Below, piece after piece: positions 1 to 64,000 of a stretch of 64,000 bases of DNA; positions within the stretch are counted from its first letter, which is position 1; the number at the start of each line of letters is the position of its first letter. The stretch comes from Magnolia sinica (Eukaryota > Streptophyta > Magnoliopsida > Magnoliales > Magnoliaceae). Made by a program: the position numbers and the translations under genes. Location: NCBI RefSeq assembly GCF_029962835.1, contig NC_080575.1, forward strand, positions 63,839,493-63,903,492, given 5' to 3'. The notes below the pieces were generated by a model that made no database searches, was not told the origin of the DNA, and was given only the letters and a program-made list of their open reading frames with translations.

Positions 1-799
1 TCTACATAGACCTGTTCGAGAGCTAAAAGTAGGAAAACTCCTCCTCATCCATAAAGTCCTGCTCTATCGCATAGTCTTCATCAGTTCTTGCATTTAAACC
101 AGAGTCTGGTTGGTGTTTTAAAACACCGTCCCAGAGTAGGAATGAGTGGCCAACTCAGTGGTACTATAAGGCAAAGGTTAACATGTTATCAATTCAATCA
201 AACAGTAATGATAAAGCAACATAATAATCACTTCCTAACTACTCTTGTTAACGCAGGAATGGAGTGTAGGTAATGATGCATGCCCTCACATCAAAAGCTC
301 CCTCAACAAGTGATGCCGACACCATATCGCATATGACAACACTACCTCCTGTGCGACTTCCACGCCTTTAAAGTACGTCCTAACTAATACAGTGTAGTGC
401 ATGGTCATGTTAGCCCAGTTGTTAATTAAGCTTATTCATACAGCAAGTTTGGGAAGCTAGGGTACCACTCTTTATATCATCGACCCAAACCAAAGGATCC
501 ATCTAGGTTCGTCACTCCTAGTTAAGCACATATGATAGGCAAGTTGTAGGGTCATCACTACTAATGAAAAGCAGTTAATAGGCAAATTTAAAAGTTAATA
601 CTCGCGGTCACTACAGGGTGGCTAATCACCTCAGCGTAAGTCAATAGTTCAAACACAGTGTTCCATACCACCATGCCCGGCTCACGAGTCTGAGTTTGCT
701 CACTGGTCATTATGGGGTGGCTTATCACCTCAACGTATGTTCCTATGTTGATTTCTTCACCAGTCCTTGATTATTGAAGGGGTTCTAAGAGTGTTAATG
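1..799 (-). mobile_element. LTR fragment, Tekay-like family A (minus orientation)
   Basis: This stretch is a diverged copy, in reverse orientation, of part of the 3' LTR at 8724-11848, and a same-orientation relative of 14711-16745. Shared blocks include the text around 100-300 (accaaac/aacaccgtcccagagt, aacatgttatcaattca, taatgatgcatgccctcac) and the 'ggtggcttatcacctcaacgta' type repeats near 610-740. The fragment enters from the left edge of the window and stops at the solo LTR starting at 800. It carries no coding sequence. It is a fossil, and the divergence between the three copies suggests they are not recent. Confidence 0.75.
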
Positions 800-3700
800 T
801 GTCACGCCCCGAAATCCGGCACCTGGGTTTATCCAACCCCGATTCCGTACCCGCAGGCATGACTTATGTTTTGTATGTTTACATTTCATATTTTACACAT
901 ATATTGACAAAGTAACCTCATTCATAAAATATAACAATCCAAAAATTGAATAATCAAACATTTATTTAAAGAAAAATGTCAATGTTCTGACTATTCAAGA
1001 TTATCATCAAACACATGTCATCGTAATGCTGTTATACTAAATGTTCATTACACTTATTTAGAAAATGGTAAAGAAACAAAAATAAATAAAAGAAAATCTC
1101 TTTAAGCTCCTCCATATGATCCCGATCTTGAAATTTTAAAATCCCAACAGGGTAAGCTGCGAAGCCTAGTGAGTAATCTCAACACAGGTTTCAAAATAAT
1201 CTCATCTAATATGAATAAAACTGTATAAAAATACAATACATAGTTGGGCAAAATAACAAATGAGGAGATTTAATAAACAAAATGTTTCCATGTAAATTCA
1301 AAGAAAAATGAATAAATGAAATCAACATATGCTATACTCCATAATCACATGTGCAGTTTATTCTTTTTAACACCAGGGCCAGTTTACACCGGTTGGCCAA
1401 CACCCATGCCAATACAACACCTAGCTTGGCAATGGGAACCTCTTGTATGACATGCTCACCCATCCAAAGGGCACTTGGTGAGGGACCCATTTGTACGTTA
1501 GCTGGTCAGACTACTACGCTACCGAACCTGGCAGTGGGAACCTTTTGAAATCCCGACATGCTCACCCACTCAAAGGGTACGGTAGAGGTTCCAAAAGGTA
1601 CTAGTTGGGTTTCTGGGACTTTCAACCCAAGGGTCTTGATCGCCCCACCTATTTATGCTTTAGGGATTTTCAACCCAGAGGACTTGATCGTCTCACCTAT
1701 TTTCTGGTGTTTCATAACTATTTTAATGATGCATGATTTTAATATTGCATAAATCAAATATTTCTAAATATCTTCAATGACTACTATTCTTCGGTCAATC
1801 CATAATACTTGATGTACATGATTTAATAAACAAAAAAAAAAAATTTCAATCAATGTAAATTGTATGTAGATAATTAAAATTTTACATAAAAAATAAAATA
1901 AACATTTAACATAATCTATTAGATCATGGTTAAAATACAATGTAAAAAATAAACATGCAACGTGATTTATTAAATCTTAATTAAAAAGATAAGCATGCAA
2001 CATGATTTATGCGATTTAAGATCTATAAAAAAATATATATATATATATAAACTCAAGATAAATAATAATTTAAACAACATTTTAAGAAGCAGGGTAAGTA
2101 ATTACGTCAAATTAAAAAGTACATCCAAGATGGCAATTTTGTATTATAAGTACAATTGAATTAACAAATAAAATGAATTAAATTAAATTATATGGAGTTT
2201 TCATAAATATCAAGTGAGAGAAAACTCACTTTTTTTATAAAAAGAAAAAGTATATATATATATTTTTTTCCTTTTTCTCTTTCCTCCTTTTCTTTCTTCA
2301 TTTTTCTCTTTCCTCTCTCTCTCTCTCTCTCTCCTGCTTGGTAGTGAGATGTCACTTACGTCTCCCCTCTTCTCTTTTATATTATAAGGTGGGTCCCACT
2401 TTATGTTAATGCATGGGAGGTTTCACACGTGATTTTTCATCTTCACGTGTTTTTTTTTCCTTTGCTGGATAAAACGTAAGTGAGTTATGGATTTCATATA
2501 TATTGAAAATTATCCAAAGTTTGGTATGAACCGCATATTTGATATGAAATATGACCCCTCACGCTAAAACTAAACCGGTAAGGTTTTATGATATTCGAAG
2601 TTGTATAATGTGTACTGTTGGTTCGATGATCGATTGAATAGATAAGACGATCTATGATAATAACGAAAAATGAATGATGAGCGGTTGGATGATTTTGTAA
2701 ATGGGAAGTGTATGGTCCACTAGGTTCCTTGACAGGAGACGAAGTTTGTGTACAGATGGTTTCATGGATGGTTTAAAGTATAAGAGTTTGTTGTGTGATG
2801 TACAGGGTGAAATAATATATATAAGTATACACACATTCTTTTAAAATATAAAATCGAAACTAACTTTCTAAGCCTAGATCACCATTGATTTGTGGGTCTA
2901 ATTGTCTCGTAAGAGATATTTTCTCAGAACCGACCGATAAGAGCGTTGGGCATAACAAGATCTTCATGATGAACCATTAATGTTAGTTTTTAGATGGACC
3001 ACTTGAGAGTTATGATCCATATTTGCAATGGATGGTGAGATAATGGATCTAAGTGTAGAAATTAAGGGATTTTGGTTTAAATTAGGTGAATAGGTCTTGG
3101 TATAAGTTCGGATATAAATGGGCATGTGCAAATATGGTTTTAAGAATAGTCTATGTGCATGGGCATCTACACTCTTAGATGTTTTGGATCGATGATGGAC
3201 CTCGCATTTTGAAGATTTAACTTAAATGAACGAATTCCCAGTTAAGGGTTTTTAAGCGCTACGAAATGATGAATTCAATTTTGTAATTGGGTCTCTACCG
3301 TTAGATTTTGATAAGTACCCACTGGATGGACATTTTTTGGAAAACAAAATAGATGATTGGAATTCTCATATAGCCATTTACAAAATGTCTAGACAGTTTT
3401 TTTTGATAGGGCCTCTAGAAAGTAGTTTTTGAGAAAGGTCTGTACATGTGGGTATTTATTCTGGGATTACTTGGCACCCAAATTGATCGAGTTGTAGTTG
3501 TTAGAATCTTAATTCATTGGTATGGTTTCTTAGAAAAATATAAGAATCATAATAGTCATGTCGAACTATTTTTTCGGGTTCCAAAAATGGTGGATCTAAT
3601 CATATGACATTTTGTTTGGTATGATAGAGATGTCCAAAAATCCTATAGATGGAATGTAATATATATCTAGTGATTTCAAGGTAAATGTACGGAGGGTTTT

Positions 3701-4184
3701 ACGATCGGACAAAATATTTAAAAGATATATGTCGTTTTTAACATATACCATTTGAATCATTATTATGGTATTGGTCCTGTGATATGTATGATCACGTTTA
3801 ATGAAATCTAACCTGATAAGAATCTTAGTTATGAAAATTATATCATAATCTGAAAGTTAGGAATTCGATTAAGTGGACTTATGCAATTGTGGCCCTTGAT
3901 TTATATAAAAAAAATATTTAGAATTTAAGATTGAAAAAAAATAAATAGGTGGTTGGCTTCCTTAAAATATGAATAAGCAAGTGTACGGATAGTTTATCAA
4001 TTGAATGAGTGGTTAAAAAGTTATAAGGGATATATGATAATGTGATGTAGGGTTTACCCAAGGAAAGTGTTATGCTATTATAGTTACTAGTATCAAGTTT
4101 TAATATTTATAGGAGAATTCTTTTTAAAATTATAAATAAATAAATAAATAAATTATACCACTAAAATTTACTTGGGATATTACA
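800..4184 (-). mobile_element. Probable solo LTR, family B (minus orientation, ~3.4 kb)
   Basis: On the minus strand the block begins TGTAATATCCCAAG (ending at 4184) and finishes CGGGGCGTGACA (at 800), the TG...CA boundaries expected of an LTR. No gag or pol remnant lies inside, so it reads as a solo LTR. On the minus strand a TATA-like stretch (TATAATATAAAAGAG, about 2374-2390) sits in a plausible promoter position, next to a CT/GA-rich tract at about 2310-2335. I could not find a clean 5-bp target-site duplication at the edges (795-799 and 4185-4189 differ), so a deletion or rearrangement at one edge is possible. The family is different from family A. Confidence 0.6.
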
Positions 4185-5810
4185 GTATCATCCCATCCCA
4201 ACCATTAAAATGTCTGTAAACTCGAATCTGTATCAGATTCTATTCCTAGTGGCCTGATATGCGTCGAATCGGACTAAGGGCCCAATCGGGGCAATTCCTT
4301 GGGGCCCCAGGGGGGGACCCACATCATTTTGAAGCATAGGGGCCAGGAGGACCTCGCCCAAATGGCGAGTCATCACCGAAATGTCCAGAGACTGGCAATG
4401 ACCTCGTCGGTTCGGCGAGCCCTCGCCGCCCAATGGGCCAGGCCGGGGGGGCCGGCTCGGGTCGACGCATGTGGGGTCTAGTGTGGCCCACTTATCCATG
4501 GTTGCACAATTTTAAGGCTTCCTAAACCCTTTTTCCTTCACAAACCCACCCTCCAAGCTTCCCTTTTCTTAAATTTTTTCTCAAAACCCCATAAAAAGCC
4601 CTCCCCAAACCTTTTCTTTTTCCATTTTCGTGCACACCCATCCTATCCATCTCAAAATCCATCTCTATTGCTGCTTTTCCTCTCTTTCCTTTTCATCTGA
4701 GCACTCAAATCCTTTGGGTCTCAAATTCGTGGAGGCCTCATTATTTTTCCCATTTCCCTCTTTTCTCTCATTTTTCATGGCCCTATTTGAGTTTGTTACG
4801 GCCATATTTTCCATCTCCACCATTCTCTCTTTCATAGGGAAGAAGAGAGCGCTCGTTGATGAAGCCGGGCCTAGCCGCCCAACCCGTGCATGGAGGTCGA
4901 GAGGTGCCGCTGCGAGCACGACCACCACCCGAGAGTTTCAGAAGAAGTGGGACCTTGATCCTCAAGCTCCCGTTGGAAGAACTCTGTTGGCGGAGCTATC
5001 TCATGGAGTTTATGAAGGCCGTAGGGTCCTTTTTGAAGCTCATGTAGATCCGCGGCTATTTGGCGAATTTCTCTTATTGGAGCGCTTAGAAGGGGCTGGT
5101 TGGTGCCCCCTGTTCGAGGGCGAATACCGCGCCAATGTGGGTACTGTCTGAGCTTTCTATGCCCACATTTGGGAACCTTCGCTGGAGCTTTTGCAGTTCA
5201 AGATCCCTTGCGGGAGAGATCGGAAGGCCACGATCAACGTCGCTTTGATATCTCGACTCCCGAACGTGCTGCTTGGCGAGGTTCATGCGAGTGAGAAGAA
5301 TTTAAGTAGTGCGCGCGAGAGGGATCGCCGCACGCGGTTCCTGTGTGGTCGTCTAGTCGAATGGCAGCCGAACAGAAGCCTTTTAGCTATCAACATGACG
5401 GACGACTTCCGCTTGCTTCACCACATGTGCACATTCAATGTTTATCTAACGTGGAGCAACCGCAGTGAGTGTACGTGCCTGATGGTAGATTTCCTGTATC
5501 AGGTGGGGCAAGGAGAGAAGCTATGTGTGCCAACGTACATCTTGCATCATATTATCCTTATCGCTCGTTCAAATAGGAGGACCGAATCGCTCCCATTTGG
5601 CCAACTCATCTGTAAGCTTACACATAAGTCTGGCTACATGCTTGGGGTGGAAAAGCCGGTACCTATTCGTTACATTAATGAGATGACCCTTAATCAGATG
5701 GACATTGGGCCTCGTCGACGACAAGCCTCACCTGAAGAAAGTGAGGATGAGATAGAGAGCGATGAGGAAGAGAGTTATGGCGAAGATGCGAGCAGAGATT
5801 GATTGTGAAG
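4185..5810 (+). pseudogene. 'Putative plant transposon protein' ORF fossil, copy 1
   Basis: A leader-like, partly GC-rich stretch (4185-4780) precedes an ORF region at about 4780-5802. Its translation resembles the plant transposon-associated protein family that I recall as Pfam PF20167: a block around FYAHIWEP, a RFLCGRLVEW block, a TFNVYLTW block, and an acidic Glu/Asp-rich C-terminal tail. A clearly homologous copy lies at 13513-14705 on the other strand. The function of this family is unknown to me. The copy is broken, with a small number of breaks. It joins directly to chromovirus pol sequence at about 5.9 kb with no LTR between, so it may have been carried by the same retroelement or joined to it by deletion. 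Confidence 0.6.
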
Positions 5811-5904
5811 ATAGGCCGGTGACAACCATGGACCTGAGGGCGAGACATTTACTTTCCCTGTTTAGGTCAGTTACCCTTTCCATTTTTGTTGTTATACTTC
5901 TCTG

Positions 5905-8723
5905 TTGGAGAGTATTGCTAGTTCGACACTTGAAAGTACGCCGGTAGTTTGGAATTTTAAAGATGTGTTTGAGTCGATTCCTGGATTACCCCCTCAGCGC
6001 AAGATTGATTTTACTATCGATCTCATGCCTGGTGCGACACCCATTTCTTTGCCCACCTATCATATGCCTCCGAGTGAAATGGAGGAATTGAGGAAGCAGA
6101 TAGATGGCTTGTTGAATCTGGGTTTTATTCGACCTAGTGTGTCTTCTTGGGGAGCACTTGTTCTATTTGTCAAGAAAAAGGATGGTTCCTTACGATTATG
6201 TATAGATTATCATAGGTTAAATTAGGTGACTATGAAGAACAAGTATCCCTTGCCCAGGATCGATGATCTATTTGATCAGTTGAAGGGGGCACTGTACTTT
6301 TCGAAGGTTGATCTGCAGTCAGGGTATCATCAGTTGCGCGTTAAGAATGAGGACGTGCAGAAAACCGCATTCAGGACTAGTTTCAGCCATTATGAGTTCC
6401 TTGTGATGTTGTTCGGTCTTACGAACGCACCGGCCGTGTTCATGAATCTGATGAACAGGGTGTTTCAGCCGTTTTTTGTTTCGATTCGTCATTGTCTTTA
6501 TCGATGACATTTTGATATACTCTGCGAGTCGGGAAGAGCACGAGGAGTACTTAAGAGCAGTCTTGGATACTCTCAGGAAGAATCGGCTTTTTGCATAGTT
6601 CAAGAAATGTTATTTCAGGAAAGAGGAAGTCAAGTTCCTAGGACATGTGGTGTCCAAGGAAGGGATAGCTGTCAATCTCACTAAGGTAGCTACAGTTCAG
6701 GACTGGAAGCAGCCTGGTTCGGTTATTGAGGTGAGAAGCTTTCTGGGTCTAGTAGGCTATTATCGACGCTTCATACGAGACTTCTCGAAGATAGCCAGAC
6801 CGTTGTCTCAGTTGACACGGAAAGATTTGAAGTTTGCTTGGAATGAAAAGGTGGAGATTGCTTTTCAGGAGCTGAAGGACAAGTTGACATCTGCCCCTGT
6901 GCTAGTATTGTCAGAGCAAGGGGTTAAGTATATGATATATACTGATGCCTCTCGCATTGGTCTAGGTTGTGTCCTTATACAGAAGGACAGGGTGATTGCA
7001 TATGCCTCGAGACAGTTGAGGAAACACGAAGAGAATTACCCTACACACGACTTGGAGTTGGCAGCTGTCATTTTCGCATTAAAGCTCTGGAGACATTACC
7101 TCATTTTCGCAAGAAGGTTATAGAGTTTGTGGCTCCGCTAATGATAGCAGAATGAGACATGATAGAGTTTGTGTGAGACTTTGAGTAGAAACTTACGGAG
7201 GAAGAGCCGTATGAGGTTATTGTACACATTCGAGTACAACCCCTCATTGACGAGAGGATCATTGCAGCTCAGGCAGATGATGAGCTATTGGCGAAGTGAG
7301 AGAGCTGGTTGGTACAGATGAGGACTCCGAGTGGAGTGTTGGTTCAGATGGGGGCCTACGATATCGTGGCTGGCTATGTGTCTCAGAAATTCCTGACTTG
7401 AGACGGGAGGTTCTCGAGTTAGCCCATAATTCTAAGCTTGCGATGCATCTAGGTAGCACGAAGATGTATAAAGATATGAGGAGATCTTGTTGGTGGGACA
7501 ACATGAAGGTTCACATTGCTGAGTTTGTATCTTATTGTCTCACATGCCAGCAGGTCAAGGGAGAGCATCGCCAACCTCCTAGACTGCTTCAGCCCATGCC
7601 CATAGCTGAATGGAAGTGGGACTTCATCTCTATGGATTTTATTTCAGGGTTGCCGAGAACGAAGAAGGGACATGACTCTATTTGGGTGATCGTCGACCGA
7701 TTGACGACGTCGGCTCATTTCTTACCAATCAGAGTCACAAACTCTGTAGATAAGTTGGCTAGATTATACATCAAGGAGATGGTACGTCTGCACGGAGTTC
7801 CCTTGGAGATTGTGTCTGACAGAGACACGTGATTCACATCTATCTTCTGGACTCGTATCCAGGATGCGATGGGTGTGAAATTAAAGTTCAGCACCGCGTT
7901 TCATCCGTAGATAGACGGTCAGACGGAACATGTAATCAGGTTCTGGAAGACATGTTGCGAGCTTGTGTTTTGGATTTCAAGGACAGTTGGGATGATTGTC
8001 TCCCTTATGTAGAGTTCGCATATAACAACAGCTTCTAGGCGAGTATCGGCATGACTCCCTACGAGGCATTGTATGGTCGCCCGTGTAGAGCACCGCATTA
8101 CTGGGCAGAAGTTGGCGAGCATAGTTTGATTGGCCCAGAGTTGGTACAGGCGACTTCAGAGAAAGTTGACATTATTCGACGTCGACTTCTGACAGCCTAG
8201 AGCAGGCAGAAGAGTTACGCTGATACGAGGCGACGACAGCTTGAGTTTGAGGTTGGAGACCATATATTTCTTAAGGTTTCCCCTATGAAGGGAGTTCTGC
8301 GGTTCGGTAAGAAGGGAAAGTTCACGCCGAGATTTATTGTTCCATTTCAAATACTGGATCGAGTGGGAGCGGTAGCATACCGCCTTACTTTGCCCACACC
8401 ACTTGCGGGCGTGCATAACATATTTCATGTTTCTATACTGAAGAAGTACGTTCCTGATCCTTCGCATATTATCAGTTGGGAGCAGGTGCAGTTGAGCGAG
8501 GATGCCACATATGTACTGCGACCGACACGTATCCTAGATAGGAAGGAGCAGGTATTACGTAGCAAGGTTATCCCTCTTGTGAAAGTACTATGGACGCATC
8601 ACAACGAAGAAGAGACTACTTGGGAGACTGAAGCTGAGGTCAGAAAGAGCTACCCTCAGATCCTTGAGGAGTATGAGAAGGTACGAATTTTGAGGATGAA
8701 ATTTTTCTTTAAGGGGGGTAGAT
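5905..8723 (+). mobile_element. Ty3/gypsy chromovirus (Tekay/Del-like) pol fossil
   Basis: This is the internal region of an LTR retrotransposon, in order: reverse transcriptase (about 5950-6650; blocks such as [14 protein letters not shown] and [12 protein letters not shown]), RNase H (about 6900-7130; [33 protein letters not shown]), integrase with a zinc-binding N-terminal part and a core (about 7380-8040; SCWWDNMK, CLTCQQVKGEH, MDFISGLPRTKKGHDSIW) and a C-terminal chromodomain-type tail (about 8290-8700; VHNIFHVSILKKYVPDP, RILDRKEQVLRSK). The gag and protease regions expected upstream are not recognisable. A purine-rich tract (aaggggggtaga, 8711-8722) immediately precedes the 3' LTR and fits a polypurine tract. 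The copy is broken, with several breaks, and is not expected to be active. The tail type and the long LTR favour the Tekay/Del clade. Confidence 0.85.
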
Positions 8724-11700
8724 TGTAATGACCTGGAAAATTTCGTGCAAAGACTCGAGTACCACCTCGAATTCCTTAGAAGTTATGTGTGGGTTAATTA
8801 GCGTTAAACTCAATTGCTTGTGAAATTAGTACCAATCACTTTAAATTTAATCTACAGGACCCAAAACCTATAGAATCGTTAGCGCTATGTTACCCCGAAA
8901 TCTAGGATTCAACGCTAAATCCAGTTACTCTCAGGAGTACTTGAAAACTTTGTATCGGACCTGGACCGCGCGTCGAAAGTCTGATAGCGTCGATCTTAGA
9001 CAATTTTGGTCATCTCGTTGGGCTTGACCATCACCTCAAAAATCAAGTCCAGATGATGTCCTGAGTCGATTTGCTTGAGTCAGGAGTAAAGAGTGTGAGA
9101 AAGCTGAGAAATTAAATATGAATTTATGAAATCTGAGTCGTGTCGCTTGCGCGCCGATTCTAAGCTTTTTGACCATTGGATTTTGACCCAATTTCACCCT
9201 CGGATCAGGGAAGATGGCCCTGGCATGTCATAGTGCCGGTGGACCTGATCGAGTTCCGGTGACCGTTGAATTGAGAGTGGTCCACCATGGCTGATTTGTA
9301 AATCCGATCGGTACAAAAACTCACTTTGACCTAGATCCATGGTCAGTGAGCTTAAGTCCGACCGCACGTGGAGAAAGGACCACTAGAAGTGTTCTGTTGG
9401 ACCAATATAGGCTTGATTTGGTTATGACCTAAGTATACCTTGGCCCTGGGGCTATTTTCATCTATTTTAAGCCTATATAAAGACCTTAAAACCCTCACTC
9501 TCTATTCCATACGAATTTTCTAACCCTAGCTAAAAGTGAGAGAGAAAGTGAGAGAGAAGTTGGTGAATCATCTTGAGATTCTTTCTTGTTATTCTGCATA
9601 CCTAAACCATCACTTTTGAATTGTTATTTCGACGATGCTAAGTTCATTCTTAGGTAAGTTAATCAAACCCTAGTCTATTTTAGAGCTTAGACTTGTCTAA
9701 GTGTTGATGTAGCTCATTTCTATTCATGCCTTAGGTTATCTAGTCGCCGTTGATGAAGACTTATCGTCTGAATCAGATCTATTGTGTTTTTCTGGTTTAA
9801 GGTGCGGACTATATTCGTATAGGTTATGGTTTTCAAGGCTTTCAATGTTGGGTAATGGTTTATTATTGTTGTGGATGCAATTTCACATGCCAACCGTGAT
9901 GTTTATTTTGCGTTCCTGATATATATGAATTATATTGAGATTTGTGTATTCTATGTATATGTAGGAAGTATCGTATACGTATAAAATATGAACATGTGTT
10001 TGCCATGATTAATTGTCGTGTACTTGTGCTAGTTGTATATGTGTCAACTCCTTCGCGAAAGGAATTGTCCAAATGTGTGTTATCACCAACATACGTCATG
10101 TATGTTGGACTATGTAGTCTAAGTGTTTGTAGAAATGTCTGAATGGTTAAGTGTGTAATATATTAACCTATTATGGGCGTTGAGAAGAGATTCTCAACTA
10201 TCCTATTGGTGTGTATGATTTCCTACATGCAATTTACATTCTTTGTTGTTTAACTTCAAGCACTACTTATGTGTAATTCATGTTAAGTTGATATTCTTTA
10301 AATGCTCACATACTGTACGATTAGCATGGTTGTTCCATTACCGTTCTAAATTGTTAGTGTGAATATCTGTGATAATTGAAGATGTTTGGGATTATGGAAT
10401 AGTCCAGGAAATCGGTAACAATCCTTGAGTTCGTGGCCGAGGTCGTTTTCGCCACGCAAGACGTGTTTGACGAACTCGAGTCGTATTAGGGTTGTCGGCA
10501 GTGGTTTGGCCACATGGGGTGTTTACGCACTCTATGTCGTTCAACTCAACGTGCGCTCGTACTAGTCGAGTTCGTCAAAGTAACCCGATTATCCCGGTGG
10601 ATGTACACCATATATGAATGCTATTGCTTGAATCTAGGGTACCAAACTTACCAATGCAATCCCTTTAACCATTGTACCTTGATCCGCTAAGGCTCATGAG
10701 CCGGACATGGTGGTATGGGACACCATGGTCGAGCTGTCGGCCTACGCTGGGGCGACGAGCCTCCCCGTAGTGGCCAGTGAGCACACCAGACTCGTGAGCC
10801 GATTATGGTGGTATGGGACGCTATATTCGTGCTGTCGGCCTACATTGATTGGTGACGTGCCCTTTGTAGTGACCTCGAGCATACCTTGCTACTGCATTGA
10901 GGCGACGAGCCTTAGGGTAGTAAGTAAGGTATGATAGGCATGCATTGATTGGTGACGAGCCCTTTGCAGTGACCTAAAATCATATGATCGTATGAGATTG
11001 TCTAGGACTGACGACCCTAGAATGGATCACTGTTTGGAAAGTGATATGAGGAAGGTACCTTAGCTTCCCAATCCTGCTATATGAAAAGGACTAATAACAA
11101 CTTGGTAATCATGTTCATGCATCGCATTACATGTGCATTGGAGTTGTTGGCACTGTGGGAGGTTGTCATGTGTACCGTAAGATGAAGACGCTGAGGGAGT
11201 GCAGGCGAGAGCATGCATCATTCCTGCATACATCCTTACATTAACAAGAGTAATTAGGACGTGTTTGATTGTATTGTCTTATTATTACTGCTTGATTAAT
11301 TTGATAACATGTTAACTTTTACTGTATAGTTCCACTGAGTTGATCACTCACTCCCACATTCTGGGACGGTGTTTCAACACCAACCAAACTCTGTCTTAGA
11401 TGCAGATGATGAAGTGACCCCTGAGGCAGAGCAGGAGTATGAGGATGATGAAGACGCGTTTTCTTTTATGCAGTTCTCAGGCGGGTTCATGTGAGCCATG
11501 TCCTGATATGCGGGGATTCTGGGTTTTCTTTGTAATTGTAATAGATGATGTCATTTTGATACATATATTTTGAAAACAACACTCGTAATTATGACCTGGC
11601 AGAGTATACGTATTTCAGGGACTTGCACATGTATACATATGTTTCTTTAAGTCTTCCGCTTGCGTCTTTCACTTATCCCTGAATTATGTTTGCAGTTTGG

Positions 11701-11848
11701 CTTAATCTATTCCATGTTTTATGCACTCATACAGAAACATACAAACTCATACGGACAACATACATCCATTATTAAATATGTTGCATAAGTGGTGTTTTGA
11801 AACTCGAGAGCTGAGTTATGCTCGACCCCCGAATTTCAGAGCGTTATA
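8724..11848 (+). mobile_element. 3' LTR of the Tekay-like element (family A, ~3.1 kb)
   Basis: The LTR starts TGTAATGACC just after the polypurine tract and runs to about 11848 (GCGTTATA), in the same orientation as the pol fossil. It contains a TATA box near 9474 and a transcript-leader-like GA-rich stretch after it. Segments reappear, inverted, at 1-799 and 14711-16745, which defines it as a repeated LTR family. The end is TA rather than CA, consistent with age. The matching 5' LTR of this copy is not present upstream of the pol region. Confidence 0.75.
9474..9482 (+). promoter_or_regulatory. TATA box of the family A LTR promoter
   Basis: TATATAAAG lies in the sequence ending 'ttttaagcctatataaagacc', about 750 bp into the LTR, where an LTR U3/R boundary is expected. 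The inference rests on motif and position only. Confidence 0.5.
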
Positions 11849-13512
11849 GTTGGGCCTATTATTCTTTAGTGATTCGATCTACTTATGTGACTTTGTCTAG
11901 TTATAGAGTCCTGATTGTTTCCCTTTGATGAGTCTATTACTAACGTTTCAAGGACGAATATGATCTTACTTAGTAATCTAAGCATATGTGTTACCTGAAT
12001 TGACGATCTTGGGCCAGTGAGGCATGGGCCCACCACGCTCTACTGCGCCCCTCTGGTCAAATGGGTGTATAAACCGACCTAACTAGATTGAGTTCATAAT
12101 GTTCTACCACCTTTAAAATTATTTCTACTCTCAAGGCTCAAGAATCTATGTCTCGATCCGTATGTCAGAACAAGGTGTAATTTAGGACCTATCCTTAACA
12201 TGAAATAGGAAACGATCTCTCAATACATTGGTCTTCCTTTCATCAATGATCTGTATTATAGCATTGGTACATATGGTTATAGATAGGAGCTAAAAAAAAT
12301 TGTGGGTGTTGTGGTTGATTTCAGGGACGGGTGTGAGTTTGTGGCAAGATGCCTAATTCTACCCAAGAAGGACTTTTGCCACGGTCCCGACTTACCTTCT
12401 CTAATCATGTCTAGTTTAATATCGTAAGATAATCTATACATTATTAGTACATAAGGAATTTGGACAAAATAGGTTAACAGACAGACTATGTTTCTAAGTT
12501 CATATGTACAATATATATGCTAGAATGGTCTGTGATTCGGAACCTAATTCCTAATTGTCTATTGCCCATTTGAGAAATTTCTTGGGCCTAAAAATATCCC
12601 TATTGGCTATATGTTTTTAATACTTCTCAAAGGCAAAGTAATAAACTTTTGGTTGTAAGTGGTTGAGCAACACAGAAGGAAGGTTGTGTAGTGGGTCTGA
12701 GCCGGATACATAGACCTTCTGCCTAGCCATGACAGAAAATTTTTCGTATCAATTCTTAATCCAAGTTGATCCCAATCTTCTGCTTGATCAGATCATTGAG
12801 TTCATTGGTAACTACCAAGATTGAGAATTCGATTCAAACCGTGAATACTTTGCTTATATATAGTTTCTCTACTCCGTGTTGCCGATCGTATTAAGTCCTT
12901 GAAAAGGCAATTCTAAGGGGTGTGTTGATTTGACTTAACGTTCAATCTGAGGGATATATAAGTTTTCTCTGAGCGTGAATAGTTTCTAATCAAAACAACA
13001 TTCCTAAGAGTTATTAAAGAAGCCTATAAGTATCGAGGGGATCCAACGAAGGAATGGGGTTTCAATCCAACCTAATCAAGCCATCTAACTAAGTCTATCT
13101 TTCAATTATCTTAGCATAATCATCTATTACATTCCTTAGTATAACTAGTAGCCTATTCTTAATTTATGAGTAGCGGTAATCCAATAGTTGTAATCCAAAG
13201 TCTACGCTCATACGCTAGATGATTTCATACCATTTCTAATACAAGAAATTGTTTTATCGCTTAGGGTCAAAAGTTGTCTGATTGAAATTGAGTTGCCCGA
13301 ACTTGAATTTAACTGCGCTCGAGCACTTCACACATGACCATACCAGCTAAGGAGGTCTTCTGGTTCATGTTATTAATTTATTGGGTTTCCTAAACTGCCA
13401 GATTTTTTTTGAAATATAGGGGTACCGACTTTAGATCCTAAAACTCTAAATGTCCCAACATTTGATGGTCGTTGTGGTTTGTATAATCCTCATTCCCAAG
13501 GTCTTGGTTATC
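11849..13512. other. Intergenic / unclassified repeat remnant, no gene seen
   Basis: There is no ORF of note and no recognisable domain on either strand between the 3' LTR and the inverted transposon ORF at 13.5 kb. The sequence is probably decayed retroelement DNA because it sits between two related pieces, but I could not align it to anything in the window. Confidence 0.4.
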
Positions 13513-14705
13513 TTAAATCTTGGCCATGCAGGCTTTTAGGGCGGCCCGATGATGGCGGTCCTCACGAGCAGTAGGACGTCCCCCATCTGAGTCCTGGGCC
13601 TCCTCTTCTTCTTCATGTCTCTCTTCTCTATTGTCCACCTCTTCTTCACTACATTCCTCTTCTTCATTGCCTTCCCCTTCTTCATTTCCTTCCTCTTCTT
13701 CACTGTCTTCCCCTTCTTCAATTCCTTCCTCTTCTTCAGTCTCTTCTTCTATCTCATCCCCATACTCATCAATTCTAGCTTCGCGTTGCCTAGGGCCTAT
13801 TCTCATATTGTTGAGTGTAGTTTCATTGATAAAATGGACTGGGGCAAGGTTACCCATATGGAGTCTGAATCTGAAATTTCGGGCGACCTTGCAAATGAGT
13901 CAGTTGAAAGGGAGGGATGCGTCCCCTCGAGTAGATCATGCAGTGTTGATTATTTGAGATAAGGTGAGAGTAGGAAGGCACACTTTTTCTCCCTGTTCAA
14001 CTCGGTACAGGAAATCCACCATAAACCTAGTGCATTCTGTGTGGTTACTCCAATAGGATACATGTTGTACGTGCATATATCATGGAGTAGGCAGAAATCC
14101 TCTGTCACACTGGTTGATGCGAGGCTATTTCCTCGCCTCCACTCCTCAAGTTAGCCACAAAGGAAACGTGTGCAGCGATTTCTCTCCCGCTCACTAGCGA
14201 GATTAGCTTCACTGGCATGTACAACTCCACATTCTATTCCCATGAGACGGGCCATAACATCCACATCGACCCTGCCGTGAGTTCTTCCCAACGGTATGAT
14301 AAACTAAAGAGGCTCTAGAGTTGGGTCCCGTATGTGAGCATAGAAGGCTTGTACGGTGCCATCACTTGCATGAGTTTTCCATTCGAACATGGGACCCCAC
14401 TCGGTCTCCCAAAGGAGGTCAATTACCGGATACAACCTAAATAAGTTCTCATCAACATGAGCTTCAAACTCAACCTTGCGATCATGGAACTTACTGAGTT
14501 CGGCGCCTGCCGGTAGAGATCTTTCTATCGGGATTCGAGGGTCGAGGTCCCTTTTCGACCTTCGCTCGACGCTTACACTTATCTTGGCACTTGTCCTCTT
14601 CTTAGAACGGCTTAGATGATAGGCCCGGCTTCATTCGGGGCTGCTCACTTCTTCCTTATAAGGGAAAGGAACGTTCTGATAGAGAAAATGGCGGTGATGA
14701 GCTCA
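13513..14705 (-). pseudogene. 'Putative plant transposon protein' ORF fossil, copy 2
   Basis: On the minus strand this region translates to a relative of copy 1 (4185-5810). It shares blocks around FYAHIRDPTLEPL, SERERNRCTRFLCG and FINETTLNNMRIGP (compare FYAHIWEPSLELL, ARERDRRTRFLCG and YINEMTLNQMDIGP). It ends in a long Glu-rich low-complexity tail encoded by a GAA/GAG-rich stretch (13590-13770), which explains the Phe/Ser-rich ORFs on the opposite strand there. Copy 2 begins within a few bases of the end of an LTR of family A (14711), so both copies of this ORF abut parts of the same retroelement family. It is broken, with several breaks. Confidence 0.6.
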
Positions 14706-14710
14706 AAGAG

Positions 14711-16745
14711 TGTAACGCCCCAAAAATTGGGGGTCGAGCAGAGCTCAACTCCCGAGTTCTAACGCATCACTTATGCAACATAGATAATGATGTATAAATA
14801 TGGTCGATATTAGTGCATTAAACATGAGTGAGATTACATTAAATTAGCATATCATACTCCAGAGTTAAGGTAAATGAGCAAGCGGAAGACTGAGATAAAT
14901 ATATATAGTATATACGTGTTTCATAACCTCCAGAGTATGAACGTGCTATCAAGCTGAATAAATACATAATTTATTTCCAAATATACAAAATATAAAAATG
15001 TAAATGTTCCACTAATCCAATATCCCTATAATCCCCGCGATTGCAGCTCTAGGTTTACATAGACTCGCCTGAGAGCTGAATGTAGGAGAACTCCTCCTTG
15101 TCAAAGTAGTCTGGCTCTATCACGTAAGCCGCATCACAACCTGCATTTAAATCAGAGTTTGGTTGGCGTTTTAAAACACCATCCCAGAGTGAGAGTGAGT
15201 GATCAACTCAGTGGTACTATAAGGCAAAGGTTAACATGTTATCAATTCAGTCAAGCAGTAATGATAAAACAATATAATAAACATATCTTAAGTACTCTTG
15301 TTAATGCATGAATGAGATGCGTAATGATGCATGCCCTCACCTGCACTCCCTCAGCGACATCATCTCACAATCGCGCATAACAAACTCCTTAAACGTGCAC
15401 TTCCTCGCCAAAATATATGCAATGTGGTGCATGGTCGTGTTAGCCAAGTAATTTATTAGGCTTATTCATACAGCAGATTTGGGAAGCTAAGGTACCTCCC
15501 TTTATATCACTTACCCAAATAATGATCCATCTAGGGTCGTCAGTCCTAGTTAATCATATACAATAAGCAAGTTGTAGGGCACCACCCCTGATGAAAAACA
15601 GTGGATAGGTAAGTTCACAAGTTCACACTCGAGGTCACTACGGAGAGGCTTGTCACCTCAGCGTAGGCCTAAATTTGTACTCGAGGTCACTACATGAGGC
15701 TCGCCACCTGAACATAGGTCGACAGCTCGAATACGATGTCCCATATACCACCATATTCAGCTCACAAGTTTGAGTTGCTCACTGGTCACTATGGGGAGGG
15801 TCGTCACCCCAGCGTAGGCCGACATCTCGGCCACGGTGTCCTGCACACCACCATGTCTGACTCATGAGTCTTAGCGGATCTTGGTGCCATGGTTAAACGG
15901 GCTTTACAATGGTAAGTGGTGCCTTAGATTCAAGCAGTAGCATCCATACATGGTAAACACACAATAAGCCAATCGTGTTAATTGACAAGTACGATTGGTA
16001 CGAGCGCACATTGACTTAATCAACATTGAGCGCATAAGCACTCCGCGTGGCCTAACCACTATCGACAATCACCGTACGGCTCAGATTCATTAAACATATC
16101 TAATGTGGCGAAACTAGTTCGGCCACTCAATCAGGAGCCATTAAGGATTGCCTGGACTAAGTGGTAGTCCCAAACATACTCAAATACAGTAGGGAATCAC
16201 ATATGCTACTCATATCAACATTTAACAAATAATACGAACATAAATCTCATTTGAGCATTTTATCATACACATTTGTCAAGTTGACATACATATGCATTTC
16301 ATCCAAAAATCATATAGTGACAATTTACAATACAAGAAGAAAACTATTCATATGACTAAGGAAACTAAGAATCCTATCTTACTACACTTAATAAGTACAA
16401 TCGAACACAAAATCTCATTCAGACATTTTAACAAACACTTAGACTAAATATTTCCAATTATATAGGTTAGACTTGTTACGACCAGAATTATAGCTATTCA
16501 TTTCACAACATCGTCATAAAGTTTATAACAAACATGTATCTAAGATTAAAACTTACTATATACGCAAACCAGGATTTCACATTTATTCAAACATTTCAAC
16601 AAACACATAGAATGCATTTTACATTCACATATTTCACACATGTATAGTTTATAAAAAAAATGCCGTAACTAATATTATTTGGCTACAATCAAGTCAAGCA
16701 TAAATAATTACTGACATTGAAAGCCTTGAAAACCATAACCTAAAC
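14711..16745 (-). mobile_element. LTR fragment, family A (minus orientation)
   Basis: It starts TGTAACGCCCC on the plus strand, which is the reverse complement of an LTR 3' end, and aligns in reverse to roughly 9830-11848 of the 3' LTR. Shared blocks include the 'ggtcactacgg..aggctcgtcacct' repeats, aacatgttatcaattcagtca, and 'aaagccttgaaaaccataacc' at its far end. The first ~1.1 kb of the LTR (its 5' part) is missing, so the copy is truncated at about 16745. Placed next to copy 2 of the transposon ORF, it could be that element's 5' LTR. Confidence 0.75.
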
Positions 16746-17743
16746 ATTTATAATCTGTAAATGGCCAGGCCCCTCTAATGCTGTCCATAGGAAATGGACA
16801 GCTTCATCATGGTCATAACAGCGGTTCCCACCTTCCAGGGACCCCCGCTCATCCGGATAGCTCCGACGCACATCCGGGCATGCTCCATTAATTTCGAGCA
16901 AATTTAATGGAGCAAATACGTAACCACTTGGTCCCAAATACTTACTTTATAAAAGAAAATCTCCTCTATTTTCTCAAATTCTCCATTTCGATCTTTTTTC
17001 GCCCAAATCCATGTCAATGTATGAGAATCATGCATAAACATGGATTTTAAGCAAAATACATGAGGGAAATTACAACATAGATATCATGTACACGATATCA
17101 CATAATGTATTGTTTAATGAACTACACATGTGCATTCTTGACAGGAGACGTACCAGACGCTTGAATCTGAAATATGCAGCTCCAACCCTCCCACATGCAA
17201 CATCCACCTGAAAGAATGCGCATAACTGTCATGCTTGAGTAATCAATATAGGAATGTACAAGTAAAACCATAAAACCAGAGATACTGCATTTTCAGGATC
17301 TCCTCCATAGTTAACGATTCATTCTAAAGCCCTTCTCCCTCCTCCTTTACCCGGGCTTGGGACCGGCAATGCAAGGAGTTGCATTGGCGGAGTTAAAAAA
17401 GGGCTTAGGCTTCATTTGGTTTTCAAAAAAAAAAAATTCATAAATACTAATGTGATGACCAAATAGAGCCTAAGACTATAAATACGTTCAAATATAGAGT
17501 ATAAAATTCATTCAATATTAAAAAAATAAAAAAAACAAGTGCCAAATTAATTCAAAATTAATTCAAAATGCACACAACAACTTCAAAATTTGTTCAAAAT
17601 GCACACAACACATGTTCAATTATACAGTACCAAATTTGTTCAAATTATTGAATTCTCAAAGCCCCTTTCCCCCATTGCACAAATGATCCTGGACCGGCCT
17701 CTCCAAGTGTAGATGCAAACCCATCTTCTTTCTACAAAGGAGT
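16746..17743. other. No gene recognised; probable 3' flank or noncoding end of the CACTA element
   Basis: No coding sequence is recognisable. The CACTA transposon transcribed from the right should end somewhere here, but I did not find a clear inverted CACTA terminus, so its 3' end is either decayed or lost. Confidence 0.3.
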
Positions 17744-17943
17744 GTGAGGTTGTATAACCTCAGTCAGGACAACAACAAAAGCTTCATCCTCCAATGGCTC
17801 GCAATGGATAGTTGCATCTGGATTAACTTTGTGTACTTCACCACGAGCAACTACACCACGTTTCCCAAAACCATACAAGTCGCATCTTTTACCGATATAT
17901 ATAATATCTGGCTACATTTACACATAAAATGGCATTGGTATTG

Positions 17944-19433
17944 TTAACGCTTATAATATAATTGTATGCTCATTGTAGTAAAAAATTTATACTTGCATAC
18001 CGACGATGCCTGAGTAGATTTAGCGACTGTTGGTGATGAGAGATTTTGAGTATACTGTCTATTTTTCTGCATATCCACCAATATTTTCTTCATCTCAACT
18101 ATATCTTGAGTCATACCATCCAATTTTTTCTTCACCTGAGATAACTCTTGAATTATGCTCTCTTTTTCTTTTGTCACATTCTCTACCTTTGAACGAGCAA
18201 GGGCTGACTTCTTCAGTCTACCTTCGCTCTCTATTGTCAGAACCAACCAACTGTAAAACATTGTAAATCAAGTTATTAAGATATTCATAATTACCATAAA
18301 ACTTAAGTAATTTTTAAATTTTATTAGTACCTCTGTAAGGGCATCATCCATGCCAGTCATCCTAGAAGCAGGATTGCTACTATAGAGCTCATCTAGTTTT
18401 TTCTGTGAAAAAATACAAATGAATGCAATATAATTCAAAGTTATACATAGGCTTTTCATAAGGGTACTAGTTAGTGGTGCGAGGGATGCACTTACAGCAA
18501 GGTTAGGATATTGGACAACTTTGTCCTTTCTTGTATGGGCTCTTAAGAAGACTTCACATCTACCTATCTTGACATCAAAAGTAAGATTCTTCTCCATCGC
18601 CTTTGGCACATTACATATCATTCAAATACACATCTTTAATAGATTTAGATGAATGATAATTCAATTTTAAATTTAATTTTAAACTATAATATCTATTTTT
18701 AAATACATACCATCTTATGGCGAGTAACAGCCATGCTGTGCCTCCCAAGACACACAGGTTCTTTTAGCTTGGCCTGATTGACTTTATTCCTTGCACTTAC
18801 CCTCTTGAATTCCTCGGTGGTACGTTGATCCATGAAGGCCCTCCAATCCTCCATAGGGATACCTGGGGGGGAAGGACCATCTCTTACAGCAATAGGATCC
18901 TTGTTTGTAATATATTTTGCAATCAATCTTCTCTTGTAATTCCTCCACGCTTCATTGATGCGTTTTGTAACGTAATCAAGCCTTGCAGCCCAACTTTGAC
19001 CCTCAAACTCATAAAACTGTGACAATCTTTCTGTGACCATATGAATTTGTTCATGAGGCACTTGGCGAAAGTCCAGGTATATGATCAGGATATGAGAACG
19101 GATGAGGACACCGACATGTGATGTAAAGTCTCTGTGATCGGAACAGTCCTCATTCGGTTGCCCGAATTCATTCGTCTTTAGGACTTTTTTCCTATCAGGT
19201 GGCACAAGTAAAGAGACCCCCCTAGTAATGCCTCTTTTTTTAGATGAAGAAGAAGCTGATACAATTACATAAAAAGAATAATAGTTATATATACACATCA
19301 TTGATTACTGCCAATATATAAGGAAAAGGAAATTTACATATATAATTAAGGAGAAGTATCTTATTACCTTTGGTGTTGCTTGAATCTGTACTCCCAAGCA
19401 CCTGCGCACCCAATACCTCTAGTTGTGAATCCA
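17944..19433 (-). pseudogene. CACTA second gene, plant transposase Ptta/En/Spm family (Transposase_24-like)
   Basis: A start codon at about 19433 opens a short exon (MDSQLEVLGAQVLG...) ending at a GT donor near 19370. The main exon (about 19265-18710) encodes the conserved core: SWAARLDYVTKRINEAWRNY, KYITNKDPIAVRD, IPMEDWRAFMDQRTTEEF and RNKVNQAKLKEPVCLG, typical of the Pfam PF03004 family. Further exons follow (AHTRKDKVVQYPN near 18530; LDELYSSNPASRMTGMDDAL near 18370), then a Lys/Glu-rich coiled-coil segment (SKVENVTKEKESIIQELS, 18180-18040). In CACTA elements this second gene is usually a DNA-binding accessory protein that recognises the subterminal repeats. The exon order matches the family, but I cannot confirm an uninterrupted spliced frame, so I call it a probable pseudogene. 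Confidence 0.7.
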
Positions 19434-19607
19434 TGTGCCTATTTCTTCCCTAATATGAAAATATAAGAAAAGAAAAGAAAAAGCTAATGGTTAAGAAATA
19501 ATTTAGATCACAGATAAAGTACAAAAAATTCACTATATTATCCAAACCTTGTTTAGATTTCCTCCAATAAATATCATTCTGTTACATGCTTAGAAAATAC
19601 AAACAAA

Positions 19608-20422
19608 TCAGTAGATTCTCTTCGATCGTTTTCTTTTCTTTATTTCCTCGACCACAACACTGACATCTTCAGATTCATTGAATATCAACTCATCAACCAT
19701 TGCTAATGAGGTGAGATCAGGTCCTGCATCGGCATTACTTACAACCTTTAATCGTTCTGATAGAATGCACGTCTCTTCTTTGACAAAAAATTTTTTGGAA
19801 ACCTCCAAGACCACATGCCAGTCAGGATTTTTTGGATCTCTGGAGTAGAAAACTTGCGTGGCATGCTCTGCAAGAATGAAGGGCTCGTCACCGACTTTGT
19901 CTGAACTGTAAAGACTAGCCAAGTTTACTAATCTCAAATTTGCTTCTGCATCAAAAGAAACACCATGATGTGTCACTTTCACCCAATCACACTTAAATAG
20001 GATGGGCTTGTACCCTGTTTGGTACTCCAATTGGATAATTCTATGAAGGACTCCGTAGTAAGGTTGATTTTCATCCACTGTATTGATATCCTTAGCACTT
20101 GATCGAAAGGTTGTCATACCCTCTGTCCTAACCCTACTGTTTTGGTTCGTTTTATTCTCCTCATAGTCCTTAGTGACAAAGAGGAAACCATTAATACAAT
20201 ATTTATTGTATTGCATAGAAAAAGCTAGAGGTCATCTCATAACATCTTTAAATTCATTATCATCAGATTCAATGAACTCTGGTTGCCTCTTCAATAAAGA
20301 TATGAATTCGTCCTCACTAGGCACCCTGTTGATCCTCTTATAGCATCGCTGCAAGAAATCTTTGTACTTCCTGCGCGATATTCGATAACATTGTTATATT
20401 GAAATCGCATAAAGTAAGGAAG

Positions 20423-20456
<34 letters not shown>

Positions 20457-23211
20457 GAGCTTATTATACATACCATTCCCACTCGTCATAGCTGGGATGA
20501 CTCTTCAGTACCCATCTACGATCTTGTTCGTATTCGATACCCACTAGGATAACACTTTGACCCGAACCTACTGGACCAACATCATCATCATTAGGGTCAT
20601 CATCAACGATATCTTCCAACTTACGTAGTCCTGGAATGACTCTGTTAAACCATTTTTCCAGTTTTTCCAGTAGGCTTGTTTTCTGTTTTCCTTTATATTA
20701 GTTGCAGAATATAACTGTCTCCTCTTGGATGTACTGCTCTGCAATACAACCCTCAGGTCGTGTCTTGTTACGGACATAGGCCTTGAATGTCTTCATGAAC
20801 CTGACAAAGTTAATGATACATTATATATACATGCAAATGTGGATGTTAAGCCGATTTATTCTTATTAAGCTCATAATGTACCTTTCGAATGGATACATCC
20901 ATCGATAATATACAGAACCACATATGCGAGCCTCGTAAGCCAAATGGATCACAAATGCATCATAATGACGAATATCGATGGCGAGCATATAGTCTCAAGC
21001 AGACATAACGTCCTAGCCATGCCCCTCTCGAGAGTAAGGAGTGTTTGAAGGTCTACAGTTGTCGAGCACAAGGCATTAAAGAAGGTGCAAAAGCTTGTAA
21101 TTATAAGACGAATGACCTTTCTATCCCTGAATGCATGCTGGATGAGAATTGGGAGCAGATGTTACATCAACACATGATAAGAATGAGACTTCATTCCCTT
21201 TAAATCCACGCAATCTTCCTTTACAATGGTCTTCCAATTCGCACTAAAACCGATCGAAACACGCAACTCATGCAAAGTCTGGATGAAAGGTTTTTTCTCT
21301 TCTTTTCTTAGACAGAAAGAACTTTGTTTCTGAATCACCTTGCCATTGTTCTTTTTCAGCCATAGACGCTTCTTAATTCCCAATTGTTTCAGGTCCCTGC
21401 GTGCATTAGCATCATCCTTGGTTTTGCCAGGCATGTTCAACATCAAGGCAACAAGGTTTCACATATATTTTTCTCAATATGCATGACATCAAGGTTTTGA
21501 TGCACGTGAATATCTTTCCAATACTCCAAATCAAATAATATAGACCGTTTGAAGAACCACAGTGATTCAACATCATCCGCTAGCTCTTGTCGGCCTCCAT
21601 CAATACCCCTTATATTACTCTTCCCAGTCTTCCCCCACTGCATATTCAAGTTCGCGGTTTGTCTTTTGACCTCAATCCCATCTAGACGGATCGGTTGACG
21701 CCATATCTCCACCTTCTTGTTGAACGTGCCAACACTTGTGTCCTTCCTAACCTATTCTGACATTGGCAACCATCATCTGTGGCCCATATAAACATGTTTC
21801 TTTCCATATTGGAGTCGTAAAGAATCTGTGTTAGGACCACATACAGGACAACCATACTTACCCTTTGTCCTACAACCAGAAACGTTACCATATGCTGGAA
21901 AGTCATGGATTGTCCAAAGCAGAATGACACGCATGTTGAATTTATTTTCATGGTATGCATCGAACGTCGTGACCCCTTCTCGCCATAACTTTTGCAGTTC
22001 ATCAATCAATGGCTGTAAATAAACATCAATATCCTTTCTAGGTTGTCGCGGTCCCTCAATGAGCAAAGTCAACATAGGAAACTGAGGTTTCAGTAAAGCT
22101 TTGGTGGAAGGTTGTACGTCACACACATAACGGGTCATGAACTATGCGACATACTGAAAGTGCCGAATGGGTTAAACCCATCTGTAGCCAAACCCAATCA
22201 AACATTGCGAGGCTTAGCTGAAAAATCTGTATACTTGTCATCAAGATTCTTCCATGCAATAAAATCAGCCGGATGCTCCATCCTTTCATGTTGAAATTTC
22301 CTGGTTGAGTGCCAAGACATTTCTTTCGCCAACCATGACACACTGAACATTCTTTGTAGCCTTGGTGTTAATGGAAAATACCTTAACACCTTCCTAGGTA
22401 TTGTAGATTATTTTTTCTCAGAATCCATTTCAGTCTTGTACCTAGAAGTTTTACAATTTGGACAAATGGTTTTCATCTCGTTCTCTCTCCAGTATAAGAT
22501 GCAGTCATTTGGACAAGCATGGATTTTCACATAATCAAGACCCAACTTTGTAATGATCTTCTTCGCTTGGTAGGTATTAGTTGGGGCCTTGTTATCGAAA
22601 GGTAACACCTTCTTTAGTAGTTGAAGGAGCTCTGTAAAGCTTTTTTCACTCCATCCATGATTCACCTTTAATTTGAAAAGCTGTACAATGAAAGTCAGCA
22701 CGGTGAAATCTTGGGCCCCAGGGTATAGCTTAGCCATTGCGTCTCGTAGATTTGCTTCAAACTCATTAGTTTCATTTTCTCCAAAGACGCCTTCAACTAT
22801 AGGGGTCACGTTGGGCTCATCCTGTACAACTTCATCTAGGTTATTGCCACCAAGTTCTTGAACGATCACGTTGTGAACCTCATTTAAGTTCGAGACACTA
22901 TGGTATTGTTGGGATCTTGATTCATGTACAGTACACTTAGGTGATACATGCTCCCCCATGCATGTTCCAAACCCTATAGCTTGGGTCGAATCCATTTTTC
23001 ATTAGATGTATTTCCATATCATCATAAGAAATCGAAAACGTGCACATCTGCAAGTGGTGTATGGACAAGGAACGAATTCTCTACTAGGAAGGTTTTCTTG
23101 TGCAAACTTTGAAAAACTTCTGATTCTAGGAAGAAAACGTGGGTCTGAGAAACTTAGTGTCATCCATTCCTTATTCATTACAGCCAAATCTCGATTAACC
23201 AACGAGTCCAT
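19608..23211 (-). pseudogene. CACTA TNP2-type transposase (Transposase_21) with DUF4218 and DUF4216 parts
   Basis: The start codon at 23211 begins the transposase-associated N-terminal domain (MDSLVNRDLAVMNKEWM..., with VPCPYTTCRC cysteines). Next comes the TNP2 core: KVNHGWSEKSFTELLQLLKK and HACPNDCILYW (22.4-22.7 kb), then TKGKYGCPVCGP (21.85 kb) and YWKDIHVHQNLDVMHIEKN (21.5 kb). A DUF4218-like part follows (AYEARICGSVYYRWMYPFER, 20.9 kb; AYVRNKTRPEGCIAEQYI, 20.75 kb) and then a DUF4216-like part (YQTGYKPILFKCDWVKV, PFILAEHATQVFYSRDPKNP, 19.6-20.2 kb). This is the catalytic transposase that excises and integrates CACTA elements. Frame changes between the 22.4, 22.1 and 21.7 kb segments indicate the copy is decayed. 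Its exact start exon reappears, cut off, in copy 2 at about 49080-49141. Confidence 0.85.
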
Positions 23212-24095
23212 TTTCAACCTGCACCTTACCAAAAATTAAAGTTGGAAATTAACCTAATGCACCATCCTCCTCAAAAGTTGGAAATTAAGAAAGTGCTATC
23301 AGATGATTGGACCCATACAGATATTATCTACCAAATACAATGTATTAAGGAGTTTGCAATCATTGTATTTTTACAATAAATTAATAATGTTATTTATAAG
23401 TAAAATCTTAAACCACTTGCATAGATGAAAAGTCTCGCATGCAATTCTAATATATCAAGCTAAATGATGGATCGTACCAGTTAAAGACTTCACCACACAA
23501 GGGCAATGGAATGCTTACAAAGGCCTAGGATGAAGAAACCACACAAATATTAGCTCTATCCAAAATTTCTTCAACCCACATTAAGTTTTAATGGTGAATT
23601 ACCACTGTTTCCTGTGCATCCAATCCATTCATATAGTATTGGCTCATCATGATGAAAAAAACTACCTAAAAATTGTATTATTCCGAGACTGAAGTGGACC
23701 ATACAGTGTATATTTAGAATTTTTAGGTATAATTTTATAAGTGGCCAGACTAGGAGTTGAAACAGCCTGATTTTTCGAATAAAAGCCAAAAATGTTTACC
23801 CCCAAGCTAGTAAAAGAAACCCAAGGTACCCAGGCAGGGTACCTAGGCATGTTCCAATTTTCTCTCTTCTTCGTTTCTATTGCATCATCACACCCTTCTT
23901 TTCTTTTTCTTTTTTCTATCAAGACTCATTATAACAGGCCAATAGTCTTACCATCCAGCGCGAACAAAAAATAAATCATCCGTACTTATAGACACTGAGA
24001 GAGATTTCTTTTGAGGATTTTCATTTAAAAGTTTTATAACTCTATAAGGGCCGTTTGGATGCCTTTTACTTCTGTAAAATGTAAAAAAGTTATAG

Positions 24096-24801
24096 TAGGG
24101 CTGAAAGTCGGGTCAGATTGGTCAGGTGGATACATGCTAATATTTTTGTTATTAAATTAATCCGTTATATTTCAATACCCATCTTATTTTTTATACTAAT
24201 GATTTTATTAATTATATATTCATTTATTTACAGTAAAAAAGCTTCATTTTTTCTAAACAAACAAGGTAAAATACAGGACAACTACTCCTTTAGAAGTTAT
24301 GTTGTGTAGCATGCAATTTATTTGGGAGAGAGAAATCTAACATACTTTATTAGCTCAAGTCATCTGAAATGGCATGGACCAATGAGACCCCATGAGGTCA
24401 GGAAGGGCTCATATATTTATAGATCGCCATTACAAGTAATTGGGGGACGAAGAGATTCAATATAATTATAGTACGCCTGAAGCCAGATCATTTTATATAG
24501 CTGGGGATACAAGGAAGAAATCCGGATAGAAAATATTTAGAGTGGAGAATTATCAAAAAAATAAAAATAAAAATTCTTCCTATTAAGAATATCAATATTG
24601 AGACATAAGAATTTCATGTGCCTTCAAGAAAGACAATCTGCACTCAATTATAATTTATATATCGATCGGGTTCGGGCAACCTGATACCTCAACCTGAGCC
24701 AGACCCAAGTTTTATCAGGTTGGTGTTTATATACCCAAGCTTGAGACCAAACCCAATACATTTTGCCCGAGCCCAACCTAATGTCAGGACTTTCAGCCCT
24801 A
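24096..24801. mobile_element. hAT-like non-autonomous element nested in the CACTA 5' region
   Basis: The 706-bp block begins TAGGGCTGAAAGTC and ends GACTTTCAGCCCTA, an inverted repeat of at least 14 bp. The flanks share gttata (…gttatag / gttataaa…), an imperfect target-site duplication compatible with hAT. Inside, the two arms carry related sequence (cgggtcagattggtcagg and tcgggcaacctgatacctc). There is no transposase. It lies inside the 5' noncoding part of CACTA copy 1. Confidence 0.65.
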
Positions 24802-25582
24802 GTTATAAAAAAGTGAGTTAGGATGATGCAGCAGCAGCCAATAAGTTCTCTAGCTACACTAAAGGGATGCCCTAAAACCCTCTCTTCATCATTTTTTTAA
24901 TATAATGTATTTTATATCTGGCAAGGCTTTAGATGGTACTGGTATAGCTATGTGGTGGCTAATGGTTAGTGCCCTGTGAGGTAGACCATCTTGTAGGTGT
25001 TTTGGACCACACCATAGGGAAACAGTAGTAATTGAATGTCCACCATTAAAAACCTCCAGCCCACTGTAATGTTTGGTTGACATCCGACTTGTTGATTAGG
25101 TCATAAGGACTTGATGAAGGGAAAAAACAAATATCAATTTGATCCAAAACTTTCAAGGCAACCAAGTTTAATTATAATGGTAGGCATTCAATTAATATTG
25201 TTTCATGTCATATGGGTCACTCGAGATTTACACCAGTGTTTAAAAATCAGTTTTCAGGGCGTCCTATTTGCAATGCATTTCTGGCATTGTATTAGGTTTA
25301 TACGGTTTCGCATTGGCCAATATGAACCATACTAGACAGGCCAATATGGTTCGCATTGGCCCTCAACAGTAACCATCAACCCATCAGACGAGTCATACCC
25401 AAAAATCCCCTCAATACAAGCCCTCCCATTGCAGCAGTGGTCTGTATTTAGCTTTAATGGTGGGCATTCAATCACCATAGTGGTGAAATCCCACGGCGTG
25501 CATGTGTAGGGTGTGTGTGCGTGTGGCGTGAGTGTGTAGGGGTGTGTGTGCGTGTGTAAAAAAAAATCACCACAGATTTCAG

Positions 25583-25584
<2 letters not shown>

Positions 25585-25613
<29 letters not shown>

Positions 25614-25615
25614 AA
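25585..25615. repeat. (GA)n microsatellite
   Basis: About 15 GA units lie in the 5' noncoding part of CACTA copy 1. The homologous position in copy 2 has a CT-rich run (about 47212-47263), so the tract belongs to the transposon family and has changed length between copies. Confidence 0.8.
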
Positions 25616-25871
25616 CTTACCGTCCTTCTTTTTCTTCTCCTTCTCCTTCTTCTTCTCCTTCTTGCGGTGAAAGGGGGTTTTGACAACAGAGATATGGGAA
25701 TGCGACCAATAGACAGGGAGAGAGGGTGAGGGAGAGAGGGAGATCGAGAGAGGGCAAGGGAAAGAGAGAGGCTGAGTGCGAGAGAGAGATGTAGAGAGAG
25801 ATTGAGAGATGGGTTTCCGTCTACCTGCGCGCGGGAGAAAATGGTGGACGGAAAGTTTTTAGGGCCTTTTG

Positions 25872-26405
25872 GAAGCAGATTGTGTACTGAGTAACGCAGT
25901 ACGCTTAAGCGTACTGACTAAACTCTATGGGTCCCACAGTCATTCGTAAATTTTATCCACTCCATCCATACATTTTAAAACATAATTTTAGGTCTTTAGC
26001 CTAAAAATGAAGCATAACCAAAGCTCAGATGGACCACACCACCGGAAACAGTGTGAATTCAACATATACCATTGCAAATTTCGTGGGGGCCATAGAAGTT
26101 TTAGATCAATATGATATTTGTGCTTTCACTTCTTCCATGTCTTTGTGATATTATGAACAGGTTGGATGACAAATGAACATCACTGCAGGCCATAGAAATG
26201 TTTCAATGGTGGAAATCATTATTCACACGGTTTCCTATGGTATGTATCCACTTGAGTTTTAGATATACCTCAATTTTGGTATCAACCACCAAAATGATCT
26301 AAAAAAATGGATGGACGGAGCGGATACGACAATTGCATTCACGGTGGGCCCAATTGAGTATACTCAGTACGATAAGAGCGTACAGCTCAGTACGCAACTC
26401 CACTG
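25872..26405. mobile_element. Foldback MITE nested in CACTA copy 1
   Basis: The two ends are inverted: gtgtactgagtaacgcagta near 25883 against the reverse complement of the sequence ending at about 26398 (GCGTACTGAGCTGTACGC). The interior has the paired 'ggaccacaccaccgg' and 'ttttatccactccatccat' blocks typical of the abundant foldback family in this window. CACTA copy 2 lacks it and reads straight through (about 47140-47200), so this insertion came after the two copies diverged. Borders are approximate. Confidence 0.65.
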
Positions 26406-26871
26406 AGGGAGTTTCTTAATGGACGCGTGATGGACGGCCCTTTGGGATTGATTTTTAGGACCGTGGGGCCCACTGGATATGTATTTTATATATCCACTCC
26501 GTCTATTAATTTTACATTATTATTTTAAATGTTGATACAAAAAATGAGTCAGAACGAATCTGTAAGGAAACCACACAACATATTAATAGTAGATATTTAA
26601 TTTTTATTATTTCTTATGGTGTGGTCCACTTAAACATTTAATTTATACAATTTTTGATCTCATCTACTAAAATTATATATCAGAATTAATGGGCGGCTTA
26701 GATGACCCCATGGAGCCCCATAAGCACCATCTATGTTTAATACAGTTTAGGAGAGGAGTTACGTTTTAGCTACAGATCAGCTAGGATCCGTAGCAAATTT
26801 AGCTACGGATTTAATCCGTAGCTAAGTACTTTCAACTTCCGTAGCCTTTGCTCGATTTTTTGGTAGTATCT

Positions 26872-28503
26872 TGCTTCCTAGATATATGCTTCAGTTTCGC
26901 TTGTATCTTCGGTCTTCACTTTTCAAAGGTTCAACCAACTAAATGATATAACGACTCGTGTGATTGACAAACCGGGTGCAAAAAATAAGTGCACTAACCA
27001 AGAGAAGTTTGTTTTTTTTTTTTCTTATTTTTCATTGTTCTTAGCGGTTCTGTTGATGTAGGCATATTACTGAAATGTAAATCTTTGTACCTTTTGTCAA
27101 ATTAACTTTTGCTCAAGGTTTTTCAGTTTATGGTTTGAATCTCTATTTTAGTGTTTTATGTTGCTTGCACCCCATGTGTGAAGGTCTGTTTTCACAATAG
27201 CTAACATAGTAGAAGTTCACCGATGGTATCGGCAAAAACAGTGGGCCTCATTTGCTTTAACTGCTTTAATGGCTCAAGTTCTACCGTGGGCTGGATTTTA
27301 GTGTGGCCTACAAAATGCAAGACAATTTTCTGAAAAATGTATGTTAACATTGGTCTAAATCTCTGTGACTCAACTGAAACCGATAGCAAGTTTACTCAAT
27401 GAAATTTCCTGTCGAGTCACTCAATTGTATGCATATGACTTAGTTTCTGAATGGACTACACTAATGGACTGGGTGCTTTCTTACTTTAAGCTTTCTTTCT
27501 ACAAGCCTCCTTTAACATGATCACAGTTTTATTGTCGGCCAGAATTTTGCAAATTCAGTGGGGCCCACTAGGTATGCAGTTCAAAAAATCTTCACTTTGT
27601 AAATTATTGTGCCTTAGTGGAGAAGTGGGCCAAAACACAATTCTGGAAAAGTGGCACTCCTAATCAATCTAATTGATTGTACCCAAAGCAAAGTGGGGAT
27701 ATGGGCCATATCAAATGGCCCACATAAAGTCCAGGCTTACAACCTCCGTTCATTTTAATTGAACTGCAAGATAGATAGTCCACCTTCAGTATATGGCAAC
27801 CATGAAAGGGGCCCATTTATTGACCCATAAAAATTCTGCCCAGGGCCTTGGGCCTGATGAATCTTGCAACTGAGAGGGGCTTGCACAACCTTGGGCTTGG
27901 TTGTTGATGCGTAAAGCACCCCACGCCGGCTATTGTACAGTTCATCACACAAGCTCTAGGGATGGCCGCAAAGACCAAAAGCTGAGTTGGTTCTTTCTTG
28001 AGGTGGGCTACAAAGGCGTTTTATGTGGACCTTTTATTATCCTTATGGTCCATCTGATGATCGGACCAGCCTAACGATTGGGATGGCACAGACTCACTAC
28101 GGTGCTCAACCTATGGACACCCTTGCAAAAGCCTTTTCGCCCACCTTTAAACTACTTGGGCCTTAGTTGTACTTAGCTCACGTCGGCCCTATTGCCACGC
28201 GTGGCATTACGTATCTAAAATAATATGCGATCGAAATCATAGCCCATTCTCTTGATATGTTAAATAAATAAATAAAACTAAAATCTCTGATCTTTGAAAA
28301 TATGTTTCTTAAATTCCAATGGTTAATTGTCTTTCACTTTCACTCTGACATATATTAAATAATCAACCGGTTGAGATATTTTTTTAGTATAATTATCCAT
28401 CCAAACTAGGGCCGCTATCTCGATGGGTTAATTTGAGTTGAACTTCGGTAGTTGGAGCCATTGAGCTGGTAGGACACACATGGGTGGCGGACGCCTCTAA
28501 AAT
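26872..28503. other. Intergenic, no gene recognised
   Basis: Short ORFs only, none with a recognisable domain. The sequence holds scattered pieces that resemble the foldback-repeat family but no borders I can define. Confidence 0.4.
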
Positions 28504-28732
28504 ATTTCAGATTAAAATATGCTCACTATTTACACTCATTTACAGTGCCCTAATGTGGATTAATGAAAGTCTGGTATGTGTTGATATTGTGGGGCTATTA
28601 CGGGCAAAAATCTTATCTATTTCAGATTAAAATATGCTCACTATTTACACTCATTTACGGTGCCCTAATATGGATTAATGAAAGTCTGGTATGTGTTGAT
28701 ATTGTGGGGCTATTACGGCAAAAATCTTATCT
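28504..28732. repeat. Two-copy tandem duplication, 115-bp unit
   Basis: The block 28504-28618 is repeated at 28619-28732 with only a few differences (ttcagattaaaatatgctca occurs at both 28506 and 28621). The near-identity points to a recent duplication. The short ORFs across it are by-products of the repeat. Confidence 0.9.
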
Positions 28733-30615
28733 TGGTTCGATCTTCCCTAGGCATTATACATTCTGTTGGTATTAATGCGGAGGGTCAGACTTGTACATTT
28801 GTCATTAGCTGAACGAATTGACAAATGCCATCTGGCCAAGTTTATCGTACCTATTAATGAGATAGTGTTCTAGTATGTCTATAAGAGACCCACCGAGAGA
28901 ACAGATCTTATGTATCTAGCTATAATACCCACAGATAATCCATCTCTCATAGTCCTTCCAAAATGAAAGATCTTCACAAAGAAGTTTGGAGACTATGTAG
29001 CATAAAAAAAGGTTTTGAATATTGGGAGATCGAACTGATATCCAAGAGAAATCGGCTTTGATTTGGACCCAAGTCAGGAGAGACAGACACATCAGCCAGA
29101 TCATGTCCCAAGTTGTACATCAATTGAAATCAAAAGAAAGAGATAGCTTGATGACCTCCACCTATGGCCGTGGTCTAATCAAAATTAAGAGAATAGGAGA
29201 AGCAGATTTGATCTAGTCCAATAATAAATCAGTATTATGTATGAAAATCCCTCTAACATCTGAAACCATCAGGACCATCCAACACCTTGAAACCAAAGAG
29301 CAGGAGGTGAGCCATCATATGATCAGCCATGATCGATTTTAGGTCCGAGATCAGCCCTTGAGATTACTTGATATCAGCCTGAATGTCTTCATTAGATGGA
29401 TCTTGTAGTTCCCAGGCCTGATCTTTAGCGGGCCAAGAAGATCTCCGTAGCGAGACTAACTACAAGGAGAAGATTCAAGAACACAATACTTCTAGATATG
29501 TCCAGGAGATTTTCCTATTTAGAAAGCGTGTGGAAGATCCAAGATCAGCAAGAAAATCCAATGAGGATTGATGTTACCTCAACAATTTATAAAAAGAGTA
29601 CAAGAAGAAGAACTTAAGGCCCTACGCCAAACACATTTATTGACTTTACATTTATCTTTTTCACTACAGTACATTGGGAGTAGATTAAATATCCACTAAG
29701 TTTTGATTTATCTAATCATACTCATCCGGTCACATCCTGCTGAGAATCTACCTCTATCATATATTCTGATAGAAGAATCAGGTATTTATCTTTCTTTTTC
29801 ATTTATTTCTTTAGTTGATTAATATTTTACCGATTGTAATAGCTTATACATTCAAATATTAATAAAATTGCCATTGTTTAGTATTTTTTAAAAAAATTAT
29901 TATTTGCCTGTACATTTTCTAGTTGAAAGTATATATAGGTGAAAGAAAATTTTCTTAAGTACATAGACTCACTTCTATGGTCACGATACAAAAAGAGTTC
30001 ATTTGAAATAGCTAACCCTTATCCTTTCATATATTACTTGAATAATGACCACGACCCGTGTTGAACGTTTGAATGGGGAGAGCAACAATTCATTCAAAAG
30101 TTGAATCAAACCTACCTCGCGCACCATAACCACGCACCAAAACTCAATATATGAATATAGGCCCTTGTTTACTCGGGTGGACTTGTTTGATTGAACAGGC
30201 ATTAACACTCTCCATCCCATATTTAATCTTTTCTTAATGGCTCTTTTGTTAGCCATATACTTTTAGGTCACTAATCCAAAGGTTCAATTTTTCTCACTTG
30301 GGAAATTTTTAGATCATTCCCCATCCAAAATGAGATTCATCAAAAGGACCTCGAAACATGAACCCTGGTTTCGTCATTTGGGGAAGTGGTCATCGAAATC
30401 GGGCCATTAGTGTGAGAACGAAAAGGGTAATTTTCTCAAACACTGCACAATCTTGTAATTACAATGATTTAACTGGGCATAGGGTGAGCCATCATTGTCA
30501 ATCTCAAACGTATAGCTGGCAACCGTGAAAACAGCCCGTTGATTGTTCCTGGTCCTGCCATTGTCCCATCGTTTTACGAAAACAACTTTGATAGATTTAC
30601 GCAATTATTGCTTCA
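28733..30615. other. Unclassified, no gene supported
   Basis: No conserved domain is recognisable. A TATA-like element (tttataaaaagag, about 29587-29600) is followed by a leader-like stretch and a T-rich region, which could be a remnant promoter of a retroelement or a lost gene, but nothing downstream supports a gene. Confidence 0.3.
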
Positions 30616-30619
30616 CGCA

Positions 30620-31250
30620 ATAGCATTACAAGCATTTTACTTTCAAGGCAAGCATCAGGGGCGGATGGCCCATATTACTAATGCATTGGAGCTGTTGATA
30701 AGGTGGGCCACACCATATTGGGGCATGTAGAAAAGTCTTTAATTTTATTTTCTTTGAAAAAATTTAATGGCAATTTTATTATTTTCGTGGCATTTTATGG
30801 TAGCAAACCAAAAGTGAGGTAGATCAAGGGCTCAAGTAGACCACACCACATGAATAAGCAGTGATAATGATTCTCACGGTTGAAACTTTCTTATGGCCTA
30901 CCGTGATGTATATCTTCCACCCAACTTATTCATAAAGGTACATAGAGATGTGGATGGAGAGAAAACGCAGATATTACGTAAATCCGAAACTTCTGTGGCT
31001 TCCTAGAAGTTTTCAACGGTAAGAGTTTAATCCCATCGTGTGGTCCACCTGTTTCTTGGATCTTCCTCGGTTTTCTTCATATATCTTGAAATGCCACTGA
31101 AAAATGGATGGACGGTGTGGATATAATCCATACATCACAGTGCCCACTAAAAATTTCTGCCCGTTCCCAGCTTGAGACGGGCGGGGTGGGACGCAATCAT
31201 CGTTACATGACGTGCCTCTACCGTCTTGATTCATCCACTCCTTACAAGTG
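30620..31250. mobile_element. Degenerate foldback-family MITE(s)
   Basis: Contains the family blocks: ggtgggccacaccatattgg (30702), aagtagaccacaccacatga (30834), ggtccacctgtttcttgg (31042), atggatggacggtgtggata (31103) and tacatcacagtgcccact (31131). These blocks recur in mirrored order in better-preserved copies elsewhere in the window. Borders cannot be fixed. Confidence 0.45.
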
Positions 31251-32288
31251 GGGCCCAGCGTTAAGTGATCCAGAACGTAGATCTGATGTGCCCATCAATA
31301 GATGGGAGATGACCCAAAGTCTCCGTGGAAGATCCTAACCCTTCAATAAATAGCCAAGAAAAAAAAAAAAGCAAATATAAAAATGTAGCAACGGTCAAGA
31401 GACCAGGAACAAGGATTGGAATACTAGGATCTCCCAAAACGGCAGATTTTTTCAGCGTCCACAATCCGTGGCAGGTACCATCAAACGAATGATCTGGATG
31501 GTCGAACCATGGCCCCTATGTCCAGTGACTGGTACAGCAGAACAAAACACAACCCATCTAGCCACTAATTGGTGATCTGGTCTGCCGGAGATGATCAGAT
31601 GACCCATGTGCATGCACGGATGCACATGCATGCTCGAGTACCGCAGTCATACTTGAATAGGACACGTGGGGACTGGAATCCTCCGCAAAACCCTGTTTTA
31701 ATCAGTTTACAAAACCCATGCTCATTGGACCACCATGTTGCATATGTGAAATCCAATACGTTCATCAGGTGTAATCTTCCATGCTAATATCTAAGGCAAA
31801 AAATCGTCCAGAACCACAACTTATGTAGGTCCAACCACAGGGAACGGTTAAATGATGGAAGCTAACTATAGGTTTGTTTTTGGGACCACAACCGTCTTTG
31901 TCATTCATCAAACCCTTTCATCAGGTTTGATTCACAAGGATGAAGGGAATATACAAAAATCAGTTTATTCGAAAACTCAGGTGGGCCAAGATGTGTGAAC
32001 TCAGTGGTTTAAAGCATACTTTTACATTGTGGTTCTTGCTTTTGTCAGAAACTCCTTGTCCCTACTTGAATTCCGTGATCCCTCCCTCATTTCCCTAATG
32101 TATGGTAGAACTGATGCCTCAGTTTTCAAAAAGATGAAAGTGTGTGGTGGACATAACGAATGACTCCAAAAACCAAACGCTTCAGTTTTCAAAAGTTTGG
32201 TAGAAACGTCCAAAACTGATGCAATGCACTCTGTTTGCGTCAAGCTGGCTGTTGCAGTGTAATTGGACCGTGTGACGGTGGAATGCAT
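31251..32288. other. Intergenic, no gene recognised
   Basis: Short ORFs only. Pieces such as 'tcaggtgggccaagatgtgtg' resemble the local repeat family but show no definable ends. Confidence 0.35.
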
Positions 32289-32297
32289 TGGTTTTGC

Positions 32298-32853
32298 TGG
32301 CGCGGATTAGCTACTGACAGGTTTAGTAGCCAGACTCGCTACTGAAGTGACGTCACCAAGTTACGTGGGCCCCACTATGATGTATGTTTTATATCCACAC
32401 CTTTCATCCGTTTGTAGAGATTATTTTAGGACAATATCCCAAGAATGAGTTAAATCCAAAGGTCCAGTGGACCCCAGCACAGAAAACAGTGGGAAAGTGA
32501 CACCCACATTAAAAACTTCTAAAGACCACAAAAGTTTTAGATCAAGCTGATATTTGTGTTTTCCTTTATTTCATGTCTTTTTAAACTTTTGAACAGGTTG
32601 GATTTCAAATAAACAATATGGTGCGCCTTAGGATAGTTTCAACGGTGGGTATCACTCTCCCCACTGTTTTCTGTGGTGGGGTCCACTACAGCTTTTTATC
32701 TACTTCATTCTTTAGATCATGCCTAAAATGATATCTCAAAATGGATGGACGGTGTGGATACAACACATACATCATAGTAGGGCCCACAAAACTTGGTGAC
32801 GTCACTTCAGTAGCGGACTCGCGGCTCAAACTGTCAGTGTCTAATCCGCGTCC
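32298..32853. mobile_element. Mutator-like foldback MITE with 9-bp target-site duplication
   Basis: The 556-bp element is flanked on both sides by the exact 9-mer TGGTTTTGC (32289-32297 and 32854-32862), the target-site length typical of Mutator-like elements. Its ends are long inverted repeats: left GCGCGGATTAG...CTACTGAAGTGACGTCACCA and right CGCGGATTAG...CTACTGAAGTGACGTCACCA after reverse complementing, continuing through GTGGGCCCCAC and GATGTATG blocks to nearly the middle. There is no coding sequence. Good preservation of ends and target sites suggests a comparatively recent insertion. Confidence 0.9.
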
Positions 32854-33542
32854 TGGTTTTGCCTCGCTGACTGAGACAGACCAAAGACCAGACCATACAG
32901 CAACGGAGGAAAAAAGGGATAATGACCACTGTAGACAAAACCTTTTATCTAGCGGTTTTTATGAAGGAATACAAACTTATGTTACCAACTTAGACTAGCA
33001 CGCGCGGACAGCAAATTTAAGGGCGAAACTACCCTTCCTTTTCACTTTTCACTGCTGCGTCGTTTCCTCTGCCTCCCTTGCCTCGCTCCATTTTCGAAAA
33101 AAAAAAGAAGACGAAAACTCCATCACTACATCTGTTGCTTGGATCGCACCACGCTCTAGCTGGATCCCACCCTCTCTATTCATCAGCATTAGGGCGTTTT
33201 GCTGAAAATAGTCCCTCCACAGAAGAAAGTACGTACCACAGGTATAATATAGTACATTTACTTAAACAGTGTAAATTTTTTGTGGTCCATTGAACTGCTG
33301 AATGAAACTGGCATCTTGGTTTTCGGTTCATCCATGCAAAACTCATCCTATGAACGTGATGGATTATAAGTAAAACATCATTGTGGGGGATAACAAGGTT
33401 TCTACGGTGGAACCACTGTTTCCTATGGTGTCATCCACTTGATATTTCAATATGCCACCATTTTGGGCTGAAACCCTTACTTTAGATGAAAAAACAGATG
33501 AACGTCGTGGATAGTCCACGTACATTCAAGGTGGGCCCAACT

Positions 33543-33720
33543 TAGTTTTATTTATTTATTTTTATTATTATTATTTTTTGGGGGTTAGCTTATTAGTACA
33601 CACCCATGTCAATACACACACTCCATGTTAGCCACCCACGCTAGGGATCGATACCAAGACCTCATGTGTTGATACGAGGTATCTCCACTCAGTCTGCCAA
33701 GTGAGCTATGGATTTGGGTG
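33543..33720 (-). mobile_element. tRNA-derived SINE
   Basis: On the minus strand the sequence has an A-box-like start (TAGCTCACTTGGCAGA near 33712), a B-box-like block (GGTATCGATCCCTAG near 33650), a TG-rich body and an A-rich tail of AAT/AAAT repeats (33546-33582). This is the layout of a plant tRNA-derived SINE transcribed by RNA polymerase III. It lies in the left part of the 6.4-kb TIR element. Confidence 0.6.
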
Positions 33721-34075
33721 TGCCCAACTCAATTAACTCAACACTATAAGTGCGTACTGAGCAAACTATAAATCCAAATTGCGAGAGGTATTGGTCCATT
33801 TGACCTACTTCTCGGTTCATGATTGGTGAAATTTCCTAAGCAATTCGTAAATTTGACAGAGATATCATAAAAATATGATGGGGAACTTCCACGGATTCAT
33901 GTAATAAAATGGAAAATTTTATCAACCGGCTCGGTCAAATTCACCAAAGAGAATTTCATGTAAATCTCGGTCAATTTCATTAACTGCTTGGTCAAATTCA
34001 CCAAAGAGTAAATTGTTAGGCTAGGTCAATTACACTTAAAGTTCATTCCAATTCATGTTAGCGTCACCCAATTTC

Positions 34076-36590
34076 AAGCTTGCCTCGCTCAAATTCATGT
34101 TTCCCTTTCTCAATTTCTCGGTTGCCTCGTTGAATTTTTACGTTACGTTACTCAATTCCTAGGTTCCCTCGCTCAATTTCTAACTTCCCTCGCTCAATTC
34201 CTAGGTTGCCTCGCTCAATTCCTAGGTTGCCTCGCTCGATTCCTAGGTTCCCTCGCTCGATTCCTAGGTTCCCTCGTTCAAATCCTAGGTTGCCTCGCTC
34301 AATTTGTAGCTTCCCTCACTCAAATCCTAGGTTCCCTCGCTCAATTTCTAGGTTCCCTCGCTCAATTTCTACCTTCCCTCACTCAATTCCTAGGTTACCT
34401 CGCTGAATTCCTACGTTGCCTCGCTCAATTTCTAGGTTCCCTCGCTCAAATCCTAGGTTGCCTCGCTCATTTTCTAGCTTCCATCGCTCAATTTCTAGCT
34501 TCCCTCGCTCAATTCCTAGGTTACCTCGCTCAATTTCTAGGTTCGCTCGCTCAATTCCTAAGTTACTTCGCTGAATTCCTACATTGCCTCGCTCAAATCC
34601 TAGGTTGCTTCGCTCAATTTCTAGTTTCCTTTGCTCAATTTCTAGCTTTCCTCGCTCAAATCCTAAGTTGCGTCGCTCAATTTCTAGCTTCCCTCGCTCA
34701 ATTTCTACCTTCCCTCACTAAATTCCTAGGTTATCTCGCTCAATTTCTAGGTTCTTTCGCTTAATTCCTAGGTTACTTCGCTGAATTCCTACGTTGCCTC
34801 GCTCAATTCATAGGTTGCCTTGCTCAATTTCTCAATTCCTAAGTTACCTCGCTCAATTTCTAGTTTCCTTTGCTCAATTTCTAGCTTTCCTCGCTCAAAT
34901 CTTAGGTTGCCTCGCTTAATTTCTAGCTTCCCTCACTCAATTTCTACCTTCCCTTGCTCAATTCCTAGGTTACGTCGCTGAATTCCTACGTTTCTAGCTT
35001 TTCTCACTAATTTCTAGGTTTCATCACTCAATTCCTACGTTACCTCGCTCAATTCCTATATTGCCTCGCTCAATTCCTAGGTTGCCTCGCTCAATTTCTA
35101 GTTTCCTTTGTTTAATTTCTAGCTTTCCTCGCTCAAATCCTAGGTTGCCTTGCTCAATTTCTAGCTTCCCTCGCTCAATTTCTACCTTCCCTCGCTCAAT
35201 TCTTAGGTTACCTTGTTGAATTCCTACGTTGCCTCGCTCAATTCTTACATTGCCTCACTCAATTTCTAGGTTCCCTCGCTCAATTTCTAGCTTTCCTCGC
35301 TCAAATCCTAGGTTGGCCTCGCTCAATTTCTAGCTTCCCTAGCTCAATTTCAACCTTCCCTCGCTCAATTCCTGGGTTACATCGTTGAATTCCTATGTTG
35401 CCTCGCTGAATTCTTAGGTTGCCTCGCTTAATTCATAGGTTGCCTCGTTTAATTTCTAGCTTCCCTCATTTAATTTCTACTTTCCCTCACTCAATTCCTA
35501 GGTTACATCACTGAATTCCTACGTTGCCTCGCTCAATTCCTAGGTTGCCTCGCTCAATTCCTTGGTTGCCAATTTCTAGCTTCCCTTATTCAATTTCTAC
35601 CTTCCCTCGCTTAATTCCTAGGTTACCTTGCTAAATTCCTACGTTCCCTTGCTCAATTCCTAGGTTCCCTCGCTCAATTCGTAGGTTACCTCACTCAATT
35701 GATAGGTTGCCTTGCTCAAATTCTAGGTTCCATCGCTCAATTTCTTACTTTCCTTGCTCAATTTCTTACTTTCCTCGCTCAATTCTTAGGTTTCTTGCTT
35801 TCCTCGCTCAATTCCTAGGTTGCCTCGCTGAATTTTTAGATTCCCTCGCTCATTGTCTCGGTTCCGTTGCTGAATTTCTTGGTTGCCTCGCTTAATTTCT
35901 AGGTTTTTCGCTCATTTTCACCTTGCCTCGCTTAATTCCTAGCTTGCGTTGCTCAATTCCTAGGTTCCCTTGCTCAATTCCAAGGTTCTCTCGCTCAATT
36001 TTTAGGTTGCCTCGCTCAATTCCTAGCTTCCCTCGCTCAATTCGTAGGTTGCCTCGCTCAATCCCTAGGTTCCCTTACTCAATTTCTAGCTTTCTTCGCT
36101 CAATTCGTTGGTTGCCTCGCTCAATTCGTTGGTTGCCTCACTGAATTTCTACGTTGTCTCGCTCAATTGCTAGGTGCCTTGCCCAATTCGTAGGTTCCTT
36201 CGCTCAATTTATATATTGCCTCACTGAATTTCTAGCTTCGCTCGCTCAATTCCTAGGTTGCCTCGCTCAATTTCTAGCTTCCCTCACTCAATTCCCAGGT
36301 TCTCTCACTCAATTCGTACGTTCTCTCGCTCAATTTTTAGGTTGCCTTACTCAATTCCTAGCTTCCCTCGCTCAATTCGTAGGTTGTCTCCCTCAATCCC
36401 TAGGTTCCCTCACTCAAATTCTAAGTTCCCTCGCTCAATCCCTAGGTTCCCTCGCTCAATTCGTAGGTTGCCTCGCTTAATTTCTAAGTTCCCTTGCTCA
36501 ATTCCTAGGTTGCCTTGCTCAATCCCTAGGTTCCCTCGCTCAATTCCTAGGTTGCCTCATTTAATTCGCGATTTGCCTCGCTCATTTCCT
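34076..36590 (+). repeat. 21-bp minisatellite array (~2.5 kb, ~115-120 units)
   Basis: The core unit is close to CTCGCTCAATTCCTAGGTT plus a variable CC/GC pair. It repeats with period 21 from about 34076 to 36590, with point variation (aatttct/aattcct/aaatcct; agcttcc/aggttgc/accttcc) and occasional indels. Because 21 is divisible by three, every forward frame stays open for long stretches and encodes heptads such as RLPRSIP or FLGCLAQ. The ORFs at 34206-36608 are therefore by-products, not genes. Looser related repeats (ggtcaaattcaccaaagag at 33933 and 33990) precede it. Confidence 0.95.
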
Positions 36591-37609
36591 ATGAGTGTGT
36601 GGTCCTGATTTCCACGCATTTCACGGTCAATTCGCTGCAGTTCATAGTCATTTCCATGCATTTCATGGTCATTCCCGGCGATTTTTTAAGCCTGATCATT
36701 AGCCCACAACGTACCTTGGTTTATCTATTACTAGAATCCTTAGCCCTAAGCGCGGATTACCTTGTGAGCCTCCCCTCGTAACCTTACTGACAAAAAATGA
36801 CCCATATAGGGTTAGTATGGCAGTACAAGTGCCACTAGGGCCATTTACATTAAAACTGGAGTTATATATAACCTCATTTCCTCACACCTCTCTACCTTGT
36901 ATGGATTTTCTATTTTTTCATAGGGCATTTCAAAAAGAGAAATAAGAGAAGAGAAGAGAAAGCTCGGAGAAGTGGGATCTAATCAAGGAACATTAATCTC
37001 CTTTTCCTTGGGAAGACTTCGTGTCACGACCAGGACTCCTTTCGGGTTCCGTAGGACCACAAACAGGTGAGATCCGACCCTCGACCCAAAAACTTAGACT
37101 ATTGAAGCCCTTTTTTTTTTCACAATTGCTAATAGACTACGTCTATTGTATAGATCCTTACGCCCTGCGTCGAACTCCTACTTCGAAACCGCTAACTATT
37201 AACCCTAGGTTACCATTTTATCGACCCCTGAGGGCCCAGATAATGATCACGAGTTGCGATCTACGCTTTAGAACTTGTTGTGTTGTTTTCATCTTGTTTT
37301 GCAAATTCATGTTGTTTTCATCTTGCATTAGAAAAATGGTATTCAAATCGCAACTGTCACTTTTCATATTGCAATAGAAAAATGCTACTGGAATCAACTT
37401 TATGGTTATAATGTGGGAATTCATGTTGTTGCAATCCAAACAAATAGCATCATTCCAACTAACTGAAGTACATGTGATTGTACCAACCTCACCTGACCTG
37501 ACCAGAATTCTTGCTGTGTTGTGATTGTGGAAGTTGCAACTTGCTCATTGTCAAATTGCCCTGGGTTTTCTTCTAAATTCAAATCAGCCATTTAAAACCA
37601 GTGAGGTAC
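36591..37609. other. Spacer between the two minisatellite blocks; possible LTR-type promoter segment
   Basis: No gene. A TATA-like motif (gttatatataacc, about 36862-36874), a purine-rich leader (36925-36975) and the boundary-like string TGTCACGACCAGGACTCC (37022) resemble retroelement LTR features, but no second boundary or coding region was found. Confidence is low. Confidence 0.3.
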
Positions 37610-37930
37610 TAGCAGCAACTAGGAACCGAGGAATTGAGTGAGGGAACCTAGAAAATGAGCGAGGAAACCTAGGAATACAACAAGGGAACCTAGGAATTGA
37701 GCGAGGGAATCGAAGAATTAAGCGAGGAAACCTAGAAATTCAGCGAGGGAACTTAGGAATTAAGTGAGGCAACCTGGAAATCGAGCGAGGGAACCGAGGA
37801 ATTAAGCGAGGTAACCTACAAATTGAGCAAGGAAAAGTAGAAATTAAGTAAGGCAGCATAAGAATTTCAGTACGACAAACTGAAAATGAGCGAGACAACT
37901 TAGAAATTGAGCCAGACAAACCAAAAGATT
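37610..37930 (-). repeat. Inverted block of the same 21-bp minisatellite
   Basis: This is about 15 units of the minisatellite in the opposite orientation: plus-strand text such as aggaattgagcgagggaa and aacctaggaattgagcgagg is the reverse complement of the array at 34076-36590. It is more diverged and shorter than the main array, and is separated from it by about 1 kb. Confidence 0.85.
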
Positions 37931-37949
37931 ATTGCATGAGAGGAAATAT

Positions 37950-38431
37950 ATTATAATATATATCATACAAAACACTAAATAAATTACAAAGTATGCCATA
38001 CAAAACACTAAATAAATTATAAAGTATTACAACATATACCATACAAAAAATTTTATATGCATATATATACATATTTATATAAATATGTATTAGAGAAAAC
38101 TGTAGGTAGAATAAAGTTCTCCATGTAAAAAATAAAAATAAAAAGAGAAAAAAGTGCATAGCATTACAATTATGATACGGTTATAATATGTAGCCATAGG
38201 CCCAACTTTCAGCCCTAAAATCATATATGGTACGTCAAGTAACTAATTTTGGTTTAGAAGATATTCTTGTTTTATGAATAAAGAAAGAAATGAAAAGAGG
38301 AGAGAAATTTTTTTAATATGCTTATATATACATATTTAGATAAATATGTGTTAGAGAAAAATGTAGGTAGAATCAAATTCTCCATGTAAAAAAAATTAAA
38401 AAAATAATTAAAAAAAGTGCACATGATACGG
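37950..38431. repeat. AT-rich duplications
   Basis: A 31-32-bp unit (catacaaaacactaaataaa...) occurs twice in tandem at 37964-38030. A longer segment at about 38055-38200 (atacatatttatataaatatg, gtaggtagaataaa, ctccatgtaaaaa) is repeated at about 38318-38460. No gene is supported. The Tyr/Phe-rich minus-strand ORFs here come from the AT-rich sequence. Confidence 0.7.
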
Positions 38432-38608
38432 CTATAGCTACAGTTATAATCCGTACCCATAGGCCTTTTGTTTGAATCGGCGATGAATCGGAGATTCCAC
38501 GATCCATCCCCAAATTCTACAGCGAGCTGCGGTGGAATCGCAGAATTCGCGATTCATCGCCGATTCAAACAAAAGGCCTATGGCTACAGATTATAACCGT
38601 AGCTATAG
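38432..38608. repeat. Long inverted repeat (hairpin) with CACTA-type subterminal motifs
   Basis: The arms 38432-38490 and 38550-38608 are inverted copies. The inner 33 bp (38458-38490 against 38550-38582) match perfectly, and the outer ~26 bp match with a few differences. The outer parts (CTATAGCTAC.GTTATAATC) have the same form as the subterminal repeats of the CACTA end at 49142. The loop is about 59 bp and partly self-complementary. It is probably two CACTA-type ends fused head to head. Confidence 0.8.
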
Positions 38609-38639
38609 CAGTATCCCAGCCGCAGTAGTCCGGTTTTTT

Positions 38640-39130
38640 TTTTTTTTTTTGCTGTGGAATTTTCGTTGCTTTTGTGGGTGTCATCATGATGTCTGTGTTA
38701 TATCCAAACCGTCCATCTATTTGGCGAGCTCATATTAAGGGTTGAGATGAAAAATAAGACAGATCTAACTATCAAGTGGACTACACTATAAAAGGCAGTG
38801 AGGAATTGAACATCTACCATTGAAACCCTTTTAGGGGTTGCAGAAGTTTGGATCATTATGAAATTTGTTTTTCCTCTTCATCCAGGCCTTCTTATGAATG
38901 AACTTATGAATAGATTGGATGGAAAATAAATGTTATGGTGGGCCCTAAAAAATTGTTAACGGTGAAAATCAATTTCCCCGCTGCACTTTGTGGTGTGGTC
39001 CAGTTGATCTTTGGATATGATTTTTTTATTTATTTTTGGATAATGCTCCGAAATGATCTCGAAATATGGATGAACGTTGTGGATATAATAAATACATAGC
39101 TGTGGGGCCATGTAACTTTGATCTCTTTTA
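38640..39130. mobile_element. Foldback-family MITE
   Basis: The left part (atgatgtctgtgttatatcc, aaaccgtccatctattt) is mirrored by the right part (aatatggatgaacgttgtgg, atataataaatacatagctg, tggggcca). Mirrored internal blocks (aagtggactacactat and gtggtgtggtccag) confirm the foldback structure. It sits just inside the right terminal repeat of the 6.4-kb element. Confidence 0.65.
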
Positions 39131-39310
39131 AGCCGTTCGTACAACTCTCAGTTGGAGGAGCGTCAGCGCTCGTCTTCGCAGTGCAAAGGAGGGGTAGTTT
39201 CGTCCTCAAAGTGGCTGTCCACACGTGCTAGTCTAAGTTGGTAACTTAAGTTTGTATTCCTTCATAAAAGCCGCTGGATAAAAGGTTTTGTCTACAGTGG
39301 TCATTTTCTC

Positions 39311-39828
39311 AAGAAAAAAGCAGAAAAGCTGTGGTTTTGGCAAACAGAGGATCCGCATAACATACTTGCACGAGTGCACTTCGAAAGTGTACTTCGCCTC
39401 ACGCGTAGGGACGGATGCTTGTATATGGAATCGGATCCATGGGTGAGATGGACGCAAAGTCTCGGAATTGAGGGTGATTTGATCACTAGGTGAGACACAT
39501 GCACAAAATATACAATCCATTAGAGAATACTGAATAACGGTACAGATTATATGTACGTGTGTAATTCACTTGCTGATTAACTTAGAATAGTTTTAGAGGT
39601 GGTATTTGTAAAGTAGGTATAGCTTGATGAGCGACTCCGATCTTAAACACGTGTTCATTTTTTTTTTGTTTCACTTGAGACGTAAGTGCACTAGATCGGG
39701 CATTCTCACCCAGTCTCAGTTACTTTTTTTTTTTTTTTGGTTCGAAGTGCTTTTCTCGTAGTCGTATCTTGTCTACGGGACTTACTACCACTAACAGTAG
39801 TGGGCCAAGTTAACAAGGTTGGGGTCCT
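39311..39828. other. 3' flank of the transporter gene
   Basis: This holds the presumed 3' untranslated and downstream region of the transporter (minus strand). T-rich tracts are present (39659-39670, 39725-39738), but I cannot place a polyadenylation site with confidence. No other gene is seen. Confidence 0.4.
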
Positions 39829-41255
39829 TCACGGCTGATCATGACCGTTGATTGTTCCTCTACCATTCCCTAACTCAACATGGGGATTGTCTCGCTCCTT
39901 CTTGTCCTTAGGCTTAACAAAGAGGCTCTCCATCTCTTCTAGGGTTCTGCCTCGAGTCTCCGGCAAGAAGGTGTAGAAGAAGATCCATGACAACATCGCC
40001 ACTCCAGCAAACAGGAAGAAGGTCCTACCTATTGTGATGGCTTTGGACAGTGATAGAAATGTCATTGTGGTCACCCCACTCATTATACAGTTCGCCGCCA
40101 CCGCCAAGCTCATGCCCTGAGCTCGCAGCTTCAGCGGTAAGATCTCTGGGCCATACACCCATGCAAGCGGGCCCAGCCCGATTGAGAAGGATGCCACGAA
40201 AGATAGGACTGTCGCAATGGAGAGGCCGATCGCCCAGATGAGCTTCTTCTCAGGATATTGATTGATCATTGTCAACCCAAACCCTAATCCTAAGAGTGAA
40301 ATGATCATACCAATTAAACTACTCAGTAGGAGTGGTCGCCTTCCGATCTTGTCCAGAAGGAATGTTGCAACCAAGATGAAGATAGTTTTGGTAAATCCAA
40401 CGGCTACAGTTGCTCCTAGAAGGCCATTCCTTGTCTTAATTCCAGCCTTCTCAAATATTCTAGGGCTGTAGAGGGCCACGATATTGATGCCGGAAGCTTG
40501 TTGTAAGAAATGGATCCCAACTGCCGCGATTAGGATCCGACGGACGGATGGTTTTGGCCTAATCAACAGCTCCTTCCACACACCTTCCCCGTGATTACGC
40601 TTGGACACTTGGACGACGTCATCGGTGCAATGCTCTGGGATTCCGGCTGCTTCCTTGATCTCTGAGAGTCGGATCTCAGACTCTTTCTCACTATCGGAGG
40701 TCTTAGCCAGAACCCGTCTCGCTTCACCAAGCCGGCCTTGCATGACCAACCATCGTGGTGATTCTGGCATGGCAAGAGCTCCAACGGCTAAGAAGATCGG
40801 TGGCACTGCTCCAGCCCCAAGCATCAATCTCCAACTGATGTGTTCTGGGAGCTTGGCAAAGGCAAAATTTGATATGTATCCAATCAAGAGTCCTACATTG
40901 ATGAAGACTTCCGGGAAGGAGGTGAGGAAGCCTCGACATGAGGCGGGTGCAACCTCAGCAGTGTAGACCGGTGCAATCATCAAAGCATAGCCCACACCCA
41001 CACCAGCCACAAACCTTCCGAACATGAGGACTGCATAGTTAGGTGCAAGGCCCATCACCAATGCGCCCACAAAGAAGATCACGGCGGCAAAGATGAGTGT
41101 ATATCGCCGGCCAATCCAATCAGATGTTCTTCCGGCAAGGGTGGACCCGACCACAGAGTAGAAATTGAGAATTCCCATCAGTATTTCTATCTTGGTATCG
41201 CTTAGCTTAAGATCATCCTTGATGAACAGTGCAGCTCCACTCATTACCGAAAAAT

Positions 41256-41310
<55 letters not shown>

Positions 41311-42229
41311 GTTCTTAATCCACATGAAATTGTGAGTTGTTAGCACATAAAAGAAAATTTCCACTTATCCTAAGTAAAAGAAGAAAGAAGAAACTAGAAG
41401 ATTCCTATATAAAAAGAATAATTTTTAAATAATATGCGAGAGAGAGAGAGAGCCAACCAGAGAAGACAACTGGCAAAAACAGAAACTCTCTACGGATTCT
41501 TTGAAGATTGCTCTCAGAATCTTTCCATTTCCTTTGAGGAGAAATCCTCCATCTCTCTGAGAGCACTGTAAATTATAATAGTCCTAGTTGCACGGGGTCA
41601 CTTAGATAGTCCCACCCTTTCTTGAAGACTGTTCATCAGGTCCAACATACATTTCATGGGCTATCATGCAAAAGTTGCACCGATCTTTGAAATAGGAATC
41701 ATTTGATCAATGGACTTTAATATGGACGGTCAAGATCATTCACAAAAATAGATCCAATCAACAGTTTGATCGATTTATTTGCTAGGCACTATCATGAATT
41801 TCTTATTATTCTAGAAAATCACTGTTGTTGCCAATTGTAACACCCATGGCTTCGAAATTAATGGATGGTCAGAGAAAATAAGGCCAAATCAAGGATGAAT
41901 TGGATCATCTGGTCAGGGCGATGTTTGCTTGGTAGCCTAGTAAAATGTGTTCCGGAGCCAATGGACAGTTCAGATCAATCGACCGGACTGCCAAGTGAAA
42001 GCGAGGCAACTAAGAGCCATAGCTTATACTACTCTGAGAGAATAATGGAAAATTTCTCGATGAGATTTTCTCTCTCCAAAGGTGCATATAACAAATTATC
42101 AAGCCTCCTGGTGCAGAAGGTTGCAATTATTTCATGTACTGTCTATGAGAAACAATGAACTTGTTTTGAACGATCACATGGCCTAGGTAGTGTGTGTTTG
42201 TACTTAGTTTGGGGCCTTTGGGTGAGCTC

Positions 42230-42279
<50 letters not shown>

Positions 42280-45200
42280 TCACTTGCGCACCTTCTTACA
42301 TTGGCACCCATGCACACCTTTGTACCCGTGTTATGGGCACAGAATCTGAACAGTCCACGTGATGTGGCACCCCTTGAAACCTCGTGATCCTAACTTTCAG
42401 TCTGATACATAACTCTGGTGGGCCATGGAAAAAGGAAATAGTTTCCTCTCTTGATTTGCATTTCTCTTTGCTATGGCCCACTAAAGTTTTGGATCAGGCT
42501 GAAAATTGGGCACATAAGGTTTCAGGGGGTGCTGTATCACATGGACCGTTCAGATTTTGTACCCATGGCATGTGTGCAAATGTGCGCAGGTGAGCATTCC
42601 TCTCTCTCACCCTATATATTTGTGTGTGTTGATGTTTTCTTCGTCTTGTCTCTCTGTTTGAAATATTTTCCTTTCGTTTTCTCCAAACAAATATTTCTTA
42701 CTAAGAAAAGGAAAATAAAATAAAATGCATACCTATCTTTTGGGTATTTAAATCTCCCACAATCATTCAACCGTGGTAGACTCATGAGAGTTTCAACATG
42801 AGGTCCTGGGTCCTAATATCCATTGAGGTGAAATTTCACCATGGTCTGAGTGCATGGGTGTGTATGGGGGTGTCAGTGAGTCTGTACTCATTCCACAATG
42901 GGAGAGTCATAAGAGTAGGCTCGTAATAATTTCGGTGCGTGTATGAGTGTGTGTGGAGTGTCGGTGCTTGCATGTGTAAAAATAATAAATAAATAAATAA
43001 ATAATAAATAATAAAAAGTATTCAACGTAACTAACCCACACGCAAAGTAAAAAAAGCCTTTTATCTACAAAAAGAGTCATTGCAGTCTTTCTTATAAAAA
43101 GATGTAGTGAGTGAGTGAGAGAGAGAGAGAGCAGTTAGCTTTTTTTCTTCCTTGAAAACTTCTCTTTCAAGAATACGACTTTTGAATCCATTGTATATAT
43201 AGTGCTTAAAGACAATTAAATTTTTATTTTTTCTCAAAACGCTACACGTACAAGTATATATAATCTATTAAGGGCTAGACTGGATGATACTTTTGCACAA
43301 TTGATAAAATAGCGGTGACTCATCCTCCTAATGGGTGTCACTGATTGACAGCCATTCATGCCATCCAAATTGCGGGTCCCATTGTGGATGAAGTATATCC
43401 CTAGAATCACACTGATCAAGCAATCCAAACCATTTAAGTAATGAATATCAAAAGGTAGGTGGAGAGCGTTTTAACATAGAGGTCGTGGTTCGAGTGCCCG
43501 TGTGGTAGGTGGGTGTTTGTTAAAAGAATTAATCAATATCAATTGGTAAAATGGTGAGTGGTCAATTTCTAAGGTAGATGGCTAATATTATATTGACAGT
43601 CAAGTTTTTGGTCATGCTCAGCATGCTGGACAACCTGGATTGGCGTATCACTACGCCTTGCGTGCGTATGGTTGAAAACTGTCCACGTCTTTTTAGGTGA
43701 GGAAATCCCACGTCTATGATTGCTAAAACCAAAATAAAGCAAACAAAAGCTGAAAATCTGTCTTTTTGGTGGGAGAAGTCAAGAAAGCTTTTAAAAACTT
43801 AACGTAGAAAAACAGAGAAAAAAGAAGCTTAAGGTTAAGAATGAAGTGACGTGTAGTAGTCTGTCTAGTAAATAATGATAAAAAAGAAGAGAAACAGAAG
43901 GAACAGTAAGCTCTAGGCTTCCATGTGGAGACAAAAGACTATATGATACAATAATCTCACCATTGCACAAGAGAAACATGGTGCATGAAAATCAGTATTT
44001 GTTTCTCCATCATGGTTAGCGCGGTCTTTTGGCGGGGTGTAGAGAGCGAAAGGCCGGTCATAGACTCCCCCATGGACGCTGATTTCTTGCAAAAGCCTCT
44101 TGCACGAAGTTCCTGCCTTGGGAACTTAGGTGGGTCCGATTATGATGTTTGTGAGAAATCCACCCCGTTTATCCATTTAACGAGCTCATTTTAATACATG
44201 CCACAAAAACAAAAAACTTGATCCAAGACTCAAGTGGGCCATAATCGAGGAAATAGTGGAAAAAGAAATTTCTATAAGACTCAAGTGGGCCATACAAGAG
44301 GTAACAATGGGTAATGAAATTTCTACCGTTGAAACCTTGGTGGCCTCTACGTTGATTTTTATATGCCATTCAAACCCTTAATAAGGCCGTTCTCAAGTGG
44401 GCCATATAAGAATGTTTCAATGGTGGTTGTCCAAATCTCCACTGTTTCCTTTCATGTGGCCCATTTGAGTCTTGGATTGGGTTTACTTTTGTCAGGTATC
44501 GTAACATGAGCTCACAAAACAGATAGACATGGTAAATTTCTCACAAACATCACAGTGGCCCCACCTAAGTTCACGGTACATGAACTTTCCTTTAGCAGGG
44601 AATCCGCATCCTTCACCCACCAAGCTATTATCCTAGACTCACCTAATCGGCGCCCAGAAAGGGGATGACATGTGGTAGTCCCTCCGTGCACAGCTTGGCA
44701 GTGACCTCGCAACCAGCCACGGGAGTGGTAACCTGAACCTGCCGCCCACCTTTGAGTATGTATTGTATTTCTATACTGTCCTTTGTTTTTCCGACTCATT
44801 TCATCACATGAGCTCAAAAATGAAGCGTGTACAAATCTCAGGTGGACCTCACCACAGTAAAAAATGGTGAATGACTATTAAAGATTTTTTTGTAAGCTAT
44901 CAAAGTTTTGGATCGTCCAAATATTTCTGTTTTTCCTTTATCCAGGGTAGTATGACCTTACCAACAGCTTGGATAGAAAATAAACATTACAATGGCCTGA
45001 GGAAGTTCTTATTGCTCGGTTTTGAATGACCGCTGTTTGTTTTGGTGTGGTCTACTTGAGATATGCAGTATCTGCTTCATTTTGGGCTTAAACCATACAA
45101 TCAGTTGGCAAAACGACTGGAGGGCGTAGATATATTTACTACGCATACATTGATGTGGGCCCGACAGTCAAGGTACTACCGACATATCGCCGGTTCCAGA

Positions 45201-45462
45201 TTTCCAACCAAGTCGCGCCCAGTCTGTCCAATAAATAACAATAAAAAAGGAAGGCAAAAAGATGGAAGATAGAATGGTGTGCGTCTTCCACTATTTCCTT
45301 TCACGTAGAGACAAAAGATCAAGATGCAAGGATCTTACCATGACCCAAGAGAATTGAGGCCATGGAGGCTAACATGGTGCATGCAAATGCGTATTTGTTC
45401 CATCGAGGCCTCTCTATCTTCGTTGGCGCCATGGAAGCATCAGAAGCTATGTTTTTTTCCAT
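39829..45462 (-). CDS. PLT5: Polyol/monosaccharide transporter (PLT5-like), two exons
   Basis: Exon 1 (45462-45339) encodes MEKNIASDASMAPTKIERPR...ILLGH. Exon 2 (41255-39829) continues DFSVMSGAALFIKDD... to a TGA stop; the total is 516 residues, the usual size for plant PLTs. Donor (G|GTAAGA at 45338) and acceptor (CTCAG|AT at 41256) are canonical and join in phase, and the two-exon layout is that of PLT genes. Family signatures are clear: GRTSDWIGRRYT, GRFVAGVGVGYALMIAPVY, PESPRWLVMQGRLGEARRVL, FLLDKIGRRPLLL, LPETRGRTLEEM. The protein is a 12-helix major facilitator that carries polyols or monosaccharides with protons across the plasma membrane. Oddities: the first-helix motif reads GHDFSVMSGA where PLTs usually have GYDIGVMSGA, and the usual VNRVTSG reads ANCIMSG. 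The 4.1-kb intron is filled with transposons and an exon-1 duplicate. Closeness to PLT5 rather than another PLT is a judgement from memory. Confidence 0.93.
41258..41307. repeat. (GA)n microsatellite forming the polypyrimidine tract of the transporter acceptor
   Basis: Roughly 24 dinucleotide units on the plus strand read as (CT)n in the transcript and end directly at the CAG|AT acceptor of exon 2. Length variation here could affect splicing; that is inference. Confidence 0.85.
41308..42232. other. Transporter intron, no internal gene
   Basis: Noncoding intron sequence. The short plus-strand ORF at 41865-42158 has no recognisable domain and is not supported as a gene. Confidence 0.5.
42233..42277. 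repeat. (TA)n microsatellite
   Basis: About 22 TA units lie in the transporter intron, immediately left of a foldback MITE; TA tracts are common insertion targets. Confidence 0.9.
42278..42596. mobile_element. Foldback MITE with TGCTCACYTGCGCAC ends
   Basis: The 319-bp element is almost wholly an inverted repeat. The left arm (TGCTCACTTGCGCACC, ggcacagaatctgaacagtc, caccccttgaaacctc) matches the reverse complement of the right arm (TGCTCACCTGCGCAC, gtacaaaatctgaacggtcc, caccccctgaaacctt), with gtgggccat blocks near the centre. It lies in the transporter intron in (TA)n sequence. Superfamily is uncertain because the target duplication is masked by the TA repeat. Confidence 0.85.
42760..43021 (+). 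mobile_element. SINE-like element with AAAT tail
   Basis: The region has a B-box-like block (gaggtcctgggtcctaatatcc near 42800), TG-rich tandem text (gtgtgtatgggggtgtc, gtgtatgagtgtgtgtgg) and an A-rich tail of AAT/AAAT repeats (42977-43015), like the SINE at 33543-33720 but in plus orientation. The A box is not clear, so the left border is approximate. Confidence 0.4.
43440..43545 (+). mobile_element. Possible SINE remnant
   Basis: A B-box-like motif (gtggttcgagtgcccg, near 43486) follows ggtaggtggagagcg. No tail or target duplication is clear. It may be a short remnant of a tRNA-derived SINE. Confidence 0.25.
43925..44030 (-). pseudogene. Decayed duplicate of transporter exon 1 inside its own intron
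   Basis: On the minus strand, GATGGAGAAACAAATAC..ATTTTCATGCACCATG..TTTCTCTTGTGCAATG|GTGAGATT matches exon 1 (GATGGAACAAATACGCATTT, GCATGCACCATG, ATTCTCTTGGGTCATG|GTAAGATC). The similarity continues about 45 bp into the intron (CTTTTGTCTCCACATG against CTTTTGTCTCTACGTG). A GT donor is retained, but about 17 bp of coding sequence is missing and the frame is lost. It lies about 1.4 kb downstream of the real exon 1 and probably records an old local or gene-level tandem duplication. Confidence 0.75.
44085..44640. mobile_element. Foldback MITE in the transporter intron
   Basis: The left arm (gggaacttaggtgggtccga, tgatgtttgtgagaaatcca, aacgagctcat, tccaagactcaagtgggcca) mirrors the right arm after reverse complementing (gtgaacttaggtggggcca, tgatgtttgtgagaaatttac, gtgagctcatg, tccaagactcaaatgggcca). 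An internal duplication of 'actcaagtgggccata' is present. Its ends resemble the GCGGATT-type ends of the Mutator-like MITE at 32298. Borders are approximate. Confidence 0.75.
44690..45240. mobile_element. Degenerate foldback MITE in the transporter intron
   Basis: Related blocks in mirrored order (aatctcaggtggacctcacc near 44836; ggtgtggtctacttgagat near 45045; cgtagatatatttactacgc near 45125) mark another, older member of the foldback family, between the exon-1 duplicate and the real exon 1. Borders are uncertain. Confidence 0.5.
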
Positions 45463-45507
45463 CTTCTGGAGAGAGAGAGAGTATAGCCACTGCATAAGAG
45501 CTTCAGG

Positions 45508-45517
45508 CCTTAAATAG
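45508..45517 (-). promoter_or_regulatory. TATA-like box of the transporter gene
   Basis: Minus-strand CTATTTAAGG lies about 46 bp upstream of the start codon, followed by a short leader containing a GA/CT-rich stretch (45468-45481). The position is tight but plausible for a short 5' untranslated region. Confidence 0.5.
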
Positions 45518-45873
45518 ATAAGGGTGCCTCAACTATTGAAGAATGCCTACTCGCAGGCTCCAGTGTGATACTATCGATAAATAACGATCAAAATATAATA
45601 TCTAATATCGCGAGATTTTCAAAACTTAGACACTTTTTTTGTGGTGATTTTATGCCAAGGTATTGCCATTTCAGAATAAATCAGTTTATACATTTATTTT
45701 CTAAATTTAAATAGTAAATATTTTATTTTCAGCCATATCTTCTCCATGATATCACGATAAAAGCAATTTCTTTTAAACCTCCCGAGAAATTGCCTAGGAC
45801 AAGCATAATCTCTGTACACGCAGCATTGCACGTGGTCGCCCGTGGTGCGCCGAACCGAAGTGCCCATACGTGC

Positions 45874-45913
45874 TGACGTGGTGCACGTGTGCATGACGTG
45901 GTGCACGTGTGCA
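45874..45913. promoter_or_regulatory. Exact 20-bp tandem duplication with ACGT-core (G-box/ABRE-like) motifs
   Basis: The unit TGACGTGGTGCACGTGTGCA occurs twice without a mismatch (45874-45893 and 45894-45913). Each copy has a TGACGTGG motif and a CACGTG G-box, the core bound by plant bZIP and bHLH factors. More ACGT/CACGTG cores lie next to it (gcacgtggtcg near 45829). The block is about 410-450 bp upstream of the transporter start codon, in its promoter region. Confidence 0.7.
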
Positions 45914-46681
45914 TTTTGGGAAATGTTAACCTGAGGGGTCAGCCGGTAAGTGTGCCGTAACCTAAAAGTCTGGCCAGGGCGCATGTCTGAAATGCTGAAA
46001 AATAAAATAAATTATCTTCATTTTACTATGTTGAATCACTTGAAATATATGCTATTCTTAAAGCGTGATTCGTCCCCTTATCAAATTGTTGATGGGCTAT
46101 AAACGAATTGCTTTCAAGATAAGACAAGCTTATTTAGATCCTACGTTCAACAATAAAGAAAGATCGACATAGGAACAATTCAACGCAACAGATCTTTTGG
46201 CAAATTCAAACAGAGAATGTGTTAACAATATTCTAAAATGGAGATGCAATCCGTAAGATCTGATGGATGAGGAAAGATGTGAGTTTGAGATGATGGAATT
46301 TGGACCGGAATAGTCCAGTTTATTTAGGCACTAGGGAGTAGACCGTTGCTAGGTGGCCATAAATGGTTCAAAATATTTGAAAAATATTTCTGACCATTAA
46401 TCATTAATTTCAGCTATTTTTGGTCATGGGATAGGAAGATCTAACTGTTGGTTCATCATGGTCCGTCCGTTTTCAGATCGTTGTGGTTTTCAAGCCTGCT
46501 AGTTGTTTTCAGAAATGACTGACTATTTTGGATTAATAATTTAACCATTCTCAGTCGCCTATAAAGACCTGGCTCATTTCAAACCCATCGCACCTAAGCT
46601 CATACTAGACCACTTGCATCGCGAAGTACAAAGTGAGCCAACTAGCGTCACTACAGGCACATTACCCACGCCCTCGCCCTC
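45914..46681. other. Upstream region of the transporter, no gene recognised
   Basis: Noncoding. A TATA-like string (cctataaagacctgg, about 46558) and repeat-like texture suggest retroelement remnants, but no boundaries are clear. Confidence 0.35.
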
Positions 46682-47211
46682 CACTACCAAAAAATCGAGC
46701 AATGGCTATGGAGGTTGAAAGCTTTTAGCTACAGATTTAATCCGTAGCAAAATAGGTACGGATTTAATCCGTAGCTATAGCCTAAGTGCTCTGTAGCTAA
46801 AGCGTAACTCTCTACCTAAAGCATATTAAATATAGATGGTGCTTAGGGAGATCCATGAGGTCCATTGGAATATATGTGTTTGATCTAAGCCGTCCAAAAA
46901 TTCGAATATATAATTTTAGTGCATGAGCCCAAAAATTGGACCACACCATAAGAAATAATATAAATTAAAATTTTACTATTAATTTGTTGTGTGATCACCT
47001 TACAGATTTGATCTAACTCATTTTTTTATCACACTTAAAATAATAATTTAAAATTATTGGATGGAGTGGATATCTGAAATACATCACAGTGGGCCCCACG
47101 GTCCTAAAATCATAAAACCTCTCAGGGGCCGTCCGTCACGCGCCCCTCCAAAACCCCAAATCCCTCCAAAACCAAAACCCCATCCCCATTTTCTCCTGCC
47201 CACTGACGAAC

Positions 47212-47267
<56 letters not shown>

Positions 47268-47490
47268 CTCTCTCGTTCTCTTGCCCTCTCTTGATCTCCC
47301 GATCTCCCTCACCCTCTCTCCCTGTCTCAAGGCCGCATTCCCCACTCTGTTTTCAAAAACCCATTTCGCTGCAAGAAGGAGAAGAAGAAGAAGCACGTAG
47401 GTTAGTTTCTTTCTTTCTCCCTCTTTATCTCTTTCTCAAATCTTTCAATCCTTCAATCCGCATTCCCCTCTCTTTGTTTCTGAAATCTAA

Positions 47491-47820
47491 GGGCTGTTTG
47501 GCCAGTCGGATTGGAAGGGATTGGATGTTATTGGAAGGGATTGGAAGTTAAATCCTAGGATTGGTTGGGCATGCCAAACAGAGTCGGTGATCTGATCCCA
47601 ATCCCTAATACGTGTTTGGCTTGAGGGATTGGAAGGGATGGGAAGGTTTAATCCCAGTATTGGCCGGGTGTGCCAAACAGACTGGATATATCAATCCAGG
47701 GATATAGCAATCCCATGTATCTGAAGACAATCCACTGACAACACCATAAATACCTAGAAATCCAGGCCATCCACCATAATACCATTCAATCTCTTTCAAT
47801 CCACCCAACCAAACGGGCCC
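47491..47820. mobile_element. Tourist-like (PIF/Harbinger) MITE
   Basis: The 330-bp element has ends GGGCTGTTTGGCCAG and, in reverse, GGGCCCGTTTGGTTGG, flanked by TAA on both sides (47488-47490, 47821-47823), the target size and composition of Tourist elements. The interior has mirrored 'ggattggaagggattgg'-type blocks. CACTA copy 1 lacks it at the matching place (near 25575), so it inserted after the copies separated. Confidence 0.85.
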
Positions 47821-47948
47821 TAAAAATGCTTTGTGGGCTCCACCATAATATGTGTATGCAGGCCATTCATTTTTTCAACTTCATTTTAGGGCCAAATCTC
47901 AGGTGGACCACACCATAGGAAACTGTGGTGATTGAATGCCCACCATTA

Positions 47949-48162
47949 GGGCCTGTTTGGCCCGGTAGATTGGATGGATTTGGATGGTATTAGAGTAGAT
48001 TGTACAGATTTCAAGGTAATGATAGTTGCGTCAATGGATTGGTGCAAGATCTATGGGATTGCTATATCCCAGGATTGTTATTTCTGGTCTATTTGGGACG
48101 TCTGGCCAATCCTGGGATTAAACCTTCCAATCCCTTTTAATCCCTTGAACCAAACACGTCCC
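47949..48162. mobile_element. Second Tourist-like MITE
   Basis: It begins GGGCCTGTTTGGCCCGG after TTA (47946-47948) and ends with the inverted form ccaaacacgtccc at 48162. The right target duplication is not clean, and related sequence (gggattagggtggattag) continues beyond, so the right border or a second overlapping copy is uncertain. CACTA copy 1 reads through this site (ccaccattaaagct, minus strand near 25450). Confidence 0.65.
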
Positions 48163-49141
48163 AATCAATTTTAAAGGGATTAGGGTGGATTAGATGGGAT
48201 TTAAAGGTAATGATGGTGATGTCAGTGGATTGTCTTAAGATCCTGAAAGGAATTCCAGAATATTTTTTATTTTTTTTGGGTTTGTCAGATTGTGACATCA
48301 ATTTGAATTTCTCTCTCTCTCTATATATATATATATTTATTTATAATGTCTTTTATGTTACTGGCACAAGCATTCATATATATATTGAGAAATATGATTG
48401 AAGTGCTAGACTAGCATGTGCATTTATACCATTTTTTTAAATGTTGCTGACTCATCCACCACACGTGTCATAAAACATGTTAATCCACTGCATTGCATTC
48501 ATCAGGAATCAAGCTTGGGGGTAAACATTTTTGGCTTTTATTTGAAAAATCAGGCTGTTTCAACTCCTAGTCTGGCCACTTATAAAATTATACTTAAAAA
48601 TTCTAAATATACATCGTATGGTTTACTTCAGTCTTGGAATAGTACAATTTTTGGGTAGTTTTTTTCATCATGATGAGCCAATACTATATGAATGGATTGG
48701 ATGCACAGGAAACAGTGGTAATTCACCATTAAAACTTAATGTGGGTTGAAGAAATTTTAGATAGAGCTGATATTTGTGTGGTTTCTTCATCCTAGGTCTT
48801 TGTAAGCATTCCATTGCCCTTGTGGTGTGAAGTCTTTAACGGGTACGATCCATCATTTAGCTTGATATATTAGAATTGCATGCGAGACTTTTCATCTATG
48901 CAAGTGGTTTAAGATTTTACTTATAAATTACATTATTAATTTATTATAAAAATAAAATGATTGCAAACTCCTTAATACATTGTATTTGGTAGATAATATC
49001 TGTATGGGTCTAATCATCTGATAGCACTTCCTTCATTTTCAACTTTTGAGGAGGATGGTGCATTAGGTTAATTTCCAACTTTAATTTTTAGTAAGGTGCA
49101 GGTTGAAAATGGACCCGTTGGTTAATCAAGATTTGACTGTA

Positions 49142-49640
49142 CACTACTAGAAAATAGGGAAAAGGCTACGGATAAAAACCGTAGCTAAAAGCCTATGGCT
49201 ACGGTTAAAATCCGTAGCACGACCGTAGCCATTGATGCCATAGCCATAGGTCTAAAAGCTATGGCTACGGATAAAATCCGTAGCTATAGAGATAATAGAT
49301 ACGGATTAAAGCCGTAGCCGTTGTTTCTGTAGCGGTCAAGGATTTACGGCTACGGATTATATCTGTAGCCAAAAGTTGGGCAAGAATCGTAGCAATAGGC
49401 TGAATTTATCAACAGCTACGATTTTCAGATACAATGCTACGGTTAATAGCCGTAGCTAATGAAAGTATAGGTACGGATTAAATCCGTAGCAATATTGTCC
49501 GTAGTTTAAAATTACATACAACTACGGATTTTATCTGTAGCTAAAAGTAGAATGAGAACCACAGCAAAAAGCTAATTTTAGCAAGAGCTACGGTTTCAAC
49601 AAAGGGCTACGGTGAATAGCCGTAGCTAATGCTTGTTGTT
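49142..49640 (+). mobile_element. 5' terminus of a different CACTA element with subterminal repeats
   Basis: It starts CACTACTAGAAAATAGGG and is followed by about ten palindromic repeats of the form GGCTACGG(N8-10)CCGTAGC in 480 bp (for example GGCTACGGTTAAAATCCGTA near 49195, and GGCTACGGTGAATAGCCGTA near 49607). Such arrays are the binding sites of the CACTA accessory protein. It is inserted in the transposase start exon of copy 2, with GTA (49139-49141) as the candidate 3-bp target copy. No transposase follows within the window and the other end is not seen. Confidence 0.85.
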
Positions 49641-50830
49641 AATAGAAAATTTAATTAGTAATGGCAGCTCTTACCATTGTAGTACACCCTGATAAATCAT
49701 TCATTCATTCAATCAAACACAATCATTCATTTCCATTCACAAAAGTACAATGCCAACATAATAATAGTTATATGTCTATTGAAAGTTCTCATTAACAACA
49801 AGATCCAATCGGCATCGACAGTAAATACTCATAATCACTTGCTCTTACAACTATTCCCACCTCCGGTGTCTCTTCCTTTTCTTCTGATTGACTTATCCAA
49901 CATTACTTTCTGCATGAAAGTAGCAAGTCAATACTACCATCTTCTCAATTACCAAAAAGAAAAAATGGGGGGCCTAGATCAAAGCTCACATTTCTCTTTA
50001 CATAGAACTCAAGTCTTAAATGAAAGAATTCTTCAAGAACTGCAAGAAAAGAAGGCACGGTGATGAGAAAGCATATATAGATTTAAGAAATTCATAGCAA
50101 GTACATAGAATAAGCAAGCTTACTTTGTTTGGGACTGTCATATTTCTTGATGACACCCCTCACGTCGAATGAGCATATCAATGATCTTACCGAGACTGAA
50201 CATGATGAGCATATTAATGATCTTACCGAGACTGAACATGGCCATCCCAAGACCTGCATTCGACAATATCGTGACAAAAATTTTCATGATTTGAGGCTTC
50301 TTAACACCCCATCTACAGTAAGAACGATGTTAGAAGAAAATCAGATTCACATGGAAAGAGCAACACATCTAAAATTCAAATCTCTATCAGAAAAAAAGAA
50401 AACTATAATTCCAAATACCCACTTTCAGTTCATGAAGAAAGACTAAAGATCACATTGAAATCCTTCGCTCTCCCCGAGGACCTGAAATTCCAAACTCCCA
50501 ACCTCAAATTCAAGAAAAAAGAGCAAAAGAACAAAGCTAAATTCAAATCTCTCTCTGAAAATCTACAAAACCCTTCACCAACTGTTTTATACAACAGCAA
50601 CTGTTCAACTAAACCCTTCATACTCCAACAACTGTTCCACACACTTTAAAAATTTGCTACCATTGTTCTGTACAACAACAGCATTAAGATATATTTAAAC
50701 AACAACGGTGAGTGAAGGGCTAGTGAATAATCATACATTTTGAACTGTGTTTGGACAGAGATGCTAAAAAAGATTATTTTCTGTTGATCTGAAGATTCCA
50801 GTGAATAATCAGATATGATGCATCATGTGT
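49641..50830. other. No gene recognised; contains a 36-bp tandem duplication (50168-50239)
   Basis: The unit gagcatatcaatgatcttac... occurs twice (50171 and 50207). Nearby ORFs on both strands are short and have no recognisable domain. Confidence 0.45.
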
Positions 50831-51156
50831 TCATGAATCTGTAGCTCTACCATTTTGCAGTCTTGAATTAGCATGCACAGATGATGCCTGCAACCTTCTC
50901 AATTCCTTAGAAAGTTGGTGGGAGATGAGCTGGCCAGAATGGGCTTGAAGGACCTGTGAAATATTCATGTGCATAATAGTTCTCTATGACGCTATGTATA
51001 GGTAATAGAAAAAGAAATTTTGGAAGTAAAAACCTTTAAAAGAGTAGAACTTGTCTCTAGATAAAGATTCATGACAGAGCTGGAATGTTGGAAAGGATTG
51101 GCAGATGCATCATTTGTTGCTGCAGAAGGTATTTCTTTTAAGAACTTAAGGCAATC
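50831..51156 (-). pseudogene. Unrecognised two-exon gene 3' fragment
   Basis: Two adjacent exons with canonical sites: 51156-51034 (acceptor TTCCCAG, donor AAAG|GTTTTT), encoding DCLKFLKEIPSAATNDASAN and onwards (41 codons), and 50953-50831 (acceptor TTTCACAG), encoding VLQAHSGQLISHQLSKELRR and onwards (40 codons) to a TGA stop. They join in phase 0 and are open throughout. I do not recognise the protein. It may be the 3' end of a host gene captured by the CACTA element, because no upstream part is visible and its neighbours are unrelated gene pieces. Confidence 0.45.
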
Positions 51157-51299
51157 CTGGGAAAAAAAGAAAGAAAGACGTCCATGAGTGGACTCTTAAA
51201 CATTTTCATGTTCAAGAAGCTTTAAGAGAAAAAAAATGCAGCATATATTTAGGACAAGTTCATTCATACAATGGCAATGAAATAAAGCATGTGAATCAC

Positions 51300-51640
51300 C
51301 TCGAAAAAAGTATCCTTGTATGTGCACAGAAGTTTTGGATCAAGCTTATATTTTGGTTTAAATGGACCACACCATATGAAACAGATAAAATGTTCTACGG
51401 TCGAAAATTTCTTGGGGGGCACAAAAGTTTTGGATCAAGCTTATATTTTTGTTTAAATGGACCACACCACATGAAACAGATAAAATGTACTACGGTTGAA
51501 AATTTCTTAGGGGGCACAGAAGTGCTGGATCAAGCTTATATTCTTGTTTTCCATTCATCCATGTCTGTATGATCTTATGAACAGGTTGGATGACAAATAA
51601 ACATCACTGTGGGGTCTACCAATCCAATTTCCTTAAAATG
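51300..51640. repeat. Foldback-family repeat with internal 95-bp tandem duplication
   Basis: The block 'agttttggatcaagcttata...' starts at 51331, 51426 and 51521 (period 95). It contains the local family motif atggaccacaccacatgaaa. The ORF across it (51291-51572) is a by-product of the repeat. Confidence 0.75.
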
Positions 51641-52539
51641 TCATGTCCACATTCAATTGGAAAAGTCAAAATGCATGTGCAAGATTTTCCAGAGGTGAAC
51701 TTTGGGAATAAATTCATGATGGCGCCACCAGATGAATGGTCAGGTCACAGAAATGTGGAGGCCAACAGCACCATTGCTAGCAAAACTAAAAACACCTTTT
51801 TGTTCGGCCAAACATCATCTTTATCCTTGTAAATTCATCAGAAATTGGGTCAAGTAAAAAAGAATTGATGTATTTTTTAAACAGTTAAGATTTATCCTTC
51901 AAACTTCATCAGGTTTGAGAAATCAAGTTCCGTTTTCAACTATTTTCATCCGAGGAAAACATCAAGATTCATGCATTCCGTGTGAAAGCTGACCCCAAAT
52001 GGCTGGGACAAGGCTACTACTATGATGACAACATGCCTTTACAGTGTATCCTTCTCTTCTGATCGATAAGCTAAAGCAGAAACATTTCAATGCAATATCA
52101 CAATATCGCAGAGTCAGATCCATTTATCTGCTGCTACTGGGGCCAACTAAGAGTCTGGACCAAGACAGTGACAAGAAAGGAATGCTAATAATAGTTCATT
52201 TATGACCAGAAGACGCTTGCTTTTTGTCCAGTTATGACAGAATTTCATTGTTAGGAAATGAATGAATGACCAGCCAAGTTTTCAAATAAATCAAAGTTAG
52301 ATTATGCTGCATTTGGACTAAAATACCCAAGAAAAATTTATCAACAGATAGCTAATCCCATGATATACTACATAAGAAAAGCGTTTGTTGTCTCAAATTG
52401 CACCCACTCTTTACAATATTGGCAACATTGGACTGGATTGGACTGTCCCACATGAATTTTTTTTTCTTGGGGATTTCAGTCCAAAAGTAACTGAAACCTC
52501 TAGCTCTATAATTCAAGAAATGAGGGAATGGAGACTTAC

Positions 52540-52850
52540 TGCAATACATCGACAACACGACCACGGTCCATTAAGAACTCCCGTAGCTGCAACAGAGCAT
52601 CAAGACGATCAGACAGTGCTATGAATTATATTAGTCTTTGTTGCTCGTAGTTGTCACCTTTATCATTACCTTCGCATTCTCCTCTGCTTCCTGCTGAAGT
52701 TTCTTTGACTCTTGGAACACCCTTTCCATGATGAGTTCTTGTTCAGCAAAAGAAAAAAGAAAAAGATTCCTCCTTTTCACACTTCTCCTGTTCAGCCGCT
52801 ACCCTTTCTGCCTCTGTAGCAGCCAGTCGGGCTTGGAGAGCTCGGCACAT
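52540..52850 (-). pseudogene. Fragment of a CUE-domain-type coiled-coil protein (two exons)
   Basis: Exon 52850-52670 (acceptor ATACCAG, donor AAG|GTAATG) encodes CRALQARLAATEAERVAAEQ...EKEES and, in a shifted frame, EQELIMERVFQESKKLQQEA..EENAK. Exon 52586-52540 (acceptor TTGCAG, donor GTAAGT) encodes LREFLMDRGRVVDVLQ. From memory this is the C-terminal coiled coil of a plant 'ubiquitin system component CUE' protein. The first exon contains a pyrimidine-rich stretch (about 52744-52765) where the family's usual residues are missing and the frame changes, so this is a decayed fragment. The CUE domain itself is not visible. Confidence 0.55.
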
Positions 52851-54106
52851 CTGGTATAAAATGCAAGATAAGGTTAGAGAAGAGGTGAGGTTTGAAAATC
52901 TTAATATCTTTCTATCAAAACAGTGGGTAGCATTTGAAACAATTGATACTATCAAACATAATAATTGCTAAAATTAAATATATTATTTAAAACATAATAT
53001 CTTTCTATCAAAACAGTGGGTGGCATTTGAAACGCCAAGTGCATTCGCACTTTTGCCAATCCACACATGCTAGTTCTAGCACAAAAATTATAACAGCTTA
53101 AAAAATGAAAAAATAAAATGAAATGATAAAACTCACCTTGAAGCTGTTGTTATTTTTTCTTCCCAATCAGTTAGGATTGTCATATCAGTGAGATTTTCTA
53201 GAAATTCCCAATTCCAAAATGGGCCATCAGATCAACAGTCTAGATTACTACACCACGGGCCTGCCCCACGTATAAAAATATATTCTCAGGTCTGAGGGCC
53301 ATAGACACTTCTGTCTAACCTGAAAGCATTTGGCTGAAAACCGATCCAACAAACGTCCTTGGTTTTGCTGCAAATATATATAAGCCATCATTAGTGACAA
53401 GTTCTCAATCAGGTAGCTACACATTCCATAAAATTTCAAGTTTATAGGCTATGACATATTCATTTACAAACAATGATGTAGAGATTGGTGCCATGTCTTT
53501 TTCTTTTCTTTTCTTTTTTGTTTTTTGTCATTTTTGGTTTCATGAAAAACAGAACCCAGATTCAGATAGCAATGAACTGAACACAACATTATTCATGCAG
53601 TGCTCATACCAGGGTCATGATATGATGATACCAATGCCAATCACTGTTCAAATTCACTGTTCAAACTAGATTAATGTTCAAATTCACTGTGCAAAACCTC
53701 AGAATTTGATGGCGTGTTTGCATGGTCCGTGTCAAAGAATTCGATGACAGGCATGCATCCATTTTAAACCAGTGCTTTGGAAATAAATAACCTATAATAG
53801 GTGGTTGTTTGATTAATTCAAACTAGGAGGAATTTACCAAGGCCTCTAATTGAATGCACAAATAACCTCCCTGATTGCTGTTGCTGCTGCCACCATCAAA
53901 GTCGCAAACAAGAACAACTTGCATATCAGTGAGCTTCACTTCAAGTCATCATAATTTGGAAACATTGAAACTGTTTAAATCAAATTCATTCATGGTTGAA
54001 AAGAGACGTCTACTTCTCACAAACTTTCCTAGGAGCCTTCTATATGTATATCACAAACCTGACCTTTAGAGAGCATGTGGAGGCATGGACAACTTACAGA
54101 GCACCA

Positions 54107-54410
54107 TCACTTTTCACCCTCACTTGGTGGCTTATCTTCATCTTTCTTTTGCTCTATTTGACCTTGGAGAGATGCCAACAAATCCTTAACTGAAGGATCA
54201 TTAGGGTTAACTCCAGGAAGCGAAGCAAGAATAGATGACAAGAAAGATTGGTCTCCAAGCACCTTGTTCATGTCATTCTGGCTCTGACATATCTGTATCT
54301 CCCACAAACATATCACCAGATTGACTAGATCTAGGATCATCCATTGACATTGCTAGGGCTTGCTCAAGCAAGGCAGTCTCATCCTCCGTGAGATCAGCTC
54401 TTTTAACACC
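54107..54410 (-). pseudogene. RPN10: Fragment of 26S proteasome subunit RPN10 (UIM and C-terminus)
   Basis: The exon begins after an AG acceptor (GGCAG|GGTG) at 54410 and encodes ADLTEDETALLEQALAMSMD, a ubiquitin-interacting motif. After a frame change it encodes NDMNKVLGDQSFLSSILASL and PGVNPNDPSVKDLLASLQGQ, ending SEGEK and a TGA at 54107. This is the well-conserved C-terminus of plant RPN10, the proteasome ubiquitin receptor. The von Willebrand domain and a second UIM are absent, and the two frames show an internal deletion or frameshift near 54270. It is a gene fragment, not a working copy. Confidence 0.75.
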
Positions 54411-55077
54411 CTGCCAATACAATTCATATAAGAATTCAATCGATTTCTATGTTAAGAAAACAAAAAAAAATCCTGACTGATGGCTCACAGCTGATCTCTA
54501 CTGCCGCCTGGAGCATGCAAAAAGAAAAAAGAAAAAGAAGATGAATATGCTAAATGGGTAGTAGTCGAAATCGCCATTTCGTTTCATTTAGGTGGGAAGC
54601 AGGCCCTTAATTTCAATCAAATTCAAAAAAGCATTCACTTTGACAAAAAACGAGTAACAAGCATGCTGCTAGAGGGGAAAAGGCCGAAACTGCAAATTTA
54701 GATGATTTTGAGTCTGAATTAAAATACATGATATGCAATGCCAACCTCATTCAAATTAGAATAATGATACCTAATTCAAGATTGTTTTTTTTCCATTTTT
54801 CTTTGTTTCCTTTAGTTCAATTCAACTGAGCATGCCTTGCATCCAAACACGCCTTACGTTTAATATAACAACCCATCACCTAAGACGAGAACCCATACTC
54901 CCAACAATGACCCCCTTACAATAATTAATAATTTAATTGGCAATGGACGCCCATTTAGACTGATGTCAACTGAACATCCAAGATACAATGAACCAGCCAT
55001 TTTCATCACTCGACTCAAAAACATGAAGGACAATGTGTTGTGATACTGGGTCTAGCAAAAATAGATCAAGCTGCTAC

Positions 55078-55217
55078 CTGTTCAGCTTGAGGAGCTACAG
55101 GTGGTGAGTTGGCAATCATACCCATTTTCTCTTCAAACAGCTGCTCAATTTCTTCACTCTGCCCTGCTTTCCCAAAAACATCCAATACAGACTCGTGGAG
55201 TGCTTTCCCAAAAGCAT
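55078..55217 (-). pseudogene. Splice-bounded exon, possibly from a PPR protein, in phase with the RPN10 exon
   Basis: The exon (acceptor TTCTTTAG at 55218-55219, donor CAG|GTAGCAG at 55077) encodes AFGKALHESVLDVFGKAGQS, then EEIEQLFEEKMGMIANSPPV, then APQAEQ. The VLDVFGKAGQSEEIEQLFEE part looks like a pentatricopeptide repeat helix pair, but this is a weak call. It ends in phase 0, and so does the next exon downstream (RPN10, GVKRADLTEDE), so a chimeric transcript could be read across the junction. That would join parts of two unrelated genes. Confidence 0.35.
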
Positions 55218-56159
55218 CTAAAGAATTATGACTTGCAAATTACAATGCTTTTGGATTTTAGAGTGTGACTGTCCCATTGTACTATTTTTACGAATAGCAA
55301 ATTTTTAACAAAATGGGACTTTTCATGTTAGAGTGAACTAATCCCATCATTGTGAGAGGAAGTTCTAAGATTTTTAGGCAATCTTGCAACTTTCATTGCC
55401 TCAGAGCATTAGTTGCTTTTTCTTCTTCTTTTTTAATTCATTAGGGTGTTTTTGGAGTTATAAAAGGTTATAAACATTTTCCTGATTTAGTTAAATTGGA
55501 ATCCATTGTAGAGTCGATTCTGAATTCTGAATTGACAGTTGGGTGTACTAACAAGCTAACAAAAAAAAAGCACTCAAACCTCAGATATACATAACCGAGG
55601 AGCAAAAAAAATCAGATGGTTTCAGAATCTAATGATGGATCAAACCACCAAGTCCTATATATACTGATTCTACGTTTTCTTCATGTTACTCCCTAGAGCA
55701 TGTTTATCTCTGTGTACAAATAAAACAATCATGTTGATGGTTTGCCTTTATCTCCATGGTAGAGTTCAGTGGACCCTCCTAAATAGGACCTCTCATCCCA
55801 TTGTTGAGAACACCAACCCAAGAATGCTACATTCATTACATGATTCTGTTTTGTCTTCTGAGTTTCAACCCAATGGTTTGCAAAGTAGAGTTCAGTGCCT
55901 GCTTACCTCCAGAAATCTCGACATGGTTTGCAAAGTAGATATGATTTCCAGCTAAACCACCTACAACCAGCAAACCAAGTAAATGCATTTGTTTTTACAA
56001 TGCAACAAAAAGGAGAGGGAGTTACCATTGTTGATCGAACTTCATATACAACATACCCACAACTTGCCAAGAAAAAACCACAACCAGTTAAACTAGCAAT
56101 CAAGTAAGCAACTAAAAGAATTCTTTAATCATATACAACAAACCTAAATTACTCTTAGG

Positions 56160-56510
56160 CAAGATTGAGAACAAAATCATTATCTCCAGCTTTGCCTAAT
56201 GACAACAGTCCATTTTACAAGGATCAAGTGGAGAGACCTACAAGCTATCATGAGTCGAAATGGCGTGATGGTTTAGGATTCTCAGGACAAGAGCATGGTT
56301 ATTATGATCACTTGAGGGAAGAGAAGAATGATGAACTTGGTATTTCCTCAGGGAAAGAGAGAACTCACACATGGGGTTGCAACAGATCATCCCATTGCTC
56401 CTGATACTGTTCATAGATACCCAAACTATGATGGAAACATTCATCATTTTAGTTTCCATTCATTGCATGAAGCTCAGTCAGAAAAAAAAAAAAGAAAAAA
56501 AGATCGCTAC
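56160..56510 (+). pseudogene. Coding-like fragment of an unrecognised gene
   Basis: The stretch encodes LPNDNSPFYKDQVERPTSYH, then ESKWRDGLGFSGQEHGYYDH, then LREEKNDELG in one frame, and in another frame GVATDHPIAPDTVHRYPNYD and FSFHSLHEAQSE. The amino-acid texture is that of a real protein, with a frameshift in the middle. I do not recognise the family. Neighbours are fragments of unrelated genes. Confidence 0.35.
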
Positions 56511-57296
56511 CTTAATAACTAAAACCACAAGCTTTGCATACATATCAATAACAGCAAATGAGAGATGCTGGACTTGTTGTGGCGTTTGTAGGGACAATGA
56601 GCTTGGATTAATCATGTCAGTGGCCAAACAATTTGCTACAGAAATTTCTTGAAATTATAGGTAGAAAGAGAAGGAAAACTCTTAACAACTGTGAGGGTCT
56701 GGAGGATTCTCATGGAAACATAATAAAAACCATAGAAAAACTTTACCATGAGGATTCGGAAAAAGCGATCCGTGTGATCATCCCCTTTAAGCAACCCACT
56801 TTGTTGTAACTGTGAGATATAATGGGTATAAGCTACATCATACACAGTCAACTAAAGTTCTGCATTTAGCTTTATAAAAATTTAGACTATATTTAAATTT
56901 GTTTATGGATTCTTTAAATATTTTCACGCTTTTAATTCGATAGTCTTCTGTTTGTTTAATTCATTTCAAGGTTTTTTGAGACTGATCAGGTTATTAGCTT
57001 TGAAAGAATTCCAAGTATGCTACATTAGCTTTTTTGTTTTTACTTTATCAGGAATACATGGACTTCAACTCAAGAATACACATGATATACTCATGTATTC
57101 AGTTTATACTAGTGAGGTCCATGATTCATTTACACAGAGCATCAGTCTCAGCTTGGCAGGAGGGGAAAAGGAAGGTGGGTGACCCAACTGGAAAATGATT
57201 CATTTATACCCATTTTTTGCTTTCACATGGCCTTTACTGTTATGCAACTGTAACACCAGCCAGCTTTTCTGTGGTCACAATTCCATTTGCTGACAG

Positions 57297-58044
57297 GAAC
57301 ATTGTCTCCTGATATGTGCCAATTGACTGGCCTATGGTACTTGTACGTGGATACTAATGGAACCTGCATCAATGGTTGTCTGGGAATTTATATTTGAGAT
57401 TTTGTTCATACCCTTGTTTGAACCATCTCTACCGGTGTTGTTGCAGTGATGTGATCGGGACAATAACCTCTCAGGAACCGTACCGGACAACATTGGGAAT
57501 TGTACGAGCTACGAAATCCTGTAAGATGGCTGGCATTCCTTTTGGTGTGGGTGTTGTGCTTGTTCTTTCTTCAATTGTTTATGGTCTATTGACTGTTATG
57601 ACTTCCAGGGATATTTCTTACAATCAAATCACTAGAGAGATTCCTTACAACATTGGTTTCCTGCAAGTAGCTACATTGTATGTTTCCATCTCTCAAAAGC
57701 TTTGCTGTATCTCTTTCCATCTGCAAATAGTTATTCGTTTCATCTACTAATCAACCAACTAGAATCATTTAGCTACTGATATTTTCGAACTCTTCTAGTT
57801 AAACTGCTTGCTGTAGTATACTCCGCTGAATCTCTATTACAGCTGACAATCTGCAACTTTTTTTCTTTTATTTTTTGCTCCAGTTGTCATCCATTCTTGT
57901 TGCATTTAATTAGGTTTGTTTTTCTTGATAATGGTGTGCTGACCCTAATGAAAAAAAACTTTCTATTATTAGGTCTCTTCAGGGACATAGGCTTACTAGG
58001 AAGATTCCAGAAGTGATAGGACTCATGCAAGCTCTTGCTGTTTT
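57297..58044 (+). pseudogene. ERECTA-family LRR receptor kinase fragment (four LRR exons)
   Basis: There are four consecutive exons with canonical introns: 57297-57342 (TLSPDMCQLTGLWYF), 57447-57520 (NNLSGTVPDNIGNCTSYEIL when read in the family frame), 57609-57677 (DISYNQITREIPYNIGFLQV) and 57973-58044 (SLQGHRLTRKIPEVIGLMQA). Plant ERECTA/ERL receptors share this exact LRR order and one-repeat-per-exon structure. The second exon is 2 bp longer than the 72-bp norm, which breaks the frame. No signal peptide, other LRRs or kinase domain is present. The fragment lies on the strand opposite to the RPN10 and CUE pieces. Confidence 0.8.
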
Positions 58045-60585
58045 GTAAGTTTTGTACTGTCTTCTCAAATTCTTTTCATTTTTTTTTTCAAAATTTCTTT
58101 TCTTCCTAAATAACTGCATGCATCTTTTAAGAAATATGTTCACATAAACAAATCCAACTATAATTTTGACTATAGTGCAATTTTTTTTTGCAAAAATGAA
58201 AATTCTTAACTGACCTTTCAGAGGGGATGGTGAATGTTTACATTCTCATATGTTTGAAGGTGATCTCCTAGTTTCATGTTTCCTGTATTTAATTGAAATG
58301 TACGCTAGTGGAAACAAAATTTAGTGAGTGGAAATGCAATTTTTAGTTATCAATAGAAAAGGAAAATCTTTATTTTCAGTTTCTATGTGAAATATGAAGA
58401 GATTGCGTGTGCATGTGGGGTGTTTGATGAAATTCCTAAGAGGAATCTGGCACTGGCCCCACCTGTTCCTAGCTCCCTTGATCCTTGATGTGGTGGAGTT
58501 TGTTTGGACAGCTGGCCGCTGTTGGAGATGGGCCTATGTAAAAGCATGTTTACAAGTAATTGATTGAGTAAATATTCAACCAAGCTCATATCTAACAACA
58601 GCTTGACAGTTTCCAATCACCATCTAGCAAATTGTGACACAGGCCCATTGAGTTGGATGTAGATTGCATGGTGACTCCAACACCACAGCTAAAGTGGTGT
58701 TGGGGCATGGTAGCATGTGATTGGGCCAAGACTCCTGTCAAAAATGAGCCTGGTCAAGTACATACTCGACCTAACAACTCAGAAACATGTTTTGTATGGG
58801 CTCCATTTCTGACTGCAGCTCATGGCCACCATTGAGCTATTTGGTGTTGGGTCACCATGCAATCCGTGTCCAAGCTGAGTCAGAACTAAGCCTTGCTCAA
58901 CAGAAAATATCTATGGGATATGGCAGCCTCTGAGATGGGAGGCTGCACTTAGAATATAAACAAAAGACATCCATTCATTTCAAGGGGTACCACGCCATAG
59001 AAAACCATGGATGGAATGAATAAAACGGTTGGCCAATGGATTTAATCAAATGTAATGTGTAGCCGTCATGATGAAAGTATCCAATTTTTGCACTCGAGTT
59101 CTCAAGGTGGGACTTATATTTTAAACAGCTACAGCTTGGATGTTGTATACATGTGACACATTGGCTGTACTCATTCAATGGACATTAAAAGTTAGTGGAA
59201 AATGCTCCTAAAAAAAGGAATTATACCATTCCATTGGGCTGCATCTCCATTAGGGTGATGCTTCTTGGGTTTCATCAAAAACCACATTTGCAAATCAGAT
59301 TTGTTGTTTAGGTCAAGTTAGGTGGTGTTATGCTTAGGCTTAAGTCATCTTCAAGCAGCCCAAACCTCATAAACATGAGTTATCACTAACATATATGATA
59401 TAAATGTAAATTTTCATCAGATCACCAAACAGTAGTATAGATCTCATCTGCATTGGACATTGAATTTCTTGATTTGATTGTTATCCAAATTGAGGCTAGC
59501 TTCTAATAACATGTGTTGCTCATTTTTTCTTTCTCAGTTCCATTTTGTCTTGTTCATGACATGGATGTTCAAGACACCCTTTCAGATACAACGTATGTGC
59601 AGGGTCATAGATTTGACCAATCCCTTCAAACCATGACTTTTGGATCATGGGATTGAGGGTTCTTAGTTCAAAAAGGAAAAAAGAAGAAGAAAGAAGCGAT
59701 GTTGGGTTCACATTTTCCCTACTTAGATGTAGGTATTTTCTCATGACTACATGTATGTAGGAAACTAGCTAGAACTTATGTAGGCAACATCACCATCTGA
59801 GACTTTTGTACTATTGTTGCTACTTCTTAGAACCCAAAACTATAGCTAGAGGTGCAAATGGACTTGATTGGCTTGCGGCAAGCTTGAGTCTACCCTAGCC
59901 AGGTTTGGGCTTAACCTAGAGGATTACAAGTCAAATGTAAGCTAAGTTTTTAGTCCCAGTACTTATGTATATGGTATGTATGTGGATTACAGATATACAA
60001 TGATGGAACAATGATATCACTTCCATAGAACAAGAAGTTATCACAACTTACTACTGATAATGCTAGTGGGAAGATCAACAACTTCGGAAACTTGGAACCG
60101 TTAGAGGGGTAGAAGTGCAGACTGAATTCGATGATGAGGTTGAACACAAGGTTATACTTATTTATCAGGGTATGAGAAACTCTCTTGTAATTTTATTTTA
60201 TTTTTCAAATCATCACAATGTGTAAATATTAATGTGAATTGGACTGCGTGTGAACTAGATTACACCAATCTTGTTGAAGGTTTTGAGCAAAACGATTTAT
60301 CTTGGGTCTCATTCAACCAAAGTCTTAATGCTTACATATATATTAATATGTAGATAATAATGCAACCAATTTGAATATGCATAAATTGTAAATTATAAGT
60401 TTGATATATCATGCAATTTTGTAAATTTGACATGTTTGGGTTTTTCTTCTTTTCATGGGCAAAATAATGGAATTACACATCAATGAGGACATGTACAATA
60501 ATAGACAATCATTGGAAAGATGAAAGAAGAACATCCAAAATCTCACCTTGCATGCCAGATTGGACCTTTTGAATCATCTTCAAAT
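58045..60585. other. No gene recognised
   Basis: Noncoding, with pieces of the foldback family (for example near 58980-59170) and a hAT-like start (tagaggtgcaaatgg near 59848) without a matching end. A short stretch near 58400 (GVFDEIPKRNLAL) resembles a PPR motif, but it is too short to call. Confidence 0.35.
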
Positions 60586-61132
60586 CTACTCTTGCCTAAT
60601 AGCACCAAATAGGTCCTCAAATGAACGTTTAGGAGCTTCAGTACGAGAAACCATCTCCACCACTTTGTAATGAGACTCTGGGTACAGCAATGCCTCAACA
60701 GAAACTTCTGCAACCTGAACTCTGGATATAGAACCTTCGTAAAGAGTATACTGTGAAAGAAACCCCAAGAGACAGATCATAAATAGAACTGGCATTTTAG
60801 TCTATTTTACCAAAGAAATGATCTTAGCATAGGTGTGCTTATCAAACAGAAACAAGTAGGAGCGAATGAGTGTTCTGTACCTCAAACTCCATGACTATAT
60901 TTCCGCTAGGCGGGTCATTTTTTAGGCCCCCAGGCGTAACAATTGTGTAGTTTATACCAGATCTCCTGATTGGTATCAATGTGAGCCCGAACACATTTAG
61001 AATGATGTAAGCCGGATTAAGGATTTGGCCCATTGTAGCTCCATTCATAAGAATTGAACTGATAAGAATGAACCTATTCACCCCGATTTTTTGGCATGCA
61101 TCCACAAGGTTCACCGTGCCAAAATTATCAAC
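60586..61132 (-). pseudogene. 3' fragment of an At2g34460-like NAD(P)-binding Rossmann protein
   Basis: Exon 61132-60881 (acceptor TTTGCAG, donor GAG|GTACAG) encodes VDNFGTVNLVDACQKIGVNR, FILISSILMNGATMGQILNP and SGINYTIVTPGGLKNDPPSG. Exon 60750-60586 (acceptor TTTCACAG) encodes YTLYEGSISRVQVAEVSVEA and RTEAPKRSFEDLFGAIRQE, then a stop. This matches the C-terminal half of the plastid short-chain-dehydrogenase-like protein I know as At2g34460. The frame is open and the exons join in phase, but the family's KLQAEQY segment is missing between TLI and RRSGINY (an in-frame loss), and the N-terminal half with the GxxGxxG cofactor motif is absent. It is a captured or truncated fragment. Confidence 0.75.
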
Positions 61133-61168
61133 CTGCAAAAAATTCAATCTATTAAATAGATAAACCAA

Positions 61169-61286
61169 TAAATTATTTATGAGAGATCAAGTTACATATT
61201 CTGGGATATAGTTACAGCCCAATTTTTGGTTATTGGGTTGTAACTATATCCCAGAATATGTAACTTGATCTCTCATAAATAATTTA
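61169..61286. repeat. Near-perfect hairpin, 54-bp arms and 10-bp loop
   Basis: The left arm 61169-61222 and right arm 61233-61286 are exact inverted copies except at one position, where a plus-strand transcript would form a G·U pair. The centre is cagcccaatttttggttattgggttg, split here as cagcccaa, tttttggtta, ttgggttg. It is not part of a foldback MITE I recognise and lies between gene fragments. Confidence 0.95.
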
Positions 61287-61478
61287 GAGAAAAACACCCT
61301 GAAAAACCACGGAAAAAGAATACAAATTCCCTTAACCAAAACAACCCAAAATAAATATGTAAATGACAATTGTGCTGAGAGTAAACAGATTAGTGTAATT
61401 AGGAGTAACTGCCAAGAAGAAGATAGAAATACAAAAAAGAAAACACAATGATGATAGAGGACAACATGTGATTGTTAC

Positions 61479-62106
61479 CTGAATGAGAAACTCAAAGTTA
61501 GATGGTTGTTTAGCCATTGAGTAATATCCCTGTATTTGATTGAAGCCCAATGCATATGAATAAGGAAGACCAATATTCAAAGTTCAAACATGTTAAATGT
61601 ACTTCCTCGTTGTCATACCTTAGCTCAACCATGCATCTTTCATTCCAAGCAGCACTGCAATGGAATGCATGCAATCTGCTGCAATCGGCCTAGTTGAATG
61701 TTCAACTGTAGAAAATTACCTTTAGTGCCAAATTCGGGTTGAAGAAGAGCATCTGTAGCTAAAACCAATTGGAATACCATATGCACCTGACCTGACCCTT
61801 CAATCTTGCATGATGCACTTGACCTGCACCAACAAGGAGAAAAGATGTTAAACATTATTAAGAAATAAGAGAAAATACATGCATGAGTGTTGAATGTGAG
61901 TGTATTTGGATATGAAATGTTTGGAGAGGTTCATTTTGTAGGTATGATGAAGAAGAATACAAAAAGAGATGTTAGTAGGTACAAACCATTTTTTTCAAAG
62001 TTGAAAACCACATTATGGAGGTTGTCAGCAACAACAACCATGACAGGGTCATTGTCAACTTCAAGAATAGGCTCAAATTTCACAAACACGTCTTTATGTC
62101 TCCATC
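61479..62106 (-). pseudogene. Splice-bounded exon-like pieces of an unrecognised gene
   Basis: Three exon-like pieces lie on the minus strand: 62106-61987 (acceptor ATGTAG, donor ATG|GTTTGT; HKDVFVKFEPILEVDNDPVM, then VVVADNLHNVVFNFEKN), 61823-61720 (acceptor GTGCAG, donor AAG|GTAATT; QVHMVFQLVLATDALLQPEF) and a piece ending at 61479 (donor CAG|GTAACA; NIGLPYSYALGFNQIQGYYS). I do not recognise the protein, and the acceptor of the third piece is unclear. They precede the At2g34460-like fragment on the same strand but do not match that family's N-terminal half. Confidence 0.35.
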
Positions 62107-62129
62107 CTACATTTTATTCAATGAAGTAA

Positions 62130-64000
62130 GAAAACACATGATCAAAAACAGTGAATCTTAATCTGTGAATACCGCTACAGCTGTATGGAAAGGTTAGATC
62201 TAAAATTTCTTATACATAGTAAGATAGGCATGCAAGAAATCTGAACTTCAACAATAAAAAGGGTCCATTTTGAACATGCACCTTACCAAAAAAATAAAAT
62301 ATTTTTCACCCATTCACGAATCTAATTCTAAACACATGCATCTATGATCTTGATTTGAAACCATCTAAAACACCAAAGAGTTTTGAAATCTTATCTCAAG
62401 GATGAGAAATCACAATGGTCTATATGGAGAGCCACCTAATTGATGGCTTGGATCTCGATTGGCATTTATAAATATATAAAGATATGATTTTTCCTTTTTC
62501 TTTTTTAATTGTATTTGTTAATGAAACCTATTTCGAAAATCTGGTTATAAATCACATGTATTTAGTGCACTGTCTTCAATTTTTATTTGCTTGGATGTAG
62601 AGATTTAATTTTGTTATGATTAATATACCTGAGATTGATCAGGGGTGGGAAGTGGGCCCCAATTGGGTCCAATACACTTTCCATCATTCTCCACCCTTGG
62701 TTAGCCAATGATAGGATTCACACATAGCCAACTTTTAGTATGGATAATTGTATACTAGACCTGTCCTCTTTGCAAATTTACAACCCTTGTTTAAGAGAAG
62801 ACTTTGATACTCTGTTTGAGTGTGATGGATGATACACAGGCACTTGGAAATTGCATGTGGAATACAAGTAATTCAAATAAAACACTCTCTGGCAAGTTTA
62901 AAATGTATTATGGGCCAAAAATTAGCTCAGTTCATCAACTGACTATTGGATTTGTGGATATTTATTGGATGGCTGAAAGTTGAAGATATCGAATGGTCTT
63001 CTTTCAACAAACAAGTGTCCATGAATGAGAGGTTAGAATTGTTAATTTGTAATATTGTGTTTTGCAATTTACTCAGTTTAATTGAGTTACTGTCCATGTA
63101 CAATTTCTCAGTGGCCTTGGATGGTCCACCTTCAAGGACCCTTCTCCACTGAAGATAATAGAGAGGATCTAGTTATAGCTTGCTCGTTGGAATTGTCATT
63201 TTGCTCCTGATATCTTACCTCATCTTATTCTAGCATACCTCTTATTACATGTTGCTTAAGAATATGGGAACTTTTGGACTCTGTGTTATATGTGGTTGTC
63301 GTGGTAAAGTGGATGGCTAAATTTGATATGGACTCAGCAGGTTTGGATGCCCCACCTGCTGTTGAAATGTGTTCTTCAACAATAAGTGCTTTTCAATGAG
63401 ATTTAGATGGGGAGCTATTGCCTAGTATTTTTGTTTCTTCCTATCTATCTCATGCATGGATGTATTTGAATTTTTGTTGCAGTATGGAAAGTATTTCGAA
63501 GAAAATGGGGAAGTGCATTGATGAAAATTTGAATTGGATAATAAATTGGCATTGATGGCTTAATGAATGATATGTTACAAATGGAGCAGTCCATATAAAC
63601 TGTCCAACCAATGATACTCATCGTAGATGGTTGAAAATCACAGATGAAAAATGCTATTCATCAGTTTTTACTGTCAAATGTTTCTAAGGATGTCCTAATC
63701 TAGTTTTACAAAGTGACTGAGCATGAATGATTTACAATTCAAGGAATAATGTAGAAATCAACTGTAATGATCATGCTCTCGCCTTTCGGTTTTTGAATGT
63801 TTGTGATAATGGAAATGATGAATAAGGATTTGAAACTACAACCAAGAAACTTCATAATGATGGGTCTAAATAAAGTTGTCTTTGAGATAATCTATCTTTG
63901 GTTTAATGAAATGGCATTGGGTGAAACACATTGCACTCATCATAATGTGGCACATCAGTCTCATGATCTGTCACCATGGTGAGTGGGCCATAGCTGGAAG
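62130..64000. other. No gene recognised
   Basis: Only short ORFs without domains. A plus-strand ORF at 62946-63152 and another at 63797-63982 show no conserved motif. The window ends inside uncharacterised sequence. Confidence 0.4.

Follow-up and report, generated by a model that had tools for sequence, protein, structure and literature searches.

Structure of the element and its ends

The window, a 64,000-nt stretch of Magnolia sinica DNA (GCF_029962835.1, NC_080575.1:63,839,493-63,903,492, forward strand), harbours a complete CACTA-type transposon of the gene-carrying Pack-CACTA kind, which runs across its right edge (Table 1). An earlier note had placed a CACTA 5' end followed by subterminal repeats at 49142, and both are confirmed: CACTACTAGAAAATAGGG is the sole match in the window with at most three mismatches on either strand, and 17 CTACGG/CCGTAG words lie in 49142-49641 versus 21 in the remaining 63,500 bases. 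These words cluster at both ends of the element: the outermost 500 bp on the left hold 17, the outermost 800 bp on the right hold 8, and the 14.9-kb interior holds 3. The note ended the element at 62106 and predicted an inverted end with a GTA target copy further right. The 5' boundary stands, while the predicted 3' end lies beyond the window, 1,382 bp past its edge (L009:1382, C3:63904874), where the sequence reads ...TTTTTTTGGTAGTG and is followed by the second GTA copy (C3:63904875-63904877). The termini begin with CACTA, as in the terminal inverted repeats (TIRs) of CACTA elements (left, CACTACTAGAAA; right, ...GGTAGTG). A previous 3' end candidate at C3:63932495, 44 kb downstream, was rejected because it is flanked by CTT instead of GTA and because the nearer end has GTA and is common to other copies.

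A 3' end is present in seven of ten fetched copies and in the lineage-B element on C11 (C11-B). Among eight complete elements, the 3-bp flanks match in six (this one, c11, c16, c1, c6 and C11-B), an agreement with a chance probability of 4e-10 at 1/64 each. Matching flanks are absent in the other two, c19 and c12, which counts against the history preferred below.

Table 1. Features of the element and their positions in the window
Feature	Position	Strand	Remarks
Target-site copy GTA before the 5' end	49139..49141	.	
Pack-CACTA-type element, 16,241 bp	49142..64000, plus 1,382 bp to the right of the window	+	both ends, target-site duplication (TSD)
5' TIR and subterminal CTACGG/CCGTAG repeats	49142..49640	+	
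Lineage-A part: 5' end and captured module	49142..58232	+	
CUE-type protein fragment, two search blocks	52667..52844	-	name from the earlier note
RPN10 C-terminal coding part and 3' UTR	53688..54404	-	
CNOT1-like exon fragment, weak assignment	56750..56845	-	PDB E 0.038
ERECTA/ERL-type receptor fragment, exons with introns, degenerate	57300..58128	+	
A/B fusion seam	58225..58232	.	GGATGGTG here, GGATGGTG in A (c6), GGATAGTG in B (C11)
Lineage-B part, onward to the 3' end	58225..64000	+	layout as C11:15760667-15769184
2.17-kb nested repeat within the At2g34460-like fragment	58258..60425	.	also in lineage B
At2g34460-like fragment with coding exons, introns and an in-frame loss of 21 nt	60426..61222	-	
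57-bp fold-back, re-copying the end of the At2g34460-like piece in inverted orientation	61229..61285	+	
Exon fragment, unnamed multigene family	61985..62110	-	also lineage B (C11, C5) and c19

Captured gene fragments

Between its ends the element carries host gene pieces with identifiable parents, as Pack-CACTA elements do. Three fragments named in the earlier note are backed by protein searches. The RPN10 piece matches PDB entry 8amz_W, a VWFA-domain protein (E 1.5e-18), and, at E 1e-5 to 9e-5, chains that bear the name RPN10 or proteasome subunit 4/S5a. For the ERECTA-type piece, with two exons joined, the best PDB chains are ERL1/ERL2 (E 4e-38 to 9e-38), and Pfam LRR_1 is found at E 0.0033, under its cut-off. 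The At2g34460-like piece, of which 31 bp more lie at 58227-58257, matches Pfam NAD_binding_10 (E 2.7e-11). An At2g34460-like locus with open exons is found at C3:114.37 Mb, and the alignment runs through the introns. The repeat nested in this piece is flanked by TTTGA at 58253-58257 and 60426-60430.

The expectation that exons were captured together with their introns appears not to hold for RPN10, whose piece looks spliced. It is continuous where the gene at C4:100.77 Mb, an identifiable parent seen in part, leaves the coding frame, and a putative intron of that gene appears to be missing from the piece; 3.5 kb of sequence beyond the C4 exon did not reveal the next RPN10 exon. A processed retrocopy at C12:54.31 Mb, which has a poly(A) tract and is continuous across parental exon borders, matches the piece at 93.6-94.5% identity.

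The CUE name is that of the earlier note: the piece has no Pfam match above cut-off, but uninterrupted frames at C14:70.57 and C11:63.55 Mb, candidate parents by search row, correspond to its exons. The fragments of the earlier note are joined by the CNOT1-like exon (weakly assigned, with no Pfam match) and the multigene-family exon; 58258-60425 is the nested repeat. ERECTA and CNOT1-like pieces were also found in other contexts, and no parents were found for them, although parents or candidates could be named for the At2g34460-like, RPN10 (in part) and CUE fragments. With an ERECTA protein as query, other LRR proteins swamped the matches and no ERECTA parent was recovered. An ERECTA locus on C10, detected with a DNA query, was rejected as an intact parent and regarded as a repeat, since it is degenerate and has a 221-bp flank in common with C17 at 88%. 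Matches to Frizzled, ParB, Phage_Gene47 and similar families, under Pfam cut-offs, were set aside as chance. A PPR match (E 0.018) is likewise under its Pfam cut-off.

Recurrence of the fragments behind related 5' ends

Relatives of the 5' end were found at 40 places with 88-100% identity (best 40 of 2164 candidates). Behind these 40, the CUE piece occurs in 31, RPN10 in 21, ERECTA in 12 and the fusion in 2; among the 13 with less than 92% identity, the corresponding numbers are 8 for CUE, 1 for RPN10 and 0 for ERECTA. A piece was counted as present if it lay at most 25 kb from the 5' end; C2:2463116 was accordingly scored without CUE and RPN10, its matches lying 29.6 and 30.9 kb downstream. 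The counts used 29 of 31 RPN10 rows (the C12 retrocopy and the C4 gene omitted), 45 of 48 CUE rows (second blocks of the same copy omitted) and 18 ERECTA rows reaching query positions 948-950 (16 places ending at 889/890 and other short rows omitted). All search counts are lower bounds, because scoring was restricted to the best candidates.

The same joined pieces recur in the same order on several chromosomes, starting from the same 5' end, with 91-98% identity; lineage-A blocks of this identity are present in c6, c7b, c11, c12, c16 and c19. This recurrence behind related 5' ends indicates that the element itself amplified the pieces, which do not represent remnants of resident genes.

A hybrid of two lineages

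The earlier note, whose proposal of a gene-capturing Pack-CACTA-like element is supported by the ends, the TSD and the module recurring in related copies, missed a fusion: the right part of the element comes from a second Pack-CACTA element. Judged from its sequence, the element is a hybrid of lineages A and B. The seam comprises 8 nt, at which A and B agree in 7 of 8 letters while being otherwise unlike. In a search with 2.7 kb across the seam, 16 places among the best 40 of 273 stop at 58232 and 3 start at 58225 or 58226, whereas only this element and one place on C19 span it. Past 58232, c6 and c7b, the two fetched copies among these 16, continue into a different stretch, common to both for about 1.7 kb. 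Four pieces from the c6 exons in this stretch gave no Pfam match, and one piece searched gave no PDB match better than E 0.34.

The C11 representative of lineage B has both ends, 8,518 bp apart, and the TSD ACG; for its middle the sequence evidence consists of search rows. Over about 7.16 kb, its fragment spacing and its 3' end correspond to those of the right part of the present element. Its 5' end is its own, diverged (84.6% over 319 bp), and its At2g34460-like piece reaches about 100 bp further along the gene. The nearest relatives of the element's 3' end are on C11 (95%), on C5 (89%) and at C3:18.3 Mb (84%; best 40 of 3488), and all three carry the At2g34460-like piece.

The sister copy c19 spans the A/B seam and then continues into the 3' end of a third lineage, having the 3' block of c11 at 95%; this second join contains a re-copied filler of about 30 nt. 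Across the family, pairwise identity is 89-99% among the 5' ends of ten copies, and the 3' ends of seven copies form classes 70-82% apart. Copy c1 combines the first 1.15 kb with the final 3 kb of a c12-like element and looks like a deletion derivative of it.

Proposed origin and alternatives

The element is very probably a non-autonomous Pack-CACTA-type transposon built in steps, in which a lineage-A 5' part was joined to most of lineage B. Lineage A would first have acquired host sequence internal to its 5' end, beginning with the CUE-type piece; the RPN10 piece, of mRNA origin, would have been added next, followed by the CNOT1-like and ERECTA-type pieces. An A-type element of this sort would then have contributed its 5' part to a join, at 58225-58232, with most of the gene-carrying CACTA element B, and the sister copy would have received the 3' end of a third lineage in place of B's. 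This order in time is our reconstruction, based on presence or absence of pieces and on identity bands rather than on a tree. Nested copies anchored at the 5' end also arise by internal deletion, which counts against the proposed order of captures.

The joins may be products of error-prone repair, either deletion between neighbouring elements or template switching. Repair-like scars are seen in the 8-nt seam with its one mismatch, the 57-bp fold-back and the filler in the second join of c19. Ordinary ectopic homologous recombination between elements of the two lineages would be favoured by their common ends and by both lineages being repeated, but it is improbable given a seam between unlike sequences and the re-copied filler in c19. 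About equally improbable is a single long ancestral element with all fragments, from which A-only and B-only copies arose by internal or terminal deletion without any fusion. Deletion derivatives such as c1 do exist, and long and short copies have the 5' anchor in common; yet deletion accounts only with difficulty both for the continuation of the A copies, namely the 16 scored places that match just to 58232 and the shared stretch in c6 and c7b, and for C11-B's own 5' end and longer At2g34460-like piece.

Accumulation of the pieces at this locus through independent insertions and gene decay, with incidental CACTA ends, is hardly credible: the nested repeat with its 5-bp flanking copy and the ERECTA and CNOT1-like pieces in other contexts would fit it, but the joined order conserved across chromosomes would not. 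The earlier note had named two findings that would overturn its proposal. Remains of separate resident genes are contradicted by the recurrence of the joined pieces at many unlinked places and by candidate parents elsewhere. A separate transposon for each fragment conflicts with a module common to several copies in the same order, while the nested repeat and the ERECTA and CNOT1-like pieces in other contexts point in that direction.

Beyond the stepwise A/B fusion, a broader reading is offered tentatively: the family may be reticulate and still growing, with Pack-CACTA lineages swapping 3' parts through repair-type joins and combining pieces across elements more than capturing new ones directly. 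With the same reserve, the pieces so combined may include mRNA-derived ones.

Relation to known elements

Pack-CACTA elements and the wider Pack-TYPE group (Catoni et al. 2019, as cited in PMC8903248 and PMC13317346) likewise have CACTA ends, 3-bp target copies and pieces of several genes; no transposase was found here in the scanned part. The capture model outlined in these two sources is fusion of neighbouring insertions; they describe A, B and AB forms for rice Pack-Mariner and state similar cases for CACTA and hAT. The present element is a well-preserved example of something already described and not a new kind. It differs from the cases as outlined there in that the seam and the two donor lineages can be read down to the single base, that two gene-carrying elements are joined directly, and that a sister copy has a third-lineage 3' end.

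Tgm-Express1 of soybean, according to the account in PMC1947982, is a 5.7-kb CACTA-type element in an intron of F3H that contains both exonic and intronic pieces from five unrelated genes and for which chimeric transcripts were shown. The Magnolia element is longer (16.2 kb) and has many related copies with different subsets of pieces. Its RPN10 piece resembles processed retrogenes in looking spliced and in having the C12 relative with a poly(A) tract; unlike these, it was amplified within a DNA transposon and lacks a poly(A) tract at its end.

The gathering of pieces from several genes by DNA transposons is usually inferred from end products. Here, one genome retains relatives of the donors, the fused product, a further recombined sister and readable seams, so that the published fusion model can be put to a base-by-base test and element-to-element joins can be distinguished from direct gene capture.

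Transposase and mobilisation

No transposase domain was found in 11 stop-to-stop ORFs of at least 88 aa in the part of the element inside the window, and none of the best 150 of 1,669 genome candidates for PF02992 lies within the element, whereas such transposases are plentiful elsewhere in the genome (same 150 scored). The element would be non-autonomous and moved in trans by the transposase of another CACTA element. Comparison by eye of 100 of 176 pattern ends with the 150 transposase matches did not confirm a transposase-bearing partner with the same ends. One PF02992 match lies 6.8 kb inside a pattern end (C8:31.71 Mb), and another lies 34 bp outside one (C6:88.55 Mb).

A probable hybrid element and its ends

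The Pack-CACTA-type transposon that begins at 49142 is very probably a hybrid, in which the 5' part of one lineage (A) is joined to the right part of another (B). Its left end is a genuine CACTA end, given that its 18-bp terminus is unique within the window and that the words CTACGG/CCGTAG cluster in the first 500 bp of the element (17, versus 21 in the remaining 63.5 kb). The opposite end was sought in 50 kb of additional sequence to the right, and the inverted end and GTA target copy predicted by the earlier note were located 1,382 bp outside the window, where the element ends with GGTAGTG, followed by GTA. GTA also precedes the left end, so that a 16,241-bp element is flanked by GTA/GTA. 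A 3' end was seen in seven of ten fetched copies and in C11-B, a lineage-B relative on contig C11. The 3-bp flanks agree in six of the eight elements with a 3' end (own GTA, c11 CAC, c16 TAC, c1 CTT, c6 ATA, C11-B ACG) and are mismatched in c19 and c12. With both ends, matching flanks and gene pieces that recur in copies, the reading as a gene-capturing, Pack-CACTA-like element is supported and extended. Elements of this kind are already known; this one is of value because it preserves a record of both donor lineages and of the seams.

No transposase domain was seen in 11 ORFs of at least 88 aa inside the window part of the element, which is therefore assumed to move in trans. A possible transposase-bearing relative is marked by a PF02992 match that contains stops (a search row only), 6.8 kb inward of the end at C8:31717629. 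Another CACTA-like 3' end lies 27.6 kb beyond the element's own in L011, a fetched downstream stretch; its subterminal repeats are apparently split by an insertion.

Features of the element and its relatives (window positions unless a contig is named)
Feature	Position	Remark
Element	49142 to C3:63904874	
RPN10 piece	53688-54404	
Short frame	55066-55239	minus strand; weak PPR match, E 0.018, under Pfam cut-off
CNOT1-like exon	56750-56845	weak assignment
ERECTA-type piece	57300-58128	
A/B seam	58225-58232	
2.17-kb repeat	58258-60425	unclassified; TTTGA flanks
Fold-back	61229-61285	57 bp
Repeated sequence	62258-62399	
C11-B	C11:15760667-15769184	8,518 bp
PF02992 match	C8:31710189-31710824	with stops
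Another CACTA-like 3' end	C3:63932495	

The seam and its origin

The module is present in the lineage-A copies c6 and c7b as far as 58232, beyond which the two run on together into another sequence. Among the best 40 of 273 candidates scored in a search across the seam, 16 places stop at 58232, three start at 58225 or 58226, and only the element and the C19 copy (c19) span it. The sequence at the seam is GGATGGTG in A, GGATGGTG in the element and GGATAGTG in B. A relative of the right-hand donor is visible in C11-B, whose CACTA ends are each flanked by ACG and which contains the At2g piece, the nested 2.17-kb repeat, an unnamed exon and a 3' end at nearly the element's own spacing. Among the best 40 of 3488 candidates scored, the three closest relatives of the element's 3' end all belong to the places carrying the At2g piece.

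Over aligned blocks up to 62926, the C19 copy and the element are 97-98% identical; past this point the copy carries the 3' block of c11, from a third lineage, at 95%, and about 30 bases from 62866 are re-copied at the join. The 3' ends of seven copies fall into classes that agree at 70-82% with one another and at 95-96% internally; for the 5' ends of ten copies, the range is 89-99%.

In PMC8903248 and PMC13317346, a Pack-CACTA model is described in which neighbouring insertions fuse and inner ends are lost. The structure of the element matches the prediction of this model, provided that the DNA between the joined parts was lost entirely. A nearly identical product would result from template switching while an excision gap is repaired.

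Copying during repair is expected to leave scars such as fold-backs. Together with the filler at the C19 join, the one found here leads us to lean towards template switching. Joining of the halves by homologous recombination is improbable. For C11-B, 1.65 kb of the left end and 81 bases of the right end were read as sequence and the middle is known from search rows, which keeps the hybrid from being rated higher and recombination from being rated lower.

Captured gene pieces

Tracing fragments to their parents, as the earlier note had suggested, leads to C3:114.37 Mb for the At2g34460-like piece and to the C4:100.77 Mb gene for RPN10. The former, which has a 21-nt in-frame loss, aligns across exons and introns alike to a locus whose exons are open, and therefore represents genomic DNA. 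Its name and that of the CUE piece come from the earlier note and not from any search; the At2g34460-like name is consistent with that protein.

The RPN10 piece continues past the point at which the C4 gene departs from its coding frame. Its identity to a copy at C12:54.31 Mb (L034) is 93.6-94.5%; this copy crosses several C4 exon borders without a break and carries a poly(A) tract, so that the piece is probably RNA-derived. We only infer that an intron is missing, since the 3.5 kb fetched did not reveal the next C4 exon. A 74-nt stretch of this retrocopy with GT...AG borders is likewise absent from the piece, which may go back to alternative splicing fixed by way of an mRNA or simply to a deletion.

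For the CNOT1-like exon there are 73 matches in the genome, of which many have an open frame. A listed CACTA end of the same type is found less than 7 kb from at least five of them (C1:51.45, C3:83.73, C6:88.85, C7:31.83 and C8:21.19 Mb), so that a sister family may have captured this exon earlier. Both it and one exon from an unnamed gene family add to the pieces listed in the earlier note. The closest solved structures to the ERECTA-type piece are ERL1 and ERL2. This piece ends at 58128/58129 in at least 16 other places among the best 40 of 88 candidates scored; its C10 and C17 copies share a flank, and that at C7:59.25 Mb lies less than 6 kb from another CACTA end of the same type.

Possible growth of the module

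In at least 40 copies, the greater part of the 5' 559 bp is present at 88-100% identity (best 40 of 2164 candidates scored), and 176 matches were obtained with a stricter 30-base terminal pattern (reversed control, 0). Within 25 kb downstream of these 40 ends, with any fragment missed by the search counted as absent, CUE was found at 31, RPN10 at 21, ERECTA at 12 and the A/B seam at two. The corresponding numbers are 23, 20, 12 and 2 for the 27 copies of at least 92% identity, and 8, 1, 0 and 0 for the 13 below it. These counts fit a module that grew inward over time, but internal deletions occur as well: c1 looks like a deletion product of a c12-like element.

The sequence at 62258-62399, possibly a small nested element, is repeated (142-149 bp) at 87-89% in c12, c7b and c1. 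Lineage A has more exon-like pieces, on the minus strand, beyond the seam in c6 (L028, L030); no family was found for them. Sequences at C9:13.05, C2:95.08 and C4:21.04 Mb have the right end of the 2.17-kb repeat in common and differ in their left extent.
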